A stretch of DNA of 64,000 nucleotides. Origin: Caulobacter sp. 602-2. Lineage in GTDB: Bacteria > Pseudomonadota > Alphaproteobacteria > Caulobacterales > Caulobacteraceae. Positions 1 to 64,000 of this stretch are shown in pieces (within the stretch, counting starts at the first letter, position 1; each line of letters opens with the position of its first letter). The notes below the pieces were generated by a model. That model was given only the letters and a program-made list of their open reading frames with translations. It had not been told where the DNA came from and searched no databases. Made by a program: the position numbers and the translations under genes. The stretch covers positions 62,001-126,000 of the forward strand of contig NZ_JAAKGT010000001.1 of the NCBI RefSeq assembly GCF_011043625.1, given 5' to 3'.

Positions 1-803
1 GTTCGAAAACCTTCCGAGGGCGCTTGCTGGGGGCGGCGTGCGCCGGCCTCCTGGCCCTCGCGGGGCTGGCGGCGCAGGGCGCGCCGGGCCTGGGCGGAAG
101 CGCCCTGGCCATGACCGTCCAGCCCGTCGTCATCGACCTCAAGCCGACCGGTCGGGGCATGTCCCAGATCGTCACGGTGCAGAACACCTTCGCCAACCCG
201 CTGCCGGTCGAACTGCGCGCCGAGGAGCTGTCCTTCGACGAGAAGGGCGCCCACCCCAGCGACACGCCGACCAACGACCTGCTGATCTTTCCGCCCCAGG
301 CGGTGATCCAGCCGGGCGAGACCCAGTCGTTCCGGATCCAGTGGGTGGGCGATCCGGCCCTGGCGCAGAGCAAGCACTACTACGTCACCGTCGCCCAGAT
401 GCCGGTGAAGCTGCCGGAGGGCCAGTCGGCCATCCAGATCCTCTACAACTTCCAGGTCCTGGCCAGCGTCGCGCCTTCGGGCGGCAAGCCGGCCCTGGCC
501 CTGTCCAAGAGCGAGATCGGCGCGGACGCCGACGGCAAGCCCGTCCCGGTCGTCTACGTCGCCAACACGTCCAACACGCACGGATACCTGTCCCGCGGAA
601 AGCTGCGGATCATCGAGAAGGACGCCGCGGGCAAGGCGGTCTTCCAACGGACCATTCCCGGTCCGGAGATCCAACAGACGATCGGCTTCGGCCTGATCGC
701 CCCCGGCCAGACGCGGCGCATCGCCGTTCCCATCGAACTGCCCTTGACGGCGGCAGCAGGAGGCTCCCTTGAGGCCCAATTCTCGTCCGACGAAGGGCGC
801 TAG
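1..803 (+). CDS. Archaic fimbrial chaperone (PapD/CsuC-like), 5' end outside window
   Basis: Periplasmic chaperone that would hold fimbrial subunits and deliver them to the usher encoded next. The frame is open to the left edge and reads through basic residues (SKTFRGR) into a hydrophobic stretch LLGAACAGLLALAGL, so the signal peptide starts before base 1 and the TTG at 24 is probably not the true start. The mature part has the immunoglobulin-like chaperone pattern: an N-terminal strand near TVQPVVIDL, a conserved NTFANPLPVEL strand, QSFRIQW, and a C-terminal domain with VANTSNTHGYLS. It overlaps the usher start by 35 bases, which indicates translational coupling. Family assignment is from pattern and context; the archaic (Csu-type) subclass is inferred from the SCPU subunits nearby. 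Confidence 0.85.
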   Translation, partial: SKTFRGRLLGAACAGLLALAGLAAQGAPGLGGSALAMTVQPVVIDLKPTGRGMSQIVTVQNTFANPLPVELRAEELSFDEKGAHPSDTPTNDLLIFPPQAVIQPGETQSFRIQWVGDPALAQSKHYYVTVAQMPVKLPEGQSAIQILYNFQVLASVAPSGGKPALALSKSEIGADADGKPVPVVYVANTSNTHGYLSRGKLRIIEKDAAGKAVFQRTIPGPEIQQTIGFGLIAPGQTRRIAVPIELPLTAAAGGSLEAQFSSDEGR

Positions 804-3324
804 GTCGCGCGCCTACCGCCGCTGGCTGATGGCGGGATGCCTGGCCGGCGCGGTCCCCTTCGCCGCCCCCTTGGCCGCCCTGGCCGAGCCCATCCCCTAC
901 GCCATGCTGGCGGCGACCCAGGAGCCGACCAGCGCGCCCTCGGCCGGCGCGGCCACCGCGGCCGACGCCCGCCGCCAGCTGAACCCCACGGGCCGCGACG
1001 TGACCCTGACGGTTCCGCTGAAGGACGGCGAGTTCTATGTCGGCGACATGCCGCTGGCGATCTCGGCCGACGGCCAGCTGTCGATGCCGTCGGACCGCCT
1101 GCTCAGCCTGGTCGCGCCGCTGCTCGACGCTCCCGCGGTCGGCGTCCTGCGCACGGCCCTGGCCGGACGCAGCGTGGTCTCGCCCGAGGTGGTCACCTCG
1201 GCCGGCATGACCATGACCTACGATCCCCGGGCGCTCGAACTGCGGATGAACATCCCGCCCGAGCTGAAGGTCGTGCGCAGCCTGCAGGTCACGCCGATGG
1301 ACCGCATGGGCCTTGGCTCCTACATCGCCCCGGCCGGCTTCAGCGGCTATCTCAACATCCGCGGCTCGGTCGACTATGTGGAGCAGGGCTTCGACGAAGG
1401 CTTGGGCGACCCGACCTTCCTGCTCGACAGCGCCGTGCGCCTGAACGGCGTGGTGTTCGAGAACGAGGCCGTCTGGCAGCCCGGTGGCAACGAGGACTTC
1501 CAGCGACTGGGCACGCGCTTCGTCTATGACGACGTCAAGAACGTGCTGCGCTGGACCGCCGGCGACCTGCAGGCCGTCGGTCGCGGCTTTCAGTCCGCGC
1601 CCGACATGGCGGGCCTGTCGATCTACCGCTCCTACAGCGTGCTGCAGCCCCAGACGATCGCCCGTCCGCGTGGTCGCGAGAGCTTCACCCTGGCCCGGAC
1701 CTCCGACGTCAGCGTGATCCTCAACAACCAGCTGACCCGGCGCATCCGCCTGGATCCCGGCCGATACAACGTGCGCGACTTCCCGTTCGCGCAGGGCGCC
1801 AACGACGTCCGCCTGGTCATCGAAGACGACACCGGCCGTCGCGAGACGCTGCAGTTCAACGTCTTCTTCGACCGCTCGCAACTGGATCCGGGACTGTCGG
1901 AGTTCGGCCTGTTCGCCGGCGTGAAGGCGCCGCTGCTGCTCGACGGTCCCGACTATACCGAGGAGTGGACGGTCAGCGGCTTCTATCGCCGCGGCATCAC
2001 CGACCGGGTGACCCTGGGCGTCAACGGCCAGGCCGACGACACCACGGTGATGATGGGCGCCGAAGGCCTGTTCGGCACCAAGATCGGCACGCTCGGCGTC
2101 GACTTCGCGCTGTCGCACATCGACACCTACGGCTCGGGCTATGCGGCGATCGTCAGCTTCCAGCGGCTGTTCCAGTTCGCCGGCGGCCGCGCCGACGCCC
2201 TGAACCTGTCGTTCGAGACCCGCAGCCGCGAGTTCGGGCCGGTGGGAACCTTCGTTCCCGACAACCGCTACAACTACGAGATCGGGGTCGGCTACTCGCA
2301 CGCCTTCAGCGACGCGATCTACGCCAGCTTCGACGGCCGCTATTCCAGCGGTCGGGACGAGTTCCCCGACGCCAGCGCCTACCGGCTCGGCATGGGCTAT
2401 CGCCTGACCTCGAACCTCGCGATCACGGCCAACGTCATGTACGACGACGTGCCCGGCCGCCGCGAGACCTCGGCCCTGATCTCGCTGTCCTGGCAGTTCT
2501 CGAACAATTCGAGCCTGCGGGCCGAGTACGACGGCCGCGAGGACCGGGCGCGGATCGCCTACCAGACGATCCACGGCCAGGGCGTGGGCTCCTACAACGC
2601 CTTCGCCGAGGTTTCGCGCTCGCCCGACGACTCCGCCTTCAACGGCAGCGTCAACTACATCGCCAATCGGGCGGAGCTGGGCCTGTCGCATTTCCAGGCC
2701 TTCGACGGCCCGGACAACGGCCGCACCTCGCTGCGCGTCGGCACCTCGATCGGCTTCGCCGACGGCGCGGTGTCGGTCGGCCGGCCGATCTACGACAGCT
2801 TCGCCATCGTCAAGGGCCACAAGAGCCTGAAGGGCGCCGACGTCGTCGTGAACCCGACCCCGTTCGGCTACACCTCGAACACGGGCGAGCTGGGCACGGC
2901 GCTGGAAACCAACCTGGCGGCCTATGCCGAGCGGACCATCACCGTCGACGCGCCCAACGCGCCGGCCGGCTATGATCTCGGCTCTGGCTCCTTCCGGGTC
3001 TTCCCGCCTTATCGCTCGGGCTATCGCCTGGAGGTCGGGTCGGACTACTCGATCACCGCCATCGGTCGCTTGGTCGACGCGGACGGCCAGCCGCTCGCGC
3101 TGGTGTCGGGTCGCGCGGTCGAGGTCGCCCAGGGCGGCAAGAGCGAGCCGATCACCATCTTCACCAACCGCGTCGGCCGCTTCGGCGCCTCGGGCCTGCG
3201 GCCCGGCCGCTGGCGGCTGGAAATGGGGACGACGCCCCCGACGGTCTACTACCTCGACGTGCCGCAAAGCGCCGAGGGCTTCGTCAAGGCTGGGGACCTC
3301 AAGCCCAACGCGTCCGGAGGCTGA
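769..3324 (+). CDS. Outer-membrane usher (FimD/CsuD-like)
   Basis: Outer-membrane pore that would assemble and export the fimbria, 851 aa. TTG start at 769 preceded by AGGAGG at 758-763, five bases away, inside the end of the chaperone gene. An export signal ends near the first 45 residues (hydrophobic MAGCLAGAVPFAAPLAALA). The middle has usher-like strands such as ILNNQLTRRIRLDPGRYNV and the plug-type segment around residues 300-380; the C-terminal part carries small beta domains near GSFRVFPPYRSGYRLEVG. Aromatic-glycine beta-barrel strands are frequent. Length fits ushers (about 800-850). It sits between chaperone and tip subunit in one operon, the usual order csuC-csuD-csuE. Confidence 0.88.
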   Translation: MRPNSRPTKGARSRAYRRWLMAGCLAGAVPFAAPLAALAEPIPYAMLAATQEPTSAPSAGAATAADARRQLNPTGRDVTLTVPLKDGEFYVGDMPLAISADGQLSMPSDRLLSLVAPLLDAPAVGVLRTALAGRSVVSPEVVTSAGMTMTYDPRALELRMNIPPELKVVRSLQVTPMDRMGLGSYIAPAGFSGYLNIRGSVDYVEQGFDEGLGDPTFLLDSAVRLNGVVFENEAVWQPGGNEDFQRLGTRFVYDDVKNVLRWTAGDLQAVGRGFQSAPDMAGLSIYRSYSVLQPQTIARPRGRESFTLARTSDVSVILNNQLTRRIRLDPGRYNVRDFPFAQGANDVRLVIEDDTGRRETLQFNVFFDRSQLDPGLSEFGLFAGVKAPLLLDGPDYTEEWTVSGFYRRGITDRVTLGVNGQADDTTVMMGAEGLFGTKIGTLGVDFALSHIDTYGSGYAAIVSFQRLFQFAGGRADALNLSFETRSREFGPVGTFVPDNRYNYEIGVGYSHAFSDAIYASFDGRYSSGRDEFPDASAYRLGMGYRLTSNLAITANVMYDDVPGRRETSALISLSWQFSNNSSLRAEYDGREDRARIAYQTIHGQGVGSYNAFAEVSRSPDDSAFNGSVNYIANRAELGLSHFQAFDGPDNGRTSLRVGTSIGFADGAVSVGRPIYDSFAIVKGHKSLKGADVVVNPTPFGYTSNTGELGTALETNLAAYAERTITVDAPNAPAGYDLGSGSFRVFPPYRSGYRLEVGSDYSITAIGRLVDADGQPLALVSGRAVEVAQGGKSEPITIFTNRVGRFGASGLRPGRWRLEMGTTPPTVYYLDVPQSAEGFVKAGDLKPNASGG

Positions 3325-3325
3325 C

Positions 3326-4321
3326 ATGAAACGCCGATCGCATTCCCTGCTCATCGGACTGGCCGCCGGCGTTGGCGGGATCCTGCTGGTCTCGGGCGTG
3401 GCCCAGGCCCAGTGCGTGACCTTCGATCCCGTCGTGCTGTCGGGCACCTTCGACCCCTTCAACCCGACCGGCACGACGGTGCAGACCCTGGCGATCACCG
3501 CCCGGCGTCCGCCGGCGGTCGGCGGCAAGAAGACGCAGGAGGTGAACTTCATCTACCTGCGCCGGCCGGACACGCCCTCGAGCCTGACGATCGTCCAGAC
3601 CTCCACCGGCGGGCAGATCCTCGAAAATCCGCCCGGGCACGTACTCGACCCCAACAACGTCAATCCCAACGAGGTCGAGCTGAACTTCGGCGGGGTGGGC
3701 CAGCCCGACGTGCAGACGTTCATGGTGACGATCACCGTGCCCAGCGGCGCCGACCTGCCGGCGGGGACGACCGACCTCTATCTGGACCAGAAGTACTACT
3801 GCAAGCGCACCGGCGGCGCGGCTGACGAGCAGGGCGTGATCGCCAACTCGCTCGACATCCGCATCAATGTGCTCAGCGCCCTGCAGGCCAGCTTCGTTGG
3901 TCCGGCGCTGGACTTCGGTGAGATCGGCACGTTGACGACGGCCTCGCTGCCGTCGACGCCCAACTCGGTCAAGCAGCGCACCGGCAACGTGCGCGTGGCC
4001 AGCTCGGGTCCGTACTCGGTGGCGCTGACCTCGGCCAACCAGTTCCGCATGACCTATGCCGGCGGCAACCTGGGCACGACCAACCAGCGGATTCCTTACC
4101 AGTTGGACTTCCTGGGGCAGAGCAAGACCACGGCCTCGCCGACCTTCAACACCGTCACCTGCGCCCGCGCGGGCCTGTCGGGTCAGTACCTGGCGGTGAC
4201 GCCGACCCTGCTGGAAGGCGGCGCGGGCAAGGTTCCGTCGCCCAACTACCAGGACATCCTGACGGTGACCGTGACGCCCCTGGCCGTGCCGACGGCCACC
4301 ACCCCCGTCGCCTGCATGTGA
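3326..4321 (+). CDS. SCPU-domain fimbrial subunit, probable tip adhesin (CsuE-like)
   Basis: 331 aa secreted protein with a signal peptide (MKRRSHSLLIGLAAGV...VAQA) followed by QCVTFDP. Two spore-coat-U-like halves are suggested: residues about 28-185 and about 190-331, the second opening LSALQASFVGPALDFGEIG and ending in Cys-Met. Two-domain SCPU proteins encoded right after an archaic usher are typically the tip adhesin (CsuE in Acinetobacter). ATG at 3326 follows the usher stop by one base, with CGGAGG at 3315-3320. Major pilin subunits are not in the window and are expected to the left. Adhesin role is inference from position and domain count. Confidence 0.8.
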   Translation: MKRRSHSLLIGLAAGVGGILLVSGVAQAQCVTFDPVVLSGTFDPFNPTGTTVQTLAITARRPPAVGGKKTQEVNFIYLRRPDTPSSLTIVQTSTGGQILENPPGHVLDPNNVNPNEVELNFGGVGQPDVQTFMVTITVPSGADLPAGTTDLYLDQKYYCKRTGGAADEQGVIANSLDIRINVLSALQASFVGPALDFGEIGTLTTASLPSTPNSVKQRTGNVRVASSGPYSVALTSANQFRMTYAGGNLGTTNQRIPYQLDFLGQSKTTASPTFNTVTCARAGLSGQYLAVTPTLLEGGAGKVPSPNYQDILTVTVTPLAVPTATTPVACM

Positions 4322-4337
4322 CCTCGGCCCAGCCTGA

Positions 4338-4376
4338 AAAAGCCCCGCCGGCGCGAGCCGACGGGGCTTTCTTTTT
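4338..4376 (+). terminator. Terminator of the chaperone-usher operon
   Basis: AAAGCCCCG at 4338-4346 pairs with CGGGGCTTT at 4362-4370, with extra CGG/CCG pairing inside, followed by a T-rich run to 4376. It lies 17 bases after the SCPU stop codon. Confidence 0.85.
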
Positions 4377-4413
4377 GCCGACCGCCCGGGGGGAAGGGCG
4401 GAGCAAAACGGTG

Positions 4414-4818
4414 TCAGAGCGCGGTGATGTTCACCGACAGGTCGCCGACCTGGCCGGCGTCGGCGCCGGGGTCCAGGCGCAGGCTGTGGCTCTGCGAGGC
4501 CGCGGTGCTCGAGCGGCTGATCAGGGTGACGCCGGTCGACGACAGCTGGATCTTCTGGCCGTCGACATAGACGGCGGCGTCGGTCAGGCCCTGGGCGTGC
4601 GTCAGGCGCACTTCGTAGCCCGAAGCGCTGTTGCAGAACTCGGTCATGCGGCCCAGGTCGGTCGGCTCGGCGGCCGAGGCGGTGGTGGCGTCGAGATTGA
4701 CGCGGCAGATGACCGGCACGTGCCCTTCGAGACGAAGCTCGTAGCTGGCCGGCGCGGCGGAGGCGGTGGTGGCGGCCAGAGCGGTGAAGGCGGCGGCCAG
4801 GATCATCGGAAAGCGCAT
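4414..4818 (-). CDS. Small single-domain SCPU (spore coat U) secreted protein
   Basis: 134 aa from the ATG at 4818, chosen because it gives a clean signal peptide (MRFPMILAAAFTALAATTASA); an ATG at 4854 would add 12 residues but has no ribosome binding site. Mature part begins APASYELRLEGHVPVICRV and has two cysteines (VICRV and EFCNS) that could form the SCPU disulfide. It ends VNITAL, a strand that could act as donor or acceptor in subunit chains. It converges on the chaperone-usher operon and has its own upstream region, so it is a separately expressed fimbria-type subunit. Whether it uses the neighbouring usher is inference. Confidence 0.75.
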   Translation of the reverse strand: MRFPMILAAAFTALAATTASAAPASYELRLEGHVPVICRVNLDATTASAAEPTDLGRMTEFCNSASGYEVRLTHAQGLTDAAVYVDGQKIQLSSTGVTLISRSSTAASQSHSLRLDPGADAGQVGDLSVNITAL

Positions 4819-4929
4819 TGCAAACCCCAAGAGTGAGGATGATGGGAGGATCATCGCGAGGGAGGGTTAAGCAGAGCGCCCTAAAGCATGGTAAACGATT
4901 TGCATAGTAAGAATGACAGGGTGTCGCAC

Positions 4930-4944
4930 TTAAATATTGTCTAA
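4930..4944 (+). promoter_or_regulatory. CtrA-like site upstream of the SCPU gene
   Basis: TTAA-N7-CTAA, seven of eight bases of the Caulobacter CtrA consensus TTAA-N7-TTAA, about 110 bases upstream of the 4818 start and inside the loop of the 13-base inverted repeat. The surrounding DNA is AT-rich, so chance occurrence is quite possible. Confidence 0.3.
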
Positions 4945-5063
4945 ATCCAATGTTTAACGTGTATTGCGTAGTGCATTCTTACTATGGGCAATGCAAAGCG
5001 CGCCGCGAGCTTGGCCGCGGCGTGGAATGTTCGGTTGTGCTGGGAGTGCCGAGCGATCGACCG

Positions 5064-5107
5064 GCGCCGGGTCTGGACGAGGGGGTGCTGATGTCCAGAC
5101 CCGGCGC
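5064..5107. repeat. Perfect 15-bp inverted repeat with 14-base loop
   Basis: Bases 5064-5078 are the exact reverse complement of 5093-5107 (core GTCTGGAC / GTCCAGAC). The loop is GAGGGGGTGCTGAT. There is no T-run on either side, so it is not an ordinary intrinsic terminator; it could be an RNA structure or a protein site. Confidence 0.75.
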
Positions 5108-5210
5108 TCGGCGGGCGGGGCGCGCCGCCGAGGATCGTCGATGGCGTTGCGGACAGCCTCGGCGAGCCGGTCATTCGTCGCGGCGGTGACAAAACGGGGG
5201 GATTTGCCCT

Positions 5211-5244
5211 CGCGACCTGTAAATATTAACATATACAGATCGCG
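5211..5244. promoter_or_regulatory. 34-bp operator-like dyad
   Basis: Arms of 11 bases, 5211-5221 (ending CTGTA) and 5234-5244 (starting TACAG), match at 10 of 11 positions around a 12-base AT-rich centre. CTGTA...TACAG half-sites recall LuxR-family operators, but the spacing differs from the classical lux box. It lies 50 bases beyond the end of the LuxR gene. Confidence 0.45.
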
Positions 5245-5294
5245 CGACAATAACTCACTCTTACTAATGGCAAGAATAGTTGCCTATAGATATT

Positions 5295-5921
5295 TCATTC
5301 AAGGATGTCGGCCGAAGAAATAACCGAGACCAATTCGGCCTGGCGGTGAACGCCAACCTTGACCATGGCCGAGGCCATCTGCACGCGCAGGGTGTTGATG
5401 CTGACCTTGCGCTCGGCGGCGATCTCGGCCGGCTCGCGGCCCTGGGCCACGCGCGAGACGATCTCGGCCTCGGCGGGCGAGAAGTTGAACATCATGCGCG
5501 CGCGCTCGGCGATGTGCGGCGAGGCGCGGCCGACCTCGCGCACGGTGACCAGCGCGCAGCGGAAGCCGCTGTCGTCGGTGCTGAAGGGTTCGATCAGGAC
5601 CACCAGCGGCTTCTGGCTGCGCGAGCGGTGGATCAGCATCGCGCCCGAGCGGCCCTGGCGCACGGCCGCGGCGATGCGGTTGTGCAGGGCTTCGGACTCG
5701 AAGCCGTTCTCGGCCGTCAGCAGGCCGCCTTTCTCGGCCAGGCCGTCGCCTTGCGCGACGTAGCTCCAGGCCATGTCGTTGGCCGCGTAGACGCAGCCTT
5801 CGCTGTCGGCGACGATGACGCCGAAGTTCACCAGATTGAGGATCGCGTTGGCGACGTGCGACTCGAACACGCCGCGTTCGACCTCCGAATCCACCACCTC
5901 GATCATCTTTATCAGTCCCAT
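5295..5921 (-). CDS. PAS-like sensor/LuxR-type HTH transcription regulator
   Basis: 208 aa cytoplasmic regulator. Residues about 20-130 look like a PAS fold (NLVNFGVIVADSEG and YAANDMAW), and residues about 140-205 are a LuxR/GerE helix-turn-helix (FNFSPAEAEIVSRVAQG, EIAAERKVSINTLRVQM). No receiver domain and no acyl-homoserine-lactone domain are seen. It lies between the chaperone-usher and tad pilus loci, is transcribed away from the tad genes, and is a natural candidate to control one or both; this is inference. A second ATG at 5906 is an alternative start. Confidence 0.8.
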   Translation of the reverse strand: MGLIKMIEVVDSEVERGVFESHVANAILNLVNFGVIVADSEGCVYAANDMAWSYVAQGDGLAEKGGLLTAENGFESEALHNRIAAAVRQGRSGAMLIHRSRSQKPLVVLIEPFSTDDSGFRCALVTVREVGRASPHIAERARMMFNFSPAEAEIVSRVAQGREPAEIAAERKVSINTLRVQMASAMVKVGVHRQAELVSVISSADILE

Positions 5922-6212
5922 GTGCGACGCCCCGTAAGGATCGCCGCCGGTGCAGGAAGAAAGATCAGGTCCGAGATCGCGATAAAACTCTCGATTGCAA
6001 TGCTGTCGCGATTAAAAACCATATTGCTTTATTCTGCCCGCCGACGGCTGGTTTACTGATTGGATATTATTTCCGACGGGCTCGCATACCCTGCATTGGG
6101 TAGCTGAAATGACTAAACCAGGAAGACAACGCTATCAGATCTGCGCGAAAAACGTGGTTTTCTCCTGTCAGGAGATAATCGCGCAAATACAGGAGATCGC
6201 CTTTTCTTGCTT
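5922..6212. other. AT-rich intergenic region between LuxR start and cpaA end
   Basis: 291 bases without a gene. It must carry the promoter of the leftward LuxR gene. It also holds a 15-base palindrome TCTCCTGTCAGGAGA (6161-6175) and a second direct copy of CAGGAGAT 21 bases from the first (6169-6176 and 6190-6197). Confidence 0.7.
6161..6197. promoter_or_regulatory. Palindrome plus direct repeat CAGGAGAT
   Basis: TCTCCTG-T-CAGGAGA is a 7+7 inverted repeat; CAGGAGAT recurs exactly 21 bases downstream, i.e. two helical turns away. This arrangement suits a dimeric regulator binding twice. No regulator can be named. Confidence 0.4.
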
Positions 6213-6719
6213 TCAAAGTTGTAAGTGGGTCAGGCGCTGGCTGATCGCCAGCATTCCCGTGGTCGTGCCGACGTGCAGGGCGCCGACCGCGATGGCCACG
6301 CCGTAGGGCACGCCCGCGCGGCCGCGGATCCAGCCGCCGAAGGCTCCGGCGTAGGGCCGGGCGGCCAGGGCCACCAGCGCCAGGGCGCCGCCGGCGATGG
6401 CCGTGGCCACCAGCAGCAGCAGCAGGTTCTCCATTCCCGCGAACAACGCCGCCACGGCCAGCAGCTTGACGTCGCCGGCCCCGACCAGCCGCCGCGCGAA
6501 CATCGGCACGCCGGCCAGCATCACCAGGCCGAAGGCGCAGAAGCTCGACAGCCAGTTGGGCGTCGACCAGGTCAGCAGCTGGGCGAACAGGAAAAGCACG
6601 GCCAGGGCCGCGACGGTCCAGTTGGGGATCTTGCGCGTCCAGGCGTCCCAGCCGGCGGCGACGATGAACAGCACGGCGTAGGCGACCGAGCCGGTCAGGC
6701 GAACGAGGTCGATTTCCAT
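6213..6719 (-). CDS. cpaA: CpaA/TadV prepilin peptidase (A24 family)
   Basis: 168 aa polytopic inner-membrane aspartic peptidase that would cleave the leader of the Flp pilin PilA and the TadE/F pseudopilins. The two catalytic Asp are visible in GWDAWTRKIPN and in the GxGD motif GAGDVKLL. About five hydrophobic segments. AGGAGA precedes the ATG. It is the last gene of the leftward tad operon, 21 bases after tadD; in Caulobacter crescentus cpaA follows pilA directly, so its place at the distal end is a rearranged order. Confidence 0.9.
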   Translation of the reverse strand: MEIDLVRLTGSVAYAVLFIVAAGWDAWTRKIPNWTVAALAVLFLFAQLLTWSTPNWLSSFCAFGLVMLAGVPMFARRLVGAGDVKLLAVAALFAGMENLLLLLVATAIAGGALALVALAARPYAGAFGGWIRGRAGVPYGVAIAVGALHVGTTTGMLAISQRLTHLQL

Positions 6720-6740
6720 CGGAGGATCTCCTGATCGGTC

Positions 6741-7256
6741 TTACGAGCCGCCGCCGGGCATGGGGACGATCTCGGCCGGCGGTCCGCCGGCCAGGGTCGT
6801 CTGGGGCTCGGCCAGGGCCTGCAGCACGCCGGCCGGCGGCTCGCGGCCCTGCAGGCGGGCCGAATAGGCCATGTTGCCAAGCACGATGCGCGAGTGCGGA
6901 TCGACCGCCAGGGCCTGGGTGTAGTAGCGCTCGCTGAGGTCGAAGCGGCCCAACTTGTCGTAGACCACGCCCTGGGCGTTCAGCACCCGCACGTCGGTCG
7001 GCGCACGGGTCGCCGCCAGTTGCAGCAGCTCCAGCGCCAGGGCGTAGTCCCGCGCCTTGATGGCCTCCGCCGCGCGGCCGTAGAGCCGGTCGACCGCCGC
7101 GGCCGGATCGGGCGGGGGCAGGGCCGCCAGGGCGCGGATCTCGGTCTGCGCCGGCTTGGGGCCCATCAGGGCGCTGGCCAGCTGCTTGAGGGTGGCGCAG
7201 CCCGACAGCGGGACGAGCAGGGCGCAGGCGGCGGAAGCGACGAGCAGTTTGCGCAT
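6741..7256 (-). CDS. tadD: TadD-like TPR lipoprotein of the tad pilus
   Basis: 171 aa. Lipoprotein signal peptide MRKLLVASAACALLVPLSGC with lipobox LSGC, then tetratricopeptide helices at about residues 55-150 (AAEAIKARDYALALELL; NAQGVVYDKLGRFDLSERYYTQ shortened here to its TPR pattern). Start at 7256 is two bases beyond the tadC stop, with AAAAGG upstream. TadD proteins act as pilotins/assembly factors for the outer-membrane secretin in tad systems. The frame stays open far upstream, but that extension is only a shadow of tadC/tadB. Confidence 0.85.
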   Translation of the reverse strand: MRKLLVASAACALLVPLSGCATLKQLASALMGPKPAQTEIRALAALPPPDPAAAVDRLYGRAAEAIKARDYALALELLQLAATRAPTDVRVLNAQGVVYDKLGRFDLSERYYTQALAVDPHSRIVLGNMAYSARLQGREPPAGVLQALAEPQTTLAGGPPAEIVPMPGGGS

Positions 7257-7258
7257 CT

Positions 7259-8218
7259 CTAGTGCCTTTTCATGGCGGGCATGAGGTTGTGGACGACGTC
7301 GAGGCCGGCGGGCAGCAGCAGGGCGGTGATGATCACCGGCAGGATGCAGGCCACCAGCGGGATGGTCAGCAGCACCGGGATGCGCATGGCCTTCTCCTCG
7401 CCGCGCAGGAAGCGACGCTCGCGCAGTTCGCCCGAGTAGGAGCGCAGGGTCTGGGTGATGCTGGCGCCCAGGCTGTCGGTCTGGATCATCAGGGCGGCGA
7501 AGGCGCGCAGGGCGTCGACATTGACCCGGTCGGCCATCCGCCGCAGGGCGTCGGCGCGGCTGCGGCCGGCGCGCAGTTCCTGCGAGACCTGGCTGAACTC
7601 GCGCGCGATGTCGGCGTGCGAGGGCTTGATCTCCTGGCTGACGCGGATGAAGGCCGCATCCACGCCCAGGCCCGCCTCGACGCAGACCACCATCAGGTCC
7701 AGGGCGTCGGGGAACTGGTTCTCCAGTCGCTCGCGGCGTCCGACCGCCCTCAGGTCGACGATGATCGCGGGGATCACCAGGCCAAGGCCGCACAGAAGCA
7801 GGGCGCCGGCGATCAGCGGCAGTCCGACCACGGGCTTGGCCGACAGCTTCTGGGCCAGCAGCAGGATGGCCGGCAGGCCGACGGCGCTCAGCACCCGCAC
7901 CAGGAAGTAGCCCGGCACGGCGGCCGGTCCCTCGAAGCCGGCCTCGGCCAGGGTCTTGGCCAGGCGCGAGCGCTTTTCGGCGGTCTCGGCCCTCGGCGCC
8001 TTGGCCTGCAGCCAGCCCAGCAGAGGGGTCTTGGGCTTGGAGTCCTTGAGCAGCCCGCCCGCGGGGCCCGTCGCCAGGGCCGCGCCGCCGGCGGCCCGCT
8101 CGCGCATGCGCCGCTTCAGGGCCGCGCCGGTGTCGACCTGGCGGAAGACCAGCAGGGCCATGGCGCCCACCGCCAGGAAGACGGCGACCTGCAGTCCGAC
8201 GGAAAGGAAAAGGTCCAT
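7259..8218 (-). CDS. tadC: TadC inner-membrane platform protein (GspF family)
   Basis: 319 aa. Hydrophobic N-terminal segment (LQVAVFLAVGAMALLVF), two central membrane segments (about residues 110-160) and a C-terminal pair after the T2SSF domain. T2SSF-like sequence ALDLMVVCVEAGLGVDAAF and the helix with ISQEIK/SQVSQELR. Works with TadB as the platform for the CpaF ATPase. Starts 10 bases after tadB ends. Confidence 0.9.
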   Translation of the reverse strand: MDLFLSVGLQVAVFLAVGAMALLVFRQVDTGAALKRRMRERAAGGAALATGPAGGLLKDSKPKTPLLGWLQAKAPRAETAEKRSRLAKTLAEAGFEGPAAVPGYFLVRVLSAVGLPAILLLAQKLSAKPVVGLPLIAGALLLCGLGLVIPAIIVDLRAVGRRERLENQFPDALDLMVVCVEAGLGVDAAFIRVSQEIKPSHADIAREFSQVSQELRAGRSRADALRRMADRVNVDALRAFAALMIQTDSLGASITQTLRSYSGELRERRFLRGEEKAMRIPVLLTIPLVACILPVIITALLLPAGLDVVHNLMPAMKRH

Positions 8219-8227
8219 GGCGAGGCC

Positions 8228-9223
8228 TCAGTACTTGAAGGTGACGATCCGGCGGATCATCAGCTGGCCGATGAGGTAGAGGACCACGACGCCGCCCACG
8301 ACGGGCCAGAACGCCGGGTCCGAGAACTTCGTGGTGTAGAATTCGGGGCGGAACACGCTGACCACGCCGACGCAGAACAGCGGCAGCAGGCTGAGGATCA
8401 GCGCCGACATCCGGCCCTCGCTCGACAGCGCCCGGATCCGCTTGGCCAGCGAGGCGCGGCCGCGGATGACGGCGGCCAGGCCCGACAGGATCTCGGCCAG
8501 GTTGCCGCCGGTCTCGCTCTGGATGGCGATGCTGACGGCGAAGAAGGCCACGTCCGGCGAGCCGGTGCGACGCGACAGGTTGGCCAGGGCGTCGCGGAAC
8601 TCGACGCCATAGGTCGTCTCGTCCAGCACCAGGCCGAACTCGGTGCCGATCGGGTCGGGCATCTCCTGGGTGACCAGGCCCACGGCCGAGATAACCGGAT
8701 GGCCGGCGCGCAGGGCGCGGATCATCACGTCGAGGGCCAGCGGCAGCTGCTCTTCCAGCTTGGCCAGGCGCGCGCCGTGCCGCTGCACGATCCACATCGC
8801 CGTGACGCCCGCGCTGATCACGATCGCGCCGACGGCGGTGACCAGCACCTGCGAGACCGGCGTCTCGACCGGCTGGCCGCGCAGGAACACCAGGGCCAGC
8901 AGCCACAGGCCGGCGGCGATCGCGCCCACGACGCCCAGCACCTGCAGCGGGCCGGCGGTGATCCCCGCCTGGCGCAGGTACAGCGTGGCGCGGCCGTGCA
9001 GGGCGCCATAGGGCGTGCGGTCGATCCAGGTGCCGCGCGGGTCGCGCACCAGGGCCTCGTAGACCTTTTCCTGGCTCATGCCGCCGGCCATCAGGGTCAG
9101 GCGGCGATTGACCCGCTGGGTCTGCTCGCGGGCCGAGAGCAGCAGGCCGAAGATGGTCTGGCCAGCCAGCACCGCGGCCACGAAGGCCAGCACCAGCGCC
9201 ATCGGAAAGAACAGTCCCTGCAT
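8228..9223 (-). CDS. tadB: TadB inner-membrane platform protein (GspF family)
   Basis: 331 aa with an N-terminal membrane segment, a pair near residues 85-125, the T2SSF domain (PLALDVMIRALRAGHPV; SETGGNLAEILSGLA) and C-terminal membrane segments (ALILSLLPLFCVGVVSVF; VVGGVVVLYLIGQLM). Partner of TadC. It starts four bases after the cpaF stop, so the two are tightly coupled. Confidence 0.92.
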   Translation of the reverse strand: MQGLFFPMALVLAFVAAVLAGQTIFGLLLSAREQTQRVNRRLTLMAGGMSQEKVYEALVRDPRGTWIDRTPYGALHGRATLYLRQAGITAGPLQVLGVVGAIAAGLWLLALVFLRGQPVETPVSQVLVTAVGAIVISAGVTAMWIVQRHGARLAKLEEQLPLALDVMIRALRAGHPVISAVGLVTQEMPDPIGTEFGLVLDETTYGVEFRDALANLSRRTGSPDVAFFAVSIAIQSETGGNLAEILSGLAAVIRGRASLAKRIRALSSEGRMSALILSLLPLFCVGVVSVFRPEFYTTKFSDPAFWPVVGGVVVLYLIGQLMIRRIVTFKY

Positions 9224-9227
9224 GGTG

Positions 9228-10574
<1,347 letters not shown>

Positions 10575-10576
10575 GG

Positions 10577-11791
10577 CTACCTCCCGACCTGGGCGAGGGC
10601 GACGGGCTGGGCCGGAACCAGGGTGTCGGCCAGGCGCGCGATCGCCGCCTCCAGCTTGCTGCCCCGGCGCACGGCGCTCAGCGCCACGCCCTGGTTGATG
10701 GCTTGCTGCATCAGCTTGCGGTCCTCGGGCGCCACCAGGTCGAAGGGGCGGCCGATGGCCTGCTCGGCGGCCTTCAGCGACAGGCCGCTGGCGCTGTCGG
10801 GCTCGACCTGGTTGCAGACCAGCGTCACCGGCACGTCGTCCAGACGCTGGGCCGACAGCATGTGCAGCTGCCGGCGGGCCAGATGCACGTGCGGCACCGA
10901 CAGGTGGGTCACCAGCACGATCCTCTGCGACTGGCGCAGCAGGCGGTTGGTCCAGGCGGTCCACACGGTGGGCAGGTCGACGAGGGTGGTCTCGAAGTCA
11001 CGGCGCAGGGCGGCCATCAGGCCGTCGACCAGCGTCGGGCTCAGCGCCTCGACCGGCATCATTTCCTGCGGCGCGCCCAGCACCGCCACGCCGCTGCGGT
11101 GGCAGGGCAGGGAGGTGGCGAAGGGCATTTCCTCGACCGCGCCGCCGGCGGCCAGCACCTGGCCCACCGTCACCGCGTCGCCGACGTCGAGATAGAGCGC
11201 CGCCGCACCCATCTGCACGTCCAGGTCGGCCAGGCAGACGCCGCCGGCGCCCGTGCGCCCGGCCAGCATCACCGCCGTCTGGGCCGCCAGCGAGGTGGCC
11301 CCGACGCCGCCGCCGGCCTTCAGCACGCTGATGATCTCGCCGCTGCGCTTGTGGGCCCGGCCGGTGTCGAGCCGGCAGAAGATCCGCTCCAGGGCGATGG
11401 CCAGGGTGGTGTCGCTGACCGGCGCGGGCAGCACGTCGGCCGCGCCCTGGTGCAGCAGGCGGCGGGTGGCCTCGATGTCGGCGCCGCGCATGGCCACCAG
11501 CACCTCGAACCGTCCGGCGCTGGCCGCGATCCGCGAGGTCATGCGCTCCAGCTCGGCCGGATCCCCGGCGTCGACGCCCACGATCAGCAGGTCGAAGGCG
11601 TGGGCGGCCCGTTCAGGCCAGGCGCAGTCCAGCAGGCGGAAGGTCACCGCCGGGAACATCGCCGACAGCATCGCCACCGGGGGATCGGCGCCGAGGCCCG
11701 CGCCGCACAGCCCCACCCGCCAGGCCGTGGGGCGGCTGGGCTGGGGCGGCGGCGCGACGGTCTTGGGACGGCCGAAGTGGAGCAGGCTCAT
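10577..11791 (-). CDS. cpaE: CpaE/TadZ pilus localisation ATPase (ParA/MinD-like)
   Basis: 404 aa. N-terminal atypical receiver-like domain (residues about 25-140; LLIVGVDAGDP, FEVLVAMRGAD) and a C-terminal MinD-like ATPase with the CpaE-type deviant Walker A KAGGGVGATSLA, in which the usual GKT lysine is replaced (known for CpaE), plus LADLDVQMGAA. In Caulobacter CpaE places the pilus secretin at the pole. The ATG at 11791 overlaps the upstream tadE-like stop by four bases (ATGA). Confidence 0.92.
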   Translation of the reverse strand: MSLLHFGRPKTVAPPPQPSRPTAWRVGLCGAGLGADPPVAMLSAMFPAVTFRLLDCAWPERAAHAFDLLIVGVDAGDPAELERMTSRIAASAGRFEVLVAMRGADIEATRRLLHQGAADVLPAPVSDTTLAIALERIFCRLDTGRAHKRSGEIISVLKAGGGVGATSLAAQTAVMLAGRTGAGGVCLADLDVQMGAAALYLDVGDAVTVGQVLAAGGAVEEMPFATSLPCHRSGVAVLGAPQEMMPVEALSPTLVDGLMAALRRDFETTLVDLPTVWTAWTNRLLRQSQRIVLVTHLSVPHVHLARRQLHMLSAQRLDDVPVTLVCNQVEPDSASGLSLKAAEQAIGRPFDLVAPEDRKLMQQAINQGVALSAVRRGSKLEAAIARLADTLVPAQPVALAQVGR

Positions 11792-12381
11792 GACAGGCTC
11801 TCTCCGCTGAGTGTCGACGTCATGGTCGGCAGGTTGAAGGGGGCGACGCCGAAGATCTGCAGCGCCACGCTCGTGAAGGTGAGGTTGGCGACGCTGACGC
11901 TGACCAGCGGCTCCATGTCGGGGGCGTAGGGGTTGCCCACCTTGCCGATGCCGACATGGCGATAGGTGATGGTCACGTCGGCTGCGGTGATGTCGGGCTG
12001 GTAGGCCTGCATCTTGTTCAGCACGGCGGTGAAGGTGGTGTTGTCGAAGCCCGGCGAGCCGCCGCTGCCTTGCGTCTGGGTGCAGGTCGTGTTCGAGCCC
12101 GTGCAGCTGAAGGCCATGTCGGGCACGGTGCCGCCGCCGCCATAGGTGGCCGTGCCGTCGTAGGTCGCCATGTAGGTCGAGACGATCGGGCTGACGACGG
12201 CCAGGCGCGCGCCCTCGCGGGTGGCGGTCTTGGCGGTGTTGATGGTCCAGCCCAGCCGGCCCATGTCGATCACCGCCAGCAGCATGACAATGAAGGCGAA
12301 GCACACCAGGCCGAACTCGGTCGCCGTGGCGGCGCTTTCGTCGCGGGCGAACCGCGAGGCTATGGTCGGAAGACGGGTCAT
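11788..12381 (-). CDS. TadE/TadF-like pseudopilin 2
   Basis: 197 aa. N-terminal cytoplasmic stretch with the tad pseudopilin pattern SAATATEFGLVCFAFIVMLLAVIDMGRLG (membrane segment about residues 20-40; the Glu of TEFG is the conserved +5-like residue), then a large periplasmic domain with a CTGSNTTC cysteine pair. Overlaps both neighbours by four bases (ATGA), so it is strictly coupled. Minor pseudopilins of this type are processed by the prepilin peptidase. Confidence 0.85.
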   Translation of the reverse strand: MTRLPTIASRFARDESAATATEFGLVCFAFIVMLLAVIDMGRLGWTINTAKTATREGARLAVVSPIVSTYMATYDGTATYGGGGTVPDMAFSCTGSNTTCTQTQGSGGSPGFDNTTFTAVLNKMQAYQPDITAADVTITYRHVGIGKVGNPYAPDMEPLVSVSVANLTFTSVALQIFGVAPFNLPTMTSTLSGESLS

Positions 12382-12878
12382 TCTGTCCACGCCTGCTGCG
12401 AGCTGACCGTGAACGAGGTGAGGGTGATGCCGGTCAGCGGACCGAAGGATTCGATGTAGGGCGGGGTCGCGGCGACCTGCACCCGGGGCACGCCGGTCAT
12501 GCCGTCGTAGCGACCCGAATAGGTTCCGCCTGCGTTGCTGACGCAGGTGACGGTGACCGTCACCGTGGCGTTGCTGGTCCAGGTGGCGATCAAGGGCGCG
12601 CCAGAGCCGTCCTTGGTGCCGGTGCGGGTCAGATTCTGGATGTTGGCGACGTCGCCGGCGTTGGTCAGGCCCGCGCAGGTCATCGGCAGGCGGGCGGCGT
12701 AGCGGGCCGCGTCGCGCACCGACGAGACGGCGATGTGGTAGTTCCAGAACAGCCGTCCCGCGCCGACGAAGGCGAAGCACAGCAGCACCATGAACGGCAG
12801 CACCAGGGCGAATTCGACCGCCGCCGAGCCCTCGCGCCCGGCCATCAGCCGTCCTGCGAAGGAGGGGCGCTTAGTCAT
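12378..12878 (-). CDS. tadE: TadE-like pseudopilin 1
   Basis: 166 aa from ATG 12878 (MTKRPSF). Pattern REGSAAVEFALVLPFMVLLCFAF gives the conserved GxAxVEF motif and single membrane helix (about residues 18-38), then a periplasmic domain with two separated cysteines (MTCAG, VTCVS). Starts inside the end of tadG (8-base overlap) and ends overlapping the next pseudopilin. A longer frame to 12953 runs into tadG and is not used. Confidence 0.85.
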   Translation of the reverse strand: MTKRPSFAGRLMAGREGSAAVEFALVLPFMVLLCFAFVGAGRLFWNYHIAVSSVRDAARYAARLPMTCAGLTNAGDVANIQNLTRTGTKDGSGAPLIATWTSNATVTVTVTCVSNAGGTYSGRYDGMTGVPRVQVAATPPYIESFGPLTGITLTSFTVSSQQAWTE

Positions 12879-14355
12879 AGAGCCGCACCGAGTAGAGCAT
12901 CGTCTCCGCGCCGACCGCCGAGGTGTCGGTGGTCGAGCCGATGACCTCGCCATAGATCGAGTTGCTGACGGCCGGGCCGATCAGGAACAGGTCGACATAG
13001 GCGATGACGTTGACGGTGGAGCTGCCGTGGACGTTGTCGGCGTTGCAGTTGACGATCACGGCCGAGATGGTGCGTCGGTCGGGCGTGGCCTGGCCGCCGT
13101 TCTTGTTGCACTGGGGCGCGGCGTAGTCGTGCGAGCCGCTGTTGGCGGTCTGGCCGTCGGAGAAGGCGCCCGCCGGGGTCGAGATCGACCCGCTCAGCAT
13201 CGCCAGTTCCCACTTGTAGACCTGATAGCGGCTCGGGCTGGTGGCCCCGGCGACCGGCGTCGGCCCATAGGCGGCCCAGCCCGTGCCCGTCGATCCCGCC
13301 GGAACCTGCGGGATGTAGGTGGTCGGGTTGATGCCCGAATGGTTGGTGGCGAAGTACTGCGCGACGTTCCACACGCCGCTGCCAACCGTTCCGGTCTGGT
13401 TGCAGTCGCGCGGCAGGCCCATGCCGCCGGCGACCGCCGCGCTGCTCGAGCAGCTGTTGCTGGGAACCGAGACCGTGGGGCTGCAGGCGCTGTTGCCGGC
13501 GTTGGTCTTGGCGCCGACCAGCGTGTTCATCGCCGGGCGGAACAGCGGGTCGCTCTTCAGGCCGCTGGCCGAGGACTTGTAGATGTCGAAGCGGACGTTG
13601 AAGTAGTCATCCGCCGAGGCGATGTTGCCGGTCTGGGTCTGCACCACGGTGCCAAAGCACTCGGTCAGCGGCGGATAGCGGCCCATGGCGTTCTTGACGT
13701 CCGCCGCGCCGGAGCCGACCGACAGGAAGCCGAAGTTCCCGGGACCCCAGGCCCCGTTGCCGCCGGGCGGCGGGGTCAGGACGAAGTTCTTGCCGATGTA
13801 GTTGTCGCCGTCGAACACCAGGCTGGTCGCCTCGTTCGGGTTGCAGATCATCAGCGGCGGCACCTTGCAGATCGCCGTGCCGTAGCCGGCCACTGCGCGG
13901 GCCGTGGCGTTGAATCCCGCCGCGCCGGTCAGGGCGCCGAACACCAGGCCGCGGGGGCGCGGCGTCAGGTTGATGCGGATGAACTTGGCCGTGGCGTCGG
14001 TGGTGGCGGTGACGTCCGGGTCGCGGCTGGACAGGAAGATGATGTCGCTGGCCGCGACGGCCACGTTGCTCTCGAAGGTGTCGCCCAGGGCCTGGCGGTT
14101 GCTGACCAGGCTGCCCATGGCCGCCGTCTGGGCCCGTCCCATCGCGCCGCTCGTGCCGTCCAGCTGGCTGGCGCCGGCCAGGGCGGCGGCGTCCACCGCG
14201 TTCTCCAGCTCGGCCCTAAGGGCCAGGGCCCGGCTGACGTCGAAGGCCAGGCCCCCGATGGCGACCAGTCCGATCAGGGCCACCCCGGTGAGGGTGGCCA
14301 CCGTGCCGGAACGGTCCTGGACGAAGCGATGAAGAAGGCGGGGCGCGCGCGACAT
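12871..14355 (-). CDS. tadG: TadG pilus assembly protein
   Basis: 494 aa. N-terminal single membrane helix with the TadE/F/G pattern (RSGTVATLTGVALIGLVAIGG, DVSRALALRAELENAVDAAALAG), followed by a long periplasmic part with many cysteines (residues about 165-420). The N-terminal Flp-pilus-assembly TadG-like domain is clear; no complete von Willebrand MIDAS motif is obvious. Anchors or caps the pilus in tad systems. It follows the small lipoprotein gene by two bases. Confidence 0.88.
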   Translation of the reverse strand: MSRAPRLLHRFVQDRSGTVATLTGVALIGLVAIGGLAFDVSRALALRAELENAVDAAALAGASQLDGTSGAMGRAQTAAMGSLVSNRQALGDTFESNVAVAASDIIFLSSRDPDVTATTDATAKFIRINLTPRPRGLVFGALTGAAGFNATARAVAGYGTAICKVPPLMICNPNEATSLVFDGDNYIGKNFVLTPPPGGNGAWGPGNFGFLSVGSGAADVKNAMGRYPPLTECFGTVVQTQTGNIASADDYFNVRFDIYKSSASGLKSDPLFRPAMNTLVGAKTNAGNSACSPTVSVPSNSCSSSAAVAGGMGLPRDCNQTGTVGSGVWNVAQYFATNHSGINPTTYIPQVPAGSTGTGWAAYGPTPVAGATSPSRYQVYKWELAMLSGSISTPAGAFSDGQTANSGSHDYAAPQCNKNGGQATPDRRTISAVIVNCNADNVHGSSTVNVIAYVDLFLIGPAVSNSIYGEVIGSTTDTSAVGAETMLYSVRLYD

Positions 14356-14357
14356 GG

Positions 14358-14675
14358 TCAGTTGGCCGGAGACTTGGCCGCTCCCTTGTTGTCGATGCTG
14401 GAGGTGCTGGCCTGGACGGGCTGGATCACCTGGTTCTTGCCGTAGCGGGTGGCCGCCAGGGCGGCTCGGACGCCGTCGCCGCCGGGTTGCAGCACGCCCT
14501 CGTAGCGGGCGTCCGGGTCGGCCTTCTGGGCGGCCAGGTTGGTCCGCACCGCCATGCCGAAGTCGGGCGACAGGTCCTTGCGGGCGTCGGTGCAGCCGGC
14601 GAGGGCGGCCCCGGACGCGGCGAGCGCCGCGGCGGCCAGCAGGATCCTATTGAAGGACATGGCCTTGAGGCGCAT
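14358..14675 (-). CDS. Short lipoprotein at the cpaD position
   Basis: 105 aa lipoprotein: signal peptide with lipobox ALAGC, then DARKDLSPDFGMAVRTNLAAQKADPDARYEG. GGGAGGGG precedes ATG 14675; another ATG at 14660 is possible. It starts inside the cpaC end (29-base overlap) and precedes tadG, exactly where cpaD lies in other tad loci, but it is about half the length of Caulobacter CpaD (roughly 220 residues, from memory). The DFGMAVRTN segment resembles the C-terminal part of CpaD-type proteins, so it may be a reduced CpaD or an unrelated lipoprotein. Confidence 0.65.
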   Translation of the reverse strand: MRLKAMSFNRILLAAAALAASGAALAGCTDARKDLSPDFGMAVRTNLAAQKADPDARYEGVLQPGGDGVRAALAATRYGKNQVIQPVQASTSSIDNKGAAKSPAN

Positions 14676-16032
14676 CGGCCCCTCCCTTGACTGGTTGCGT
14701 GCTCGACTGGGTCTTGCCCAGCAGGAACAGTTCGGTGTCGGACGGCGGCACGAAGTTGTCGGCCGGCGTCGCCTGCCGGGCCCGGGTGGGCCGGACGAGG
14801 TGCGGGGTGACCAGGATCACCAGTTCGGTCTGGTTGCGCTGGTAGCTGGTCGAGCGGAACAGCGAGCCCAGGATCGGCAGGTCGCCCAGCATCGGGAACT
14901 GGCGGATCTGGTCCTGGTAGTCGTCGCGGATCAGGCCCGCGATCGTGAAGGACTCGCCGTCGCGCAGCTCGACCGTGGTCTTGGCCCGCCGCACCTTGAT
15001 GCCGGGGATCCGCAGCCCGTTGCTGACGAACGAGGCGTTGGGATCGATGCTCGAGACCTCGGGATTGACCACCAGGTTCACCATGCCGTCCTGCAGGACG
15101 GTGGGGGTGAAGGCCAGGCCGATGCCGAACTGCTTGAACTCGACCGTGATCGTCGTCTGGCCGCCGCTCTGGTTCTGGGCCACGGGGACGGGGAACTCGC
15201 CGCCGGCCAGGAAGTTGGCGGTGTCGCCCGACATGGCCGTCAGGTTCGGCTCGGCCAGGGTCTTGACCAGGCCCTTGGTCTCCAGCGCGTCGAACAGCAC
15301 GTCCAGGTCGACGTCGCCGGCCCGCAGCGGGAACTTCAGGAGGCCGAAGGTGTCGGTCAGCGTCGTGGCCACGCCGGTGTCGCCAGTGCCGATGACGAAG
15401 TTGTGGTAGTTCGGCGAGGCCGGGTTGGCGGTGTTCATGTTCAGCCGCAGGGCCTTGGCCGTGGCGCGCTCCATCTCGACGATGCGCACCGAGAGGGTGA
15501 CCTGCTGGCTGCCCTGGACCGACAGCATGTTGACCACCTGGCCCGGCGCGTAGCTCTCGGCCAGGGCCGCGGCGCGGCCGGCGACGGCGCCGCTGCTGGC
15601 GGTGCCGGTCAGCACGATCGACTGGTTGCCCGAGGCGACCTTCAGGTTCTCCTCGTTGGGCAGGGCGTCGCGCATCCGCTGGCGCAGGGTCTCGACGTCG
15701 GCGCCGACCACCACGTTGGCGGCGGCCACGAGCCGGCGGCCGGGGCCGTAGGCGGTCAGCGTGGTGCCGCCCAGCTTCTTGCCGACGACATAGACCGACC
15801 GCGAGGTCAGGGGCAGCACGTCGGCGGTGTCGGGGTTGCCGATCATGATGTCGGTGTAGGGAGCGGGCAGCTCCAGCACCTGGGCCTTGCCGACGGCGAC
15901 GTTGACCTCGACCTTGCGGACGGCGACGTCGGAGAGGGCGGCGGCGGGCTGAGCCAGGGCGGTGGTCGGAGCCGCCGCCAGCAGGGGCAGCAGGCCGGCC
16001 GCCGCGGCCAGCAGCGAGCGTTTCAGGGTCAT
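14647..16032 (-). CDS. cpaC: CpaC/RcpA secretin of the tad pilus
   Basis: 461 aa from ATG 16032, which gives a normal signal peptide (MTLKRSLLAAAAGLL...ALA). Domain order: N-terminal pilus-formation domain (VEVNVAVGKAQVLELPAPYTD region), BON-like segment (QRMRDALPNEENLKVASG), then secretin domain with VSLSVRIVEM-type strand (seen as VTLSVRIVEMERATAKALR) and the C-terminal secretin signature around ELRDGESFTIAGLI and PMLGDLPILGSLFRS. A GTG at 16107 overlapping the cpaB stop (GTGA) would add 25 non-hydrophobic residues and is a real alternative because it would couple cpaC to cpaB. Confidence 0.92.
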   Translation of the reverse strand: MTLKRSLLAAAAGLLPLLAAAPTTALAQPAAALSDVAVRKVEVNVAVGKAQVLELPAPYTDIMIGNPDTADVLPLTSRSVYVVGKKLGGTTLTAYGPGRRLVAAANVVVGADVETLRQRMRDALPNEENLKVASGNQSIVLTGTASSGAVAGRAAALAESYAPGQVVNMLSVQGSQQVTLSVRIVEMERATAKALRLNMNTANPASPNYHNFVIGTGDTGVATTLTDTFGLLKFPLRAGDVDLDVLFDALETKGLVKTLAEPNLTAMSGDTANFLAGGEFPVPVAQNQSGGQTTITVEFKQFGIGLAFTPTVLQDGMVNLVVNPEVSSIDPNASFVSNGLRIPGIKVRRAKTTVELRDGESFTIAGLIRDDYQDQIRQFPMLGDLPILGSLFRSTSYQRNQTELVILVTPHLVRPTRARQATPADNFVPPSDTELFLLGKTQSSTQPVKGGADAPQGHVLQ

Positions 16033-16103
16033 GTGGGCGGGTCCTGCGCCGTGCGCGTCAGCGGCGCGCCGGCGGGAGGGAGGGGGAGTGGTGGCGGCCA
16101 TGG

Positions 16104-16997
16104 TCACAGCCCCACGCGATAGCCGGTCGTCTCGACGCCGCGGGTGACGCGGACCTCGGTCGAAGACGGCGGCATGGACGAGACCGCGGGCCGCGGCGCG
16201 GCCGGACGGCGGGGGGCGACGGCCCGGACCGGCGTCGGAGCCGGCGCGTTGACCTGGGTGGGGCCCATGCCTCGCGACAGGTCGGCCAGCGTCATGGTCC
16301 GGCGGCCCAGCGGCGCCTGGTCGGAGATCTGCCGCAGCGACAGCGACACCGCCCCGACCGCCTGGGCCAGGGTGATGGCCTGGGCCTGGTCGGGCGTCAC
16401 CTCGACGGTGATCGCCTTGACCACCACCGGCTTGTCGGCGCCCTGGTCGTCGGACTGGTCGACGCCGACGACGCGGACGTTCTCGGCCAGCACCTGGGTC
16501 AGGCTGGTGTCGGGCTGGTTGTTGTCCTTGCTGCGGGTCAGCAGCACGTCCACCCGGTCGCCCGGCAGCACGAACCCGCCGACGCCGGCGACGTCGTTGG
16601 CCCGCAGCGACACCGCCCGCATGCCTTCGCCCAGCGAGCTGGCGAGGTTGGAGCGGCCGCCCGAGCCCGACACGCGGTCGGACAGGATCGGCTCGTTGGC
16701 GGCGATGTCCTTCAGCGCGATGCGCGCGCCGCCCGGGCCTGAGGCGGCCTCGGGAATGGAACGGAAGGCGCCGGCCGGCACGGCGTCGGTCGGATAGTGC
16801 GCGACCTTGAGCACGGCGGACTGGAGCTTGAAGCCTCTCGCCAGAGGCTGGGCGGCGACGACGACGGGCGTCGAGCCGGTTTCCTTGACCACCGGGGCGT
16901 CCACGCGCCCGGCGCTCATATAGACCCGTGCGGCGAGCACGGCGCCCAGGCCCAGCACAGCGGCCGCGCCAAGGGATATGACGGTTTTCGTCTGCAT
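16104..16997 (-). CDS. cpaB: CpaB/RcpC pilus assembly protein (SAF domain)
   Basis: 297 aa. N-terminal membrane anchor (KTVISLGAAAVLGLGAVLAARVYM), SAF-type domain residues about 45-110 (VVVAAQPLARGFKLQ; ANEPILSDRVSG), then RcpC domain (GMRAVSLRANDVAGVGGFVLPGD, shortened motif PGDRVDVLLTR). Proline/alanine-rich tail, ending TTGYRVGL. Periplasmic partner of the CpaC secretin. Confidence 0.9.
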   Translation of the reverse strand: MQTKTVISLGAAAVLGLGAVLAARVYMSAGRVDAPVVKETGSTPVVVAAQPLARGFKLQSAVLKVAHYPTDAVPAGAFRSIPEAASGPGGARIALKDIAANEPILSDRVSGSGGRSNLASSLGEGMRAVSLRANDVAGVGGFVLPGDRVDVLLTRSKDNNQPDTSLTQVLAENVRVVGVDQSDDQGADKPVVVKAITVEVTPDQAQAITLAQAVGAVSLSLRQISDQAPLGRRTMTLADLSRGMGPTQVNAPAPTPVRAVAPRRPAAPRPAVSSMPPSSTEVRVTRGVETTGYRVGL

Positions 16998-17095
16998 TGT
17001 TGCAACCCCCTCCCCACGTCAGCGGGGAGCCTGTCCTGGCTCACCACCATGGGTCGGCGACGCGGCTTGCCGCCCCGCGCCGCCGACGACTTGGT

Positions 17096-17278
17096 TCAGC
17101 AGTTGGCGGCCGACGGATTGGCCACGCAGGTGGCGGCGTCCGTGATGGCGACCCCGATGTTGGTGCCCAGCAGCACGGCGGCGACGGCGATCGCGCTGCC
17201 GATGATGGCCAGGATCAGGGCGTATTCGGCCGCGGCCGCGCCGTCTTCTTCGAAGATCAGTTCGCGCAGAGTATTCAT
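17096..17278 (-). CDS. pilA: Flp-type major pilin PilA
   Basis: 60 aa. MNTLRELIFEEDGAAAAEYALILAIIG: leader ends at the Gly of EEDG-AAAAEYA, with the Flp motif Glu-Tyr five to six residues after the cleavage site, and one hydrophobic helix. Two Cys near the C-terminus (ATCVANPSAANC) could make a disulfide. ATG 17278 is preceded by GAGGAGG. Longer frame to 17329 rejected because it lacks a ribosome site and breaks the leader. It heads the tad operon; a CtrA-like box lies about 90-100 bases upstream. Confidence 0.93.
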   Translation of the reverse strand: MNTLRELIFEEDGAAAAEYALILAIIGSAIAVAAVLLGTNIGVAITDAATCVANPSAANC

Positions 17279-17872
17279 GTCGTATCCTCCTCTAAGTGTT
17301 CTCAACCGCGCATCTTTGTTCGCGGACAAAGAAGAGGTTTCCCCCTTCGCCGTGAATTAAGGTCTTAATGATTTGGTAAGTAAATACATCGGTCGGCGTA
17401 ATGCAAAATCGGTACGGCGACTCCGAAGGCATACGTCAAACGCACTATTTTTCAGTATTTGGGGCGCAAACGTCGCGCATCTGGGGAATATACTTTTAGA
17501 TGTGTGTCGGCATATGCCGCTGGCAGGTTGTCGATGCGAGTGTTTCGCTCGGCGAGAGGCGGCCTCGGATCGCCAAAAGATTGTACTACTCAATTTGGGG
17601 GTGCTGTGGCGCAGGCCCCTCGGCCAGGTCGGCAGGACAGTCCGGGCGGCTCGTTGCGCACGTCGCTGCTGCGCTTCAGATTGAAATAATTGATCTTTTC
17701 AGCGTGTTGCCGCTGGGTGGTGCGACAGGATGACGCCCCGGGCGCGCACTGGCTGCACGGCGCCGCGCGCCGATTGACGAGGGGGCGTTCGTCAACCCCG
17801 GAGAGAAACTGCTGGTTTGCGAACTCGAATATCACCATCCAGTCACGGTTTGGCGCCTAGGGGGTTGGGATC
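17279..17872. other. Divergent intergenic region between pilA and the giant adhesin gene
   Basis: 594 bases with no convincing gene. The left third holds the pilA promoter with the CtrA-like box. Near the right end an inverted repeat TTGACGA (17774-17780) / TCGTCAA (17789-17795) lies about 80 bases before the adhesin start and could be an operator or a 5'-UTR hairpin. AT content peaks near 17680-17700 (TTGAAATAATTGATC), a plausible adhesin promoter zone. Confidence 0.6.
17365..17379 (-). promoter_or_regulatory. CtrA-like box upstream of pilA
   Basis: On the pilA strand TTAC-N7-TTAA, seven of eight consensus bases of the cell-cycle regulator CtrA (TTAA-N7-TTAA). A further TTAA lies at 17357-17360. 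In Caulobacter crescentus pilA transcription requires CtrA, so the site fits the biology; binding is not shown. Confidence 0.5.
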
Positions 17873-20800
17873 GTGGCGAAGAAGCAAACCTTGTCCCGGC
17901 TGGCCCAGGCCGCCGCGCTGGTCGATCAGCTGATCCAGGCCATCGAGACCGAGGGCCTCTCCCGAAGCGAAGCCGCCTCGGCCGCCGCCCAGGTTCTGGG
18001 CCTTGTGCAGACCTTGTCGCTGCGCGGCGATCCGGACGCCGCCGCCCTGAAGGCCGCCCTGGGCCGCCTGGCCGAACGCCTGGCCCAGGCCAAGGACGAC
18101 CCGGCCGCGCCCGAGACGCCCGCCGTCGAGACCACCGTCGCCGGCTCGCGCTTCGCCAAGCGCCTCAAGCGCCTGGCCATGATCGTCACCGCGGGCGCGG
18201 TGCTGACGGCGCCGATGGCCGCCGCCGCGCGCGACACCGGCGCAGGCCTGCGCGGAACCCTGATGGGCTCGTCGGCGGCGTCGATCGCCCTGATGGGCGC
18301 GCTGCCCGTCTATAGTGTCGGCGACATGATCGTGAACCCAGTGTCGGGCGTCAGCGAGAAGGTGGTCGAGAAGCTGACCACGGTCGCGGTCCGCACCGAG
18401 GCTGGCAACATCATCCTGCTGGCGACCACGGTCGGCGACACCTTCACCGATCCTGAGACCGGCAAGGCCTACGAGGTGACGGCGGTCTCCAAGAACGCCG
18501 ACGACCGGGTGATCGGGGTCACCGTCAAGGAATCCGGCACGGCCACCACCTCCAACCTGGCCGTGGTCACCAACAAGTCGACCGACATCGGCGCCGTCAC
18601 GACCCCGCCGGGAACGGGCGGCAGCGGCGCGGGCAGCTTCGCGTTCACGCCGGCCACGGGCGACGTCAACACCTTCGCCGACTCCAAGTTCGGGGCCAAC
18701 GGCGGCGACGGGCACGACGGCGGCGGCGTGCGGATCTGCATTCCGTTCATCGGCTGCGCCACCATCGGCTATCCGCCCAGCGGCGGCGGCGCCGGCCAGG
18801 CCGGACCGGCGATCACCCATGACCTGACCGTCGCCAACAACGGCGACATCCAGGTCGTCTCCGACAATCTGCCGGGCGTGGTGGTCTCCAGCGTCGGCGG
18901 CAACGGCGGCGACGGCGGCGACGCTTTCGGCAACCTCAAGGGCGCGCCCGGCGGCGCGGCCGGGGCCGGCGGAAACGTCACCCTGAGCAGCGCGGTGACC
19001 ATCGTCACCGACGGCGTGAAGGCTCACGGCATCTTCGCCCAGAGCCGCAGCGGCAAGGGCGGCCAGGGCGGCACGGGCTATATCGCCGGCGACGGCGGCA
19101 CGGGCGGCTCGGCCGGGCAGGGCGGCGCGGTCACCGTCACCAACACCGGCGCCATCTACACCGGCAAGGCCGGCGCCATCGGCATCCTGGCCCAGAGCCT
19201 GGGCGGCGCGGCCGGCGGCGGCGGCGACAGCTACGGCATCATCGGCGACGCGGGCGGCGGCACGATCGGCGGCAACGGCGGCGCGGTGCTGGTCCAGCAG
19301 GCGGGCTTGATCCAGACCAAGGGCAAGGACGCTCACGGCGTGCTGGCCCAGTCGATCGGCGGCTCGGGCGGCAACGCCGGCGACGCGGGCGGCATCGTCA
19401 GCTTCGGCGACACCGGCAAGGCCGGCGGCGTCGGCGGCAAGGCCGAGATCATCGCCAAGATCGGCTCGTCCACCAGCACCGAAGGCCAGGGCGCGCACGC
19501 CCTGTTCGCCCAGAGCGTGGGCGGCGGCGGCGGCAACGGCGGGGTCTCCATCGGCCTGGTGGCCCTTGGCTCGGGCGGCGGCGCCGGCGGCTCGGGCGGC
19601 CTGGCCAAGGTCACGGTCGAAAGCGGCGCGGCCGTCTCGACCAAGGGCGCCGACGCTCACGCGATCTTCGCCCAGTCGGTCGGCGGCGGCGGCGGCAGCG
19701 CCGGCGTCAGCGGCGGTCTGGTGGCGCTGGGCGCCAAGGGCGACGCCGGCGGCGTGGCCGGGGCCGTCGAGATCTCCAGCAGCGGCGTCGTCTCGACCGA
19801 CGGCGTCGACTCCCGAGGCGTCTTCGGCCAGAGCGTGGGCGGCGGCGGCGGCGCGGCGTCCGGTACGGGCGGCCTCGTCTCGCTGGGCGGCTCCGGCGCA
19901 GCCGGCGGCGCGGGCGGCTCGGTCACCGTCACCACCGGCGCGGGCGGCTCGGTGAAGACCACCAAGCAAGGCGCCGACGCCATCTTCGCCCAGTCGGTGG
20001 GCGGCGGCGGCGGCAGCGGCTCCAGCTCCGGCGGCGTCGTGGCCCTGGGCGGCGCGGCCGGCGGCGGCGGCGCGGGCGGCGCGGTCACGGTCACCAACGG
20101 CGGCGTCGTCGAGACCGCGGGCGACAAGGCGCGCGGGATCTTCGCCCAGTCGGTGGGCGGCGGCGGCGGCTCGGGCGGCGACGGCGGCGGTCTGGTCACC
20201 ATCGGCGGCAAGGGCGGTGCGGCCAGCACCGGCGGCGCGGTCACGGTGGCCAACACCGGCGCGATCACCACCAAGGGCGATCTCTCCAGCGCTATCCAGG
20301 CCCAGAGCGTGGGCGGCGGCGGCGGCGACGGCGGCAGCACCGGCGGCGTCTTCCTGACCATCGGCGGCGGCGGCGCCGCGGGCGGCGGCTCGGGCCTGGT
20401 CACGGTCAAGCACGCGGGCGACATCTTCACCGGCGGCAACGACTCCCACGGCATCTTCGCCCAGAGCGTGGGCGGCGGCGGCGGCAGCGGCGGCTCCAGC
20501 GTCTCGATCAGCGCCTTCGCCGGCGTCGCTATCGGCGGCGACGGCGCGCTGGGCGGCGACGGCGGCAAGGTCGACATCGACCTCAGCCAGAGCACGGTGA
20601 CCACCGGCGGTTCCACCAGCCTAGTGAATCCGCTGATCGTCACGGGCGGCGATCGCGCGCGCGGCATCTTCGCCCAGAGCGTGGGCGGCGGCGGCGGCAA
20701 CGGCGGCTTCGCGGCCCAGGTCTCGGCCGGCTACGGCGTCGGCGCCAGCGCGGCCGTGGGCGGTCGCGGCGGCAAGGGCGGCAAGGGCGGCGAGGTCGAC

Positions 20801-23800
20801 ATCGACGGCGACGTCCTGATCCTGACCAAGGGCGACTACTCCGAAGGCCTGTTCGCCCAGTCGGTGGGCGGCGGCGGCGGCTCGGGCGGCTTTGCGCTGT
20901 CGTTCGCCTTCGCGGCCGGCGAGACGGCCGCGGCCGCCTTCTCGGTCGCCCTCGGCGGCAAGGGCGGCGACGGCGGCGAAGGCGGCCTAGTCGACATCAA
21001 GTCGGGCGGCGCGATCCTCACCGAAGGCAAGTTCTCGACCGGTCTCGTCGCCCAGTCCGTGGGCGGCGGCGGCGGCAACGGCGGCTACACCGTCAGCTTC
21101 GCGGGCGCGGGGGCCGGCGCGGCCTCGGCCTCGGCGGCCGTGGGCGTCGGCGGGGCCGGCGGCAAGGGCGGCAAGGGCGGCGTGGTCGATGTCGACTTCG
21201 ACGGCGCCATCACCACCGGCGACGACGACGCCATCGGCGCGCTGATCCAGTCGGTCGGCGGCGGCGGCGGCGGCGGCGGCTTCAACGTCTCGGGCGCGGT
21301 CGCCGTGGCCGGCACGGCCGGCGTCGGCGCCTCGGCCGGGGTCGGCGGCAGCGGCGGCGACGGCGGCATCGGCGATAGCGCCACCGGACGCATCGGCGGC
21401 GACGTCTCCACCAGCGGCAAGCGCTCGACGGCCGTGATCGTCCAGAGCGTGGGCGGCGGCGGCGGCAGCGGCGGTTTCAACGTCGCTGGCTCGATCGGCG
21501 GCGGCGGCACGGCCGGCGTCGGGGTGTCGGTCGGCGTCGGCGGCTCGGGCGGCAAGGGCGGCAACGCCGGAACCGCCGACGGCGAGGTCGAGGGCGACAT
21601 CCACACCAAGGGCGACCAGTCCGGCGGCCTTCTGGTGCAGAGCGTGGGCGGCGGCGGCGGCTCGGGCGGGTTCAACGTCTCCGGCTCGATCGGCGTGGCC
21701 CAGACGGCCGGCGCGGGGATCTCGGTCGGCGTCGGCGGCGCGGGCGGCGGCGGCGGCGACGGCATGCTGGTGGTCGGCAAGATGACCGGCGACACCCTGA
21801 CCGAGGGCGCCGACGCCGACGGCGTCGTGGCCCAGAGCATCGGCGGCGGCGGCGGCAGCGGCGGCTTCAACGTCTCCGGCTCGATCGGCGGCGCGGCCAC
21901 GGCGGCCGGCGGGATCAGCGTTGGCGTCGGCGGCAGCGGCGGCGACGGCGGCAAGGGCGGCGAGGTCCGCCTCGACGTCATCGGAACGACCGCCACCAAG
22001 GGCGCGCGCAGCGACGCCATCATCGCCCAGAGCGTGGGCGGCGGCGGCGGCAGCGGCGGCTTCTCGGTCGCGGCCGGCATCGCCCTGTCGGCCAACGGCG
22101 CGGGCACGCTCAGCGTCGCCGTCGGCGGTTCGGGCGGCAAGGGCGGCGACGCCGACACGGTCACCCTCAAGGTCAATGACGGCGTCGCCGATCCGCTGGG
22201 CGACCTGATTGCGGCGGTTACCGAGGGCAAGGGCGCGCGCGCCATCGTCGCCCAGAGCGTGGGCGGCGGCGGCGGCGGCGGCGGCTTCACCATCGCCGGC
22301 GGCTTCTCGGCGGCCAAGACCGGCGCGGGCAACATCGGGGTCGGCGTCGGCGGCGGCGGCGAAAAGGGCGGCGACGGCAAGGCCGTGACCGGCAAGATCA
22401 CCGGCGACGTCGGCACCAAGGGCGACGACGCCTCGGGCGTGCTGGTCCAGAGCGTCGGCGGCGGCGGCGGCAGCGGCGGCTTCAACGTCACCGGCGGCTT
22501 CGCGGCGGCCAAGACCGGCGCGGGCAACATCCTGGTCGGCGTGGGCGGCTTCGGCGGCACGGGCGGCGGCGCGGGCAAGGTCGACGGCGGCGTCACCGGC
22601 GACGTCGTCACGACGGGCGATCGCGCGTTCGGGGTCAGCTACCAGAGCCTGGGCGGCGGCGGCGGCGCGGGCGCCTTCAACATCACCGGCGGCGTCAGCC
22701 TGGCCTCCAGCGGCGGCGGAACCGGCACGCTGGGCGTCGGGGTCGGCGGCTTCGGCGGCGACGGCGGCAAGGCCGGCGAGGTCGACGCCTTTGTGAAAGG
22801 CGATGTCTGGACCAAGGGCGACGACGCCCACGGCGTCCTGCTGCAGAGCGTGGGCGGCGGCGGCGGCTCGGGCGGCTTCAACGTCACGGGCCTCGTCAGC
22901 GCTTCGCAAGGAGCCAACGGCGCCATCGGGTTCGGCCTGGGCGGCTTCGGCGGCGGCGGCGGCGACGCCGACGTCGTCAAGGGCTTGCTCTCGGGCGACG
23001 TCACCACCGAAGGCGACGGCTCGTTCGGCGCCATGCTGCAGAGCCTGGGCGGCGGCGGCGGCAACGGCGGCATCAATGTCAGCGGCTCGGTCGCCCTGTC
23101 GGCCGGCAACAACGCCGCGGTGGCCATCGGCCTGGGCGTCGGCGGCTTCGGCGGCGGCGCGGGCGCGGGCAAGGACGTCACTGGCACGGTCACCGGCCGC
23201 TATCAGACCTCTGGCGACGAGGCCGACGGCGTGGTGGCCCAGTCGATCGGCGGCGGCGGCGGTTCGGGCGGCCTCAACGTCTCGGGCGCGGTGGCGGTCA
23301 GCGCCGGCACGGCCGGGACCGGCTCGGTCGGTATCGGCGGCTTCGGCGGCAAGGGCGGCGCCTCGGGCGCGGTGACCCTGACCCGCGTCGGCGACACCCT
23401 CACCGACGGCGCCAATTCCGACGGGATCATCGCCCAGAGCATCGCCGGCGGCGGCGGCCAGGGCGGGATCAATGTCGCCGGCGGCCTGTCGGCGACCACC
23501 AAGGGCAGCGCCGGCAGCTTCGGCTTCGGTCTTGGCGGCTTCGGCGGCGACGGCGGCCAGGCGGGCGACGTGAAGGCCAGCGTCACGGGCAACGTCTGGG
23601 CCCAGGGCCTGGAGTCCGACGTCACCACGCCAGAGCAGGTGGTCAAGATCCCGCTGTTCGGCGGGGACTTCGAGTTCACCATCGCCGCCGACCGCACGCG
23701 CCTGAACGGCTCCAACGGCGTGATGGCCCAGAGCGTGGGCGGCGGCGGCGGCGCGGGCGGCCTCAATGTCACCGGCCAGCTGTCGCTGACCAAGCCCGGC

Positions 23801-26800
23801 GGCTCCTCGACCAGCCGGTCGATCTCGCTCGGCGTCGGCGGATTCGGCGGCAAGGGCGGCGACGCCGGCAAGGTCGACCTGACCATCGCCGGTCCCACCG
23901 CCGACTACGTTCAGGTCACCGCCGTGGGCGACGACCGCTATGCGGCCGTGGCGCAGTCGATCGGCGGCGGCGGCGGCGCTGGCGGCATCAACGTTTCGGG
24001 CGGCCTGGCCATGGACGGCCAGCTCGTCGCGGGCGTCGGCGGCTTCGGCGGCGACGGCGGCAAGGGCAAGGACGTCGAGGCCGACGTCACCGCCAACCTG
24101 TTCGCGGCCGGTGATCGGTCGCGCGGCCTGATGGCCCAGTCGATCGGCGGCGGCGGCGGCGCGGGCGGCATCAACATCTCCGGCGGGATCAGCGCCGACA
24201 CCTCCAACGAGGAACCCTCGATCGCCTTCGGCCTCGGCGGCTTCGGCGGCGCGGGCAACATCAGCGGCGACGTCAAGGTCGCCCAGAACGGTCAGGTCTG
24301 GGTCGAGGGCGTCGACGCCATCGGCGTCCTGGTGCAGAGCGTCGCGGGCGGCGGCGGCTCGGGCGGCCTCAACGTCGCGGCCGACGTCAACATGGGCAAG
24401 TCCACCTCGTCCTCGAACGGCTTCGCCATCGCCGTCGGGGTCGGCGGCAAGGGCGGAACCGGCGCCGATGCGGGCAACGTCTCGCTGGACAGCCTTGGCG
24501 ACGTCATCGTCAACGCCCGCCTGAAGGCCAATCCGGTCGCGGGCGGAGACACGCTTGAGGCTGTCGACTTCACCGGCGGCGCCAAGGGCATAATGGTCCA
24601 GTCGATCGGCGGCGGCGGCGGGGTGGGCGGCGTCAGCGCCACCGGCGCCATCGCCCCCTCCGGCAATCCGGTCGCCCTGGGCATCGGCGGTTCGGGCGGT
24701 TCGGGCGGCGACGCCGGCACGGTCACCGTCGTGCGCGGCTACGCCGACGACGGCTCGGTCGACGCCCACCTGATCCGCACCTTCGGCTACGACTCCGACG
24801 GCCTGGTGGCCCAGAGCGTGGGCGGCGGCGGCGGCTCGGCGGGGATGAACTTCACCATCGCCGCCACCGTGGCCAACAAGGCCGAAAACCCGGTGGCCGC
24901 CATAATCACCGTCGGCGGCGACGGCGCGGGCGCGGGCTCGGGCAAGAAGGTCGACGTCGCCCACGCGGGCAACATCGTCACCGACGGCGCCTACAGCGAC
25001 GGCCTGATCGCCCAGAGCGTCGGCGGCGGCGGCGGCTCGGGCAACTTCAACATCGGCGCCGGCGTGCTCAGGAACGCCAACGCGCTGAACATGGCCATCG
25101 GCGGCGCCACGGGCGCTGCCGGCGACGGCGGCGAGGTCGAGGTCGACCACGCGGGGACGATCGTCACCAAGGGCGACAACTCGGTGGGCCTGCGCGCCCA
25201 GTCGATCGGCGGCGGCGGCGGCAACGCCGGCTTCGACATGGCCATGGGCGCCATGAACAAGAACGCCGTCAGCATCACCATCGGCCGCATCGGCGGCATG
25301 GGCGGCCTGGGCGGCGACGTGAAGGTCTCGTCGGACGGGACGATCGACACCACCGGCGCGGACTCCTCGGCGATCTTCGCCCAGAGCATCGGCGGCGGCG
25401 GCGGGGCGTCCAGCGCCATCACCGTGGGCGCTAACGGCACGCGCGGCCAGGGTGCCAACGCCGAGTCGTTCAGCGGCTCGCTCAGCATCGGCCTGGACGG
25501 CGGCTTCGGGGCCGAGGGCGGCGACGTCACGGTCGGCGCCAAGGGCGCTCTGACCACGCGCGGCGACGACTCCCGCGGGATCTTCGCCCAGAGCATCGGC
25601 GGCGGCGGCGGAGCCGGCGGTTCGGCGGCCACCACCATCGTCCGGGCCTCGGGCGCGGCCGGCGTCGCGGTCGGCGGCAAGGGCGGGGTCGGCGCCCTGT
25701 CCGGCAAGGTCACGGTCGACACCGCCGCGACCATCGTCACCGAGGGCGAGCGCTCCGACGGCGTGCTGGCCCAGTCGATCGGCGGCGGCGGCGGCCTGGG
25801 CGGCATGGCCCGCACCATCCAGTTCCAGGTCGGCGGCGCGCCCTCTGGCACGACCACTCGCACCGCCACGGTCAGCGTCGGCGGTTCCGGCGGCTCCGGC
25901 GCGGTCGGCGGCGCGGTCGAGGTCAAGAGCAGCGGTGTCGTCTACACCAAGGGCGCCGACGCCTTCGGCATCCGCGCCCAGTCGATCGGCGGCGGCGGCG
26001 GCATCGGCGGCGCGGTCCTCAACGTCCGCGCCCAGGGCACCAGCAGCAACGACTCCTTCGACCTCAACATCGGCGGCTCGGGCGGAACCGGCGGCACCGG
26101 CGGCAAGGTCGAGGTGCTCAACACCGGCCTGATCGTCACCGAAGGCCGCGGCGCGGCCGGCGTCTCGGCCAACAGCATCGGCGGCGGCGGCGGCGACGGC
26201 GGCATCGTCGTCGAGGTGGTCGGCGGCTATGCCGGGGCCGACAAGCAGAGCCACCGCTATGTCATGAACATCGGCGGCTCCGGCGGCGACGGCGGCACGG
26301 GCGGCGACGTCACCGTGACCAACCGCGCCGTGGCCGGCGTCAAGGACAGCGGCACGATCTCGACCGCCGGCGAGCGCGCCTACGGCGTTTTCGCCCAGAG
26401 CCTGGGCGGCGGCGGCGGCAACGGCTCGACCATCCTGTCGCTGACCGCCCTGAAGAGCGGCGAGAACAGCGCCTCGGTCGGCCTCAACATCGGCGGCTTC
26501 GGCGGAACCGGCAACACCGCCGGCAAGGTCGTGGTCGACAACGCCGGCCTTATCCAGACTACGGGCGCGGACGCCTATGGCGTGCTGGCCCAGTCGATCG
26601 GCGGCGGCGGCGGCAATGGCGGCATGGTCATCGCCGCCAACCTGCTGATCGGCGCGCTTTCCAACGCGCCGCTCGTCTCGCTGGGCGGGATCGGCGGCGA
26701 CGGCGGAGACGGCGGCGAGGTGATCGTCACCAACAGCGGCCGCATCCTGACCACCGGCGCCCGGGCCCACGGCATCGTGGCCCAGAGCATCGGCGGCGGC

Positions 26801-29800
26801 GGCGGCGACGCCCAGATGGGCTTCAGCCTGACCGGCGAGGCCAAGAGCTTGATCCTGTCCAACGCCCTGGCCGCCACGGTCGGCGCCGTCGGCGGCGGCT
26901 CGGGCGGGCAGGGCGGGGCGGTCACCGTCAACCACTCGGGCGACATCACCGTGCTGGGCGACGGGGCCATGGCCATCAAGGCCGAGAGCATCAACGGCGG
27001 CGGCGGCACGCTCAGCCTCGACTTCTCGGGCATCACCGGCCTGCCGGGCCAGCCCTATCTCAAGCCCGACGGCTCGACCGGCCGCGTCGACCCGATGGTC
27101 GTCGCCAAGGCCGGCGCTGAGAACGTCACCGGCGCGGCCGGCGGCCTGGTCACGATCAAGACCACCGGCACGTTCGGCGCGGCGGGCAAGAACGGCGTGG
27201 CCTCGTTCGCCCAGTCGATCGGCGGCGGCGGCGGCGCGCTCGACCTCAAGCTGCTGCTTTCGGGCCAGCTCGACGAGGTCAATGTCGACTCGCCGGTGGC
27301 CACCCAGGTCCAGCTGGGCCTCGGCGGCTCGGGCGGCCGGAACGTCGGCGGCGGAACCATCGTCAGCGAGCATGCCGGCCAGATCGTCACCACCGGTGTC
27401 AACACCGCCGGCGTGCTGGCCCAGTCGGTCGGCGGCGGCGGCGGCCGCGCCAACGGCGACGTCGCGGTTCCGGCCGGGGCCCTGCTGGGAACCACGACCC
27501 TGACCCTGGGCGGAGCCAACCAGGTCGACGCGGCCGGCGGCGGCGTCTCGCGCATCCAGGGCGGCGCGGTCACCACCACGGCGGCCAGCGCCTCGGGCGC
27601 GATCCTGCAGTCGATCGGCGGCGGCGGCGGCTCGGCGGGGCTCAACCTGTCGGGCGCCGGCTCCAGCGGCGCGAGCGTCGTCGCGGCGCTGGGCGCGCAG
27701 GGCGGCTCCGGCCTCTCCGGCGGCGGCGTGACGGGCGCCTTCAGCGGCGGCCTCACCACCCTGGGCGACCATGCCCTGGGCCTTGTCGCCCAGTCGATCG
27801 GCGCGGGCGGCGGCGAGGTGCACGTCACCGGTTCGCCCAAGCTTTCGGTCACCCTGGGCGGGACCGCCGGCGCGACCGGCGACGGCGGCGACGTCGTGCT
27901 GACCAACAGCGGCGCGATCCAGACGGCCGGCGCCGGCGCGCACGCCGTCTTCCTGCAGTCGATCGGCGGCGGCGGCGGCGCGGCCTTCGGCGGCTCGTCG
28001 GCCTCGACCGTGGCGCTGAACACCGGCGGCGTCGGCGACGGCGGCCATGTCGACTTCCGCCAGACCGGCGACATCTTCGCCATCGGCGACGCAGCTTTCG
28101 GGGTCGTCGCCCAGAGCCTGGGCGGCGGCGGCGGCTGGGTCGACGGCAAGTTCGCCGGCGCGGCCGGCGGCGCCGGCGCGGGCGGGGCGATCGATCTCGT
28201 GCTTTCGGGCCAGGTCTATGCGGGCGGCGCGAACTCCACCGCCGTCTTCGCCCAGAGCCTGGGCGCGGACGGCGCGGGGAACATCGCCCTGCGCACCACC
28301 GGCTCGGTGCGCGGCGGCTCTGGAACCGGCGTCGGCGTGCAGATCAGCGGCGGCGCGGCCAACGGCCTGGCCAACACCGGCCTGATCTCGGCCGTCTCGG
28401 GCAAGGCGATCGTCTCGGGCCAGGGCGACGAGCGGGTCGACAACCGCGGCGTCGTCATCGGCGACATCGACCTGGGCGCGGGGACCAACGCCTTCGACAA
28501 CCAGTCCGGCGCGGCCTTCATGGCCTTCAGGACCATCGACCTGCGCGATCCGGCCGGAACCGGTCCGCTGTCGTCCTCGGGCGGCGGGATCTCGACCCTG
28601 GGCGTCTCGGCCCAGGCCGTGCCGGGCGGCGCTGCGACCTTCACCAACAGCGGCGACTTCCTGATGGGCCTGTCGGCGTCGCGCGTGCCGATCGACCTGG
28701 CGAACGGCGCGACCTTCGCCAACCTCGACGGCGCGGGCGATGCGAAGACCAACGCCTATTACGGCGCGCGGGTGATCAACACCGTCGCCCTCGACGGCCA
28801 CTTCGTGCAGACGGCGGGCGGCCGCTCGGTGTTCGACGTCGCCTTCGGGCCCTACGCCTCCGACCGGGTCGACGTCACCGGCGACGTGGCCCTGGCCGGG
28901 ACCGGCGACGTCACCCTGACCTGGCTGCAGGACGCCAAGCCCGTGACCCTGTTCTCGGCGGGCGGCTCGGTGACCGACAACGGCTTCAAGGTCACCGACA
29001 CCCTGGCCATGGACTACCGCATCCAGACCAGCGGCGGCGCGGTGCAGCTGGCCTTCGACACCCACTTCGACCAGGGCTTCCTGGCCCTGAACGAGCGGGC
29101 GCTGGGCAAGCACATGAACTCGGCGATCGCGGTGGGCGACTCCGGGGGCATCGGTCGCCTGATGGCGCTGATCGGCAACCTGCAGGTTGGGCAGGAGGCC
29201 GCCTACAAGGCGATCTTCGCCAACCTCAATCCCGAACCGCACCTGGCCCCGCTGCGCAGCCAGCTGGCTTCTGCAAATGGGTTCTCGCAACAGCTGTTCG
29301 GCTGCGCCAACCCGACCCTGCAGGTCGACGGCAAGTGCAGCTGGGCGGTGATCGAGCGCGCGACCGCCGACGGCGAGCGCGACGCCGACACCCTGGCCGT
29401 CAAGGCCGAGGGCGGCCGCCTGCGCGGCGGCTTCGAGCATTCGCTGGATGGCGGCTGGTCGTTCGCCACCGCCGTGGGCTACGAGCGTCTCGACCGGGTC
29501 ATCGTCGACGGCGGCCGCTCCTGGTCGCAGGGCCAGGGCTTCAGCGCCGGGGCGGGCTTCAAGCGTCGCTCGGGCGGGGCCGAGATGGCCTTCTCGCTGT
29601 CGGGCGGCTGGCAGTGGATGGAGACCGCGCGCCTCGTCGACGTCTTCACCATCGGCCGGGCCGAGTCCGATCCGGAAAGCGGCTATGTGCGCGCCGACGC
29701 CCGCTTCGCCTACGTCATGGAGAACGGGCGGCTGTTCGTGCGCCCCGCGCTCAATGTCTGGGGCACGGGCCTGCACCAGCGCCGCTTCGAGGAGCGTGGG

Positions 29801-30163
29801 CTGGACGGCATGGGCGCGCGGGGTCTTTCCGACACCCAGTGGATCGGCACGGCCAATCCCGAGCTGACCCTGGGCTTCGTCATGAAGGAGACGGCGCGCA
29901 GCCAGGCGGCGGTGTCGTTCACCGTCGGCGGCCTGTTCAACTCGACCGACAAGATCCAGATGCCGTTCCAGCTGATGGGCGCCAACGCCTCGTCCGAACC
30001 GGCCCAGATCCGCACGGCGCTCGACCGCTCGGGCTGGCGCGCGGGCGTCGACTTCCATGTGATCGGCGATGACAAGGTCTCGGTGAAGTTCAACTACACC
30101 ACCGAGTTCGGCGACCGCACCAGCAATCAGGCCGCCGGCCTGAACCTGCGCGTGAGGTTCTAG
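17873..30163 (+). CDS. Giant repetitive autotransporter adhesin (4096 aa)
   Basis: Predicted type V secreted surface protein. GTG start at 17873 with AGGGGG upstream. Residues 1-95 are charged and helical, then a basic-hydrophobic stretch RFAKRLKRLAMIVTAG (about 92-118) that can serve as an extended signal peptide. Residues about 270-3480 carry roughly 48 copies of a motif of the form G-(I/V)-(F/L/V)-AQS(V/I/L)GGGGG(S/N/A)GG, spaced 50-80 residues, each followed by a beta-rich block ending in an ITTKGD-like step, as in a long beta-helix. After a less repetitive zone (3480-3800) the last 290 residues form an autotransporter beta barrel (start near the CANPTLQVDGKC disulfide loop; end NLRVRF with the terminal Phe usual for barrel proteins). 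No Cys occurs through the repeats. It is divergent from pilA. Ligand unknown; adhesion/biofilm role inferred from architecture. Confidence 0.88.
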   Translation: MAKKQTLSRLAQAAALVDQLIQAIETEGLSRSEAASAAAQVLGLVQTLSLRGDPDAAALKAALGRLAERLAQAKDDPAAPETPAVETTVAGSRFAKRLKRLAMIVTAGAVLTAPMAAAARDTGAGLRGTLMGSSAASIALMGALPVYSVGDMIVNPVSGVSEKVVEKLTTVAVRTEAGNIILLATTVGDTFTDPETGKAYEVTAVSKNADDRVIGVTVKESGTATTSNLAVVTNKSTDIGAVTTPPGTGGSGAGSFAFTPATGDVNTFADSKFGANGGDGHDGGGVRICIPFIGCATIGYPPSGGGAGQAGPAITHDLTVANNGDIQVVSDNLPGVVVSSVGGNGGDGGDAFGNLKGAPGGAAGAGGNVTLSSAVTIVTDGVKAHGIFAQSRSGKGGQGGTGYIAGDGGTGGSAGQGGAVTVTNTGAIYTGKAGAIGILAQSLGGAAGGGGDSYGIIGDAGGGTIGGNGGAVLVQQAGLIQTKGKDAHGVLAQSIGGSGGNAGDAGGIVSFGDTGKAGGVGGKAEIIAKIGSSTSTEGQGAHALFAQSVGGGGGNGGVSIGLVALGSGGGAGGSGGLAKVTVESGAAVSTKGADAHAIFAQSVGGGGGSAGVSGGLVALGAKGDAGGVAGAVEISSSGVVSTDGVDSRGVFGQSVGGGGGAASGTGGLVSLGGSGAAGGAGGSVTVTTGAGGSVKTTKQGADAIFAQSVGGGGGSGSSSGGVVALGGAAGGGGAGGAVTVTNGGVVETAGDKARGIFAQSVGGGGGSGGDGGGLVTIGGKGGAASTGGAVTVANTGAITTKGDLSSAIQAQSVGGGGGDGGSTGGVFLTIGGGGAAGGGSGLVTVKHAGDIFTGGNDSHGIFAQSVGGGGGSGGSSVSISAFAGVAIGGDGALGGDGGKVDIDLSQSTVTTGGSTSLVNPLIVTGGDRARGIFAQSVGGGGGNGGFAAQVSAGYGVGASAAVGGRGGKGGKGGEVDIDGDVLILTKGDYSEGLFAQSVGGGGGSGGFALSFAFAAGETAAAAFSVALGGKGGDGGEGGLVDIKSGGAILTEGKFSTGLVAQSVGGGGGNGGYTVSFAGAGAGAASASAAVGVGGAGGKGGKGGVVDVDFDGAITTGDDDAIGALIQSVGGGGGGGGFNVSGAVAVAGTAGVGASAGVGGSGGDGGIGDSATGRIGGDVSTSGKRSTAVIVQSVGGGGGSGGFNVAGSIGGGGTAGVGVSVGVGGSGGKGGNAGTADGEVEGDIHTKGDQSGGLLVQSVGGGGGSGGFNVSGSIGVAQTAGAGISVGVGGAGGGGGDGMLVVGKMTGDTLTEGADADGVVAQSIGGGGGSGGFNVSGSIGGAATAAGGISVGVGGSGGDGGKGGEVRLDVIGTTATKGARSDAIIAQSVGGGGGSGGFSVAAGIALSANGAGTLSVAVGGSGGKGGDADTVTLKVNDGVADPLGDLIAAVTEGKGARAIVAQSVGGGGGGGGFTIAGGFSAAKTGAGNIGVGVGGGGEKGGDGKAVTGKITGDVGTKGDDASGVLVQSVGGGGGSGGFNVTGGFAAAKTGAGNILVGVGGFGGTGGGAGKVDGGVTGDVVTTGDRAFGVSYQSLGGGGGAGAFNITGGVSLASSGGGTGTLGVGVGGFGGDGGKAGEVDAFVKGDVWTKGDDAHGVLLQSVGGGGGSGGFNVTGLVSASQGANGAIGFGLGGFGGGGGDADVVKGLLSGDVTTEGDGSFGAMLQSLGGGGGNGGINVSGSVALSAGNNAAVAIGLGVGGFGGGAGAGKDVTGTVTGRYQTSGDEADGVVAQSIGGGGGSGGLNVSGAVAVSAGTAGTGSVGIGGFGGKGGASGAVTLTRVGDTLTDGANSDGIIAQSIAGGGGQGGINVAGGLSATTKGSAGSFGFGLGGFGGDGGQAGDVKASVTGNVWAQGLESDVTTPEQVVKIPLFGGDFEFTIAADRTRLNGSNGVMAQSVGGGGGAGGLNVTGQLSLTKPGGSSTSRSISLGVGGFGGKGGDAGKVDLTIAGPTADYVQVTAVGDDRYAAVAQSIGGGGGAGGINVSGGLAMDGQLVAGVGGFGGDGGKGKDVEADVTANLFAAGDRSRGLMAQSIGGGGGAGGINISGGISADTSNEEPSIAFGLGGFGGAGNISGDVKVAQNGQVWVEGVDAIGVLVQSVAGGGGSGGLNVAADVNMGKSTSSSNGFAIAVGVGGKGGTGADAGNVSLDSLGDVIVNARLKANPVAGGDTLEAVDFTGGAKGIMVQSIGGGGGVGGVSATGAIAPSGNPVALGIGGSGGSGGDAGTVTVVRGYADDGSVDAHLIRTFGYDSDGLVAQSVGGGGGSAGMNFTIAATVANKAENPVAAIITVGGDGAGAGSGKKVDVAHAGNIVTDGAYSDGLIAQSVGGGGGSGNFNIGAGVLRNANALNMAIGGATGAAGDGGEVEVDHAGTIVTKGDNSVGLRAQSIGGGGGNAGFDMAMGAMNKNAVSITIGRIGGMGGLGGDVKVSSDGTIDTTGADSSAIFAQSIGGGGGASSAITVGANGTRGQGANAESFSGSLSIGLDGGFGAEGGDVTVGAKGALTTRGDDSRGIFAQSIGGGGGAGGSAATTIVRASGAAGVAVGGKGGVGALSGKVTVDTAATIVTEGERSDGVLAQSIGGGGGLGGMARTIQFQVGGAPSGTTTRTATVSVGGSGGSGAVGGAVEVKSSGVVYTKGADAFGIRAQSIGGGGGIGGAVLNVRAQGTSSNDSFDLNIGGSGGTGGTGGKVEVLNTGLIVTEGRGAAGVSANSIGGGGGDGGIVVEVVGGYAGADKQSHRYVMNIGGSGGDGGTGGDVTVTNRAVAGVKDSGTISTAGERAYGVFAQSLGGGGGNGSTILSLTALKSGENSASVGLNIGGFGGTGNTAGKVVVDNAGLIQTTGADAYGVLAQSIGGGGGNGGMVIAANLLIGALSNAPLVSLGGIGGDGGDGGEVIVTNSGRILTTGARAHGIVAQSIGGGGGDAQMGFSLTGEAKSLILSNALAATVGAVGGGSGGQGGAVTVNHSGDITVLGDGAMAIKAESINGGGGTLSLDFSGITGLPGQPYLKPDGSTGRVDPMVVAKAGAENVTGAAGGLVTIKTTGTFGAAGKNGVASFAQSIGGGGGALDLKLLLSGQLDEVNVDSPVATQVQLGLGGSGGRNVGGGTIVSEHAGQIVTTGVNTAGVLAQSVGGGGGRANGDVAVPAGALLGTTTLTLGGANQVDAAGGGVSRIQGGAVTTTAASASGAILQSIGGGGGSAGLNLSGAGSSGASVVAALGAQGGSGLSGGGVTGAFSGGLTTLGDHALGLVAQSIGAGGGEVHVTGSPKLSVTLGGTAGATGDGGDVVLTNSGAIQTAGAGAHAVFLQSIGGGGGAAFGGSSASTVALNTGGVGDGGHVDFRQTGDIFAIGDAAFGVVAQSLGGGGGWVDGKFAGAAGGAGAGGAIDLVLSGQVYAGGANSTAVFAQSLGADGAGNIALRTTGSVRGGSGTGVGVQISGGAANGLANTGLISAVSGKAIVSGQGDERVDNRGVVIGDIDLGAGTNAFDNQSGAAFMAFRTIDLRDPAGTGPLSSSGGGISTLGVSAQAVPGGAATFTNSGDFLMGLSASRVPIDLANGATFANLDGAGDAKTNAYYGARVINTVALDGHFVQTAGGRSVFDVAFGPYASDRVDVTGDVALAGTGDVTLTWLQDAKPVTLFSAGGSVTDNGFKVTDTLAMDYRIQTSGGAVQLAFDTHFDQGFLALNERALGKHMNSAIAVGDSGGIGRLMALIGNLQVGQEAAYKAIFANLNPEPHLAPLRSQLASANGFSQQLFGCANPTLQVDGKCSWAVIERATADGERDADTLAVKAEGGRLRGGFEHSLDGGWSFATAVGYERLDRVIVDGGRSWSQGQGFSAGAGFKRRSGGAEMAFSLSGGWQWMETARLVDVFTIGRAESDPESGYVRADARFAYVMENGRLFVRPALNVWGTGLHQRRFEERGLDGMGARGLSDTQWIGTANPELTLGFVMKETARSQAAVSFTVGGLFNSTDKIQMPFQLMGANASSEPAQIRTALDRSGWRAGVDFHVIGDDKVSVKFNYTTEFGDRTSNQAAGLNLRVRF
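19000..28270 (+). repeat. In-gene tandem repeats coding AQSVGGGGG units
   Basis: About 48 imperfect repeats, each with a GGCGGCGGCGGC core following CAGAGC or CAGTCG plus GTG/ATC. Repeat length is 150-240 bases. Blocks in the middle (about 21.2-23.3 kb) share the extension GGFNVSGSI and look more recently duplicated than those at the ends. Confidence 0.85.
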
Positions 30164-30507
30164 GGGAGGGGATGTTCACGCGCTGACCACTCTTCAATCC
30201 CTTGAGCTTGTCATCCCGGCCGCAGCGAAGCGGAGCGCCGGGATCTCCCACCGTTCAGCCGGCGTGGGAGATCCCGGCTCTACGGACCGCTGACGCGCTC
30301 CTTCGGCCGGGATGACAAGTCTCTTTGAGCTTTCGATGGCGTCCCGGCCCTGGGGCAGGGGGACGGCGCCGTTTCGGCACGGCTCGTCCCGAAGTTGTCC
30401 CCAAAGGTGCGGCATCCGGGGCACAGTCGGGTTTAATTGACGCAACGGCGCGCAACGCTCTGGCGGCGCGGCGGCTTGATCTCCATGTGGGGGCTCGAAG
30501 GACCCCC
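30164..30507. other. Intergenic region with a nested palindromic repeat
   Basis: 344 bases without a gene. Holds a 113-base nested palindrome (30207-30319), then ordinary GC-rich DNA leading to the DedA gene. The palindrome may also end transcription of the adhesin gene, as no separate terminator is visible. Confidence 0.7.
30207..30319. repeat. Nested intergenic palindrome, family 1
   Basis: Outer arms CTTGTCATCCCGGCCG (30207-30222) and CGGCCGGGATGACAAG (30304-30319) are perfect reverse complements; inner arms centred on GCCGGGATCTCCCAC (30238-30252) and GTGGGAGATCCCGGC (30264-30278) also pair. This looks like a mobile or REP-type bacterial intergenic repeat. Confidence 0.85.
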
Positions 30508-31197
30508 ATGGACAACTTGCTTCAATCCGTCGCCGCTTTCGTCACCGAGCACCAGAGCTGGGCGGGCTTGATCCTTGGGGCCCTTACCTTCGCCGAATCC
30601 CTCGTCCTGATCGGCGCCTTCGTGCCCGCGACCGCCCTGATGCTGCTGGCCGGCACCCTGATCGGCGGCGGCGTGCTCGATCCGTTCGAAGTGCTCCTGT
30701 GGTGCACCATCGGCGCGGTGCTGGGCGATGCGGTGTCCTACGCCTTGGGCCGTCGTCTGGGTCCGCGCGTCCTGCGCATTCCGGCTTTCCGCGACCATCG
30801 CCGCACCATCGCCCGCACGCGCCTGTTCAACCGCCGTTTCGGGGTCGCCTCGATCTTCATCGGCCGCTTCTTCGGCCCGCTGCGGGCCTTCGTGCCGATC
30901 ATGGCCGGCATCCTGCAGATGAAGTCGTGGACCTTCCAGACGGCCAACTTCCTGTCGGCCCTGGTCTGGATCGCCAGCCTGCTGGCGCCCGGCTACCTGG
31001 CCGCCCGCAGCCTGTCGGGCGTCAGCCTCGAGCTGGGCCTGGCCATCGCCGCCGGCGTCGCCCTGACCGTGCTCGGCGTCGTCGTCGCCTGGCGCTTCGC
31101 CGCCTCGCGCCGCAGCGTGGCCGCCGCCAAGGCCAAGGCCGCCGCGCTGGCCGAGAGCCCCGCGCCGATCGTCGAGCTGAAGCCCAAGCGCGCCTGA
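30508..31197 (+). CDS. DedA family membrane protein
   Basis: 229 aa inner-membrane protein of the DedA/SNARE-associated (VTT) family, implicated in lipid flipping and envelope homeostasis. Hydrophobic segments at about 15-60, 65-85, 130-160 and 170-195. Family motifs: E-(S)-hydrophobic near FAESLVLIG, and the glycine-arginine loop RFFGPLRAFVPIMAGI matching the DedA consensus F(R/G)xxPG...RAxxPxxAG. AAGGA precedes ATG 30508. Basic Ala/Lys-rich tail. Stands alone. Confidence 0.88.
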   Translation: MDNLLQSVAAFVTEHQSWAGLILGALTFAESLVLIGAFVPATALMLLAGTLIGGGVLDPFEVLLWCTIGAVLGDAVSYALGRRLGPRVLRIPAFRDHRRTIARTRLFNRRFGVASIFIGRFFGPLRAFVPIMAGILQMKSWTFQTANFLSALVWIASLLAPGYLAARSLSGVSLELGLAIAAGVALTVLGVVVAWRFAASRRSVAAAKAKAAALAESPAPIVELKPKRA

Positions 31198-31210
31198 GGC
31201 CGACTGGGCC

Positions 31211-31423
31211 TCAAGCCGCCGCGCCCTGGGCCACCCAGCGCCCGACCAGCCGTCCGCCACGATCGTGGATCCGCACCTCAACGGGCTCGCGCGCGTCCGC
31301 GGCCAGCTTGCGCGCGCGCCGCTCGGCTTCGCCTCCGCCGGCGAAATGCAGCACCTCGCCGGTGGCGTGAACGCGCACGCACCAGCCCCCTTCGCAGGGA
31401 ACGACATCGACGACCCCAGGCAT
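31211..31423 (-). CDS. DUF2188-like small protein
   Basis: 70 aa from ATG 31423 (MPGVVDVVP) with AAGGGG upstream. Sequence pattern GGWCVRVHATGEVLHF, then a helix with EAERRARKLA, and RIHDRGGRLVGRW fits the DUF2188 family (small alpha-beta proteins of unknown function). It converges on dedA with a 13-base gap. The 12 extra residues of the longer frame (start 31459) lack a ribosome site. Confidence 0.65.
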   Translation of the reverse strand: MPGVVDVVPCEGGWCVRVHATGEVLHFAGGGEAERRARKLAADAREPVEVRIHDRGGRLVGRWVAQGAAA

Positions 31424-31532
31424 GTCGTACCCCTTCGTACGCTGAACTCGCGCTGCCAAACGCCGCCCTCGGCAAAGGGTTCACCGCGTCGTTCACCCTG
31501 ATTGAGACGAAGTGTTGCGAGGGGCTGGCGTT

Positions 31533-31540
31533 TTGTCTGA
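31533..31540 (-). promoter_or_regulatory. TCAGACAA site upstream of the beta-galactosidase gene
   Basis: On the minus strand TCAGACAA, identical to the element at the other four promoters of this sugar locus; 70 bases before the start codon. Here no clear -10/-35 pair can be placed around it. Confidence 0.55.
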
Positions 31541-31609
31541 GCTTTCATAAAATGACACAAAATATCAAAATATGGGATTAGCGTTTCGTCGCGTCCCAGG
31601 GAGAAAACG

Positions 31610-34033
31610 ATGGCTCATTCCCTGACGCGCGGCGTCTCGCGCCTGGCCCTAGCGGCCGTTCTCGGCTTCTGCGCCCTGCCGGCCCTCGCGGCCGATCGGG
31701 TGACGACGCCGCTGGGCGAGGGGTGGACCTTCTTCCAGGGCGACCCCGAGGGCGCCGAGACGGCCGCCTTCGACGACGGCGCCTGGACCAAGGTTTCGGT
31801 GCCCCACGACTGGGCCATCGCCGGACCGTTCGACATCAAGGCCCGCGCCGGCGGGGCGGGCGGCTTCCTGCCCACCGGCATCGGCTGGTATCGCAAGGCG
31901 CTGGACGTCAAGCCGCCCGCGCCGGGCCGACGGGTCTATGTCGAGCTCGACGGCGTGATGGAGCGCAGCGGCGTCTGGATCAACGGCCACCACCTGGGCC
32001 ATCGCCCCAGCGGCTACGTGGCGCTGCGCTACGACATCACCGACTTCATCAAGGCCGATGGCCCCAACGTCCTGGCCGTTCGCGCCGACACTGAGCACGC
32101 GCCGTCGTCGCGCTGGTACGCGGGCTCGGGCGTCTACGGCAAGGTCCGCCTGATCGAGAGCGCGGCCCAGCATGTCGAGCAGGGCGGGGCCTTCGTCAGC
32201 GTCACCAAGATCGCCGAGGGCAAGGCCACGGCCGACATCGCCGTCGACGTCGTCAACGACGCCAACGCGGCGGCCAGGGCGGGCCTGGAGGTCGTGCTGC
32301 GCGACCCGTCCGGCAAGGAGGTCGCCCGCGGCGCCGTCCCCGCCGTGTCCATCGATCCGGCCCGCACCGAGACGCTCAAGCTGTCGCTCGACATCGCCTC
32401 GCCCAGACGCTGGGACCTGGAGACGCCCAACCTCTACCGCGCCGAGATCCGCGTGGTGGGCGAGGGCGGGGCGGGCCTCGACGCCGAGACCGTGCCCTTC
32501 GGCGTGCGTGAAGCGGCCTTCAAGGCCGACAGCGGCTTCTGGCTGAACGGCAGGAACACCAAGCTCAAGGGCGTGGCCCTGCACATGGACGGCGGCGCGG
32601 TCGGTGCGGCCGTGCCCATGGACGTCTGGCGTCAGCGCCTGTCGGCCCTGAAGACCCAGGGCGTCAACGCCATCCGCACTGCCCACAACCCGCCGTCGCC
32701 CGGCTTCCTGGATCTCTGCGACCAGATGGGCTTCGTGGTCATGGACGAGCTGTTCGACCAGTGGAACGTCTCCAAGACGCCCGGCGACTACCACCTGTTC
32801 TTCAGCGACTGGCACAAGCGCGACGCCCGCGACATGGTCCGCCGCGACCGAAACCACCCCAGCATCGTCCTCTGGAGCGCTGGCAACGAGATCCACGACA
32901 CGGCCTATCCGGTGCAGGCCAAGGCGGCGCTGACCAGCCTGCTTAACGTCATGCACGCCACCGATCCGACCCGGCCGGTGACGATGGGCCTGTTCCGTCC
33001 GAACGTGACGGGCGACTACCAGAACGGTTTCGCCGACATGCTCGACGTGGTCGGCCAGAACTATCGCGAGAACGAACTGATCGCGGCCCACAAGCAGAAC
33101 CCCGCCCGCATCATCGTCGGCACGGAGAACAGCAAGACCCGCACCTCGTGGGTGGCTGTGCGCGACTACCCGGCCTATTCGGGCATGTTCCTGTGGACCG
33201 GCATCGACTATCTGGGCGAGGCCGACCGCAGCGGCTGGCCCAATATCGACAATCCGGCCGGCATCATCGACCGCACCGGCGCCCTGAAGATCATCGGCAT
33301 GCAGCGGGCCTCGTGGTGGGCCGAAAAGCCTGTGCTGCACGTGGTGCGCAACGCCCTGCCGGCCGCCCCGCCGCCCTCGTCCGACGGCGCCGGTCCCGCG
33401 CCGGCCCTGCCGACCATGGTCGCCGTCGCCACCCCGCCGCCCAAGGTGGCGATCTTCGATGACTGGACGCCGCAGGACCTGTCGCCGCACGAGGAGACCA
33501 TCGAGGTCTATTCCAACTGCGCCAGCGTCGACGTTTCGCTCAACGGCCGCTGGCTGGGCGCCAAGGCCCTGCCGGCCGACGCCTCGCCGCGCCAGTGGAC
33601 CGTCACCTTCGCGCCGGGCGAGGTGAAGGCCGCCTGCCGCGATCCCGGGGTTAAGCTGGAAGACACGCTGCGCACCGCCGGCAAGCCGGCCCGCATCGAG
33701 CTGACCGCCGAGAGCGACAAGGTGGGCAAGGGCTTCGACGACCTGGCCTTCGTCCGGGCCCGGGTGGTCGACGCCAAGGGCGTGGTCGTGCCCTCGGCCC
33801 AGGACGCCATCACCTTCCAGGTCTCGGGCGCGGGGGTCTTTGTGGCCGCCGACAACGCAGCCCCGACCGATCACACGGCCTTCGCCTCGCCGACTCGCAA
33901 GGCCTGGCAGGGCAAGGCCGCGGCCCTGGTGCGCGGGGCCGGCGAGGGGGCCTCGCTGACCGTCACCGCCACCGCGCCGGGCCTGACGGAGGGCAAGGTT
34001 TCGCTCAAGACGCTCGCCAAGGGTGTTCAGTGA
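31610..34033 (+). CDS. Exported GH2 beta-galactosidase
   Basis: 807 aa glycoside hydrolase family 2. Signal peptide MAHSLTRGVSRLALAAVLGFCALPALA directs it to the periplasm or surface. Sugar-binding jelly roll (residues about 30-190; GEGWTFFQGDP, SVPHDWAI), Ig-like domain (190-300), TIM barrel (300-600) with acid/base Glu427 in SAGNEIHD and nucleophile Glu506 in IVGTENSK; NxxRTAHNPPSP and the C-terminal DUF4982/Ig-like domains typical of Bacteroidetes-type beta-galactosidases follow. First gene of the galactose/arabinose locus; TCAGACAA upstream suggests control by the FCD regulator. Galactosidase is the likeliest of GH2 activities, not proven. Confidence 0.85.
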   Translation: MAHSLTRGVSRLALAAVLGFCALPALAADRVTTPLGEGWTFFQGDPEGAETAAFDDGAWTKVSVPHDWAIAGPFDIKARAGGAGGFLPTGIGWYRKALDVKPPAPGRRVYVELDGVMERSGVWINGHHLGHRPSGYVALRYDITDFIKADGPNVLAVRADTEHAPSSRWYAGSGVYGKVRLIESAAQHVEQGGAFVSVTKIAEGKATADIAVDVVNDANAAARAGLEVVLRDPSGKEVARGAVPAVSIDPARTETLKLSLDIASPRRWDLETPNLYRAEIRVVGEGGAGLDAETVPFGVREAAFKADSGFWLNGRNTKLKGVALHMDGGAVGAAVPMDVWRQRLSALKTQGVNAIRTAHNPPSPGFLDLCDQMGFVVMDELFDQWNVSKTPGDYHLFFSDWHKRDARDMVRRDRNHPSIVLWSAGNEIHDTAYPVQAKAALTSLLNVMHATDPTRPVTMGLFRPNVTGDYQNGFADMLDVVGQNYRENELIAAHKQNPARIIVGTENSKTRTSWVAVRDYPAYSGMFLWTGIDYLGEADRSGWPNIDNPAGIIDRTGALKIIGMQRASWWAEKPVLHVVRNALPAAPPPSSDGAGPAPALPTMVAVATPPPKVAIFDDWTPQDLSPHEETIEVYSNCASVDVSLNGRWLGAKALPADASPRQWTVTFAPGEVKAACRDPGVKLEDTLRTAGKPARIELTAESDKVGKGFDDLAFVRARVVDAKGVVVPSAQDAITFQVSGAGVFVAADNAAPTDHTAFASPTRKAWQGKAAALVRGAGEGASLTVTATAPGLTEGKVSLKTLAKGVQ

Positions 34034-34074
34034 ACATGTTCTGCGACAAAGCGTCACTTTTCGCAGGAAGGGGC

Positions 34075-34102
34075 TTGAAAACCCAGCTGGTAGCGCTAAC
34101 TA
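34075..34102 (+). promoter_or_regulatory. Promoter with LacI-type operator for a putative sRNA
   Basis: -35 TTGAAA (34075-34080), 15-base spacer, -10 CTAACT (34096-34101); Caulobacter-type promoters use similar short spacing. TGGTAGCGCTAACTA (34088-34102) contains the perfect palindrome TAGCGCTA typical of LacI-family operators, covering the -10. No open reading frame follows. Confidence 0.55.
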
Positions 34103-34107
34103 CAACC

Positions 34108-34193
34108 CCGTGAGGCGCGAGCGCCTCTGCCCTTCCTGGGCGTTTCCTCCCTAATGAACTAAGCCCGGCGGGTAACCGCCGGGCTTCTTTTTT
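34108..34193 (+). ncRNA. Candidate trans-acting sRNA with anti-SD loops
   Basis: Predicted transcript of about 86 nt. Hairpin 1: GAGGCG-CGAG-CGCCTC (34112-34127). Hairpin 2: GCCC-TTCCT-GGGC (34129-34141) exposing UUCCU. Then an unpaired TTTCCTCCC (34143-34151) complementary to Shine-Dalgarno sequences. Hairpin 3: 34161-34171 with 34176-34186, 11 perfect pairs, loop GTAA, followed by a run of T (terminator). This layout resembles alphaproteobacterial sRNAs that block translation with CU-rich loops. Start is inferred from the -10. Confidence 0.55.
34161..34193 (+). terminator. Strong intrinsic terminator
   Basis: Eleven-pair GC-rich stem with tetraloop GTAA and TTCTTTTTTT tail. It also stops read-through from the beta-galactosidase gene; on the other strand the T-run is poor. 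Confidence 0.92.
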
Positions 34194-34197
34194 GCGT

Positions 34198-35361
34198 TCA
34201 TTTCTCGGTGGTGAGGCGGAAGACCATCTTGTTCTGGTAGGTCTGGCCCGGATCCAGCCGCACCGGCGCGAACTGCGGCTTGTTGGGCGCGTCGGGGAAG
34301 TGCTGCGGCTCCAGCGCGATGCCGTCGCCCTGGCGATAGATCTTGCCGCTCTTGCCGATCGTCGTGCCGTCGATGAAGTTGCCGGCGTAGAATTGGATGC
34401 CCGGCTGCTCGGTCAGGATTTCCAGCACCCGGCCGCTCTTGGGATCGGCCAGCCGCGCGCCGAGGCGAAGCGCGCCGCCCGACTTGCCCGTCAGCACGTA
34501 GTTGTGGTCGTAGCCGCGCCCGGCGACGATCTGCGGATCACTGGCGTCGCGGATCTGGTCGCCCACGGCCTTGGGCTTGCGGAAGTCGAACACCGTGCCG
34601 GCCACCGGCGTCGTCTCGCCGGTCGGGATCAGCTCGCCGTCGACGGGGCTGTAGCCGTCGGCGGGGATGGTCAGCACATTGCCCATGGCGCCGTCCGCCG
34701 AGCCCTCGCCGGCGACGTTGAACAGGGCGTGGTTGGTGATGTTGACGATGGTCGGCTTGTCGGTCGTGGCGCCGTAGGTGACCGTCAGCTGGTTCTGCTC
34801 GTCGAGCGCATAGGTCGCCGTGGTGGTCAGCGTGCCGGGATAGCCTTCCTCGCCGTCGGGGCTGACGTGCTTGAAGGTCACCGAGGCTGTCGGGCCGGCC
34901 TTGGCCTCGACCACCGTCCAGACCACCTTGTCGAAGCCTTTGACGCCGCCGTGCAGCGCGGCCACGCCGTTGTTGTTCAGCGCCAGCTGGTAGGTCTTGC
35001 CGTCCAGCGTGAACTTGCCCTTGCCGATGCGGTTGGCGAATCGGCCCACCGAGCCGCCGAAATAGTTGGCCGCCTTCACGTATTCGGCGGCGTCCTTGTA
35101 GCCGAGCACGATGTCGGCCTTCTTGCCCGCGCGGTCGGGAGCGACCAGAGCCTGCAGGGTCGCGCCATAGGTGATGACGGTGGCGCTGACGCCCTTGCCG
35201 TTGGTCAGGGTAATGGCCTCGACGGCCTGGCCGTCCGGCGTCTGGCCGAAGGACTTGCGGCTGATTTCGGCGCTCTGGGCCGCCATCGGAGCCATCAGGG
35301 GCGCGGCCCCGGCGGCGGCGAACAGGGCAAGGCTCGGCAGGGCGTGGCGCCAGGTCTTCAT
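34198..35361 (-). CDS. galM: Periplasmic aldose 1-epimerase (galactose mutarotase)
   Basis: 387 aa with a signal peptide (MKTWRHALPSLALFAAAG...QSA). Interconverts alpha and beta anomers of galactose (and probably other aldoses) released by the neighbouring hydrolase. Family motifs: GRFANRIGKG, NNGVAALHGG, catalytic His in NITNHALFN, GRGYDHNYVL, and the catalytic Glu in ALEPQHFPDAPN. Export is usual for Caulobacter-type sugar loci with extracytoplasmic hydrolysis. Diverges from the permease gene; a shared 130-base region carries a TCAGACAA site. Confidence 0.9.
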   Translation of the reverse strand: MKTWRHALPSLALFAAAGAAPLMAPMAAQSAEISRKSFGQTPDGQAVEAITLTNGKGVSATVITYGATLQALVAPDRAGKKADIVLGYKDAAEYVKAANYFGGSVGRFANRIGKGKFTLDGKTYQLALNNNGVAALHGGVKGFDKVVWTVVEAKAGPTASVTFKHVSPDGEEGYPGTLTTTATYALDEQNQLTVTYGATTDKPTIVNITNHALFNVAGEGSADGAMGNVLTIPADGYSPVDGELIPTGETTPVAGTVFDFRKPKAVGDQIRDASDPQIVAGRGYDHNYVLTGKSGGALRLGARLADPKSGRVLEILTEQPGIQFYAGNFIDGTTIGKSGKIYRQGDGIALEPQHFPDAPNKPQFAPVRLDPGQTYQNKMVFRLTTEK

Positions 35362-35403
35362 CGGGTTTCCTCTCAGGCGGGCCGCTCGCGCTCTCTGTCG
35401 GCG

Positions 35404-35437
35404 TTGACGGCCATTGGGTCGCCATATACTCAGACAA
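35404..35437 (+). promoter_or_regulatory. Promoter with TCAGACAA operator for the sugar permease
   Basis: TTGACG (35404-35409), 15 bases, TATACT (35425-35430), immediately merged with TCAGACAA (35430-35437). The same arrangement occurs before the arabinofuranosidase gene. A repressor there would block the transcription start. Confidence 0.65.
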
Positions 35438-35490
35438 AAAATCGCCGCGCAACGTCAAGACGTCGGCGGCTCCACACGGGAGACCCGGGA

Positions 35491-36822
35491 ATGCCCGCAC
35501 CGATCACCAGCTCCGCAGGGGAAGGCGGCAGCATCCTCGCCGACCCGCGCGCCCAGCGCTCGGCCCTGACGCTGCTGGCCAGCCTCTTCTTCATGTGGGG
35601 CTTCATCACGGTCATCAACAACACCCTGCTGCCGCACCTGCGCTCGGTGTTCGACCTCAGCTACACCCAGACGACCCTGATCGAGTCGGTGTGGTTCATC
35701 GCCTACTTCTTCGCCTCGATCCCGTCGGCCAAGCTGATCGAGGCGATCGGCTACAAGAAGTCGATGGTCACGGGCCTGCTGATCATGGCCGTCGGCGCGC
35801 TCCTGATGATCCCCGCCGCGCGCATCCCGTCCTACGGCGTGGTGCTGACGGCGCTCTTCATCATCGCCTCGGGCATCACCCTGCTGCAGGTCGCCGCCAA
35901 CCCCTACGTGGCCGTGGTCGGCCCGCCGGAGACGGCCTCCTCGCGCCTGAACCTGGTGCAGGCCTTCAACTCGATGGGCACCACCCTGGCCCCGCTGTTC
36001 GGCGGCTACCTTATCCTCAGCCGCAGCGCCTCGGGCAACGCCGAGGCCGGCAAGGTGCTGACCCAGGCCGAGCGCCTGGCCGACGCCCAGTCGGTGCAGC
36101 TGCCCTACCTCATCGTCGCCGTCGTGCTGGTGATCCTGGCCGTGGTGATCGGCCGCTACAAGCTGCCGGACCTGGGCGGCGCCAGCCGCAAGGCCGCCGC
36201 CGGCGAGCGCAAGAAGCACTCGCTGCTCAAGCACCGCAACCTGGTGCTTGGCATCCCGGCGATCTTCATCTACCTGATCGCCGAGATCGGGGTCTCCAAC
36301 CTGTTCATCAACTTCGTGTCCGATCCCAAGATCGGCAACCTGACCCATACCCAGGCGTCGAACTACCTGTTCCTGCTGTGGGGCGGCATGATGGTCGGCC
36401 GCTTCGTCGGCAGCATCTGGATGCGCAAGGTCGACCCGGGCAAGGTGCTGGCCATCTTCTCCAGCCTGGCCTTCGTGGTGATGGTCATCACCGTCTTCGC
36501 CAGCGGCCCGGTGGCCATGTGGAGCCTGATCGCCGTGGGCCTGTTCCACTCGATCATGTTCCCCACGATCTTCACCCTGGGCATCAAGGGCCTGGGCGCC
36601 CTGACCGAGGAAGGCTCGGGCCTGCTGGTCATGGCCATCGCCGGTGGCGCGCTGGTGGTCGTCCAGGGCGTGCTGGCCGACAAGTTCGGCCTGCAGATCT
36701 CGTTCCTGCTCACCGCCGTCTGCGAACTCTACGTCCTGTTCTACGCCCTCTGGGGCAGCAAGGTGACGGTCGAGGAAGAGCCCGTCGCCCTCGAAGCCCA
36801 GTCGGCTCCGGCCGCCGAGTAA
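35491..36822 (+). CDS. FucP-like MFS sugar:H+ symporter
   Basis: 443 aa, about 12 membrane helices. Family signature of the fucose/galactose/glucose permeases: FFMWGFITVINNTLLPHL in helix 1, YFFASIPSAKLIEAIGYKKSM, QVAANPYVAVVGPPE, and FNSMGTTLAPLFGG. These match GluP/FucP type proteins that carry glucose, galactose, fucose or arabinose. ATG 35491 follows CGGGA; the long open frame before it is a shadow of the mutarotase. Regulated with the locus (operator at 35430). Substrate inferred as galactose and/or arabinose. Confidence 0.85.
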   Translation: MPAPITSSAGEGGSILADPRAQRSALTLLASLFFMWGFITVINNTLLPHLRSVFDLSYTQTTLIESVWFIAYFFASIPSAKLIEAIGYKKSMVTGLLIMAVGALLMIPAARIPSYGVVLTALFIIASGITLLQVAANPYVAVVGPPETASSRLNLVQAFNSMGTTLAPLFGGYLILSRSASGNAEAGKVLTQAERLADAQSVQLPYLIVAVVLVILAVVIGRYKLPDLGGASRKAAAGERKKHSLLKHRNLVLGIPAIFIYLIAEIGVSNLFINFVSDPKIGNLTHTQASNYLFLLWGGMMVGRFVGSIWMRKVDPGKVLAIFSSLAFVVMVITVFASGPVAMWSLIAVGLFHSIMFPTIFTLGIKGLGALTEEGSGLLVMAIAGGALVVVQGVLADKFGLQISFLLTAVCELYVLFYALWGSKVTVEEEPVALEAQSAPAAE

Positions 36823-36864
36823 GCCGGGCAGGAGAGCGGTCCGCCGCTCTCCATCGCCCAAACG

Positions 36865-36899
36865 AAAAGGCCTCGCACCCTGCGGTGCGAGGCCTTTTT
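36865..36899 (+). terminator. Terminator of the permease gene
   Basis: Perfect stem of 15 bases (36865-36879 with 36884-36898), loop CTGC, T-run to 36899. Palindromic enough to act on both strands. Confidence 0.9.
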
Positions 36900-36928
36900 G
36901 CTGCGTGCTTCCTTTATCCGAGCATCCT

Positions 36929-37015
36929 CGCGAAGGCGGGGATCCAAGCCGGGACTGCGGGCCGAGCTGCGACCGCGCCACATCCTGAGAGACAGCTTGG
37001 GTCCCCGCCTTCGCG
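36929..37015. repeat. Intergenic palindrome, family 2
   Basis: Arms of 21 bases at 36929-36949 and 36995-37015, matching at 20 positions (core GAAGGCGGGGA). Located between the permease and the convergent GguC-like gene. Confidence 0.8.
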
Positions 37016-37042
37016 GGGACGCGCGGGTGAAGGAGCGAGGGA

Positions 37043-38041
37043 TCAGAGCGCCTTCACCGTCACGGTGACCTCGGCCGGCGCCGCGTCCTGGGCCAGCGGG
37101 TTGCGCACCGGCAGGCCGAACGGCGCCGCCTCGATCTCGAACACGTCGCCGACCTGCGTCTGGAAGCCTTCGGAAAACGACAGGGTGGCCGTGCCGAAGA
37201 AGTGCACGTGCACGTCGCCCGGGCGGCGGAACAGCGCGTACTTGAAGTGGTGGTGCTCCAGGTTGGCGATGGTGTGGGACATGTTGGCCTCGCCCGACAG
37301 GAAGGGCTTTTCCCACACGGTCTCACCGCCGCGCACGATCCGGCTGGCGCCGCGCACGTCGGCCGGCAGTTCGCCGCTCAGCAGTTCCGGGCCCAGCGCC
37401 GCCTGGCGCAGCTTCGAGTGCGCCAGCCACAGATAGTTGCCGCGCTCGATCACGTGGTCGGAGAACTCGTTGGCCAGGCAGAAGCCCAGGCGATGCGGCG
37501 CGCCGTCCGGACCGATCAGGTAGACGCCGGCGATCTCGGGCTCCTCGCCGCCGTCCTTGGCGAACGAGGGCGAGGTCAGGGGCTGGCCGGGGCCGACCAG
37601 TTGCGTGCCGTCGCCCTTGTAGAACCATTCCGGCTGCACGCCTTCCTGGCCAGCGGCGGGCTTGCCGCCCTCGACGCCCATCAGGAACATCCGCATGGAG
37701 TCCGTCAGGTTCTCGCCCGACTGGGCGGCCTTGTGCATCTTGTCGCGACCCTCGGCCGAGCCCAGGTGGGTCAGGCCGGTGCCGGTCATGATCAGGTGGG
37801 CCGGGTCGACGTGATCGATCGGGGCCAGCACCCGGCCTTCCGCCAGGGCGGCGGCGACGTCGATGCTCTCGCCCAGCGGCTGGGCGGCGTCGGCCAGGCT
37901 GAGGCCCTTGTCGATGGCCAGCTGGCCCAGCGCGTACAGGGTGTCGGCGGAACCGACCTTGCGGGCCGCACCCGTCTCGTCCACCGCCGCCAGGGCGCGG
38001 GCGCCGTCGGGCGTCTTCAGCTGCACGAACCGCAGGGACAT
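37043..38041 (-). CDS. gguC: GguC/AraD1-like FAH-family protein
   Basis: 332 aa, N-terminal GguC-type region and C-terminal fumarylacetoacetate-hydrolase fold (residues about 150-330). Visible FAH-type metal ligand regions: PEIAGVYLIGPDG, GFCLANEFSDHV, and LEHHHFKYALFRRPGDVHVHFFGT near the C-terminus (motif HFFGTATLSF). GguC/AraD1 proteins are found in non-phosphorylative L-arabinose/galactose catabolism and are proposed to act on 2-keto-3-deoxy acids; the exact reaction is uncertain. Leftward promoter TTGACA-N15-CTATTT at 38073-38099 overlaps a TCAGACAA operator. Confidence 0.7.
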   Translation of the reverse strand: MSLRFVQLKTPDGARALAAVDETGAARKVGSADTLYALGQLAIDKGLSLADAAQPLGESIDVAAALAEGRVLAPIDHVDPAHLIMTGTGLTHLGSAEGRDKMHKAAQSGENLTDSMRMFLMGVEGGKPAAGQEGVQPEWFYKGDGTQLVGPGQPLTSPSFAKDGGEEPEIAGVYLIGPDGAPHRLGFCLANEFSDHVIERGNYLWLAHSKLRQAALGPELLSGELPADVRGASRIVRGGETVWEKPFLSGEANMSHTIANLEHHHFKYALFRRPGDVHVHFFGTATLSFSEGFQTQVGDVFEIEAAPFGLPVRNPLAQDAAPAEVTVTVKAL

Positions 38042-38054
38042 GGTCGATCCTCTC

Positions 38055-38099
38055 GTCTGTAATTAGTCAGACAAATAGCGATCGGCGCGGACGTGTCAA
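38055..38099 (-). promoter_or_regulatory. Promoter and operator of the GguC-like gene
   Basis: On the minus strand TTGACA (38094-38099), 15 bases, CTATTT (38073-38078), merging with TTGTCTGA (38067-38074). A wider dyad GTCTG-N8-CAGAC spans 38055-38072. Same geometry as the promoters at 35404 and 39652. Confidence 0.65.
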
Positions 38100-38244
38100 A
38101 CCCGGATCGCAGGGCTCGACGCCGTCCTCGGGGCGCGGCGGCGGCCGTTCCTCCGAACTCTGTGATCCCTTCTATCACCTGATTTATCATACTTTTAAGC
38201 GCGGCCTGGACGGCGCCCGCCGGCTGGCCGGACGGTGAATTTCC

Positions 38245-38272
38245 TTGTCGTCAGACAATTAGTCTCGCTAGA
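38245..38272 (+). promoter_or_regulatory. Autoregulatory operator of the FCD regulator gene
   Basis: TTGTC-GTCA-GACAA (38245-38258) is a perfect 5+5 dyad and contains TCAGACAA. It overlaps a possible -35 (TTGTCG), with GCTAGA at 38267-38272 as a possible -10 sixteen bases away. Confidence 0.55.
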
Positions 38273-38322
38273 GTCGCTTCGTGAACCGGCGGCGACGCCG
38301 TGCGGTGATTTGTGGAGGCGGC

Positions 38323-39087
38323 GTGGTCAAGGGCAAGGTGAGCGGCGCGGACGGCGAGTTCGAGCGCGAGGAAGGCTTCTCCGGCCGCATCCATGGCTCC
38401 ATCGCGCGCACGCTCGGCATCGCCATCGTCTCGGGCCGCTACGCGCCCGGCGACGTGCTCAACAACGAGATCGACGCCAGCGAGCAGCTGAACGTCTCGC
38501 GCAGCGCCTATCGCGAGGCCATCCGCATCCTGGCCGCCAAGGGGCTGGTCGAAAGCCGTCCCAAGGCCGGCACCCGCGTCAGCCCGCGCTCGCGCTGGAG
38601 CCTGCTGGATCCCGAGGTCCTGGCCTGGTTCTTCGAGGCCGAGCCCAGCGAAGAGTTCCTGACCAGCCTGCACGAGCTGCGGATGATCGTCGAACCCTCG
38701 GCCGCCGCCCTGGCCGCCGAGCGCCGCAACGACGACCAGCTGGAGCGCATGCGCGCGGCGCTGATCCAGATGCAGCAGCACACCCTGGCCACCGAAGCCG
38801 GCCGCGCCGCCGACCGCGACTTCCACGACACCGTGCTCGAGGCCACCGACAACGAGCCGCTGCGCACCCTGTCCAGCAGCATCGGCGCGGCCGTGCGCTG
38901 GACCACCATCTTCAAGCAGCGCGACCGCGAACTGGCCCGCGACCCGATCCCCGACCACTGGAAGGTCTTCGACGCCATCGCCGCCAGCCGCCCCGACCAG
39001 GCCCGCCAGGCCATGGAACGCCTCGTTGGCCTCGCCCAAGACGACACCCGCGCCGCCATCGCCCGCCGCAGCGGCGGAGGGGTCTAG
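38323..39087 (+). CDS. FCD-type GntR transcription regulator of the sugar locus
   Basis: 254 aa from GTG 38323, chosen for TGGAGG at 38312-38317; a GTG at 38281 would add 14 arginine-rich residues. Winged HTH residues about 20-90 (RTLGIAIVSGRYAPGD, LNVSRSAYREAIRILAAKGLVESRPKAG in part) and an all-helical FCD domain with metal-site His (DRDFHDTVLEATDN). FadR-type GntR proteins bind short dyads of the TTGTCTGAC class, which matches the five TCAGACAA sites in the locus, including one before itself. Probably a repressor released by a sugar acid or sugar; the ligand is not known. Confidence 0.85.
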   Translation: MVKGKVSGADGEFEREEGFSGRIHGSIARTLGIAIVSGRYAPGDVLNNEIDASEQLNVSRSAYREAIRILAAKGLVESRPKAGTRVSPRSRWSLLDPEVLAWFFEAEPSEEFLTSLHELRMIVEPSAAALAAERRNDDQLERMRAALIQMQQHTLATEAGRAADRDFHDTVLEATDNEPLRTLSSSIGAAVRWTTIFKQRDRELARDPIPDHWKVFDAIAASRPDQARQAMERLVGLAQDDTRAAIARRSGGGV

Positions 39088-39337
39088 AAAGCCGGGAACT
39101 GGGAGGCGAACCGCAGATCCTCCCCCTCTGGGGAAGGTGGCCCAAAGGGCCGGTGGGGGTCAGCGCCGGAGGGCGCCGCGATGCGAACCCTCAAGGAACC
39201 TCCCCCCGTGGGGGAGGCGATCGCGCAGCGATCGGTGGGGGGAGTGATTGCGAACTCACCCGCCGTCTCGAAAGCTGAAACCGGCCCCCCACCGGCCTTC
39301 GGCCGCCTCCCCCAGAGGGGGAGGTTCGCCACCAAAG

Positions 39338-39390
39338 ACCCTCCCCCTGAAGGGGGAGGTGGCCCGGAGGGCCGGAGGGGGAGGTTCCTG
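39338..39390. repeat. Intergenic palindrome, family 3 (CTCCCCCTGAAGGGGGAG)
   Basis: CTCCCCCT-GA-AGGGGGAG hairpin followed by a GGCCCGGAGGGCCGG arm. Near-identical units recur at 59654-59700 and 59741-59786, so this is a dispersed family in the genome. Confidence 0.8.
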
Positions 39391-39651
39391 ATGAGGTCGA
39401 CGCGCGCCCGAACAGCAGCAATCCCTTCCTCCTCAGTCGCTCCGCGACAGCTCCCCCTTCAGGGGGGCATCTTGGACGGAGGGCCGAAGGGGGGTAGCGC
39501 TGGATGAGGCCAGTTCATGCCAGTCCTTCAGTCGGCTCCCCCTTCAGAGCGCGTCGCCACGACGAACCAGCCAAATCATCCGACAAGCCCGACCCGCCAA
39601 ACCCCTCTCCATGTCTTTGTATTGCTGGCCTGCGCCGTCCGCGCGCCTCGA

Positions 39652-39685
39652 TTGACGCTCCTCGCGGGCAAGTATACTCAGACAA
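39652..39685 (+). promoter_or_regulatory. Promoter with TCAGACAA operator for the arabinofuranosidase
   Basis: TTGACG (39652-39657), 15 bases, TATACT (39673-39678), then TCAGACAA (39678-39685). Identical in layout to the permease promoter at 35404. Confidence 0.7.
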
Positions 39686-39776
39686 ATAACAAGGGGCTCC
39701 GGCGCGTCGTGCGCGCCAGGATGCGCGCCTGTCCGAGCCGGCGTCGCGCGCACGGCGAGTAGAGGGAGAGAACGAC

Positions 39777-41339
39777 GTGAATTCCAAGATGCTCAAGCAC
39801 GCCCTGATGGGCGGCGTCGCCGCGGCCCTGCTGATCGCCGGGGGCGCGGTCGCCCAGACCAAGGTCAGCGGGACTCTGCGCGCCGACCAGCCGGGCGCGG
39901 TCATCCAGCCGGAAGTCTACGGCCAGTTCGCCGAGCACCTGGGCCGGGGCATCTATGAAGGCGTCTGGGTCGGCGAGGACAGCAAGATCCCCAACATCAA
40001 GGGCTACCGCAAGGACGTGGTCGACGCCCTCAAGGCCCTGAAGGTGCCCGTCGTGCGCTGGCCGGGCGGCTGCTTCGCCGACGACTACCACTGGCGCGAA
40101 GGCATCGGCCCGCGCGACAAGCGTCCCGTCAAGGTCAACGTCATGTGGGGCGGCGTCGAGGAGCCCAACACCTTCGGCACCCACGAGTTCATGGACTTCG
40201 CCGAGCTGATCGGCACCAAGACCTATGTCGCCGGCAATGTCGGCACCGGCACCCCGCAGGAGATGTCGGAGTGGGTCGAATACCTGACCTCGCCGACCAA
40301 TTCCTCGATCGCCAACATGCGCCGCGCCAACGGCCGCGACAAACCCTGGAAGGTCGACTTCTTCGGCGTCGGCAACGAGAACTGGGGCTGCGGCGGCCAG
40401 ATGACGGCCGAGCACTACACCAACCTCTATCGCAACTTCGCCGAGTTCGTCCGCGCCCCGCGCGGCAATCGCCCGGTGAAGGTCGCCGCCGGTCCCAACG
40501 CCGAGGACTACAACTGGACCGAGGTCCTGATGAAGGGCGCGGCCAAGAACATGAACGCGCTCAGCCTGCACTACTACGTCATCCCGACCGGCAACTGGAC
40601 CAAGAAGGGTTCGGCCACCGTGTTCGACGAGCAGGGCTGGGGCGACACCATGGTCCAGGCCCTGAAGATGGAAGAGCTGGTCACCAGGCACAGCGCGGTG
40701 ATGGACAAGTACGACCCCGAGAAGAAGGTCGGCCTCTATGTCGACGAATGGGGCGTCTGGTACGACGTCGAGCCGGGCACCGAGCCGGGCTTCCTCTATC
40801 AGCAGAACACCATGCGCGACGCCGTGGTGGCCGCCGTGACCCTGAACATCTTCCACAAGCACGCCGACCGGGTGCGCCTGGCCGCCATCGCCCAGATGGT
40901 CAACGTGCTGCAGGCGATGATCCTGACCGACAAGGAAAAGATGGTCCTGACGCCCACCTACTGGGTGTTCGACCTCTATAAGCCCTTCCAGGGCGCGACC
41001 CTGCTGCCGGTCGAGATCGACACCCCGCAGTACGTGGTCGGCAAGTCGTCGGTCCCGGCCGTGACCGCTTCGGCGGGCAAGGGAACGGACGGCGCGGTGC
41101 ACGTGGCGCTGGTCAATCTCGACCCCAACAAGCCGGCGACGGTCACCGTCAAGCTCTCTGGCTCGACCGCCAAGACCGCCAAGGGCCGGGTGCTCACGGG
41201 TCCTGAAATGGCCTCGCGCAACACCTTCGAAAAGCCCGACGCGGTCAAGCCGGCCGAGTTCAAGGGCGCGACCATCAAGGGCGACACCCTGACGGCCACC
41301 CTGCCGGCCAAGTCGGTCGTGGTGCTGGATCTGAACTAA
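39777..41339 (+). CDS. Exported GH51 alpha-L-arabinofuranosidase
   Basis: 520 aa. GTG start at 39777 with AGAGGGAGAG upstream; signal peptide about residues 1-30 ([19 protein letters not shown]...AQT). Clan A TIM barrel with acid/base Glu201 in [10 protein letters not shown] and nucleophile Glu324 in [10 protein letters not shown], and the GH51 motif [18 protein letters not shown]-terminal beta domain to residue 520. Removes L-arabinose side chains from arabinan, arabinoxylan or arabinogalactan, complementing the beta-galactosidase of the same locus. Confidence 0.92.
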
Positions 41340-41393
41340 ACCCCCTCTCCCAGAGGGAGAGGGAGGGGCCCAGGCGATAGCCTGGGAGGGTGA

Positions 41394-41434
41394 GGGGTTA
41401 GGAACGTCGGCCGTTCCTGACCCCTTCGCTTTTT
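41394..41434 (+). terminator. Terminator of the arabinofuranosidase gene
   Basis: Stem 41394-41406 with 41412-41424 (13 pairs, one wobble), loop TCGGC, tail ending in TTTTT. It is preceded by two further small hairpins at 41343-41387 (CCCTCTCC / GGAGAGGG and CCCAGG / CCTGGG) of a dispersed type. Confidence 0.85.
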
Positions 41435-43490
41435 ACGGAAGGTTCGTCGGGCCGCGAGGCTCGGCCGGCGGCGGCGGCGGCGCCGGCGCGGCCGGAGCCG
41501 GAACCACCGGCGCCGGCGCGGTCGGATCGGCCGCAGCCAGGCCCTCGACCGGCGCGGCCTCGGGCGGCAGCGGCAGGCCGTCCGGTCCCAGGATCGGCTC
41601 GGCCAGGCTGGCGTCCTCGGCGGCGGTGATCGCGTCGTCTTCCGGCGGCTTGGGAGCGCCGCCAGTGGCCGAAAGGGCGAAGGCCTTCCAGATCTTGGCC
41701 GGCAGGCCGCCGCCGACCACGCCGTTCATGGCGCTGTTGTCGTCGTTGCCGACCCAGACGCCGATGACCAGGTCGCCGACATAGCCGACGAAGATCGCGT
41801 CGCGATAACCTTGCGTCGTGCCGGTCTTGCCGAAGGCGCCGGGAATGGCGGCCTCGACGCCCGTGCCGCGATGCACGGCCGAGCGCAGCAGGTCGCGCAT
41901 GCCGGCCAGTTCGCTCTTCGACAGGGCGCGGGCCTTCTTCGGGGCCTTCCAGTCGGCCAGGCCGTGCGGCGTCACGGGCGTCTCGCCCGCGGCGATGGCG
42001 GCGTAGGCGCCGGTCAGCTGCACCAGGCTCATCGGGCCGGTGCCGAGCGCCAGGGTCAGGTCGTCGGGGATCGGCTCGGTGACGCCCAGGTCGCGGGCGG
42101 TGTCGACAATGGCCTTGCGGCCGACCTGCTGGGCCAGGCGCACGGCCGCCACGTTGGACGAGCCGGCGAAGGCGGTGATCAGCGGCACTTCGCGGCCGGC
42201 GTACTTGCCCTCGTGGTTCTTCGGGCTCCAGCCGCGCACGTCGACCGGCGCGTCGAGGATCGGCGAGGTCGGGGTCATGCCCTGGCGGATGGCGGCCAGG
42301 TACACGAACAGCTTGAAGGCGCTGCCCGGCTGGCGACCGGCGTCGGCGCGGTTGAACTGGCTCTGCTTGTAGTCGCGGCCGCCGACCATGGCCACGACGC
42401 TGCCGTCGGTGCGCATGGCCACAAGCGCGCCCTGGGTGACGTTCAGCACCTTGCCGTCACGGGCGATGGCGTCGTTGAGGATCTTCTCGGCCTTGGCCTG
42501 CAGCTTGGCGTCCAGCGTCGTCTTGACGATGGTCTCGCCGTAGCGGGCGTCATAGGCGGCGCGGGCCTGCGGGAACACCCAGTCGGCGAAGTACGAGCCG
42601 GTCGGCAGCTTCTCGCGCTCGGGGATCGGATGCATGTCGCGCTTGGCCTTGTCGGCCTGCGCCTGCGTGATCACCTCGGTCTCGACCATGGCGCCCAGCA
42701 CCACGTCCATGCGCTCGCGGGCGCCTTCGAAGTTTTCGGTCGGCGCCAGGCGCGAGGGGGCCTTGACCATGCCGGCCAGCATGGCGGCCTGGCCGACCGA
42801 GAGCTTCTCGGGCGTGGTGTCGAAATAGTGCCGGGCCGCGGCGCGCAGGCCAAAGGCGCCTTCGCCGAAATAGACCGCCGACAGGTAGCGCGACAGGATC
42901 TCTTCCTTCGAGAGCCTGGCTTCCAGCCACAGGGCGATCAGGGCTTCCTGGGCCTTCCGGCGAAGATTGCGGTCGCTGCTCAGGAAGGCGTTCTTGGCCA
43001 GTTGCTGGGTGATGGTCGAGCCGCCTTCGGAGACGCCGCCGGCCTTGGCGTTGGCGCCCAAGGCCCGGGCGATCGCCTTGGGGTCGATACCCATGTGCTT
43101 GTAGAAGCGACGGTCCTCGATGGCGATGAAGGCGCCGGGAACATAGGCCGGCAGCTTGGCTGCCTCGATCGGGGCTTCCTTGTACGAGCCGCGGCGGGCG
43201 ATCGGCGTGCCGTCCGAGGCCAGCAGCACCATGGTCGGATTGTTGGCCGGCTCCAGCGCCCGGCCCAGCGGCAGCGACCAGAGGAGCCAGGTCACGACCG
43301 CCACGATCGCCAGCACCACGACGCCGGCGCCGATCTGCCAGGGACGCTGCTTCCAGATCGGAACCCGCCTGGGCTTCGCCGGCTCGTCGGCGATGGGCGT
43401 CGGCGCCTCGGGGGCGGCCTCGGCGACGGTGTCGGGCGCCTTGTCCTCGGCGTCGTCGGGACCGGTTTGCGTAGCGGCGGGATCGGACAT
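41433..43490 (-). CDS. Class A penicillin-binding protein (PBP1-type)
   Basis: 685 aa bifunctional peptidoglycan synthase. Cytoplasmic acidic/proline-rich N-terminus, membrane helix about residues 55-75, glycosyltransferase domain (catalytic Glu in IEDRRFYKHMGID; GGSTITQQLAKN), transpeptidase domain with SxxK in PGSAFKLF, SxN in GSSNVA and KTG in GKTGTTQ. The C-terminus is a long Pro/Ala tail. Caulobacter has several such paralogues, so no specific symbol is given. It lies downstream of modB on the same strand, 102 bases away. Confidence 0.92.
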   Translation of the reverse strand: MSDPAATQTGPDDAEDKAPDTVAEAAPEAPTPIADEPAKPRRVPIWKQRPWQIGAGVVVLAIVAVVTWLLWSLPLGRALEPANNPTMVLLASDGTPIARRGSYKEAPIEAAKLPAYVPGAFIAIEDRRFYKHMGIDPKAIARALGANAKAGGVSEGGSTITQQLAKNAFLSSDRNLRRKAQEALIALWLEARLSKEEILSRYLSAVYFGEGAFGLRAAARHYFDTTPEKLSVGQAAMLAGMVKAPSRLAPTENFEGARERMDVVLGAMVETEVITQAQADKAKRDMHPIPEREKLPTGSYFADWVFPQARAAYDARYGETIVKTTLDAKLQAKAEKILNDAIARDGKVLNVTQGALVAMRTDGSVVAMVGGRDYKQSQFNRADAGRQPGSAFKLFVYLAAIRQGMTPTSPILDAPVDVRGWSPKNHEGKYAGREVPLITAFAGSSNVAAVRLAQQVGRKAIVDTARDLGVTEPIPDDLTLALGTGPMSLVQLTGAYAAIAAGETPVTPHGLADWKAPKKARALSKSELAGMRDLLRSAVHRGTGVEAAIPGAFGKTGTTQGYRDAIFVGYVGDLVIGVWVGNDDNSAMNGVVGGGLPAKIWKAFALSATGGAPKPPEDDAITAAEDASLAEPILGPDGLPLPPEAAPVEGLAAADPTAPAPVVPAPAAPAPPPPPAEPRGPTNLP

Positions 43491-43592
43491 GCGCGATGGG
43501 ACTCGAAAAGGACGCCGATGGAAGCGAGGCGCGTCAATACCACAGGCGAGGCGACCGCCCAGCCCACAAGCTCTATTTGGGGAAACGCCGGT

Positions 43593-44255
43593 TCAGGCCG
43601 GAGCGCTCCGTCGCTTTTCAAGCAAGAGCAGCGTCAGGGCCGCCAGGAAGCCGAACGCCAGCAGCAGGGCCGACAGCTGGTGGGCCTTGTCCCACTCCAG
43701 GCTCTCGACCAGCCGGTAGATCTCGATCGACAGCACCTGGGTCTCGCCCGGAATGCCGCCGCCCAGCATCATCACCACGCCGAACTCGCCGATGGTGTGG
43801 GCGAAGGCCAGCAGGGCGGCGACCGCGTAGCCGGGCAGGGCCAGGGGCAGGGCCACGCGGATGAAGGTGTCGATCTTGTTCGCGCCCAGGGTCGCGGCGA
43901 CTTCCAGCGGCTCGTCGCCGATGGCCAGGAAGGCGTTGCGCAGCGGCTGCACGGCGAAGGGCAGGGAGTAGACCAGCGAGCCGATCACCAGCCCCTCGAA
44001 GGTGAAGGCCAGGGTGCGGATCCCCAGCGGCCGCAGCAGCGCCATCAGCGGGCTTTCAGGACCGAGCGCGATCAGGAGGTAGAAGCCAAGCACCGTGGGC
44101 GGCAGCACGATGGGCAGGGCGACCAGCGCGCCGATGACCGGCTTCACCGGCGAGCGTCCCCGCGCCAGCCACCACGCCAGCGGCGTCGCCAGCGCCAGCA
44201 GCAGCACGGTGGTGACCGTCGCCAGCTTCAGGGTCAGCCAGACGACCTCGACCAT
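43593..44255 (-). CDS. modB: ModB molybdate ABC transporter permease
   Basis: 220 aa, five or six membrane helices. Permease family loop EAA-like motif at [26 protein letters not shown] (short form [12 protein letters not shown]) and [14 protein letters not shown] typical of ModB. ATG 44255 follows the modA stop by five bases with GAGGTG upstream. Partner of ModA; the ATPase gene modC, usually third, is not found nearby. Confidence 0.9.
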
Positions 44256-44260
44256 GGTGT

Positions 44261-45019
44261 TCAGCGCACCTCGTAGCCGTAGCGGCGGATGATCGCCTTG
44301 GCCTCGCGACCCTTCAGGAAGGTCATGAACGCCTTGGCCGCATCGCTGCCGGCGCCGGTCTTCAGCAGAACGGCCTGCTGGTCGATCGGCGTGTGGTCGG
44401 CCTTGGGCACGACCCAGCGCGAGCCGCCCTTGTCGTCGACGACCTGCGACAGGGCCACGAAGCCCAGCTCGGCCGCGCCGGTCTGGACGTACTGATACGC
44501 CTGGGTGATCGACGAGCCGGTGACGATCTTGGGCTTCAGGCCCTCGTAAAGCTTCAGCCTGGTCAGGGTCTCGACGGCGGCCAGACCGTAGGGCGCCGCC
44601 TTCGGGTCGGCGATCGACAGCTTCTCGAACCTGCCCTTGGCCAGCACCGCGCCCTGGCCGTCGACCAGGCCAGGCGTCTTGCTCCACAGCACCAGTCGTC
44701 CGGTGGCGTAGGTGAAGCGCGAGCCGGTCACGGCCAGGCCGTCGGCCTCGGCCTTCTGCGGCCGCTCGACGTCGGCCGACAGAAAGACCTCGTAGGGCGC
44801 GCCGTTGGCGATCTGGGCGTAGAACTGGCCGGACGAGCCGAAGCTCAGGGTGGCCTTGTGGCCGGTGGCCTTCTCGAACCGGGCGGCGATGGCCTTGGCC
44901 GGCTCGGTGAAGTTGGCGGCCACCGCGACCTTGGTCTCGCCAGCGAAGGCTGCGCCGGCGACCATCGACAGCGCCGCGGCGAGGGCGGCGGCGATCAGGG
45001 GGCGGCGGGCGAGAGACAT
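44261..45019 (-). CDS. modA: ModA molybdate-binding periplasmic protein
   Basis: 252 aa. Signal peptide [26 protein letters not shown]; mature start [17 protein letters not shown] and [23 protein letters not shown] (core SSGQFYAQI) are classic ModA ligand-binding strands. ATG 45019 is chosen because longer frames lack an export signal. Delivers molybdate for the molybdenum cofactor used by the assimilatory nitrate reductase nearby. Confidence 0.93.
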
Positions 45020-45040
45020 CGGCGGCTCGGATCTGGCGGA

Positions 45041-45059
45041 TATGTAAAGCGAGTACATA
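45041..45059. promoter_or_regulatory. ModE-type operator
   Basis: TATGTA-N7-TACATA, a perfect 6+6 dyad inside a wider match to the ModE consensus (TATAT-like arms followed by AACGA). It lies 22 bases before modA and 82 bases before the divergent ModE-like gene, so it can serve both. Confidence 0.7.
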
Positions 45060-45140
45060 ACGAGCTTTGGCCCACTGTCAGGCTGTTTTTTCGGGCGCTC
45101 CCGGGCGACAAGCGGTCGAACGGAGTCGGAAAGGATGTCG

Positions 45141-45926
45141 ATGAGCGGAGCGGGCGATCTGAGCGCCAGCCTGATCCTGCGGCGCGGCGCCCTGGCCCGT
45201 GTCGGACTGGAGCGCGTGGCCCTGATCGAGGCGGTGGCCGAGCTCGGCTCGATCAGCGCCGCCGCCAAGCGCCTGGACCTGTCCTACAAGGGCGCGTGGG
45301 ACGCCGTGCAGGCGCTCAACAACCTGTTCGACGCGCCGCTGATCGCCGCCGGGGCCGGAGGCCGCGCGGGCGGCGGCGCGCAGGTCACGCCGCGAGGCCA
45401 CGCCGTGGTGCGGGCTTTTCGCGACATGGAACGCGAGGTGGGGGCGGCGCTGGCGCGGCTGGAGGCCGGCCTGGCGTCGGAGGTCGGCGAGGACCTGTTC
45501 TGGAGTCTTGGCCTGCGCACCAGCGCCCGCAACGCTCTTCGCGGGACGGTCGTCGCCTTGGCGCCTTTGGGCGTGACCGTCGAGGTGCGGCTGGCCATCG
45601 GCGGGGGCGTCGAGATCGCCTCGGTGATCACCCGTCGCAGCGTCGAGGAACTGGGCCTGGCCGTCGGGCGGCCGGCGGTGGCGCTGATCAAGTCGAGCTT
45701 CGTGCGTCTCGTATCCGATGCGCAGGCCGGCGTGGACGGCAATGTGCTGGCGGGAGAGGTTCTCGACCGCGAGGACGGCGAGGCCGCCAGCGAGGTCGTG
45801 GTCGCGCTGCCTGGGGACAAGACCCTGGTCGCCACCGTTCCGACCGCGCTGGTCGCCGGCCTGGCGCCGGGCGTGTCGGTCCACGCCGTGATCGCCCCGT
45901 CGGACGTGATCCTGGCGGTCGATTAG
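45141..45926 (+). CDS. modE: ModE-family molybdate-responsive regulator
   Basis: 261 aa. N-terminal winged helix (residues about 15-80: LIEAVAELGSISAAAKRLDLSYKGAWDAV in part) and two Mop/TOBE molybdate-binding segments (about 120-190 and 195-261; ARNALRGTVVALAPLGVTVEVRL pattern, SEVVVALPGDKTLVATV pattern). AAGGA favours ATG 45141 over ATG 45135. Represses modAB when molybdate is plentiful, by family knowledge; the operator at 45041 supports it. Confidence 0.9.
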   Translation: MSGAGDLSASLILRRGALARVGLERVALIEAVAELGSISAAAKRLDLSYKGAWDAVQALNNLFDAPLIAAGAGGRAGGGAQVTPRGHAVVRAFRDMEREVGAALARLEAGLASEVGEDLFWSLGLRTSARNALRGTVVALAPLGVTVEVRLAIGGGVEIASVITRRSVEELGLAVGRPAVALIKSSFVRLVSDAQAGVDGNVLAGEVLDREDGEAASEVVVALPGDKTLVATVPTALVAGLAPGVSVHAVIAPSDVILAVD

Positions 45927-46076
45927 CGGGGCGCCGCCCTTGGTCGCAGAGGCGCGGGCGCTCGCCTGCTCTAGCAATACGCAGCGGCGCCCGCTGATTG
46001 AGCGGAACTGTGTTCGAGCGTGACCGTGGCCGCAAAACGCTCCCCCGGGGCGTCCATGGTCCTTAGGGCGTTGGGC

Positions 46077-46655
46077 ATGCGCGTTCTCGTCATTGATCCG
46101 GATCCGGCCCGCGCCGCCCTGGTGGCGGAGGGGCTCGAGGGCGTGCATCCGCTGGAGGTGCGCCGGTCGGCGCGCTTCGACGAGCGCGAGGCGGTCGAGT
46201 TCGCGCCCGACGTCGTGGTCATCGCCGCCGAGAGCCCCGACCGCGACACGCTGGAAAGCCTGCGTGAAGCCAGCCAGTCCAACCCGCGCCCGGTCGTGAT
46301 GTTCGTCGATCGCTCCGAGCCGGGCCTGGCCGAACAGGCGGTGCGCGCGGGCGTGGCCGCCTATGTCGTCGACGGCCTGGCGCCGGCCCGCGTGCGGCCG
46401 ATCCTGGACGTGGCCATGAGCCGCTTCGCCTTGACCCAGCAGCTTCGCGGCGACCTGGCCAAGGTCAAGGCTGACCTGGAGTCTCGCAAGACGGTCGAGC
46501 GCGCCAAGGGTCTCCTGATGAAGGAGCGCGGTCTCGACGAGGACGGCGCCTATCGCCTGCTGCGCAAGCTGGCCATGGACCGGGGCAAGCCGATCGGGGC
46601 GATCGCGGCCGACCTGCTGGCCTTCGCCGGGGTGCTGAAGGGGGACGCGTCTTGA
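46077..46655 (+). CDS. nasT: NasT-type ANTAR antiterminator
   Basis: 192 aa from ATG 46077 (MRVLVIDPDP). N-terminal pseudo-receiver residues 1-120, then a coiled coil and C-terminal ANTAR RNA-binding domain (ERAKGLLMKERGLDEDGAYRLLRKLAMD, short core AKGLLM...AYRLLRK). Overlaps nasS by the TTGA. Without nitrate NasS holds NasT; with nitrate NasT binds leader RNA hairpins and lets the nas operon be read. A matching leader lies just before the narK-type gene. Confidence 0.93.
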   Translation: MRVLVIDPDPARAALVAEGLEGVHPLEVRRSARFDEREAVEFAPDVVVIAAESPDRDTLESLREASQSNPRPVVMFVDRSEPGLAEQAVRAGVAAYVVDGLAPARVRPILDVAMSRFALTQQLRGDLAKVKADLESRKTVERAKGLLMKERGLDEDGAYRLLRKLAMDRGKPIGAIAADLLAFAGVLKGDAS

Positions 46656-47818
46656 GCGGGCTGGCCGATCTGAAGCTGGGCTTCATTCCGCTGACCGACT
46701 GCGCGCCGCTGGTGGTCGCCAAGTCTCTCGGCTTCTTCGCCGAGGAGGGGCTCGACGTTTCGCTCAGCCGGGAAGCCTCGTGGGCGACCATCCGCGACAA
46801 GGTCGCCGTCGGCGCGCTCGACGGCGCCCATATGTTGGCCCCGATGGCCCTGGCGGCCGCGGCCGGCGCCTCGGGCGGCCTTACGCTGGACGTCGGTCCG
46901 TCGCTGATCGCGCCGATGGCCCTGAACCGCAACGGCAGCGCCATCACCGTCTCGAAGGGGCTGGCCGCCGCCATGCGCGCTGCGGACCCGGAAGCGATGG
47001 CCGGACAGCCGGCCTCGGCCAGGGCCTTGGCGCGCGTCATCGCCGAGCGGGCGGGGCAGGGCGGCGCACCGCTGACCTTCGCCGTCGTCTTCCCGTACTC
47101 GATGCACAATTACGAGCTGCGCTATTGGCTGGCTCAGGCCGGGATCGATCCCGACAAGGACGTACGCCTGGTCGTCACGCCGCCGCCGCGCATGGTCGAG
47201 CAGATGCGGGCTGGCGATATCGACGGCTTCTGCGTCGGCGCGCCCTGGAACGCCGTCGCCGAGCGCGAAGGGCTGGGCGAGATCGTCATTACCGCCTCGA
47301 CCTTCTGGCCGGGCGGTCCCGACAAGGTCTTCGGCGTCACCGAGGCCTGGGCGCACCACTATCCCGACGAATTGCGGGCGGCGCTGCGAGCGCTGATCCG
47401 GGCCTCGGCCTGGGCCGACGAGCCGGCCAATCGCCAGGACCTGATCGCCCTGCTGGCGCGGCCGGAGCACGTCGGCGTATCGCCCGAGGTGCTGGGCCGG
47501 GCCCTGACCGACGAGATCGTGTTCCACCGAGACGGGGCCGGGGTGCCCAGGCGCGAGCATGCGCTCTGGTTCCTGTCGCAGATGGTGCGTTGGGGGCAGG
47601 TGTCCGCCGGCGCCGACCTCGAGGCGGCCGCCGACGCGGTCTACCGGCCCGACATGTTCCGCGCCGCGGCGCTGTCCGCCGGTCCGATGCTGGAGCCGGC
47701 CCAAGTCTTCGCCGATGGGCCGGGCGAACTGGCGCCGCTGTTCGAGGGACCGGCCTTCGATTCCCGGCGTGCAGGCCCTTACGCCGCGGCGTTCTCGATC
47801 GGTCGCGCCCGGGCCTGA
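46652..47818 (+). CDS. nasS: NasS nitrate/nitrite sensor (NrtA/CmpA family)
   Basis: 388 aa soluble ABC-type solute-binding fold with no signal peptide, as expected of the cytoplasmic sensor NasS rather than a transporter subunit. N-terminus LKLGFIPLTDCAPLVVAKSLGFF; conserved ANTAR partner. TTG start overlaps the nasT stop; AGGGGG at 46640-46645. Sequesters NasT until nitrate or nitrite binds. Confidence 0.92.
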   Translation: MSGLADLKLGFIPLTDCAPLVVAKSLGFFAEEGLDVSLSREASWATIRDKVAVGALDGAHMLAPMALAAAAGASGGLTLDVGPSLIAPMALNRNGSAITVSKGLAAAMRAADPEAMAGQPASARALARVIAERAGQGGAPLTFAVVFPYSMHNYELRYWLAQAGIDPDKDVRLVVTPPPRMVEQMRAGDIDGFCVGAPWNAVAEREGLGEIVITASTFWPGGPDKVFGVTEAWAHHYPDELRAALRALIRASAWADEPANRQDLIALLARPEHVGVSPEVLGRALTDEIVFHRDGAGVPRREHALWFLSQMVRWGQVSAGADLEAAADAVYRPDMFRAAALSAGPMLEPAQVFADGPGELAPLFEGPAFDSRRAGPYAAAFSIGRARA

Positions 47819-47862
47819 GCGGCCTTGGGGCGCATCAGCGCTTCGCATCTGCACAATTGAAG

Positions 47863-47882
47863 GGCGCCGCTGGCGCCTTTTT
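47863..47882 (+). terminator. Terminator after nasS
   Basis: GGCGCC-GCT-GGCGCC followed by five T. It separates nasTS from the nas structural genes, or is a leader terminator if transcription continues from nasS. Confidence 0.8.
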
Positions 47883-47978
47883 GCTGAGCAACCAAGCGGG
47901 GCGTGCGTTGTGCGGGCCATGGCCCTTTACAGCCCGTGACATCCGTCCCCGGACCGATGTTCAGTGAGCTCAAGCCTT

Positions 47979-48050
47979 CGGACAACGGCGTCCGTGGCTG
48001 CCAGAGACGACCGCTCGGATGCGGTCACCCGACGAGGCGACGACGCCTCG
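47979..48050 (+). promoter_or_regulatory. ANTAR (NasT) target hairpins in the nas leader
   Basis: P1: CGGAC-AACGGC-GTCCG (47979-47994), a hexaloop with A at position 1 and G at position 4, as ANTAR targets require. P2: GACCGC-TCGGAT-GCGGTC (48009-48026), a second hexaloop with G at position 4. They are followed by CGAGGCG-ACGA-CGCCTCG (48033-48050), a possible terminator hairpin that NasT binding would avoid. The leader ends 33 bases before the narK-type start. Confidence 0.65.
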
Positions 48051-48083
48051 CTCTTGCAGACACGCAACACTCCGAGGCGCATC

Positions 48084-49304
48084 ATGATCTCTCGTGACTT
48101 CCTCAAGGCCGGCCACACGCCGACTCTGTTCGCCGCGTTCCTCTATTTCGACCTGTCGTTCATGGTCTGGGTGATCCTGGGCCCGCTGGGCGTGGCCATC
48201 GCCAAGGATTTCGGGCTCGACCCCGCCCAGAAGGGCCTGATGGTCGCCATCCCCGTACTGGCCGGCGCGCTGCTACGCCTGGTCAACGGCATCCTGGTCG
48301 ATCGCATCGGCCCCAAGAAGACCGGCATGATCGGCCAACTGATCGTGCTGACCGGCCTGGCCGTCGCCTGGTCGCTGGGCGTGCACAACTACCACCAGAT
48401 CCTGGCGCTGGGCGTGGTGCTGGGCGTGGCCGGCGCCTCGTTCGCCGTCGCCCTGCCGCTGGCTTCACGCTGGTATCCGCAGGAGCACCAGGGCCTGGCC
48501 CTGGGCATCGCCGGCGCCGGCAACTCGGGCACGGCCCTGGCCGCCCTGTTCGCGCCGATGCTGGCCAAGACCTTCGGCTGGCAGAACGTCATCGGCCTGG
48601 CCGCCATCCCGCTCGCCATCGCCTTCGTCGTCTACATGCTGCTGGCCAAGGACGCCCCCGAGCAGCCTGCGCCCAAGAAGCTGGCCGAGTATCTCGACGT
48701 GCTGAAGGTTCCGGACGCCTGGTGGCTGATGCTGCTCTACGGCGTCACCTTCGGAGGTTTCGTGGGCCTAGCTTCGTCGCTGACGATCTACTTCAACGCC
48801 GAGTACGGCCTGGACCCGGTGATCGCCGGCTTCTTCACCGCCGCCTGCGTCTTCGCCGGCTCGTTCATCCGCCCGGTCGGCGGCGCCCTGGCCGACCGTC
48901 ACGGCGGCGTGCGCACCCTGAGCATCGTCTACGCCCTGGCGGCGCTTGGCCTGGGCGTCGCCAGCTTCAAGCTGCCGACCGCCTGGTTCGCCCTGGCGGC
49001 CCTGATGTTCTCGATGCTGGCGCTGGGCGCCGGCAATGGCGCGGTGTTCCAGCTGGCGCCCCAGCGTTTCCGCAAGGAGATCGGCGTCATGACCGGCCTG
49101 ATCGGCATGACCGGCGGCATCGGCGGCTTCTACCTGGCCTCGACCCTCGGCCTCGCCAAGAAGCTGACCGGCGACTACCAGATCGGCTTTCTCGGCTTCG
49201 CGGCCCTGGCGCTGTTCGCGCTGCTGGCCCTGCACGGACTGAAGGCCCGCTGGCGCGCCGTCTGGCCGACCCTGCACGGCGACGCCGCCCCGGTCCGCGT
49301 CTGA
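48084..49304 (+). CDS. narK: Nitrate/nitrite MFS transporter (NarK type)
   Basis: 406 aa, about 12 helices. Nitrate signature regions GAGNSGTALAALF and GAGNGAVFQLAPQRF with FRKEIGVMTGLIGMTGGIGGF (short form GVMTGLIGM) identify the nitrate/nitrite porter family. ATG 48084 (MISRDFLKAG); the longer open frame is in the leader. First structural gene of the nas operon; 30 bases before nirB. Confidence 0.92.
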   Translation: MISRDFLKAGHTPTLFAAFLYFDLSFMVWVILGPLGVAIAKDFGLDPAQKGLMVAIPVLAGALLRLVNGILVDRIGPKKTGMIGQLIVLTGLAVAWSLGVHNYHQILALGVVLGVAGASFAVALPLASRWYPQEHQGLALGIAGAGNSGTALAALFAPMLAKTFGWQNVIGLAAIPLAIAFVVYMLLAKDAPEQPAPKKLAEYLDVLKVPDAWWLMLLYGVTFGGFVGLASSLTIYFNAEYGLDPVIAGFFTAACVFAGSFIRPVGGALADRHGGVRTLSIVYALAALGLGVASFKLPTAWFALAALMFSMLALGAGNGAVFQLAPQRFRKEIGVMTGLIGMTGGIGGFYLASTLGLAKKLTGDYQIGFLGFAALALFALLALHGLKARWRAVWPTLHGDAAPVRV

Positions 49305-49334
49305 CCTCCCATTCCTCCGCAACGAGCTAGAACC

Positions 49335-51800
49335 ATGACCAAGGAAAAGCTGGTCGTCATCGGCAACGGCATGGCCGGTTGCCGGGCGGTCGAGGAAATC
49401 CTCAAGCGCGATCCCGAGCGCTACGACATCGCCATCTTCGGCGCCGAGCCGCGGGTGAACTACAACCGCATCATGCTTTCGCCGGTGCTGGCCGGCGAGA
49501 AGACCTTCGACGACATCGTCATCAACGACGAGGCCTGGTACCGCGACAACGGCATCGCACTGCATGCCGGCCGCTGGGTCACCGGGGTCGATCTGGAAGG
49601 GCGCAAGGTGATCGCCGAGGGCGGCCTGGAGGTCGCCTACGACAAGCTGATCCTGGCCACCGGCTCGGACCCGTTCCGCCTGCCGCTGCCCGGCGCGGAC
49701 CTGTCGGGGGTGGTCACCTTCCGCGACCTCGACGACGTCGACGCCATGATCGCCGCCTCGGCCAAGCCCGGCGCCCGCGCCGTGGTCATCGGCGGCGGCC
49801 TGTTGGGCCTGGAAGCCGCCTACGGCCTGGCCCGTCGCGGCATGGGCGCCACGGTCGTGCACCTGATGGACGTGCTCATGGAGCGCCAGCTCGATGAGAG
49901 CGCCGGCTACCTGCTGCGCGAGGCCCTGCTGGAGCGCGGCGTCGAGACCGTGCTCGGCGCCCACTCCGAGGCCATCGTCGGCGAGGACGGCAAGGTCACG
50001 GGCCTGAAGCTGAAGGACGGCCGGGTCCTGCCTTGCGACATCCTGGTGATGGCCGTCGGCATCCGTCCGAACGCCACCTTGGCCAAGGCTTCTGGGCTGC
50101 AGGTCAACCGCGGCATCATCGTCGACGACGCCATGCGCACCTCCGATCCGGCGGTGTTCTCGGTCGGCGAATGCGTCGAGCACCGCGGCAATTGCTACGG
50201 CCTGGTGGCCCCCATCTGGGACATGTGCCGGGCGCTGGCCGAGGAACTGACCGACGGCGAGGGCGCCTATCAAGGCTCGGTCCTGTCGACCCGCCTGAAG
50301 GTCTCGGGCGTCGACGTGTTCTCGGCCGGCAAATTCGCCGGCGGCGAGGGCTGCGAGGACATCGTGTTCCGCGACGCCGCCCGGGGCGTCTACAAGCGCG
50401 TGGTCATCGAGGACGGCCGGGTCGCCGGCGCGGTGCTGTTCGGCGATGCGGCCGACGGCGGCTGGTACTTCGACCTGATGAAGGCCGGGACCGACGTCGC
50501 CGAAATCCGCGACACCATCATCTTCGGCCAGGCGATCACGGAGGGGCTGTCCGGCCTGGACCCTAGCGCGGCCGTTGCGGCCATGCCCGACACGCAGGAA
50601 ATCTGCGGCTGCAACGGCGTCTGCAAGGGTGCGATCACCTCGGCCATCACCGCCCAGGGCCTGACCACGCTGGACGACGTGCGGGCGGTCACCAAGGCTT
50701 CGGCCTCGTGCGGCTCGTGCACGCCGCTGGTCGAGCAGGTCATCAAGGCCACGCTGGGCGACGGCTTCAAGGTGCAGACCGGCCCCAAGCCGATGTGCAA
50801 GTGCACCTCGCATCCGCACGGGGCGGTCCGCGAGGCGATCCTCGCCAAGGACCTGAAGTCCATGCCCGCGGTGATGCAGGCCATGGAGTGGACCACGCCC
50901 GACGGCTGCGCCTCGTGCCGCCCGGCCCTGAACTACTACCTGCTGTGCGCCTGGCCCGGTGAGTATGTCGACGACAGCCAGTCGCGCTTCATCAACGAGC
51001 GGGTCCACGCCAACATCCAGAAGGACGGCACCTATTCCGTCGTTCCGCGGATGTGGGGCGGGATGACCACCCCCGACGAACTGCGCGCCATCGCCGACGT
51101 CGCCGACAAGTACGCGATCCCGGCGGTGAAGGTGACCGGCGGCCAGCGTATCGACCTGCTGGGCGTCCAGAAGGACGACCTGCCGGCGGTGTGGGCCGAC
51201 CTCAACGCCGCGGGCATGGTCAGCGGGCACGCCTACGCCAAGGGCCTGCGCACGGTGAAGACCTGCGTCGGCTCGGAGTGGTGCCGGTTCGGCACCCAGG
51301 ACTCCACGGGCCTGGGCGTCAAGCTCGAGAAGTTCATGTGGGGCTCGTGGGCGCCGGCCAAGGTCAAGCTGGCCGTCTCGGGCTGTCCCCGCAACTGCGC
51401 GGAGTCGACCTGCAAGGACATCGGCGTGATCTGCGTCGACAGCGGTTACGAGATCCATGTCGGCGGCGCGGCCGGCCTGCACATCCAGGGCACGCAACTG
51501 CTGACCAAGGTGGCCACCGAAGAGGAGGCGATCCAGCTGATCTCGGCGGTCATGCAGATGTACCGCGAAGGCGGCTGGTACCTGGAGCGGATCTACAAGT
51601 GGATGGCCCGCATCGGCCTGGAGACGATCCACGCCGCCACGGTCGAGGACCTCGACAACCGCGCGGCGCTGTTCGCCCGGTTCGTGAAGTCGCAGGAGAC
51701 CGCCCAGGTCGATCCGTGGGCCGAGCGCGCCAGCAAGGGCGTCGAGGCCGGTGAATTCGCCCCGATGGCGACGCTTCCGATGGGGATGGCTGCGGAATGA
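49335..51800 (+). CDS. nirB: Assimilatory nitrite reductase large subunit NirB
   Basis: 821 aa. FAD/NAD domains (GNGMAGCRAVEE; VVIGGGLLGLEAAYGLARRG), BFD-like [2Fe-2S] domain (ICGCNGVCKG; CGSCTPL, residues about 415-480), and sulfite/nitrite reductase domains with the siroheme/4Fe-4S ligands TCVGSEWC and SGCPRNC. Reduces nitrite to ammonium with NAD(P)H. Its stop overlaps nirD (ATGA). Uses siroheme made from the product of the downstream SUMT. Confidence 0.96.
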   Translation: MTKEKLVVIGNGMAGCRAVEEILKRDPERYDIAIFGAEPRVNYNRIMLSPVLAGEKTFDDIVINDEAWYRDNGIALHAGRWVTGVDLEGRKVIAEGGLEVAYDKLILATGSDPFRLPLPGADLSGVVTFRDLDDVDAMIAASAKPGARAVVIGGGLLGLEAAYGLARRGMGATVVHLMDVLMERQLDESAGYLLREALLERGVETVLGAHSEAIVGEDGKVTGLKLKDGRVLPCDILVMAVGIRPNATLAKASGLQVNRGIIVDDAMRTSDPAVFSVGECVEHRGNCYGLVAPIWDMCRALAEELTDGEGAYQGSVLSTRLKVSGVDVFSAGKFAGGEGCEDIVFRDAARGVYKRVVIEDGRVAGAVLFGDAADGGWYFDLMKAGTDVAEIRDTIIFGQAITEGLSGLDPSAAVAAMPDTQEICGCNGVCKGAITSAITAQGLTTLDDVRAVTKASASCGSCTPLVEQVIKATLGDGFKVQTGPKPMCKCTSHPHGAVREAILAKDLKSMPAVMQAMEWTTPDGCASCRPALNYYLLCAWPGEYVDDSQSRFINERVHANIQKDGTYSVVPRMWGGMTTPDELRAIADVADKYAIPAVKVTGGQRIDLLGVQKDDLPAVWADLNAAGMVSGHAYAKGLRTVKTCVGSEWCRFGTQDSTGLGVKLEKFMWGSWAPAKVKLAVSGCPRNCAESTCKDIGVICVDSGYEIHVGGAAGLHIQGTQLLTKVATEEEAIQLISAVMQMYREGGWYLERIYKWMARIGLETIHAATVEDLDNRAALFARFVKSQETAQVDPWAERASKGVEAGEFAPMATLPMGMAAE

Positions 51801-52150
51801 CGATCCAGACTTTCGACATCGATCCGGCCTGGCACGACGTCGGCGCCGTCACCGACATTCCCGAGCGCGGGTCGCGCCGGGTGGCGACGGCGCAGGGCGA
51901 CGTGGCGGTGTTCCGCACCGGCGACGGCCAGATCTTCGCCCTGGTCGACCGCTGCCCGCACAAGCACGGTCCCTTGAGCCAAGGCATCGTCCACGGCCAC
52001 GGCGTGACCTGCCCGCTGCACAGCTGGGTCATCGACCTGGCCACCGGCCAGCCCACCGGCGCCGACGCCGGCAAGGGCTGCACGCCGGTCGTTCCGGTGC
52101 GGGTGCAGGACGGCCGCGTCCTGCTGGCCCAGCCGGTGATGGCGGGCTGA
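51797..52150 (+). CDS. nirD: Nitrite reductase small subunit NirD (Rieske type)
   Basis: 117 aa. Complete Rieske pattern CPHKHGPLSQG ... CPLHSW, so it should bind a [2Fe-2S] cluster, unlike the enterobacterial NirD that lacks ligands. Partner of NirB. Overlaps nirB by four bases and is followed four bases later by nasA. Confidence 0.93.
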   Translation: MTIQTFDIDPAWHDVGAVTDIPERGSRRVATAQGDVAVFRTGDGQIFALVDRCPHKHGPLSQGIVHGHGVTCPLHSWVIDLATGQPTGADAGKGCTPVVPVRVQDGRVLLAQPVMAG

Positions 52151-52154
52151 CGCC

Positions 52155-54854
52155 ATGGCCGACGGCTCCGGGGCCATCGCGACGGTTCGAACCACCTGTC
52201 CCTATTGCGGCGTCGGTTGCGGCGTCGCGGGCGCGGCGGGCGGGAGCCAAATGGGCGGGGAAAGGGTGCTGGCTGTGTCCGGCGACCCGGCCCACCCGGC
52301 CAACAGGGGCCGGCTGTGCTCCAAGGGTTCGGCCCTCGGCGCCACCGTCGGCCTGCAGGGCCGTCTGCTGGAGCCCTCGATCAACGGCCGTATCGCCACG
52401 TGGGGCGAGGCCACCGCCCTGGTCGCCAAGCGGTTCCGCGACACCATCGCCCGCCACGGCCGCGACAGCGTCGCCTTCTACGTCTCGGGTCAGCTGCTGA
52501 CCGAGGACTACTACGTCGCCAACAAGCTGATGAAGGGCTTCATCGGCTCGGGCAACATCGACACCAACAGCCGCCTCTGCATGGCTTCGGCGGTAGCGGC
52601 CCACAAGCAGGCCTTCGGCGCCGACCTTGTGCCCGGCTGCTACGAGGACCTCGACGAGGCCGACCTCGTCATCTTCGCCGGCCACAACGCCGCCTGGACC
52701 CACCCGATCCTGTTCCGTCGCCTGGAGGCCGCCAAGGCTCGTGGTCAGAAGCACGTGGTCATCGACCCGCGCCGCACCGACACCGCCGAGGGCGCGGACC
52801 TGCACCTGGCCATCGCGCCGCAATCCGACGTGCGGCTGTGGAACGGCCTGCTGGCCGAGATGGACCGTCGCGGCGCGCTCGACATCGACTACATCCGCGA
52901 GCATGTCAGCGGCTTCGACGCCGTGCGCGAGGCCCTGGCGCAGGACGACCAGTCACCCGCCGCCGTGGCCGCCGACTGCGGGATCGCGGTGGAAGACCTG
53001 CTGGCCTTCTACGACCTGTTCGCCGCTCATCCCAAGGCCGTCAGCCTGTTCTCGATGGGCTCCAACCAGTCGGCCCAGGGCGTGGCCAAGGGCCTGGCGA
53101 TCATCAACGCCCATCTGGCCACGGGGCGGATCGGCAAGCCGGGCGCCTGCCCGTTCTCGATCACCGGCCAGCCCAACGCCATGGGCGGGCGGGAGACCGG
53201 CGGCATGGCCAACACCCTGGCCGGCCACATGGATTTCGCGCCCGAGGATCGCGATCGCGTCGCCCGCTTCTGGGGCGGGCCGAACACCGCCCGCGCGCCG
53301 GGCCTGAAGGCCGTCGAGATGTTCGAGGCCGTGCGGTCGGGCAAGATCAAGGCGATCTGGGTGATGGCCACCAACCCGGCCGTCAGCCTGCCCGACGCCG
53401 GCGCGGTGCGCGAGGCGCTGGAAGCGTGCCCGTTCGTGGTCGTCTCCGACTGCGTCGAGACCGACACGACCGCCTATGCCCACGTCAAGCTGCCGGCCCT
53501 GGCCTGGGCCGAGAAGGACGGCACGGTCACCAATTCCGAGCGCCGGATCTCGCGCCAGCGGGCCCTGTTTCCAGCTCCCGGCCAGGCGCGCGCCGACTGG
53601 CGGATCATGGCCGACGTGGCCCAGGGCATGGGCTTCGACGGCTTTAGCTGGCCCTCGCAGGCCTCGATCTTCCGCGAGTGGGCCCGCCTGACGGCCTATG
53701 AGAACCTGGGTGCGCGCCTGCTCGACCTGACCGGCCTCTCGGCAATGACGCCCGAAGACTATGCCGCCATGGCCCCGATCCAGTGGCCGGTCCGCGTCGA
53801 AGGGCAGGGGACGCCCCGCCTGTTCGTCGATGGCCGCTTCCAGACCCCGGACGGTCGCGCCCGCACGGTTCCCGTGCGTCCCAAGGGGCCGGCCGACGCC
53901 GTCAGCGACGCCTTCCCGATGTCGCTCAACACCGGCCGCATCCGCGACCAGTGGCACACCATGACCCGCACGGGCCTTGCGCCCGACCTCTGCCGCCACG
54001 CGCCCGAGCCCTTCGTCGAGATCCATCCGCGCGACGCCGAGGCGGCCGGGATCAAGGACGGCGCCCTGACCCGCGTCTCCACCGCCCGCGGCGAGGCCGT
54101 GGCTCTGGCCAAGGTCACCGATCGGCAGCGCGTGGGCGGCCTGTTCATGCCGATGCACTGGACGGACGCCTTCGCGCCGTCGGGCAAGTCCAACCACCTG
54201 ATCGCGCCGAACCTGGATCCCGCCTCCGGCCAGCCGGAGTTCAAGCACACCCCGGCCCGCGCGCGGCCCTATCGCGAGACCTGGAAGGGTTTTTTCCTGA
54301 GCCGCGAGAGCATCGCGGCCCCGGCCAATCTCGATCTGGTCTGGCGGCGCATCCCGCAGGACGCGGCCCAACTGCACGAGTTCGCAGGCCGCGGCGACGC
54401 CGCCGAGCGCGAGGCCTTGCGCAAGCGTCTGGTCAAGGGGCTGACCGGCGAGACCACCGTGTTCGAGGACGCCGGCGCCGGCTCGCGTCGCGAGGCCTGG
54501 ATCGAGAACGGCAAGCTGGTCGCCGTGCTGTTCCAGACCGCCGCCGGCCGCCTGCCGCCGCGCGACTGGCTGGCCGACCTATTCACCCTGGATGTGCTGA
54601 CCGCCGAGGCCCGCTCGGCCCTGCTGATCGGCCGTCCGCCCGGCGCGCCGGTCGACAAGGGGCCGATGGTCTGCGCCTGCCTGAAGGTGGGCGCCAAGGC
54701 CGTTGACGCCGCCATAGCCGCCGGGGCCGCCACCGCCGATGCGGTGGGCGCAGCGACCGGCGCCGGAACCAACTGCGGCTCGTGCCGTCCGGAGATCGCC
54801 CGGATGATCGCGGCCGCCGCTTCCCTCAAGGCCAAGGAGACCGCTCATGCGTGA
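52155..54854 (+). CDS. nasA: Assimilatory nitrate reductase catalytic subunit NasA
   Basis: 899 aa molybdopterin oxidoreductase. N-terminal [4Fe-4S] motif CPYCGVGC...LCSKGS, Mo-bis-MGD domains (FYVSGQLLTEDYYVANK, GSGNIDTNSRLCM, TGQPNAMGGRETGG), molydopterin dinucleotide-binding C-terminal domain, and a terminal BFD-like [2Fe-2S] domain (CACLKVGAK ... NCGSCRPE). Reduces nitrate to nitrite in the cytoplasm; electrons from ferredoxin or NADH partner unknown. The last eight bases overlap cobA. Confidence 0.95.
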   Translation: MADGSGAIATVRTTCPYCGVGCGVAGAAGGSQMGGERVLAVSGDPAHPANRGRLCSKGSALGATVGLQGRLLEPSINGRIATWGEATALVAKRFRDTIARHGRDSVAFYVSGQLLTEDYYVANKLMKGFIGSGNIDTNSRLCMASAVAAHKQAFGADLVPGCYEDLDEADLVIFAGHNAAWTHPILFRRLEAAKARGQKHVVIDPRRTDTAEGADLHLAIAPQSDVRLWNGLLAEMDRRGALDIDYIREHVSGFDAVREALAQDDQSPAAVAADCGIAVEDLLAFYDLFAAHPKAVSLFSMGSNQSAQGVAKGLAIINAHLATGRIGKPGACPFSITGQPNAMGGRETGGMANTLAGHMDFAPEDRDRVARFWGGPNTARAPGLKAVEMFEAVRSGKIKAIWVMATNPAVSLPDAGAVREALEACPFVVVSDCVETDTTAYAHVKLPALAWAEKDGTVTNSERRISRQRALFPAPGQARADWRIMADVAQGMGFDGFSWPSQASIFREWARLTAYENLGARLLDLTGLSAMTPEDYAAMAPIQWPVRVEGQGTPRLFVDGRFQTPDGRARTVPVRPKGPADAVSDAFPMSLNTGRIRDQWHTMTRTGLAPDLCRHAPEPFVEIHPRDAEAAGIKDGALTRVSTARGEAVALAKVTDRQRVGGLFMPMHWTDAFAPSGKSNHLIAPNLDPASGQPEFKHTPARARPYRETWKGFFLSRESIAAPANLDLVWRRIPQDAAQLHEFAGRGDAAEREALRKRLVKGLTGETTVFEDAGAGSRREAWIENGKLVAVLFQTAAGRLPPRDWLADLFTLDVLTAEARSALLIGRPPGAPVDKGPMVCACLKVGAKAVDAAIAAGAATADAVGAATGAGTNCGSCRPEIARMIAAAASLKAKETAHA

Positions 54855-55629
54855 CGCTGCTCTCGGAGACGTGCTGCTGGTCGGCGCCGGTCCTGGTCCG
54901 GTCGACCTGATGACCCTGCGGGCGGCCCGCGCGGTCGAGAGCGCCCAGGCGCTGCTCTACGACGCCCTGGTCTCGGACGAGGCCATCGCCCTGGCCCCGG
55001 CCGGCTGCGTGCGGATCCTCACCGGCAAGCGCTCAGGCCGGCCCAGCATGAAGCAGGAGGCGATCAACCGCCTGATGCTGCGCCTCGCCCGCCGGGGCCT
55101 GAGGGTCGTGCGGCTGAAGGGCGGCGATCCCTCGGTGTTCGGCCGGGTGGGCGAGGAGGCCGAGTTCCTGCGCGCCCATGGCGTGAGCGTCGAGGTCGTG
55201 CCCGGCGTCACCGCCGCCAGCGCCGCGGCCGCCCAGTTCAACTTCCCCCTGACCCATCGCGGCGAGGCTCGGCGGGTGATCTTCACCACGGCCCGGGTCG
55301 GCAGCGGCGACGTCATCGAGGACTGGGCCGCCGCGTCTGATCCTGAGGCCACGGTCGCCGTCTACATGGGCGGCGAGGCGGCCGCCGAGCTTGGCCGCCG
55401 CCTGATCGCCGCCGGTCGTTCGCCCGGCACGCCCGCGCTGGTCGTCGAGCGGGCGGGAGATCCGGCCGCGTCGCTGCGGACCGGGCGTCTCGACGCCCTG
55501 CCGCAGCTTCTGGCCGGCGGGACCGGAGGTCCGGTCCTGATCGTCATCGGCGCCGTGGCCCGCCGCGCCCAGGACCTGCGCTGGACGCCGGAATTTGCGC
55601 GGATCCAGGCCGAGGCGATCTGGGCCTAA
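54847..55629 (+). CDS. cobA: Uroporphyrinogen-III C-methyltransferase (SUMT)
   Basis: 260 aa. SAM-dependent methylation of uroporphyrinogen III to precorrin-2, the first step to siroheme (for NirB) or cobalamin. SUMT motifs: LLVGAGPGPVDLMTLRA, GKRSGRPSMKQE, VVRLKGGDPSVFGRVGEE, VVPGVTAASAAAA, LTHRGEARRV. A single-domain SUMT, not a full CysG fusion. Overlaps the nasA end by eight bases; last gene of the nas operon. Confidence 0.94.
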   Translation: MRDAALGDVLLVGAGPGPVDLMTLRAARAVESAQALLYDALVSDEAIALAPAGCVRILTGKRSGRPSMKQEAINRLMLRLARRGLRVVRLKGGDPSVFGRVGEEAEFLRAHGVSVEVVPGVTAASAAAAQFNFPLTHRGEARRVIFTTARVGSGDVIEDWAAASDPEATVAVYMGGEAAAELGRRLIAAGRSPGTPALVVERAGDPAASLRTGRLDALPQLLAGGTGGPVLIVIGAVARRAQDLRWTPEFARIQAEAIWA

Positions 55630-55632
55630 GCC

Positions 55633-57540
55633 TCAGGCCGTGGCCATCGCCGCCGCGCCGTCGTCTTCTTCGCGCAGACGCATCTGCGGTCCGGCCGCCC
55701 GGCCGTAGGCCTCGCGCAGAAGACGCGAAGGCGAAAGCTCGCACGGGGCGACCAGCAGGCCGCGCTTGCGAAGCGCCAGGCCCCAGCGGGCGCTGCCGGT
55801 CAGCACCGAGGCGGCGGGCGCGATCATCAGGCCGATGGCTGCGGGCAGGATCCACACGCCCAGGGCCGGACCCGCCAGGGCGGCGCAGCCTAGCAGCAGG
55901 CCGCCGGCGACGATCTCGGGCGTGTGCCGCTTGAGGGCCTCGCGCCAGAGCGTGCCTTCGGCGTCGCGGCGCTGGGCCGCCCAGCCGGAGTCGCGGCCCG
56001 CCAGGATGTCGACCAGGCAGCGGGCGTGACCGAACAGGATGGCCGGCGCGGTCAGGGTCGAATGCAGGGTCTCGACCGCCACCGAGGCCAGCAGCGACCC
56101 GACGCCGCCGAAGCCCTCGGCCTTGCCTTCCTTGCAGGTCAGGATCACCGCCAGCAGCTTGGGCGCGAACAGGAAGCCCAGCGACACGGCGAAGGCGGCC
56201 GCGGCTCCCTCGACCAGGAACAGTTCGGCCCGCGCCCCGCCCAGGACCGGGAAGGCGGCCAGCATGGCGCTCAGCACCACCAGCAGCAGCCAGACCGGGG
56301 CCAGCGCATAGGCCAGGGCGCCGCGCAGCAGGTGCAGGCGGCTGACCGGATGCAGGCCCTTCACGCCCAGGATGCCCAGGTGCTGCAGGTTGCCCTGGCT
56401 CCAGCGGCGGTCGCGCACCAGCATGTCCGACAGGGTGGGCGGGGCCTCCTCGTGCACGTCGTCCAGCGACGGGGCCATGCGCACCGCCCAGCCGCCGCGG
56501 CGCATTAGGGCGGCCTCGACGAAGTCGTGGCTGAGGATGGAGCCGCCGAACGGCGCCTTGCCGGGCAGGTGCGGCAGGCCGCAGCACTCGGCGAAGGCCT
56601 TGGTGCGGATCATGGCGTTGTGGCCGAAATAGTTGGCCTCGGCGCCGCTCCACCAGGCCAGGGCCCAGGTGGCCAGCGGGCCGTAGACCCAGCTGGCGAA
56701 CTGTTCGGCGCGGCCGAACAGGGTGGTGCGGCCGACGATCGTCGTGCCGGCCTGCAGCACGCCCAGGGTCGGCTCGGTCTCCATCGCGCCGGCCATGCGG
56801 CGCAGCGAGCGGGCGCTGATCAGGCTGTCGGCGTCCAGCACCGCCATGCACTCGTAGGCGCCGCCGAACCGGCGGACCCATTCGGCCAGGTTGCCGGTCT
56901 TGCGGTCGGTGTTCTGCTCGCGCCGACGGTAGTAGAGGCGGGTGGGCGAGGGGCTGGAGCGGGCGGCGATCACCGCCAGGCGCTCGGCCTCGGCGATGTC
57001 GGGATCGCGGGTGTCGCTGAGCACGAAGACGTCGAAGGTGGACGACAGCCGCTCGCGGTCGAGATCGGCGCGCATCGCCTCGATCCGGGCGAACACGGCC
57101 GCGACGTCCTCGTTGTAAATCGGCGCCAGCAGGGCGACCTTCTTGCGCAGGTGGGGCGGCGGATCGTCGAGGCGCCGCTCCCAGGTGTCGGGGTTCAGCG
57201 CCAGCTGGAAGCCGCCCAGGGCCGCGGCGCAGGAAAAGCCGGTCCAGGCCAGCAGCACCGCCACCAGCAGGGCGTCGATCCATTCCAGAAGGGTGACGCC
57301 GCCGGCCGTGAAGGCGTCCAGCATCGTCGTCAGGCCGAAGGCGAAAGCCAGGATGGTGAAGGCGCCGAGCGCCAGCCGCCGCCGCTGCCGCGAGCGGGCT
57401 AGGCGGCGCCAGCCGACATCGGGATCCGACAGTTCGCGAACGGGCATTTCCATCGCGGACTCGGCGGGGAGCCAGGCGGCCGGCGGCGCCTCATCGGGAA
57501 CGTTGCAAGGCGGAAGCCGGTCGGCGAGGCGTATGTCCAT
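55633..57540 (-). CDS. opgH: Glucans biosynthesis glucosyltransferase H (OpgH/MdoH)
   Basis: 635 aa inner-membrane glucosyltransferase for osmoregulated periplasmic glucans. Two N-terminal membrane helices (about 70-125), GT2 domain with VFVLSDTRDPD, LDADSLISARSL, and RDRRWSQGNLQHL (QxxRW-type motif), then C-terminal helices. ATG 57540 is supported by AAAGGA seven bases upstream; frame to 57753 not used. It converges on cobA with a three-base gap. No opgG is in the window. Confidence 0.93.
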   Translation of the reverse strand: MDIRLADRLPPCNVPDEAPPAAWLPAESAMEMPVRELSDPDVGWRRLARSRQRRRLALGAFTILAFAFGLTTMLDAFTAGGVTLLEWIDALLVAVLLAWTGFSCAAALGGFQLALNPDTWERRLDDPPPHLRKKVALLAPIYNEDVAAVFARIEAMRADLDRERLSSTFDVFVLSDTRDPDIAEAERLAVIAARSSPSPTRLYYRRREQNTDRKTGNLAEWVRRFGGAYECMAVLDADSLISARSLRRMAGAMETEPTLGVLQAGTTIVGRTTLFGRAEQFASWVYGPLATWALAWWSGAEANYFGHNAMIRTKAFAECCGLPHLPGKAPFGGSILSHDFVEAALMRRGGWAVRMAPSLDDVHEEAPPTLSDMLVRDRRWSQGNLQHLGILGVKGLHPVSRLHLLRGALAYALAPVWLLLVVLSAMLAAFPVLGGARAELFLVEGAAAAFAVSLGFLFAPKLLAVILTCKEGKAEGFGGVGSLLASVAVETLHSTLTAPAILFGHARCLVDILAGRDSGWAAQRRDAEGTLWREALKRHTPEIVAGGLLLGCAALAGPALGVWILPAAIGLMIAPAASVLTGSARWGLALRKRGLLVAPCELSPSRLLREAYGRAAGPQMRLREEDDGAAAMATA

Positions 57541-57645
57541 CAAGGGTCCTTTCGCGCGAAGAACCCCCACGGCGACGATCAGTTGCGATGCGAAGGAAAT
57601 ATAACCACGGTCAAGTTTCCCTGGGCGTGGCCGCGCGTATGTACT

Positions 57646-57669
57646 GCTGAATAACTTCGCATATTCAGC
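57646..57669. promoter_or_regulatory. 24-bp dyad in the opgH promoter region
   Basis: GCTGAATA-N8-TATTCAGC, perfect arms of eight bases, 106-129 bases upstream of opgH. Operator-like; no regulator can be named. Confidence 0.55.
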
Positions 57670-57769
57670 CGTTTGGGCATAATCTGGCCCTGCTTGCGGC
57701 AGGGATGTGGCGCCGTGTTGCGGTGCGGAAACAGTCCGTTCGGCGCGCCGCAACCCGCCCCCTTCGTCC

Positions 57770-58924
57770 TCAGGCCGCCGCCAGCGCCCGGAAGCCGCGC
57801 TCCAGGTCGGCGATCAGGTCGATCGGATCCTCCAGCCCGATATGCAGGCGCAGCAAGGGGCCTTCGAAGTTGACCGGCGTGCTGCGGCTCTTCAGCTGCG
57901 GGTCGCAATGGATCGCCAAGCTCTCGAAGCCGCCCCAGGAGAAGCCGAGGCCGAACAGGGTGAGCGCGTCGAGGAAGGCGTGCACCGAGCGCTGCGTCGT
58001 CGGCTTCAGCACCACCCCGAACAGTCCGCAGGCGCCGGAGAAGTCGCGCTTCCAGATCGCATGGCCGGGATCGTCGGGCAGGGCTGGGTGCAGCACGCGG
58101 GCGACCTCGGGCCGCTGCTCCAGCCAGCGGGCCACGGTCAGGCCGTTCTGCTCGTGGCGGGGCATGCGCGTGGCCAGGGTCCGCAGGCCGCGCAGCATGG
58201 TGTAGGCGTCGTCGGGCGACACCGACCAGCCCACGTCCCACATGGCGTTGCCCAGTTCGTCGCCGATCACCGGGTCCATCGTGGTGGCGCTGCCCATGAA
58301 GCAGTCGGAGTGGCCGCCGACATACTTGGTCAGGGCCTGGACGCTGATGGTCACGCCATGGGCCAGCGGCTTGAAGAGCAGGCCCGCGCCCCAGGTGTTG
58401 TCGATCAGGGTGAGGACGCCGCGCGCATTGGCGGCCGCGGCGATGGCCGGCACGTCCTGCATCTCGAAGGTCAGCGAGCCGGGCGCCTCCAGCAGGATCA
58501 GCCGGGTGTTGGGCTGGGCCAGGGCCAGCAGGGCGTCGGCGTCGAGGGCCGGGTCGTAATAGCGGGTGGTGACGCCGAAGCGGGTCAGGAACCGGTCGCA
58601 GAACCGGCGCGTGGGCTTGTAGGCGCTGTCGACCACCAGCACGTCGTCGCCGGCCTTGAGAACCGCCATCATCGCCCCGGTGATCGCCGCCAGGCCCGAG
58701 GGGTAGAGGGTCACGTCGGGCGAGCCTTCCAGTTCCGCCAGGGCCGCCTGCAGGGCGGCGGGCGAGGACAGGCCGGTGATGCCGTAGGTCAGCTGGCTGT
58801 CGTCGTACAGCGAGGCGGCGCTGGGCATCAGCACGGTGGAGCCGCGCTGGATCGGCGGATTGACGGTCCGCGCCAGGGACGGGGCCTGCAGGCCCGAGCG
58901 GATCAGGCGGGTCTTTTCGTCCAT
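57770..58924 (-). CDS. metC: Cystathionine beta-lyase (MetC-type PLP enzyme)
   Basis: 384 aa of the Cys/Met-metabolism PLP family. Start at 58924 (MDEKTRLIRSGLQAP); the open frame beyond is a shadow. PLP site ALTKYVGGHSD with the lysine, YPSGLAAITGAMMAVL, and the gamma-subfamily tail SWGGFESLAI which is characteristic of bacterial MetC beta-lyases. Makes homocysteine from cystathionine. Independent of neighbours. Confidence 0.9.
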   Translation of the reverse strand: MDEKTRLIRSGLQAPSLARTVNPPIQRGSTVLMPSAASLYDDSQLTYGITGLSSPAALQAALAELEGSPDVTLYPSGLAAITGAMMAVLKAGDDVLVVDSAYKPTRRFCDRFLTRFGVTTRYYDPALDADALLALAQPNTRLILLEAPGSLTFEMQDVPAIAAAANARGVLTLIDNTWGAGLLFKPLAHGVTISVQALTKYVGGHSDCFMGSATTMDPVIGDELGNAMWDVGWSVSPDDAYTMLRGLRTLATRMPRHEQNGLTVARWLEQRPEVARVLHPALPDDPGHAIWKRDFSGACGLFGVVLKPTTQRSVHAFLDALTLFGLGFSWGGFESLAIHCDPQLKSRSTPVNFEGPLLRLHIGLEDPIDLIADLERGFRALAAA

Positions 58925-59080
58925 GGCGGCGGGACTCGTAAGCACGGGAGGGAACCCGTCGTTTAAGGGCGCGGGCGGGCGGGGTTCAAGCGTTCGATCA
59001 ACGTCATGGCGAGCGGTGCGGGGAATCGGCCATCTAGGCGCGGACGTCCGGCGGGGGCCGGCGTCGCATCGGGGGATGAG

Positions 59081-59617
59081 ATGAGAGTTCCGGTTCTGCT
59101 CCTGGCGCTGTCGGCGTCGATGGCCGCGGCCGTCGCGCGGGCCGAGGATCCGCCGCCCGCGCCGCCGCCGGCCGAGGTTTCGGCCCTGGCCGGCTGCTGG
59201 AAGGGCGAGGGGACGGTGATGGGCAAGCCGGTGAGCATCGCTCTTGCGGCCAGGCCGATCGTCGGCGGCGCCATGATGCTGGTCGAGGCCGACAGCGCGG
59301 CCAAGGCCGATCCCGCCGACACCTACGCCGCCCACCTGCTGTTTGGCGGGCGCGCGACCAAGGCCGGCGAGCCGGCCGCGATCGTTGGCCTGTGGGCCGA
59401 CAGCTTCGGCGGCGACGGCGCCTCCCAGGGCGCGGGCCAGGCAGCCGCTGACGGTTTCGAGGTCAGCTACCCCTATGGCGAGGCTGTCTTCGTCAATCGC
59501 TGGGCTTCGGCGGGAGAGCATCTGGGCTGGTCCATCGTCATGCGTGGGGCGGGCGGCAAGGAGCAGGGGTTCGCCAGCTACGCGCTGGTCCGGGCGGAGT
59601 GTCCGAAGGGCCGCTGA
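59081..59617 (+). CDS. Secreted protein of unknown function
   Basis: 178 aa from ATG 59081 with GGGGGATGAG upstream. Signal peptide MRVPVLLLALSASMAAAVARA, a proline-rich linker, then a 130-residue beta-rich domain: LAGCWKGEGTVMGKP, GGAMMLVEADS, AIVGLWADSFGG, and YPYGEAVFVNR. The pattern recalls DUF1579/lipocalin-like domains that start with (L/I)xGxWxGxG, but I cannot assign it. Promoter region divergent from metC. Confidence 0.7.
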   Translation: MRVPVLLLALSASMAAAVARAEDPPPAPPPAEVSALAGCWKGEGTVMGKPVSIALAARPIVGGAMMLVEADSAAKADPADTYAAHLLFGGRATKAGEPAAIVGLWADSFGGDGASQGAGQAAADGFEVSYPYGEAVFVNRWASAGEHLGWSIVMRGAGGKEQGFASYALVRAECPKGR

Positions 59618-59979
59618 ACCGCCGGCGCTGGCCCCTCCGGCCCTCCGTCCATAATGCTCCCCCTGAAGGGGGAGCTGTCGCGGAGCGACTGAGGGGGAAG
59701 GGACTTCCCTCGTTGGGGCCCGGCTCAGGCTCATCAGGAACTTCCCCCTCCGGCCCTCCGGGCCACCTCCCCCTTCAGGGGGGTCTTGATCGGCGGACCT
59801 CCCCCACAGGGGGAGGATCTGCGGTTGGCGGCTTGCGTCCTTCGAGGCCCGCTGTGCGGGCGCCTCAGGATGAGGAAGGCGATGCAACGCAGCCACCTGC
59901 GTCCTCATCCTGAGGAGCGAGGCGAAGCCGAGCCTCGAAGGACGCACGGCTTCCCGGCTATGGCGATGGAGAAGGATGG
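59618..59979. other. Intergenic region made almost entirely of palindromic repeats
   Basis: 362 bases without a gene. Holds two family-3 units (59654-59700; 59741-59786), a CTCCCCCACAGGGGGAG hairpin (59797-59819) and a 111-base nested palindrome of a fourth family (59835-59945). Confidence 0.8.
59835..59945. repeat. Nested intergenic palindrome, family 4
   Basis: Outer arms GCGTCCTTCGAGGC (59835-59848) / GCCTCGAAGGACGC (59932-59945), perfect; inner arms CCTCAGGATGAGG (from 59863) / CCTCATCCTGAGG (59904-59916). Architecture parallels the 113-base element at 30207. Confidence 0.85.
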
Positions 59980-61476
59980 CTAGGCGGGGCCTATGCCGTC
60001 CAGGACGCGGCGGGCCTGCTGGATCAGGGCGCGGCGGTGTTCGGCGGCTTGCGCGTGCTGGCGTTCGACCTCGGCGAGGTCGGCCGCGCAGTGGGGGCAT
60101 TCGGTTTCGTGGGGCCAGACGTACTGGTCGCAGGAACGGCAGACCTTCAGCCTGGGGGGCAGGGCGCCGCCGGCGGCCGTGCGTTCGCGGTGGGCGATGT
60201 GCACCCCGGCCGGGTCGCGGACGGGCAGGGGCTGCGTCTGGGCGCCGGGTATGGCCTCGCGCACCAGGGCGAACTCGCCGATGGCGAAGCTGGCGGCGGG
60301 CGCATCCTTGACCTTGGTCACCCGTTCGCGCCAGCCGTGACGGGCGAGATCGAGCACCCGGTGGTGGCAGTAGGGATTGTTGCCGCGCTTGCCCAGCAGC
60401 GATTCCGAGGTCCAGGTGCAGCCGGCCCGGCAAACGTCGGCATAGTAGCAGGTGCGGCAGTAGTCGTAGAGCTCCTCGACGTCGCGCACGCGGCCGAAGG
60501 CCATCTTCTCGCTGTGGCGCCAGATGTCGGCGATGCTCATCTCGCGCACGTTGCCCGCGGCGTAGAGCGAGGTGGCCAGCGAGGGACAGCCCTTGATCGT
60601 GCCGTCGGCCTCGATGCCGATGCCGCCCTGGCCGGCGGCGCAGCCGTTCCAGTGGTCGGCCTCGTCGCCGAGGCCCCGCCACATGCGCTCATAGGGGCCG
60701 AAATAGCCGACATTGTTGCCAACGATCATCAGCAGGCCCCGCTTCTGCCCCTCGCGATAGAGCCGGGCCAGCAGCGGCATGACCTCGAGCAGCTGATAGG
60801 GCTGGAGCAGCAGGTCGGGGTTGTCGACGGCGTTGCCCATCGCCACGGTCAGCTGGATCTGCCAGTGCGTGGCCCCGGCCGCGATGATCCGTTCCATCAG
60901 TTCGGGCAGGTGGGCCGCGGTCTCGGCGCCGATCTGGGTGTTGACCGACACGGCCAGCCCTCGGGCCTTGGCCCGCTGCAGGGCGCTGATCGCCTGGTCG
61001 TAGGAGCCAGGTACGCCGCGCACCCGGTCGTGCAGGTCGGGCAGACCGTCGATCGACACGCCGATGCCCTGCAGGCCCGCGTCGGCGGCCTCGTCCAGGC
61101 GCTTGTCGGTGAGGTTGCGGGCGCCGGTCTGGACGGCGGTGCGGATGCCGTGGGCGCGGCTCCTGCGGATCAGCTCGATCCAGTCGCGGCGCAGATAGGC
61201 CTCGCCGCCGATCAGGGTGAGCTCGCGCGTGCCCAGGGCGGCCAGGTGGTCGATCAGCTCCAGCGCCTCGGCGGTGTTCAGTTCGTCCGGACGCGGCCGG
61301 CCGGCGCGCGAGCCGCAGTGCTGGCACTTGAGATTGCAGGCGAGAGTGACCTCCCAGACCACGTGGACGGGGGTCAGCTCGGCATAGTCGCGCTCGGTGC
61401 GGAAGCGGACGGACTTGCCTTCGGGCGTCGCCCGGGCGCCGGCCGGCGCGGTTTCGGAGGGCAGGGTGTCGGTCAT
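59980..61476 (-). CDS. Radical SAM/SPASM peptide maturase-like enzyme
   Basis: 498 aa. Radical SAM cluster motif C47-x3-C51-x2-C54 (LACNLKCQHC) with GGEAYLR and SIDGL; SPASM domain with GCAAGQGG, IKGCPS and C340-x2-C343-x5-C349-x3-C353 for auxiliary [4Fe-4S] clusters; then a C-terminal knuckle C446-x2-C449 / C460-x2-C463 (CRSC ... CPHC) that is rubredoxin- or zinc-ribbon-like and unusual for the class. Such enzymes modify ribosomal peptides (PqqE, anSME type). Two small GDL-motif peptides are encoded directly upstream on the same strand and are the obvious substrate candidates. Gap of 98 bases to the nearer peptide, containing a hairpin. Substrate and chemistry unknown. Confidence 0.8.
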   Translation of the reverse strand: MTDTLPSETAPAGARATPEGKSVRFRTERDYAELTPVHVVWEVTLACNLKCQHCGSRAGRPRPDELNTAEALELIDHLAALGTRELTLIGGEAYLRRDWIELIRRSRAHGIRTAVQTGARNLTDKRLDEAADAGLQGIGVSIDGLPDLHDRVRGVPGSYDQAISALQRAKARGLAVSVNTQIGAETAAHLPELMERIIAAGATHWQIQLTVAMGNAVDNPDLLLQPYQLLEVMPLLARLYREGQKRGLLMIVGNNVGYFGPYERMWRGLGDEADHWNGCAAGQGGIGIEADGTIKGCPSLATSLYAAGNVREMSIADIWRHSEKMAFGRVRDVEELYDYCRTCYYADVCRAGCTWTSESLLGKRGNNPYCHHRVLDLARHGWRERVTKVKDAPAASFAIGEFALVREAIPGAQTQPLPVRDPAGVHIAHRERTAAGGALPPRLKVCRSCDQYVWPHETECPHCAADLAEVERQHAQAAEHRRALIQQARRVLDGIGPA

Positions 61477-61497
61477 GGGCGCGCTTTCCCCCCGAAA

Positions 61498-61523
61498 TAT
61501 CTTGGCCCTGAAGTATCTTGGCC
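61498..61523. repeat. Direct repeat TATCTTGGCC in the maturase leader
   Basis: Two exact copies, 61498-61507 and 61514-61523, 16 bases apart, in the leader of the radical SAM gene. Too short to assign. Confidence 0.6.
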
Positions 61524-61539
61524 TCGAACGCGAAACGGA

Positions 61540-61568
61540 GGCGGCGTCTCCACAAGGGAGGCGCCGCC
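61540..61568 (-). terminator. Attenuator-like hairpin between peptide and maturase genes
   Basis: 12-pair stem (61540-61551 with 61557-61568, one wobble), loop CTTGT on the transcribed strand, six bases past the stop of the second peptide. No T-run follows, so it would slow or stabilise rather than fully end transcription, giving more peptide than enzyme. Confidence 0.5.
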
Positions 61569-61574
61569 CGCGCG

Positions 61575-61754
61575 TCAGTAGCTCTTCTTGGCTTCCAGCT
61601 TGGCGATCTCCAGCCGCAGCAGCGGCAGCAGGGTCGCCACGTCGCCATACTGGTCCAGGTGGGCCTGGGCGGCGGCTTCGGCTTCCTTCAGGCGCGAGAG
61701 GTCGCCCGAGGCGATGGCGTCGGTCACGGCGACGCCGTAGGGCTTGATGTTCAT
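61575..61754 (-). CDS. GDL-motif small peptide A (DUF1843-like), 59 aa
   Basis: 59 aa, ATG 61754 five bases after the stop of peptide B. N-terminus MNIKPYGVAVTDAIASG, GDL at residues 17-19, QYGDVATLL near 36-44, ends EAKKSY. No Cys or Trp, no signal peptide; predicted amphipathic helices. Thirty-two of fifty aligned residues equal peptide B. The pattern Y-x-V...DA-x-A-x-GDL...QYGD...EIAK recalls Pfam DUF1843 (from memory). Likely substrate of the downstream radical SAM enzyme, by context only. Confidence 0.8.
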   Translation of the reverse strand: MNIKPYGVAVTDAIASGDLSRLKEAEAAAQAHLDQYGDVATLLPLLRLEIAKLEAKKSY

Positions 61755-61759
61755 GGTGG

Positions 61760-61933
61760 TCAGGCCTCGGCTTTGGCGATTTCGATCTTCAGGGCGGCCA
61801 GCAGGGTGGCGATGTCGCCGTACTGGTTGAGGTGCTCCTGGGCTTCGGCCTCCAGCTTTTTTAGCTGTTCGAGATCGCCGGCGGCGACGGCGTCGGTGAT
61901 GGTGACGGCGTAGAGCGGTCGGAACGACGACAT
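61760..61933 (-). CDS. GDL-motif small peptide B (DUF1843-like), 57 aa
   Basis: 57 aa, ATG 61933 with GGGGAG eight bases upstream; short enough to be missed by gene callers. Starts MSSFRPLYAVTITDAVAAG, GDL at residues 19-21, QYGDIATLL near 37-45, ends IAKAEA. No Cys or Trp. First gene of the leftward peptide B - peptide A - radical SAM cluster, so it and its paralogue A are made from one message with the maturase. Confidence 0.8.
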   Translation of the reverse strand: MSSFRPLYAVTITDAVAAGDLEQLKKLEAEAQEHLNQYGDIATLLAALKIEIAKAEA

Positions 61934-62074
61934 GGCGTTTTCTCCCCACGGGCGCGCCGACGGCTCCGCCGGTCGCGCGGTTGCGTGCTCGGCGCGGTCT
62001 GCGCCGAAGTCCTTAAGCTGACGGGCACTGGCGGGGAGCGACGCGCGGCCTGGCCGCGCCTCTAGGCGGCGAAA

Positions 62075-62104
62075 GGCCGACCCCCAACACGTCGAGGGTC
62101 GGCC
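62075..62104 (-). terminator. Terminator of sseA
   Basis: GGCCGACCC (62096-62104 on the minus strand) pairs with GGGTCGGCC (62075-62083), followed on the minus strand by TTTC. It separates sseA from the peptide/maturase cluster, which must then have its own promoter between 61934 and 62074. Confidence 0.75.
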
Positions 62105-62163
62105 ACATGGGTCGCCTTGTCAATTCAGGATTGTATTTGAAAATCGCGTAACTTTGGGTGTTT

Positions 62164-63018
62164 TTACACAGCCGGGCCGGTCGCGACCGGGGCGTCGTCG
62201 CGGCCGCCCCACTCGGTCCACGAGCCGTCGTAGACGGCGGCCCGCGGCTTGCCCAGGCGATGCAGGGCCAGCGACACCACCGAGGCGGTGATGCCCGAGC
62301 CGCAGGTGGTGGCGATCGGCTTTTCGATGTCGACCCCAGCCTCGGCGAAGACGGTTTTCAGCTGGTCGGCGGACAGCATGGCGCCGTCGGGGCCCAGGAG
62401 GGCCGACAGCGGGACGTTGCGCGAGCCGGGGATGTGGCCGCTGGCCAGGCCCGCGCGCGGCTCGGGGACCTCGCCGTTGAAGCGGCCGGCGGCGCGGGCG
62501 TCGATCACTTGCTCGCGGCCGGTCTCCAGGTTCTTCTTCATCTGGTCGAACGAGCGGACGAGGTCGGCCTGCAGGCGCGGGGTGAAGTGGCGTTCCTGCG
62601 GGGCGGCGGGGCCGTCCTCCAGCGGGCGGCCCTCCGCGATCCACTTGGGCAGGCCGCCGTCCAGCACCACCACGTCCTCGTGGCCCATGACGCGGAAGTT
62701 CCACCACACGCGGGCGGCCGGCAGGATGCTGGTGCTGTCGTAGACGACGATGCGCGAGCCGTCGCCGAGGCCCAGCTTGCGCACCCGCGAGGCGAACTTG
62801 ACGCCGCTGGCCAGCATGTGGGGCAGGGGCGAGGCCTCGTCGGAGATCTCGTCGATGTCGAAGAACACCGCGCCGGGGATGTGGCCGGCCAGGAACTCTT
62901 CCTTCGGGTCGCGCGGCGTGCCGGGCATGAACCACGAGGCGTCGACGATGCGCACGTCCGGGGCGTCTAGGTGGTCGGCCAGCCAGGCGGTCGAGACGAG
63001 AGGATCGGCGTTGGTCAT
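62164..63018 (-). CDS. sseA: 3-mercaptopyruvate sulfurtransferase (rhodanese family)
   Basis: 284 aa, two rhodanese domains. ATG 63018 (MTNADPLVS) with AAAGG upstream. First domain residues about 5-120 (GHIPGAVFFDIDEISDE), catalytic second domain with the MST-type loop CGSGITA (thiosulfate sulfurtransferases have CRKGVT) and GGRDDAPVATG near the end. Transfers sulfur from mercaptopyruvate to acceptors. Follows the LytTR gene by 50 bases on the same strand. Confidence 0.93.
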   Translation of the reverse strand: MTNADPLVSTAWLADHLDAPDVRIVDASWFMPGTPRDPKEEFLAGHIPGAVFFDIDEISDEASPLPHMLASGVKFASRVRKLGLGDGSRIVVYDSTSILPAARVWWNFRVMGHEDVVVLDGGLPKWIAEGRPLEDGPAAPQERHFTPRLQADLVRSFDQMKKNLETGREQVIDARAAGRFNGEVPEPRAGLASGHIPGSRNVPLSALLGPDGAMLSADQLKTVFAEAGVDIEKPIATTCGSGITASVVSLALHRLGKPRAAVYDGSWTEWGGRDDAPVATGPAV

Positions 63019-63068
63019 GGCTGGCCTTTCGGGAACAGGAACGCGTCCCTTGCGACGGGCGCGCAACT

Positions 63069-63863
63069 TCACGTGAGCGGGCGCTCCACGCAAGCATCAA
63101 GACGGTCGACCAGCGCTCGCCGGTGATTGCGCGAGAGCCGAAGGCGCGCGCCGTCGCTCATGCGCACCTCGGCGTCGCCGTTGGTCAGCGGCGACAGGGC
63201 CTCGACATGGGCCACCGCGACGAGCGTCCGGCGGTGGATGCGCACGAAACGGCCGGGATCCAGTTCGCGTTCGAGGGAGGCCAGGGTCCGGCGCACCAAC
63301 CGCAGGCCGTCCGGCGTGCGCAGGGCCTGGTAGTTGCCCTGGCTCTCGATCCATCGGACCTGGTCGAGGTCGATGACCGTGATCCGCCCGCGCTCGCGTT
63401 CGACCAGGCGGCGGACCGGGGATGCGGCCGGGGCCCTGGCCTGCGCCCGAGTCTGGGCCAGGTGGACGATGCCGAGAAAGACGGCCAGGCCGAACGCCAG
63501 CAGGGCGAGGTTGGCCGAGAGCTGGCTCACGACGTCGGCGGGCGTGGGCAGCCAGCGGCCCTGCAGCAGCCAGGCGGCCAGCAGGCACGAGACGACCACG
63601 AGGGCGGGCGCCAGCAGGACCACGCCCAGCGCCTGCTCGATCCATTTTCCCCGGCGGGCCAGCACCAGCAGGGCCGGCGCGCTGGCCGAGCCGAGCACGC
63701 CGGCGCCGAGCAGGCGAACGATCTCGGAGGTCCAGTCCGGCGGAAGGCCGCCGCGCAGGTTGCCGGGTTCTAGTGCGCAGACCAGGCCGAACCAATAGAG
63801 GAAGGCAAGGCCCGTCCAGCGGCGGACGGCGGCTGCATCGGGTGCGGAAGCGGAAGCGAGCAT
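63069..63863 (-). CDS. Membrane-bound LytTR transcription regulator
   Basis: 264 aa. Four hydrophobic segments in residues about 15-140 (LAFLYWFGLVCAL, LLGAGVLGSASAPALLVLA, VVLLAPALVVVSCLLAAWLL, LALLAFGLAVFLGIVHLA) and a C-terminal LytTR DNA-binding domain about 155-260 (ITVIDLDQVRWIESQGNYQ, RFVRIHRRTLVAVAHV). Membrane-anchored LytTR proteins of this type occur in Caulobacter and usually control an adjacent membrane or metabolic gene; the target here is unknown. Its stop lies 50 bases before sseA, so they may be co-transcribed. Confidence 0.88.
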   Translation of the reverse strand: MLASASAPDAAAVRRWTGLAFLYWFGLVCALEPGNLRGGLPPDWTSEIVRLLGAGVLGSASAPALLVLARRGKWIEQALGVVLLAPALVVVSCLLAAWLLQGRWLPTPADVVSQLSANLALLAFGLAVFLGIVHLAQTRAQARAPAASPVRRLVERERGRITVIDLDQVRWIESQGNYQALRTPDGLRLVRRTLASLERELDPGRFVRIHRRTLVAVAHVEALSPLTNGDAEVRMSDGARLRLSRNHRRALVDRLDACVERPLT

Positions 63864-64000
63864 GGCGGCATCTGACAGCGCCGCTCGGGCTGCGTCCAGC
63901 TGGCCCGGCCGCGAGTGACGAGGCGGGGCTGGGGCGGGACGGGCCGGTCTTGGCCGCGACCGCCGCCGTCTCCCAGTCTCGACGGACGGAGGAGGCTCGC
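63864..64000. other. Upstream region of the LytTR gene, cut by the right edge
   Basis: 137 GC-rich bases; nothing further can be recognised. Confidence 0.5.

Follow-up and report, generated by a model that had tools for sequence, protein, structure and literature searches.

A zinc-ribbon radical SAM/SPASM enzyme as a candidate splicease-type maturase of the N-terminal tyrosine of DUF1843 peptides

The window analysed here, a stretch of 64,000 nucleotides from Caulobacter sp. 602-2, carries on its minus strand a cassette in the order peptide A, peptide B and radical SAM/SPASM enzyme, and we propose, with a probability of roughly two in three, that the enzyme is a maturase of the splicease type whose target is the N-terminal Tyr of DUF1843 peptides. 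A sequence-only reading of the window had described a RiPP-like system with two substrates, a pairing that our results support; backbone splicing was absent from it and is new to this analysis.

When compared to DUF1843 and GDL-peptide profiles, a check which that reading had proposed, peptide A (57 aa, MSSFRPLYAVTITDA..., 61760..61933) reaches 72.8 bits and peptide B (59 aa, MNIKPYGVAVTDA..., 61575..61754) 69.4 bits on PF08898 (DUF1843, gathering cut-off 23.3), and the enzyme (498 aa, 59980..61476) reaches 730.9 bits on TIGR03913 (rad_SAM_trio, curated cut-off 591.75) over profile positions 3-477 of 477. The name of this last model is 'GDL motif peptide-associated maturase'. Recounted from the translations, the two adjacent paralogous genes have 32 of 50 residues identical without gaps, exactly as had been stated, and a separate comparison gives 60% identity. 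The enzyme displays Pfam matches to Radical_SAM (90.1 bits) and SPASM (PF13186, 37.7 bits, cut-off 21.5; residues 279-344, 60445..60642), a CxxxCxxC radical SAM cluster motif (C47, C51 and C54; 61315..61338) which is invariant in an alignment of 29 sequences, and a C-terminal CxxC...CPHC knuckle (residues 444-465, 60082..60147) resembling the zf-ChsH2 zinc ribbon just under the cut-off (20.8 vs 23.2 bits). The domain composition described earlier is hence recovered, the knuckle with a sub-threshold match. The second-best model, TIGR04103 (nif11-class maturase 3), gives 430 bits without reaching its cut-off of 725, and the next one below gives only 167. The predicted structure of the enzyme has a pLDDT of 82.2, and the best matches in a fold search were SkfB, PqqE and SuiB, with no closer relative. 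The intergenic stretch downstream of the maturase, at 59640-59960, resembles interspersed repeats when inspected by eye, with blocks of the 'aagggggag' type and, after them, inverted 'cctcatcctgagga' blocks.

The pairing of DUF1843 peptides with a TIGR03913 enzyme is already catalogued, the window stands above both cut-offs, and Chromobacterium, Pseudomonas, Burkholderia and Azospirillum have the same two gene types together. In beta- and gammaproteobacterial loci DUF1843 also closes longer frames of ~ 200 aa (DUF1842 in the published work), whereas the window peptides are short and free-standing. The same difference applies to the DUF1842-DUF1843 protein Q63NT7 (PDB 8t0b), a 212-aa fusion whose C-terminal DUF1843 domain begins AMYGVAIQSAAASGDL and, according to the available sections of the source (PMC10994174), is not resolved in the structure.

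The N-terminal motif was surveyed in 228 DUF1843 domains from 82 loci, namely the window, 80 named relatives and locus L023. A Tyr is found near the domain start in all 228 domains, mostly as [LP]-Tyr-[GA], the search profile having been built from Tyr-bearing domains so that Tyr-less ones are somewhat harder to detect. This Tyr is the sole residue conserved at 100% over the first 16 positions of the 202 distinct domains, and its distance to the GDL glycine is 11 residues in 193 of them and 12 in 4 (not found in 5). The motif types are LYA (111), PYG (79), LYG (32), MYM (2), MYA (2), LYM (1) and VYD (1), VYD being the motif of the divergent cassette L023/L159, and Tyr is followed by Ala in 113 domains including peptide A. 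At least one xYG is present in 77 of the 82 loci and none in L064, L069, L078, L105 and L023; a neighbouring frame of L105 that was not called as a DUF1843 domain does have a PYG at its start. In the window, peptide A is of the LYA class, with Tyr8 (codon 61910-61912) in the context FRPLYAVTIT and a predicted core motif RPLYAV at 61904..61921, and peptide B is of the PYG class, with Tyr6 (codon 61737-61739) in NIKPYGVAVT and a predicted core motif KPYGVAV at 61725..61745, both on the minus strand.

These data modify the list of invariant positions proposed by the sequence-only reading. Tyr stands, the N-terminal one being kept in every domain examined, but GDL varies (NDV in Aureibacter), and the weight placed on QYGD and EIAK is lost, QYGD being local. 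Indeed, the middle YGD is present in only 45 of the 228 domains and its Tyr scores like a random Tyr, and the middle QYGD was rejected as a modification site. Nor is the absence of a clear leader/core break supported, given that a core-like N-terminal motif precedes the helical body. The AlphaFold model of peptide A, which is of low confidence (pLDDT 69.6), shows a loose N-terminus and helices at residues 8-18, 21-38 and 42-56, the first of which starts with Tyr8.

The two sides of the Tyr are coupled, as Pro before it is always accompanied by Gly after it (79/79) and Leu mostly by Ala (111/144). Furthermore, one PYG occurs with one or two [LM]Y[AG] in 72 of the 82 loci, and the Bacteroidota trio described below has the same pattern. 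This would agree with a division of labour, itself compatible with splicease-type chemistry, in which splicing is confined to one of the paralogue types (PYG or [LM]Y[GA]), for which the other acts as partner, chaperone or scaffold. We hold it to be a tentative possibility, given that the Tyr is kept in all copies of both types examined and that five loci have the set LYG, LYG and PYG.

PlpX excises tyramine from X-Tyr-Gly, and we take IPR026482 to be the same family as TIGR04103. In the available parts of the literature PlpX is assigned to IPR026482 (PMC11002830) and the natural sites of PlpXY are MYG and LYG (PMC10533398). Of 292 genomes from the phylum to which the Calothrix locus belongs, 23 have TIGR04103-like enzymes at E ≤ 1e-70 (16 of them over the cut-off), and 18 Nif11-type precursors were drawn from 13 TIGR04103-type loci. 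In these precursors the core Tyr is followed by Gly at 30 of 42 sites and by Ala at 1 of 42, as in IRPLYGVVIW and VQPLYGVVIS for the former. A core profile was built from the 30 Tyr-Gly sites, leaving the Tyr and the +1 residue unscored, and control Tyr sites were taken from large mechanical ORFs. On this profile, 106 distinct DUF1843 motif sites show a mean of 2.72 compared to -10.67 for 2717 control Tyr (AUC 0.961) and to -11.25 for 71 other Tyr of the same domains (AUC 0.980), and 64 of the 106 fall within the top 1% of the controls. The site of peptide A scores 5.47, which 0.08% of 2407 controls equal or exceed, and that of peptide B a weak -2.98, which 6.2% of them attain; by class, PYG sites are low (mean -2.23) and Tyr-Ala sites high (6.03). 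The middle QYGD sites of the two window peptides are equalled or beaten by 62% and 56% of the controls. The resemblance can be close, since IRPLYGVVIH from an Acidobacteriota locus (L056) differs by one letter of ten from the Nif11 core IRPLYGVVIW (L145). The precursor bodies are unrelated in Pfam, the one nif11-class precursor scanned (L140) matching Nif11 at 59 bits and not DUF1843.

The enzymes were compared in a midpoint-rooted tree of 58 rows, PlpX and MftC not being among them. All 30 DUF1843-linked enzymes fall into a single clade (99/99) whose sister, in this tree without PlpX, is made of 15 nif11-class and nif11-like enzymes (100/97; joint branch 97/92), while L155 and L156 branch outside both clades and NirJ and PqqE outside all of these. 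The tree excludes L158/G840, whose maturase frame has stops; the L159 row had its first 70 residues trimmed and lies on a long branch (1.31), the L154 frame, whose match contains a TAG, was used only up to that stop, and no TIGR04053 outgroups were found among 150 genomes. The window enzyme has a mean identity of 43.0% (38.9-48.8) to the 15 nif11-side enzymes, 39% to L155/L156 and ~ 24% to NirJ/PqqE. With L159 dropped and L155/L156 kept apart, 47 columns are common to both clades (at least 93% in each) and present in at most 10% of the PqqE/NirJ outgroup, compared to 3, 2 and 1 for control pairings, and 25 columns are conserved yet different between the two clades.

Proteins with xYG adjoin several of these relatives. 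On the nif11 side, seven MYG lie beside the enzyme in L153 and five KYG in L152, and in L155, outside both clades, a small protein just upstream has two CxxC pairs and one CYGAPP (the L156 contig ends there). The DUF1843 clade is therefore bracketed by enzymes with xYG neighbours, L152 and L153 on one side and, with one site in one protein, L155 on the other. The seven APMYGMP repeats of L153 (3400-4224, G633) and the five QPKYGLPM repeats of L152 (636-1241, G590), the latter with Lys before Tyr, both stand beside nif11-class-like maturases and are possible multi-site splice substrates. The L155 protein (4267-4605) combines an N-terminal CxxC...CPxC ribbon, a lipobox-like stretch and [CV]YGAP next to a nif11-like maturase, and a protein of the same make-up in L154 (within 2552-3409, minus strand) is divergently transcribed from a nif11-like maturase; in both, the ribbon is on the putative substrate.

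A zinc-ribbon-like CxxC...C[PS]xC tail follows the SPASM domain in all 80 named DUF1843-linked enzymes compared to 0 of 17 nif11-class and nif11-like ones. When the small ORF that follows the nif11-class enzyme was turned into a profile, matches came from 12 of the 17 such loci (the 12 typical ones, which are its source) and from 0 of the 80 DUF1843 loci; this ORF, for which curated families gave no match over cut-off, is equated here with PlpY by position only. Furthermore, the enzyme of the divergent locus L159 is devoid of the ribbon, and TIGR03913 positions 421-474 are matched there by an 86-aa gene of its own that overlaps the end of the enzyme gene. Given this distribution of ribbon tail and small downstream ORF, together with the separate gene of L159, the ribbon is a good candidate for a docking part replacing PlpY, and in its fused form it may take over the partner work of the latter. 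The window system is similar to PlpX/PlpY with TIGR04103 by its sister clade, its 43% mean identity and the [LM]-Tyr-Gly-[VIL] type of core flanks. However, the substrate there has a Nif11 body with a C-terminal core, whereas here a DUF1843 body follows an N-terminal core, half of the sites are Tyr-Ala, the enzyme bears the zinc ribbon and the small downstream partner gene was not found.

An enzyme diverged from spliceases might instead carry out another reaction on the same N-terminal Tyr, such as an oxidative decarboxylation-type desaturation, an epimerisation or a C-C or C-O cross-link. The 25 clade-specific conserved differences, the Tyr-Ala half of the sites and the nif11-class downstream gene unmatched in 80 loci all point in that direction. 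We nonetheless consider it unlikely, given that the 47 common columns are rare in PqqE/NirJ, that the core flanks match in unrelated precursors and that xYG proteins adjoin relatives on both sides of the clade.

The co-occurrence of peptide and enzyme across genomes, also proposed as a check by the sequence-only reading, is tight in genome samples that are subsets of each group. In a phylum sample of 398 genomes, the enzyme (E ≤ 1e-80) was found in 3 and DUF1843 (E ≤ 0.001) in 6. All 3 enzyme genomes have an adjoining DUF1843, 2 being over the enzyme cut-off and G539 below it at 497 bits; the remaining 3 DUF1843 matches are confined to positions 13 or 14 to 50 and lie within frames of 750-774 aa, that of G316 being over the Pfam cut-off, and these enzyme-less matches are probably unrelated. 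In the family of G326 (158 genomes), enzyme and DUF1843 are in the same 2 genomes, and in the window's family (199 genomes) the 13 genomes with an enzyme over the cut-off all belong to the same genus as the window. Among 61 genomes of this genus DUF1843 is present in 12, of which 10 are over the enzyme cut-off and an eleventh (G882) has the enzyme adjoining. The twelfth, G161, has no enzyme near the cut-off (best E 1.1e-9), and its orphan DUF1843 gene (L171, 3974-4147, MSSQYSHQGVIDAIRKGDL), seen in this one genome only, has no maturase and no [LPM]Y[GA], its Pfam match starting from profile position 9. The orphan is flanked by the same two genes as the window cassette, a putative sulfurtransferase and a putative PLP-dependent enzyme as named from their sequences, the window having an extra 203-aa frame in between.

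Of 157 related loci in a collection scan, 80 were retained, which span Caulobacter to Acidobacteriota and cyanobacteria, and all 99 loci searched (the window, these 80 and 18 more, some being the same places) hold DUF1843 domains. The operon was seen in Caulobacter, Azospirillum, Pseudomonas, Chromobacterium, Burkholderia, Acidobacteriota, cyanobacteria and one Bacteroidota plasmid, and in a Lysobacter MAG (L107, 5100-5840) the usual trio is fused into a 247-aa protein with three DUF1843 repeats, LYG, LYA and PYG. On the Bacteroidota plasmid, from Aureibacter, an enzyme of 49% identity accompanies three DUF1843 genes with the motifs LYA, MYA and PYG and NDV for GDL; this cassette, like the orphan of G161, was read after the splicease idea had formed, and it fits the motif. 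Next to the enzyme of a Tropicibacter oceani plasmid (45% identity), no clear motif peptide was seen, and this locus does not fit. That plasmid locus (L174, 797-7434) holds two radical SAM enzymes, this one among them, a trypsin-like peptidase and an M23 peptidase.

A crude clustering of neighbours, based on mechanical ORFs of at least 90 aa with an overlap filter and thus able to miss small or overlapping genes, gave five clusters in at least 3 genera besides that of the enzyme and DUF1843, which by eye look like regulators or alternative reading frames. On this basis, no likely gene family other than regulators was found to be common to at least 3 genera beside the cassette, and no transporter or protease family was among them, in agreement with what had been said of the window alone.

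The presence of several paralogues per operon suggested self-assembly to the authors of an earlier study (PMC10994174, available sections), and the DUF1843 peptides could be subunits of a protein assembly instead of substrates, the enzyme modifying something else. This is improbable, and self-assembly is rejected: the same sections report a likely monomer with no assembly seen, the peptides co-occur with the maturase, and the motif is gone in the one enzyme-less genome, G161. A PQQ- or mycofactocin-like cofactor pathway, which the sequence-only reading had suggested and which would suit a SPASM enzyme whose small substrate bears a Tyr and beside which no exporter gene was seen, is rejected as highly improbable, given the low scores of the window enzyme on the mycofactocin maturase (MftC) and PqqE models (130.3 vs a cut-off of 265 and 102.8 vs 381.35), the position of PqqE outside a clade whose closest relatives are nif11-class maturases, and the lack of a common redox or peptidase gene family nearby in the crude clustering. 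MftC and PqqE are themselves radical SAM/SPASM enzymes acting at Tyr of small ribosomal peptides. Thioether (sactipeptide or ranthipeptide) chemistry, already dismissed by the sequence-only reading, is rejected because neither translated peptide contains Cys.

Together, the sister clade, the 47 common columns, the motif Tyr in 228 of 228 domains, the AUC of the core profile, the xYG neighbours, the Aureibacter trio and the motif-less orphan of G161 argue for a splicease-type maturase. Against it stand the 113 Tyr-Ala sites, the weak PYG scores, the five loci without xYG, the VYD of L023/L159, the Tropicibacter locus, the 430 vs 725 bits on TIGR04103, the small downstream gene unmatched in 80 loci and the 25 differing columns.

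In the splicease-type mechanism that we propose, the enzyme would bind each peptide by its helical DUF1843 body and act on the Tyr of an N-terminal x-[LPM]-Tyr-[GA]-V. A piece of this Tyr would be excised from the backbone of the protein itself and a reactive keto group would remain, and the fused zinc ribbon may do the partner work of cyanobacterial PlpY. The product would be an intact helical protein of small size whose N-terminal site is electrophilic; it could serve as a protease inhibitor, as a sensing unit or as a unit that modifies proteins, and it would probably stay in the cell, given that the crude clustering shows no conserved protease or exporter gene nearby. The analysis itself shows the families, the sister clade, the motif, the co-occurrence and the zinc ribbon, whereas the reaction, the part played by the ribbon and the fate and use of the product are inferred.

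According to the available parts of works citing Scott et al. 2022, splice products inhibit proteases (PMC11117315, PMC10373908). Genes of the DUF1843 system are reported to be higher with quorum sensing in Chromobacterium subtsugae (PMC12114271), and the transcripts most raised in stationary Burkholderia thailandensis include those of three DUF1842 genes and of one DUF1843 gene (PMC12322963). Given the lack of a further shared gene family, this quorum-sensing and stationary-phase expression and the protease inhibition by splice products, an intracellular electrophilic protein is plausible. With a confidence slightly short of even odds, we suggest that a zinc-ribbon branch of spliceases, which also accepts Tyr-Ala, makes DUF1843 proteins into ribosomal beta-amino-acid (alpha-ketoamide) proteins. 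In these, the core would be followed by a folded body serving as built-in recognition element, and the finished protein would be intracellular, with quorum sensing or stationary phase controlling it in some bacteria. The available parts of the literature found by family names and accessions state no reaction for TIGR03913, DUF1842 or DUF1843, and those of the splicease literature make no mention of the DUF1843/TIGR03913 family; Scott et al. 2022, whose title has 'peptides and proteins', may already include it. If true, our reading would give a named operon type and family without a stated function a concrete and testable reaction, with one expected mass loss at one residue. It would also mean that small proteins which remain in the cell undergo backbone splicing, and it would make a second splicease architecture available for protein labelling.
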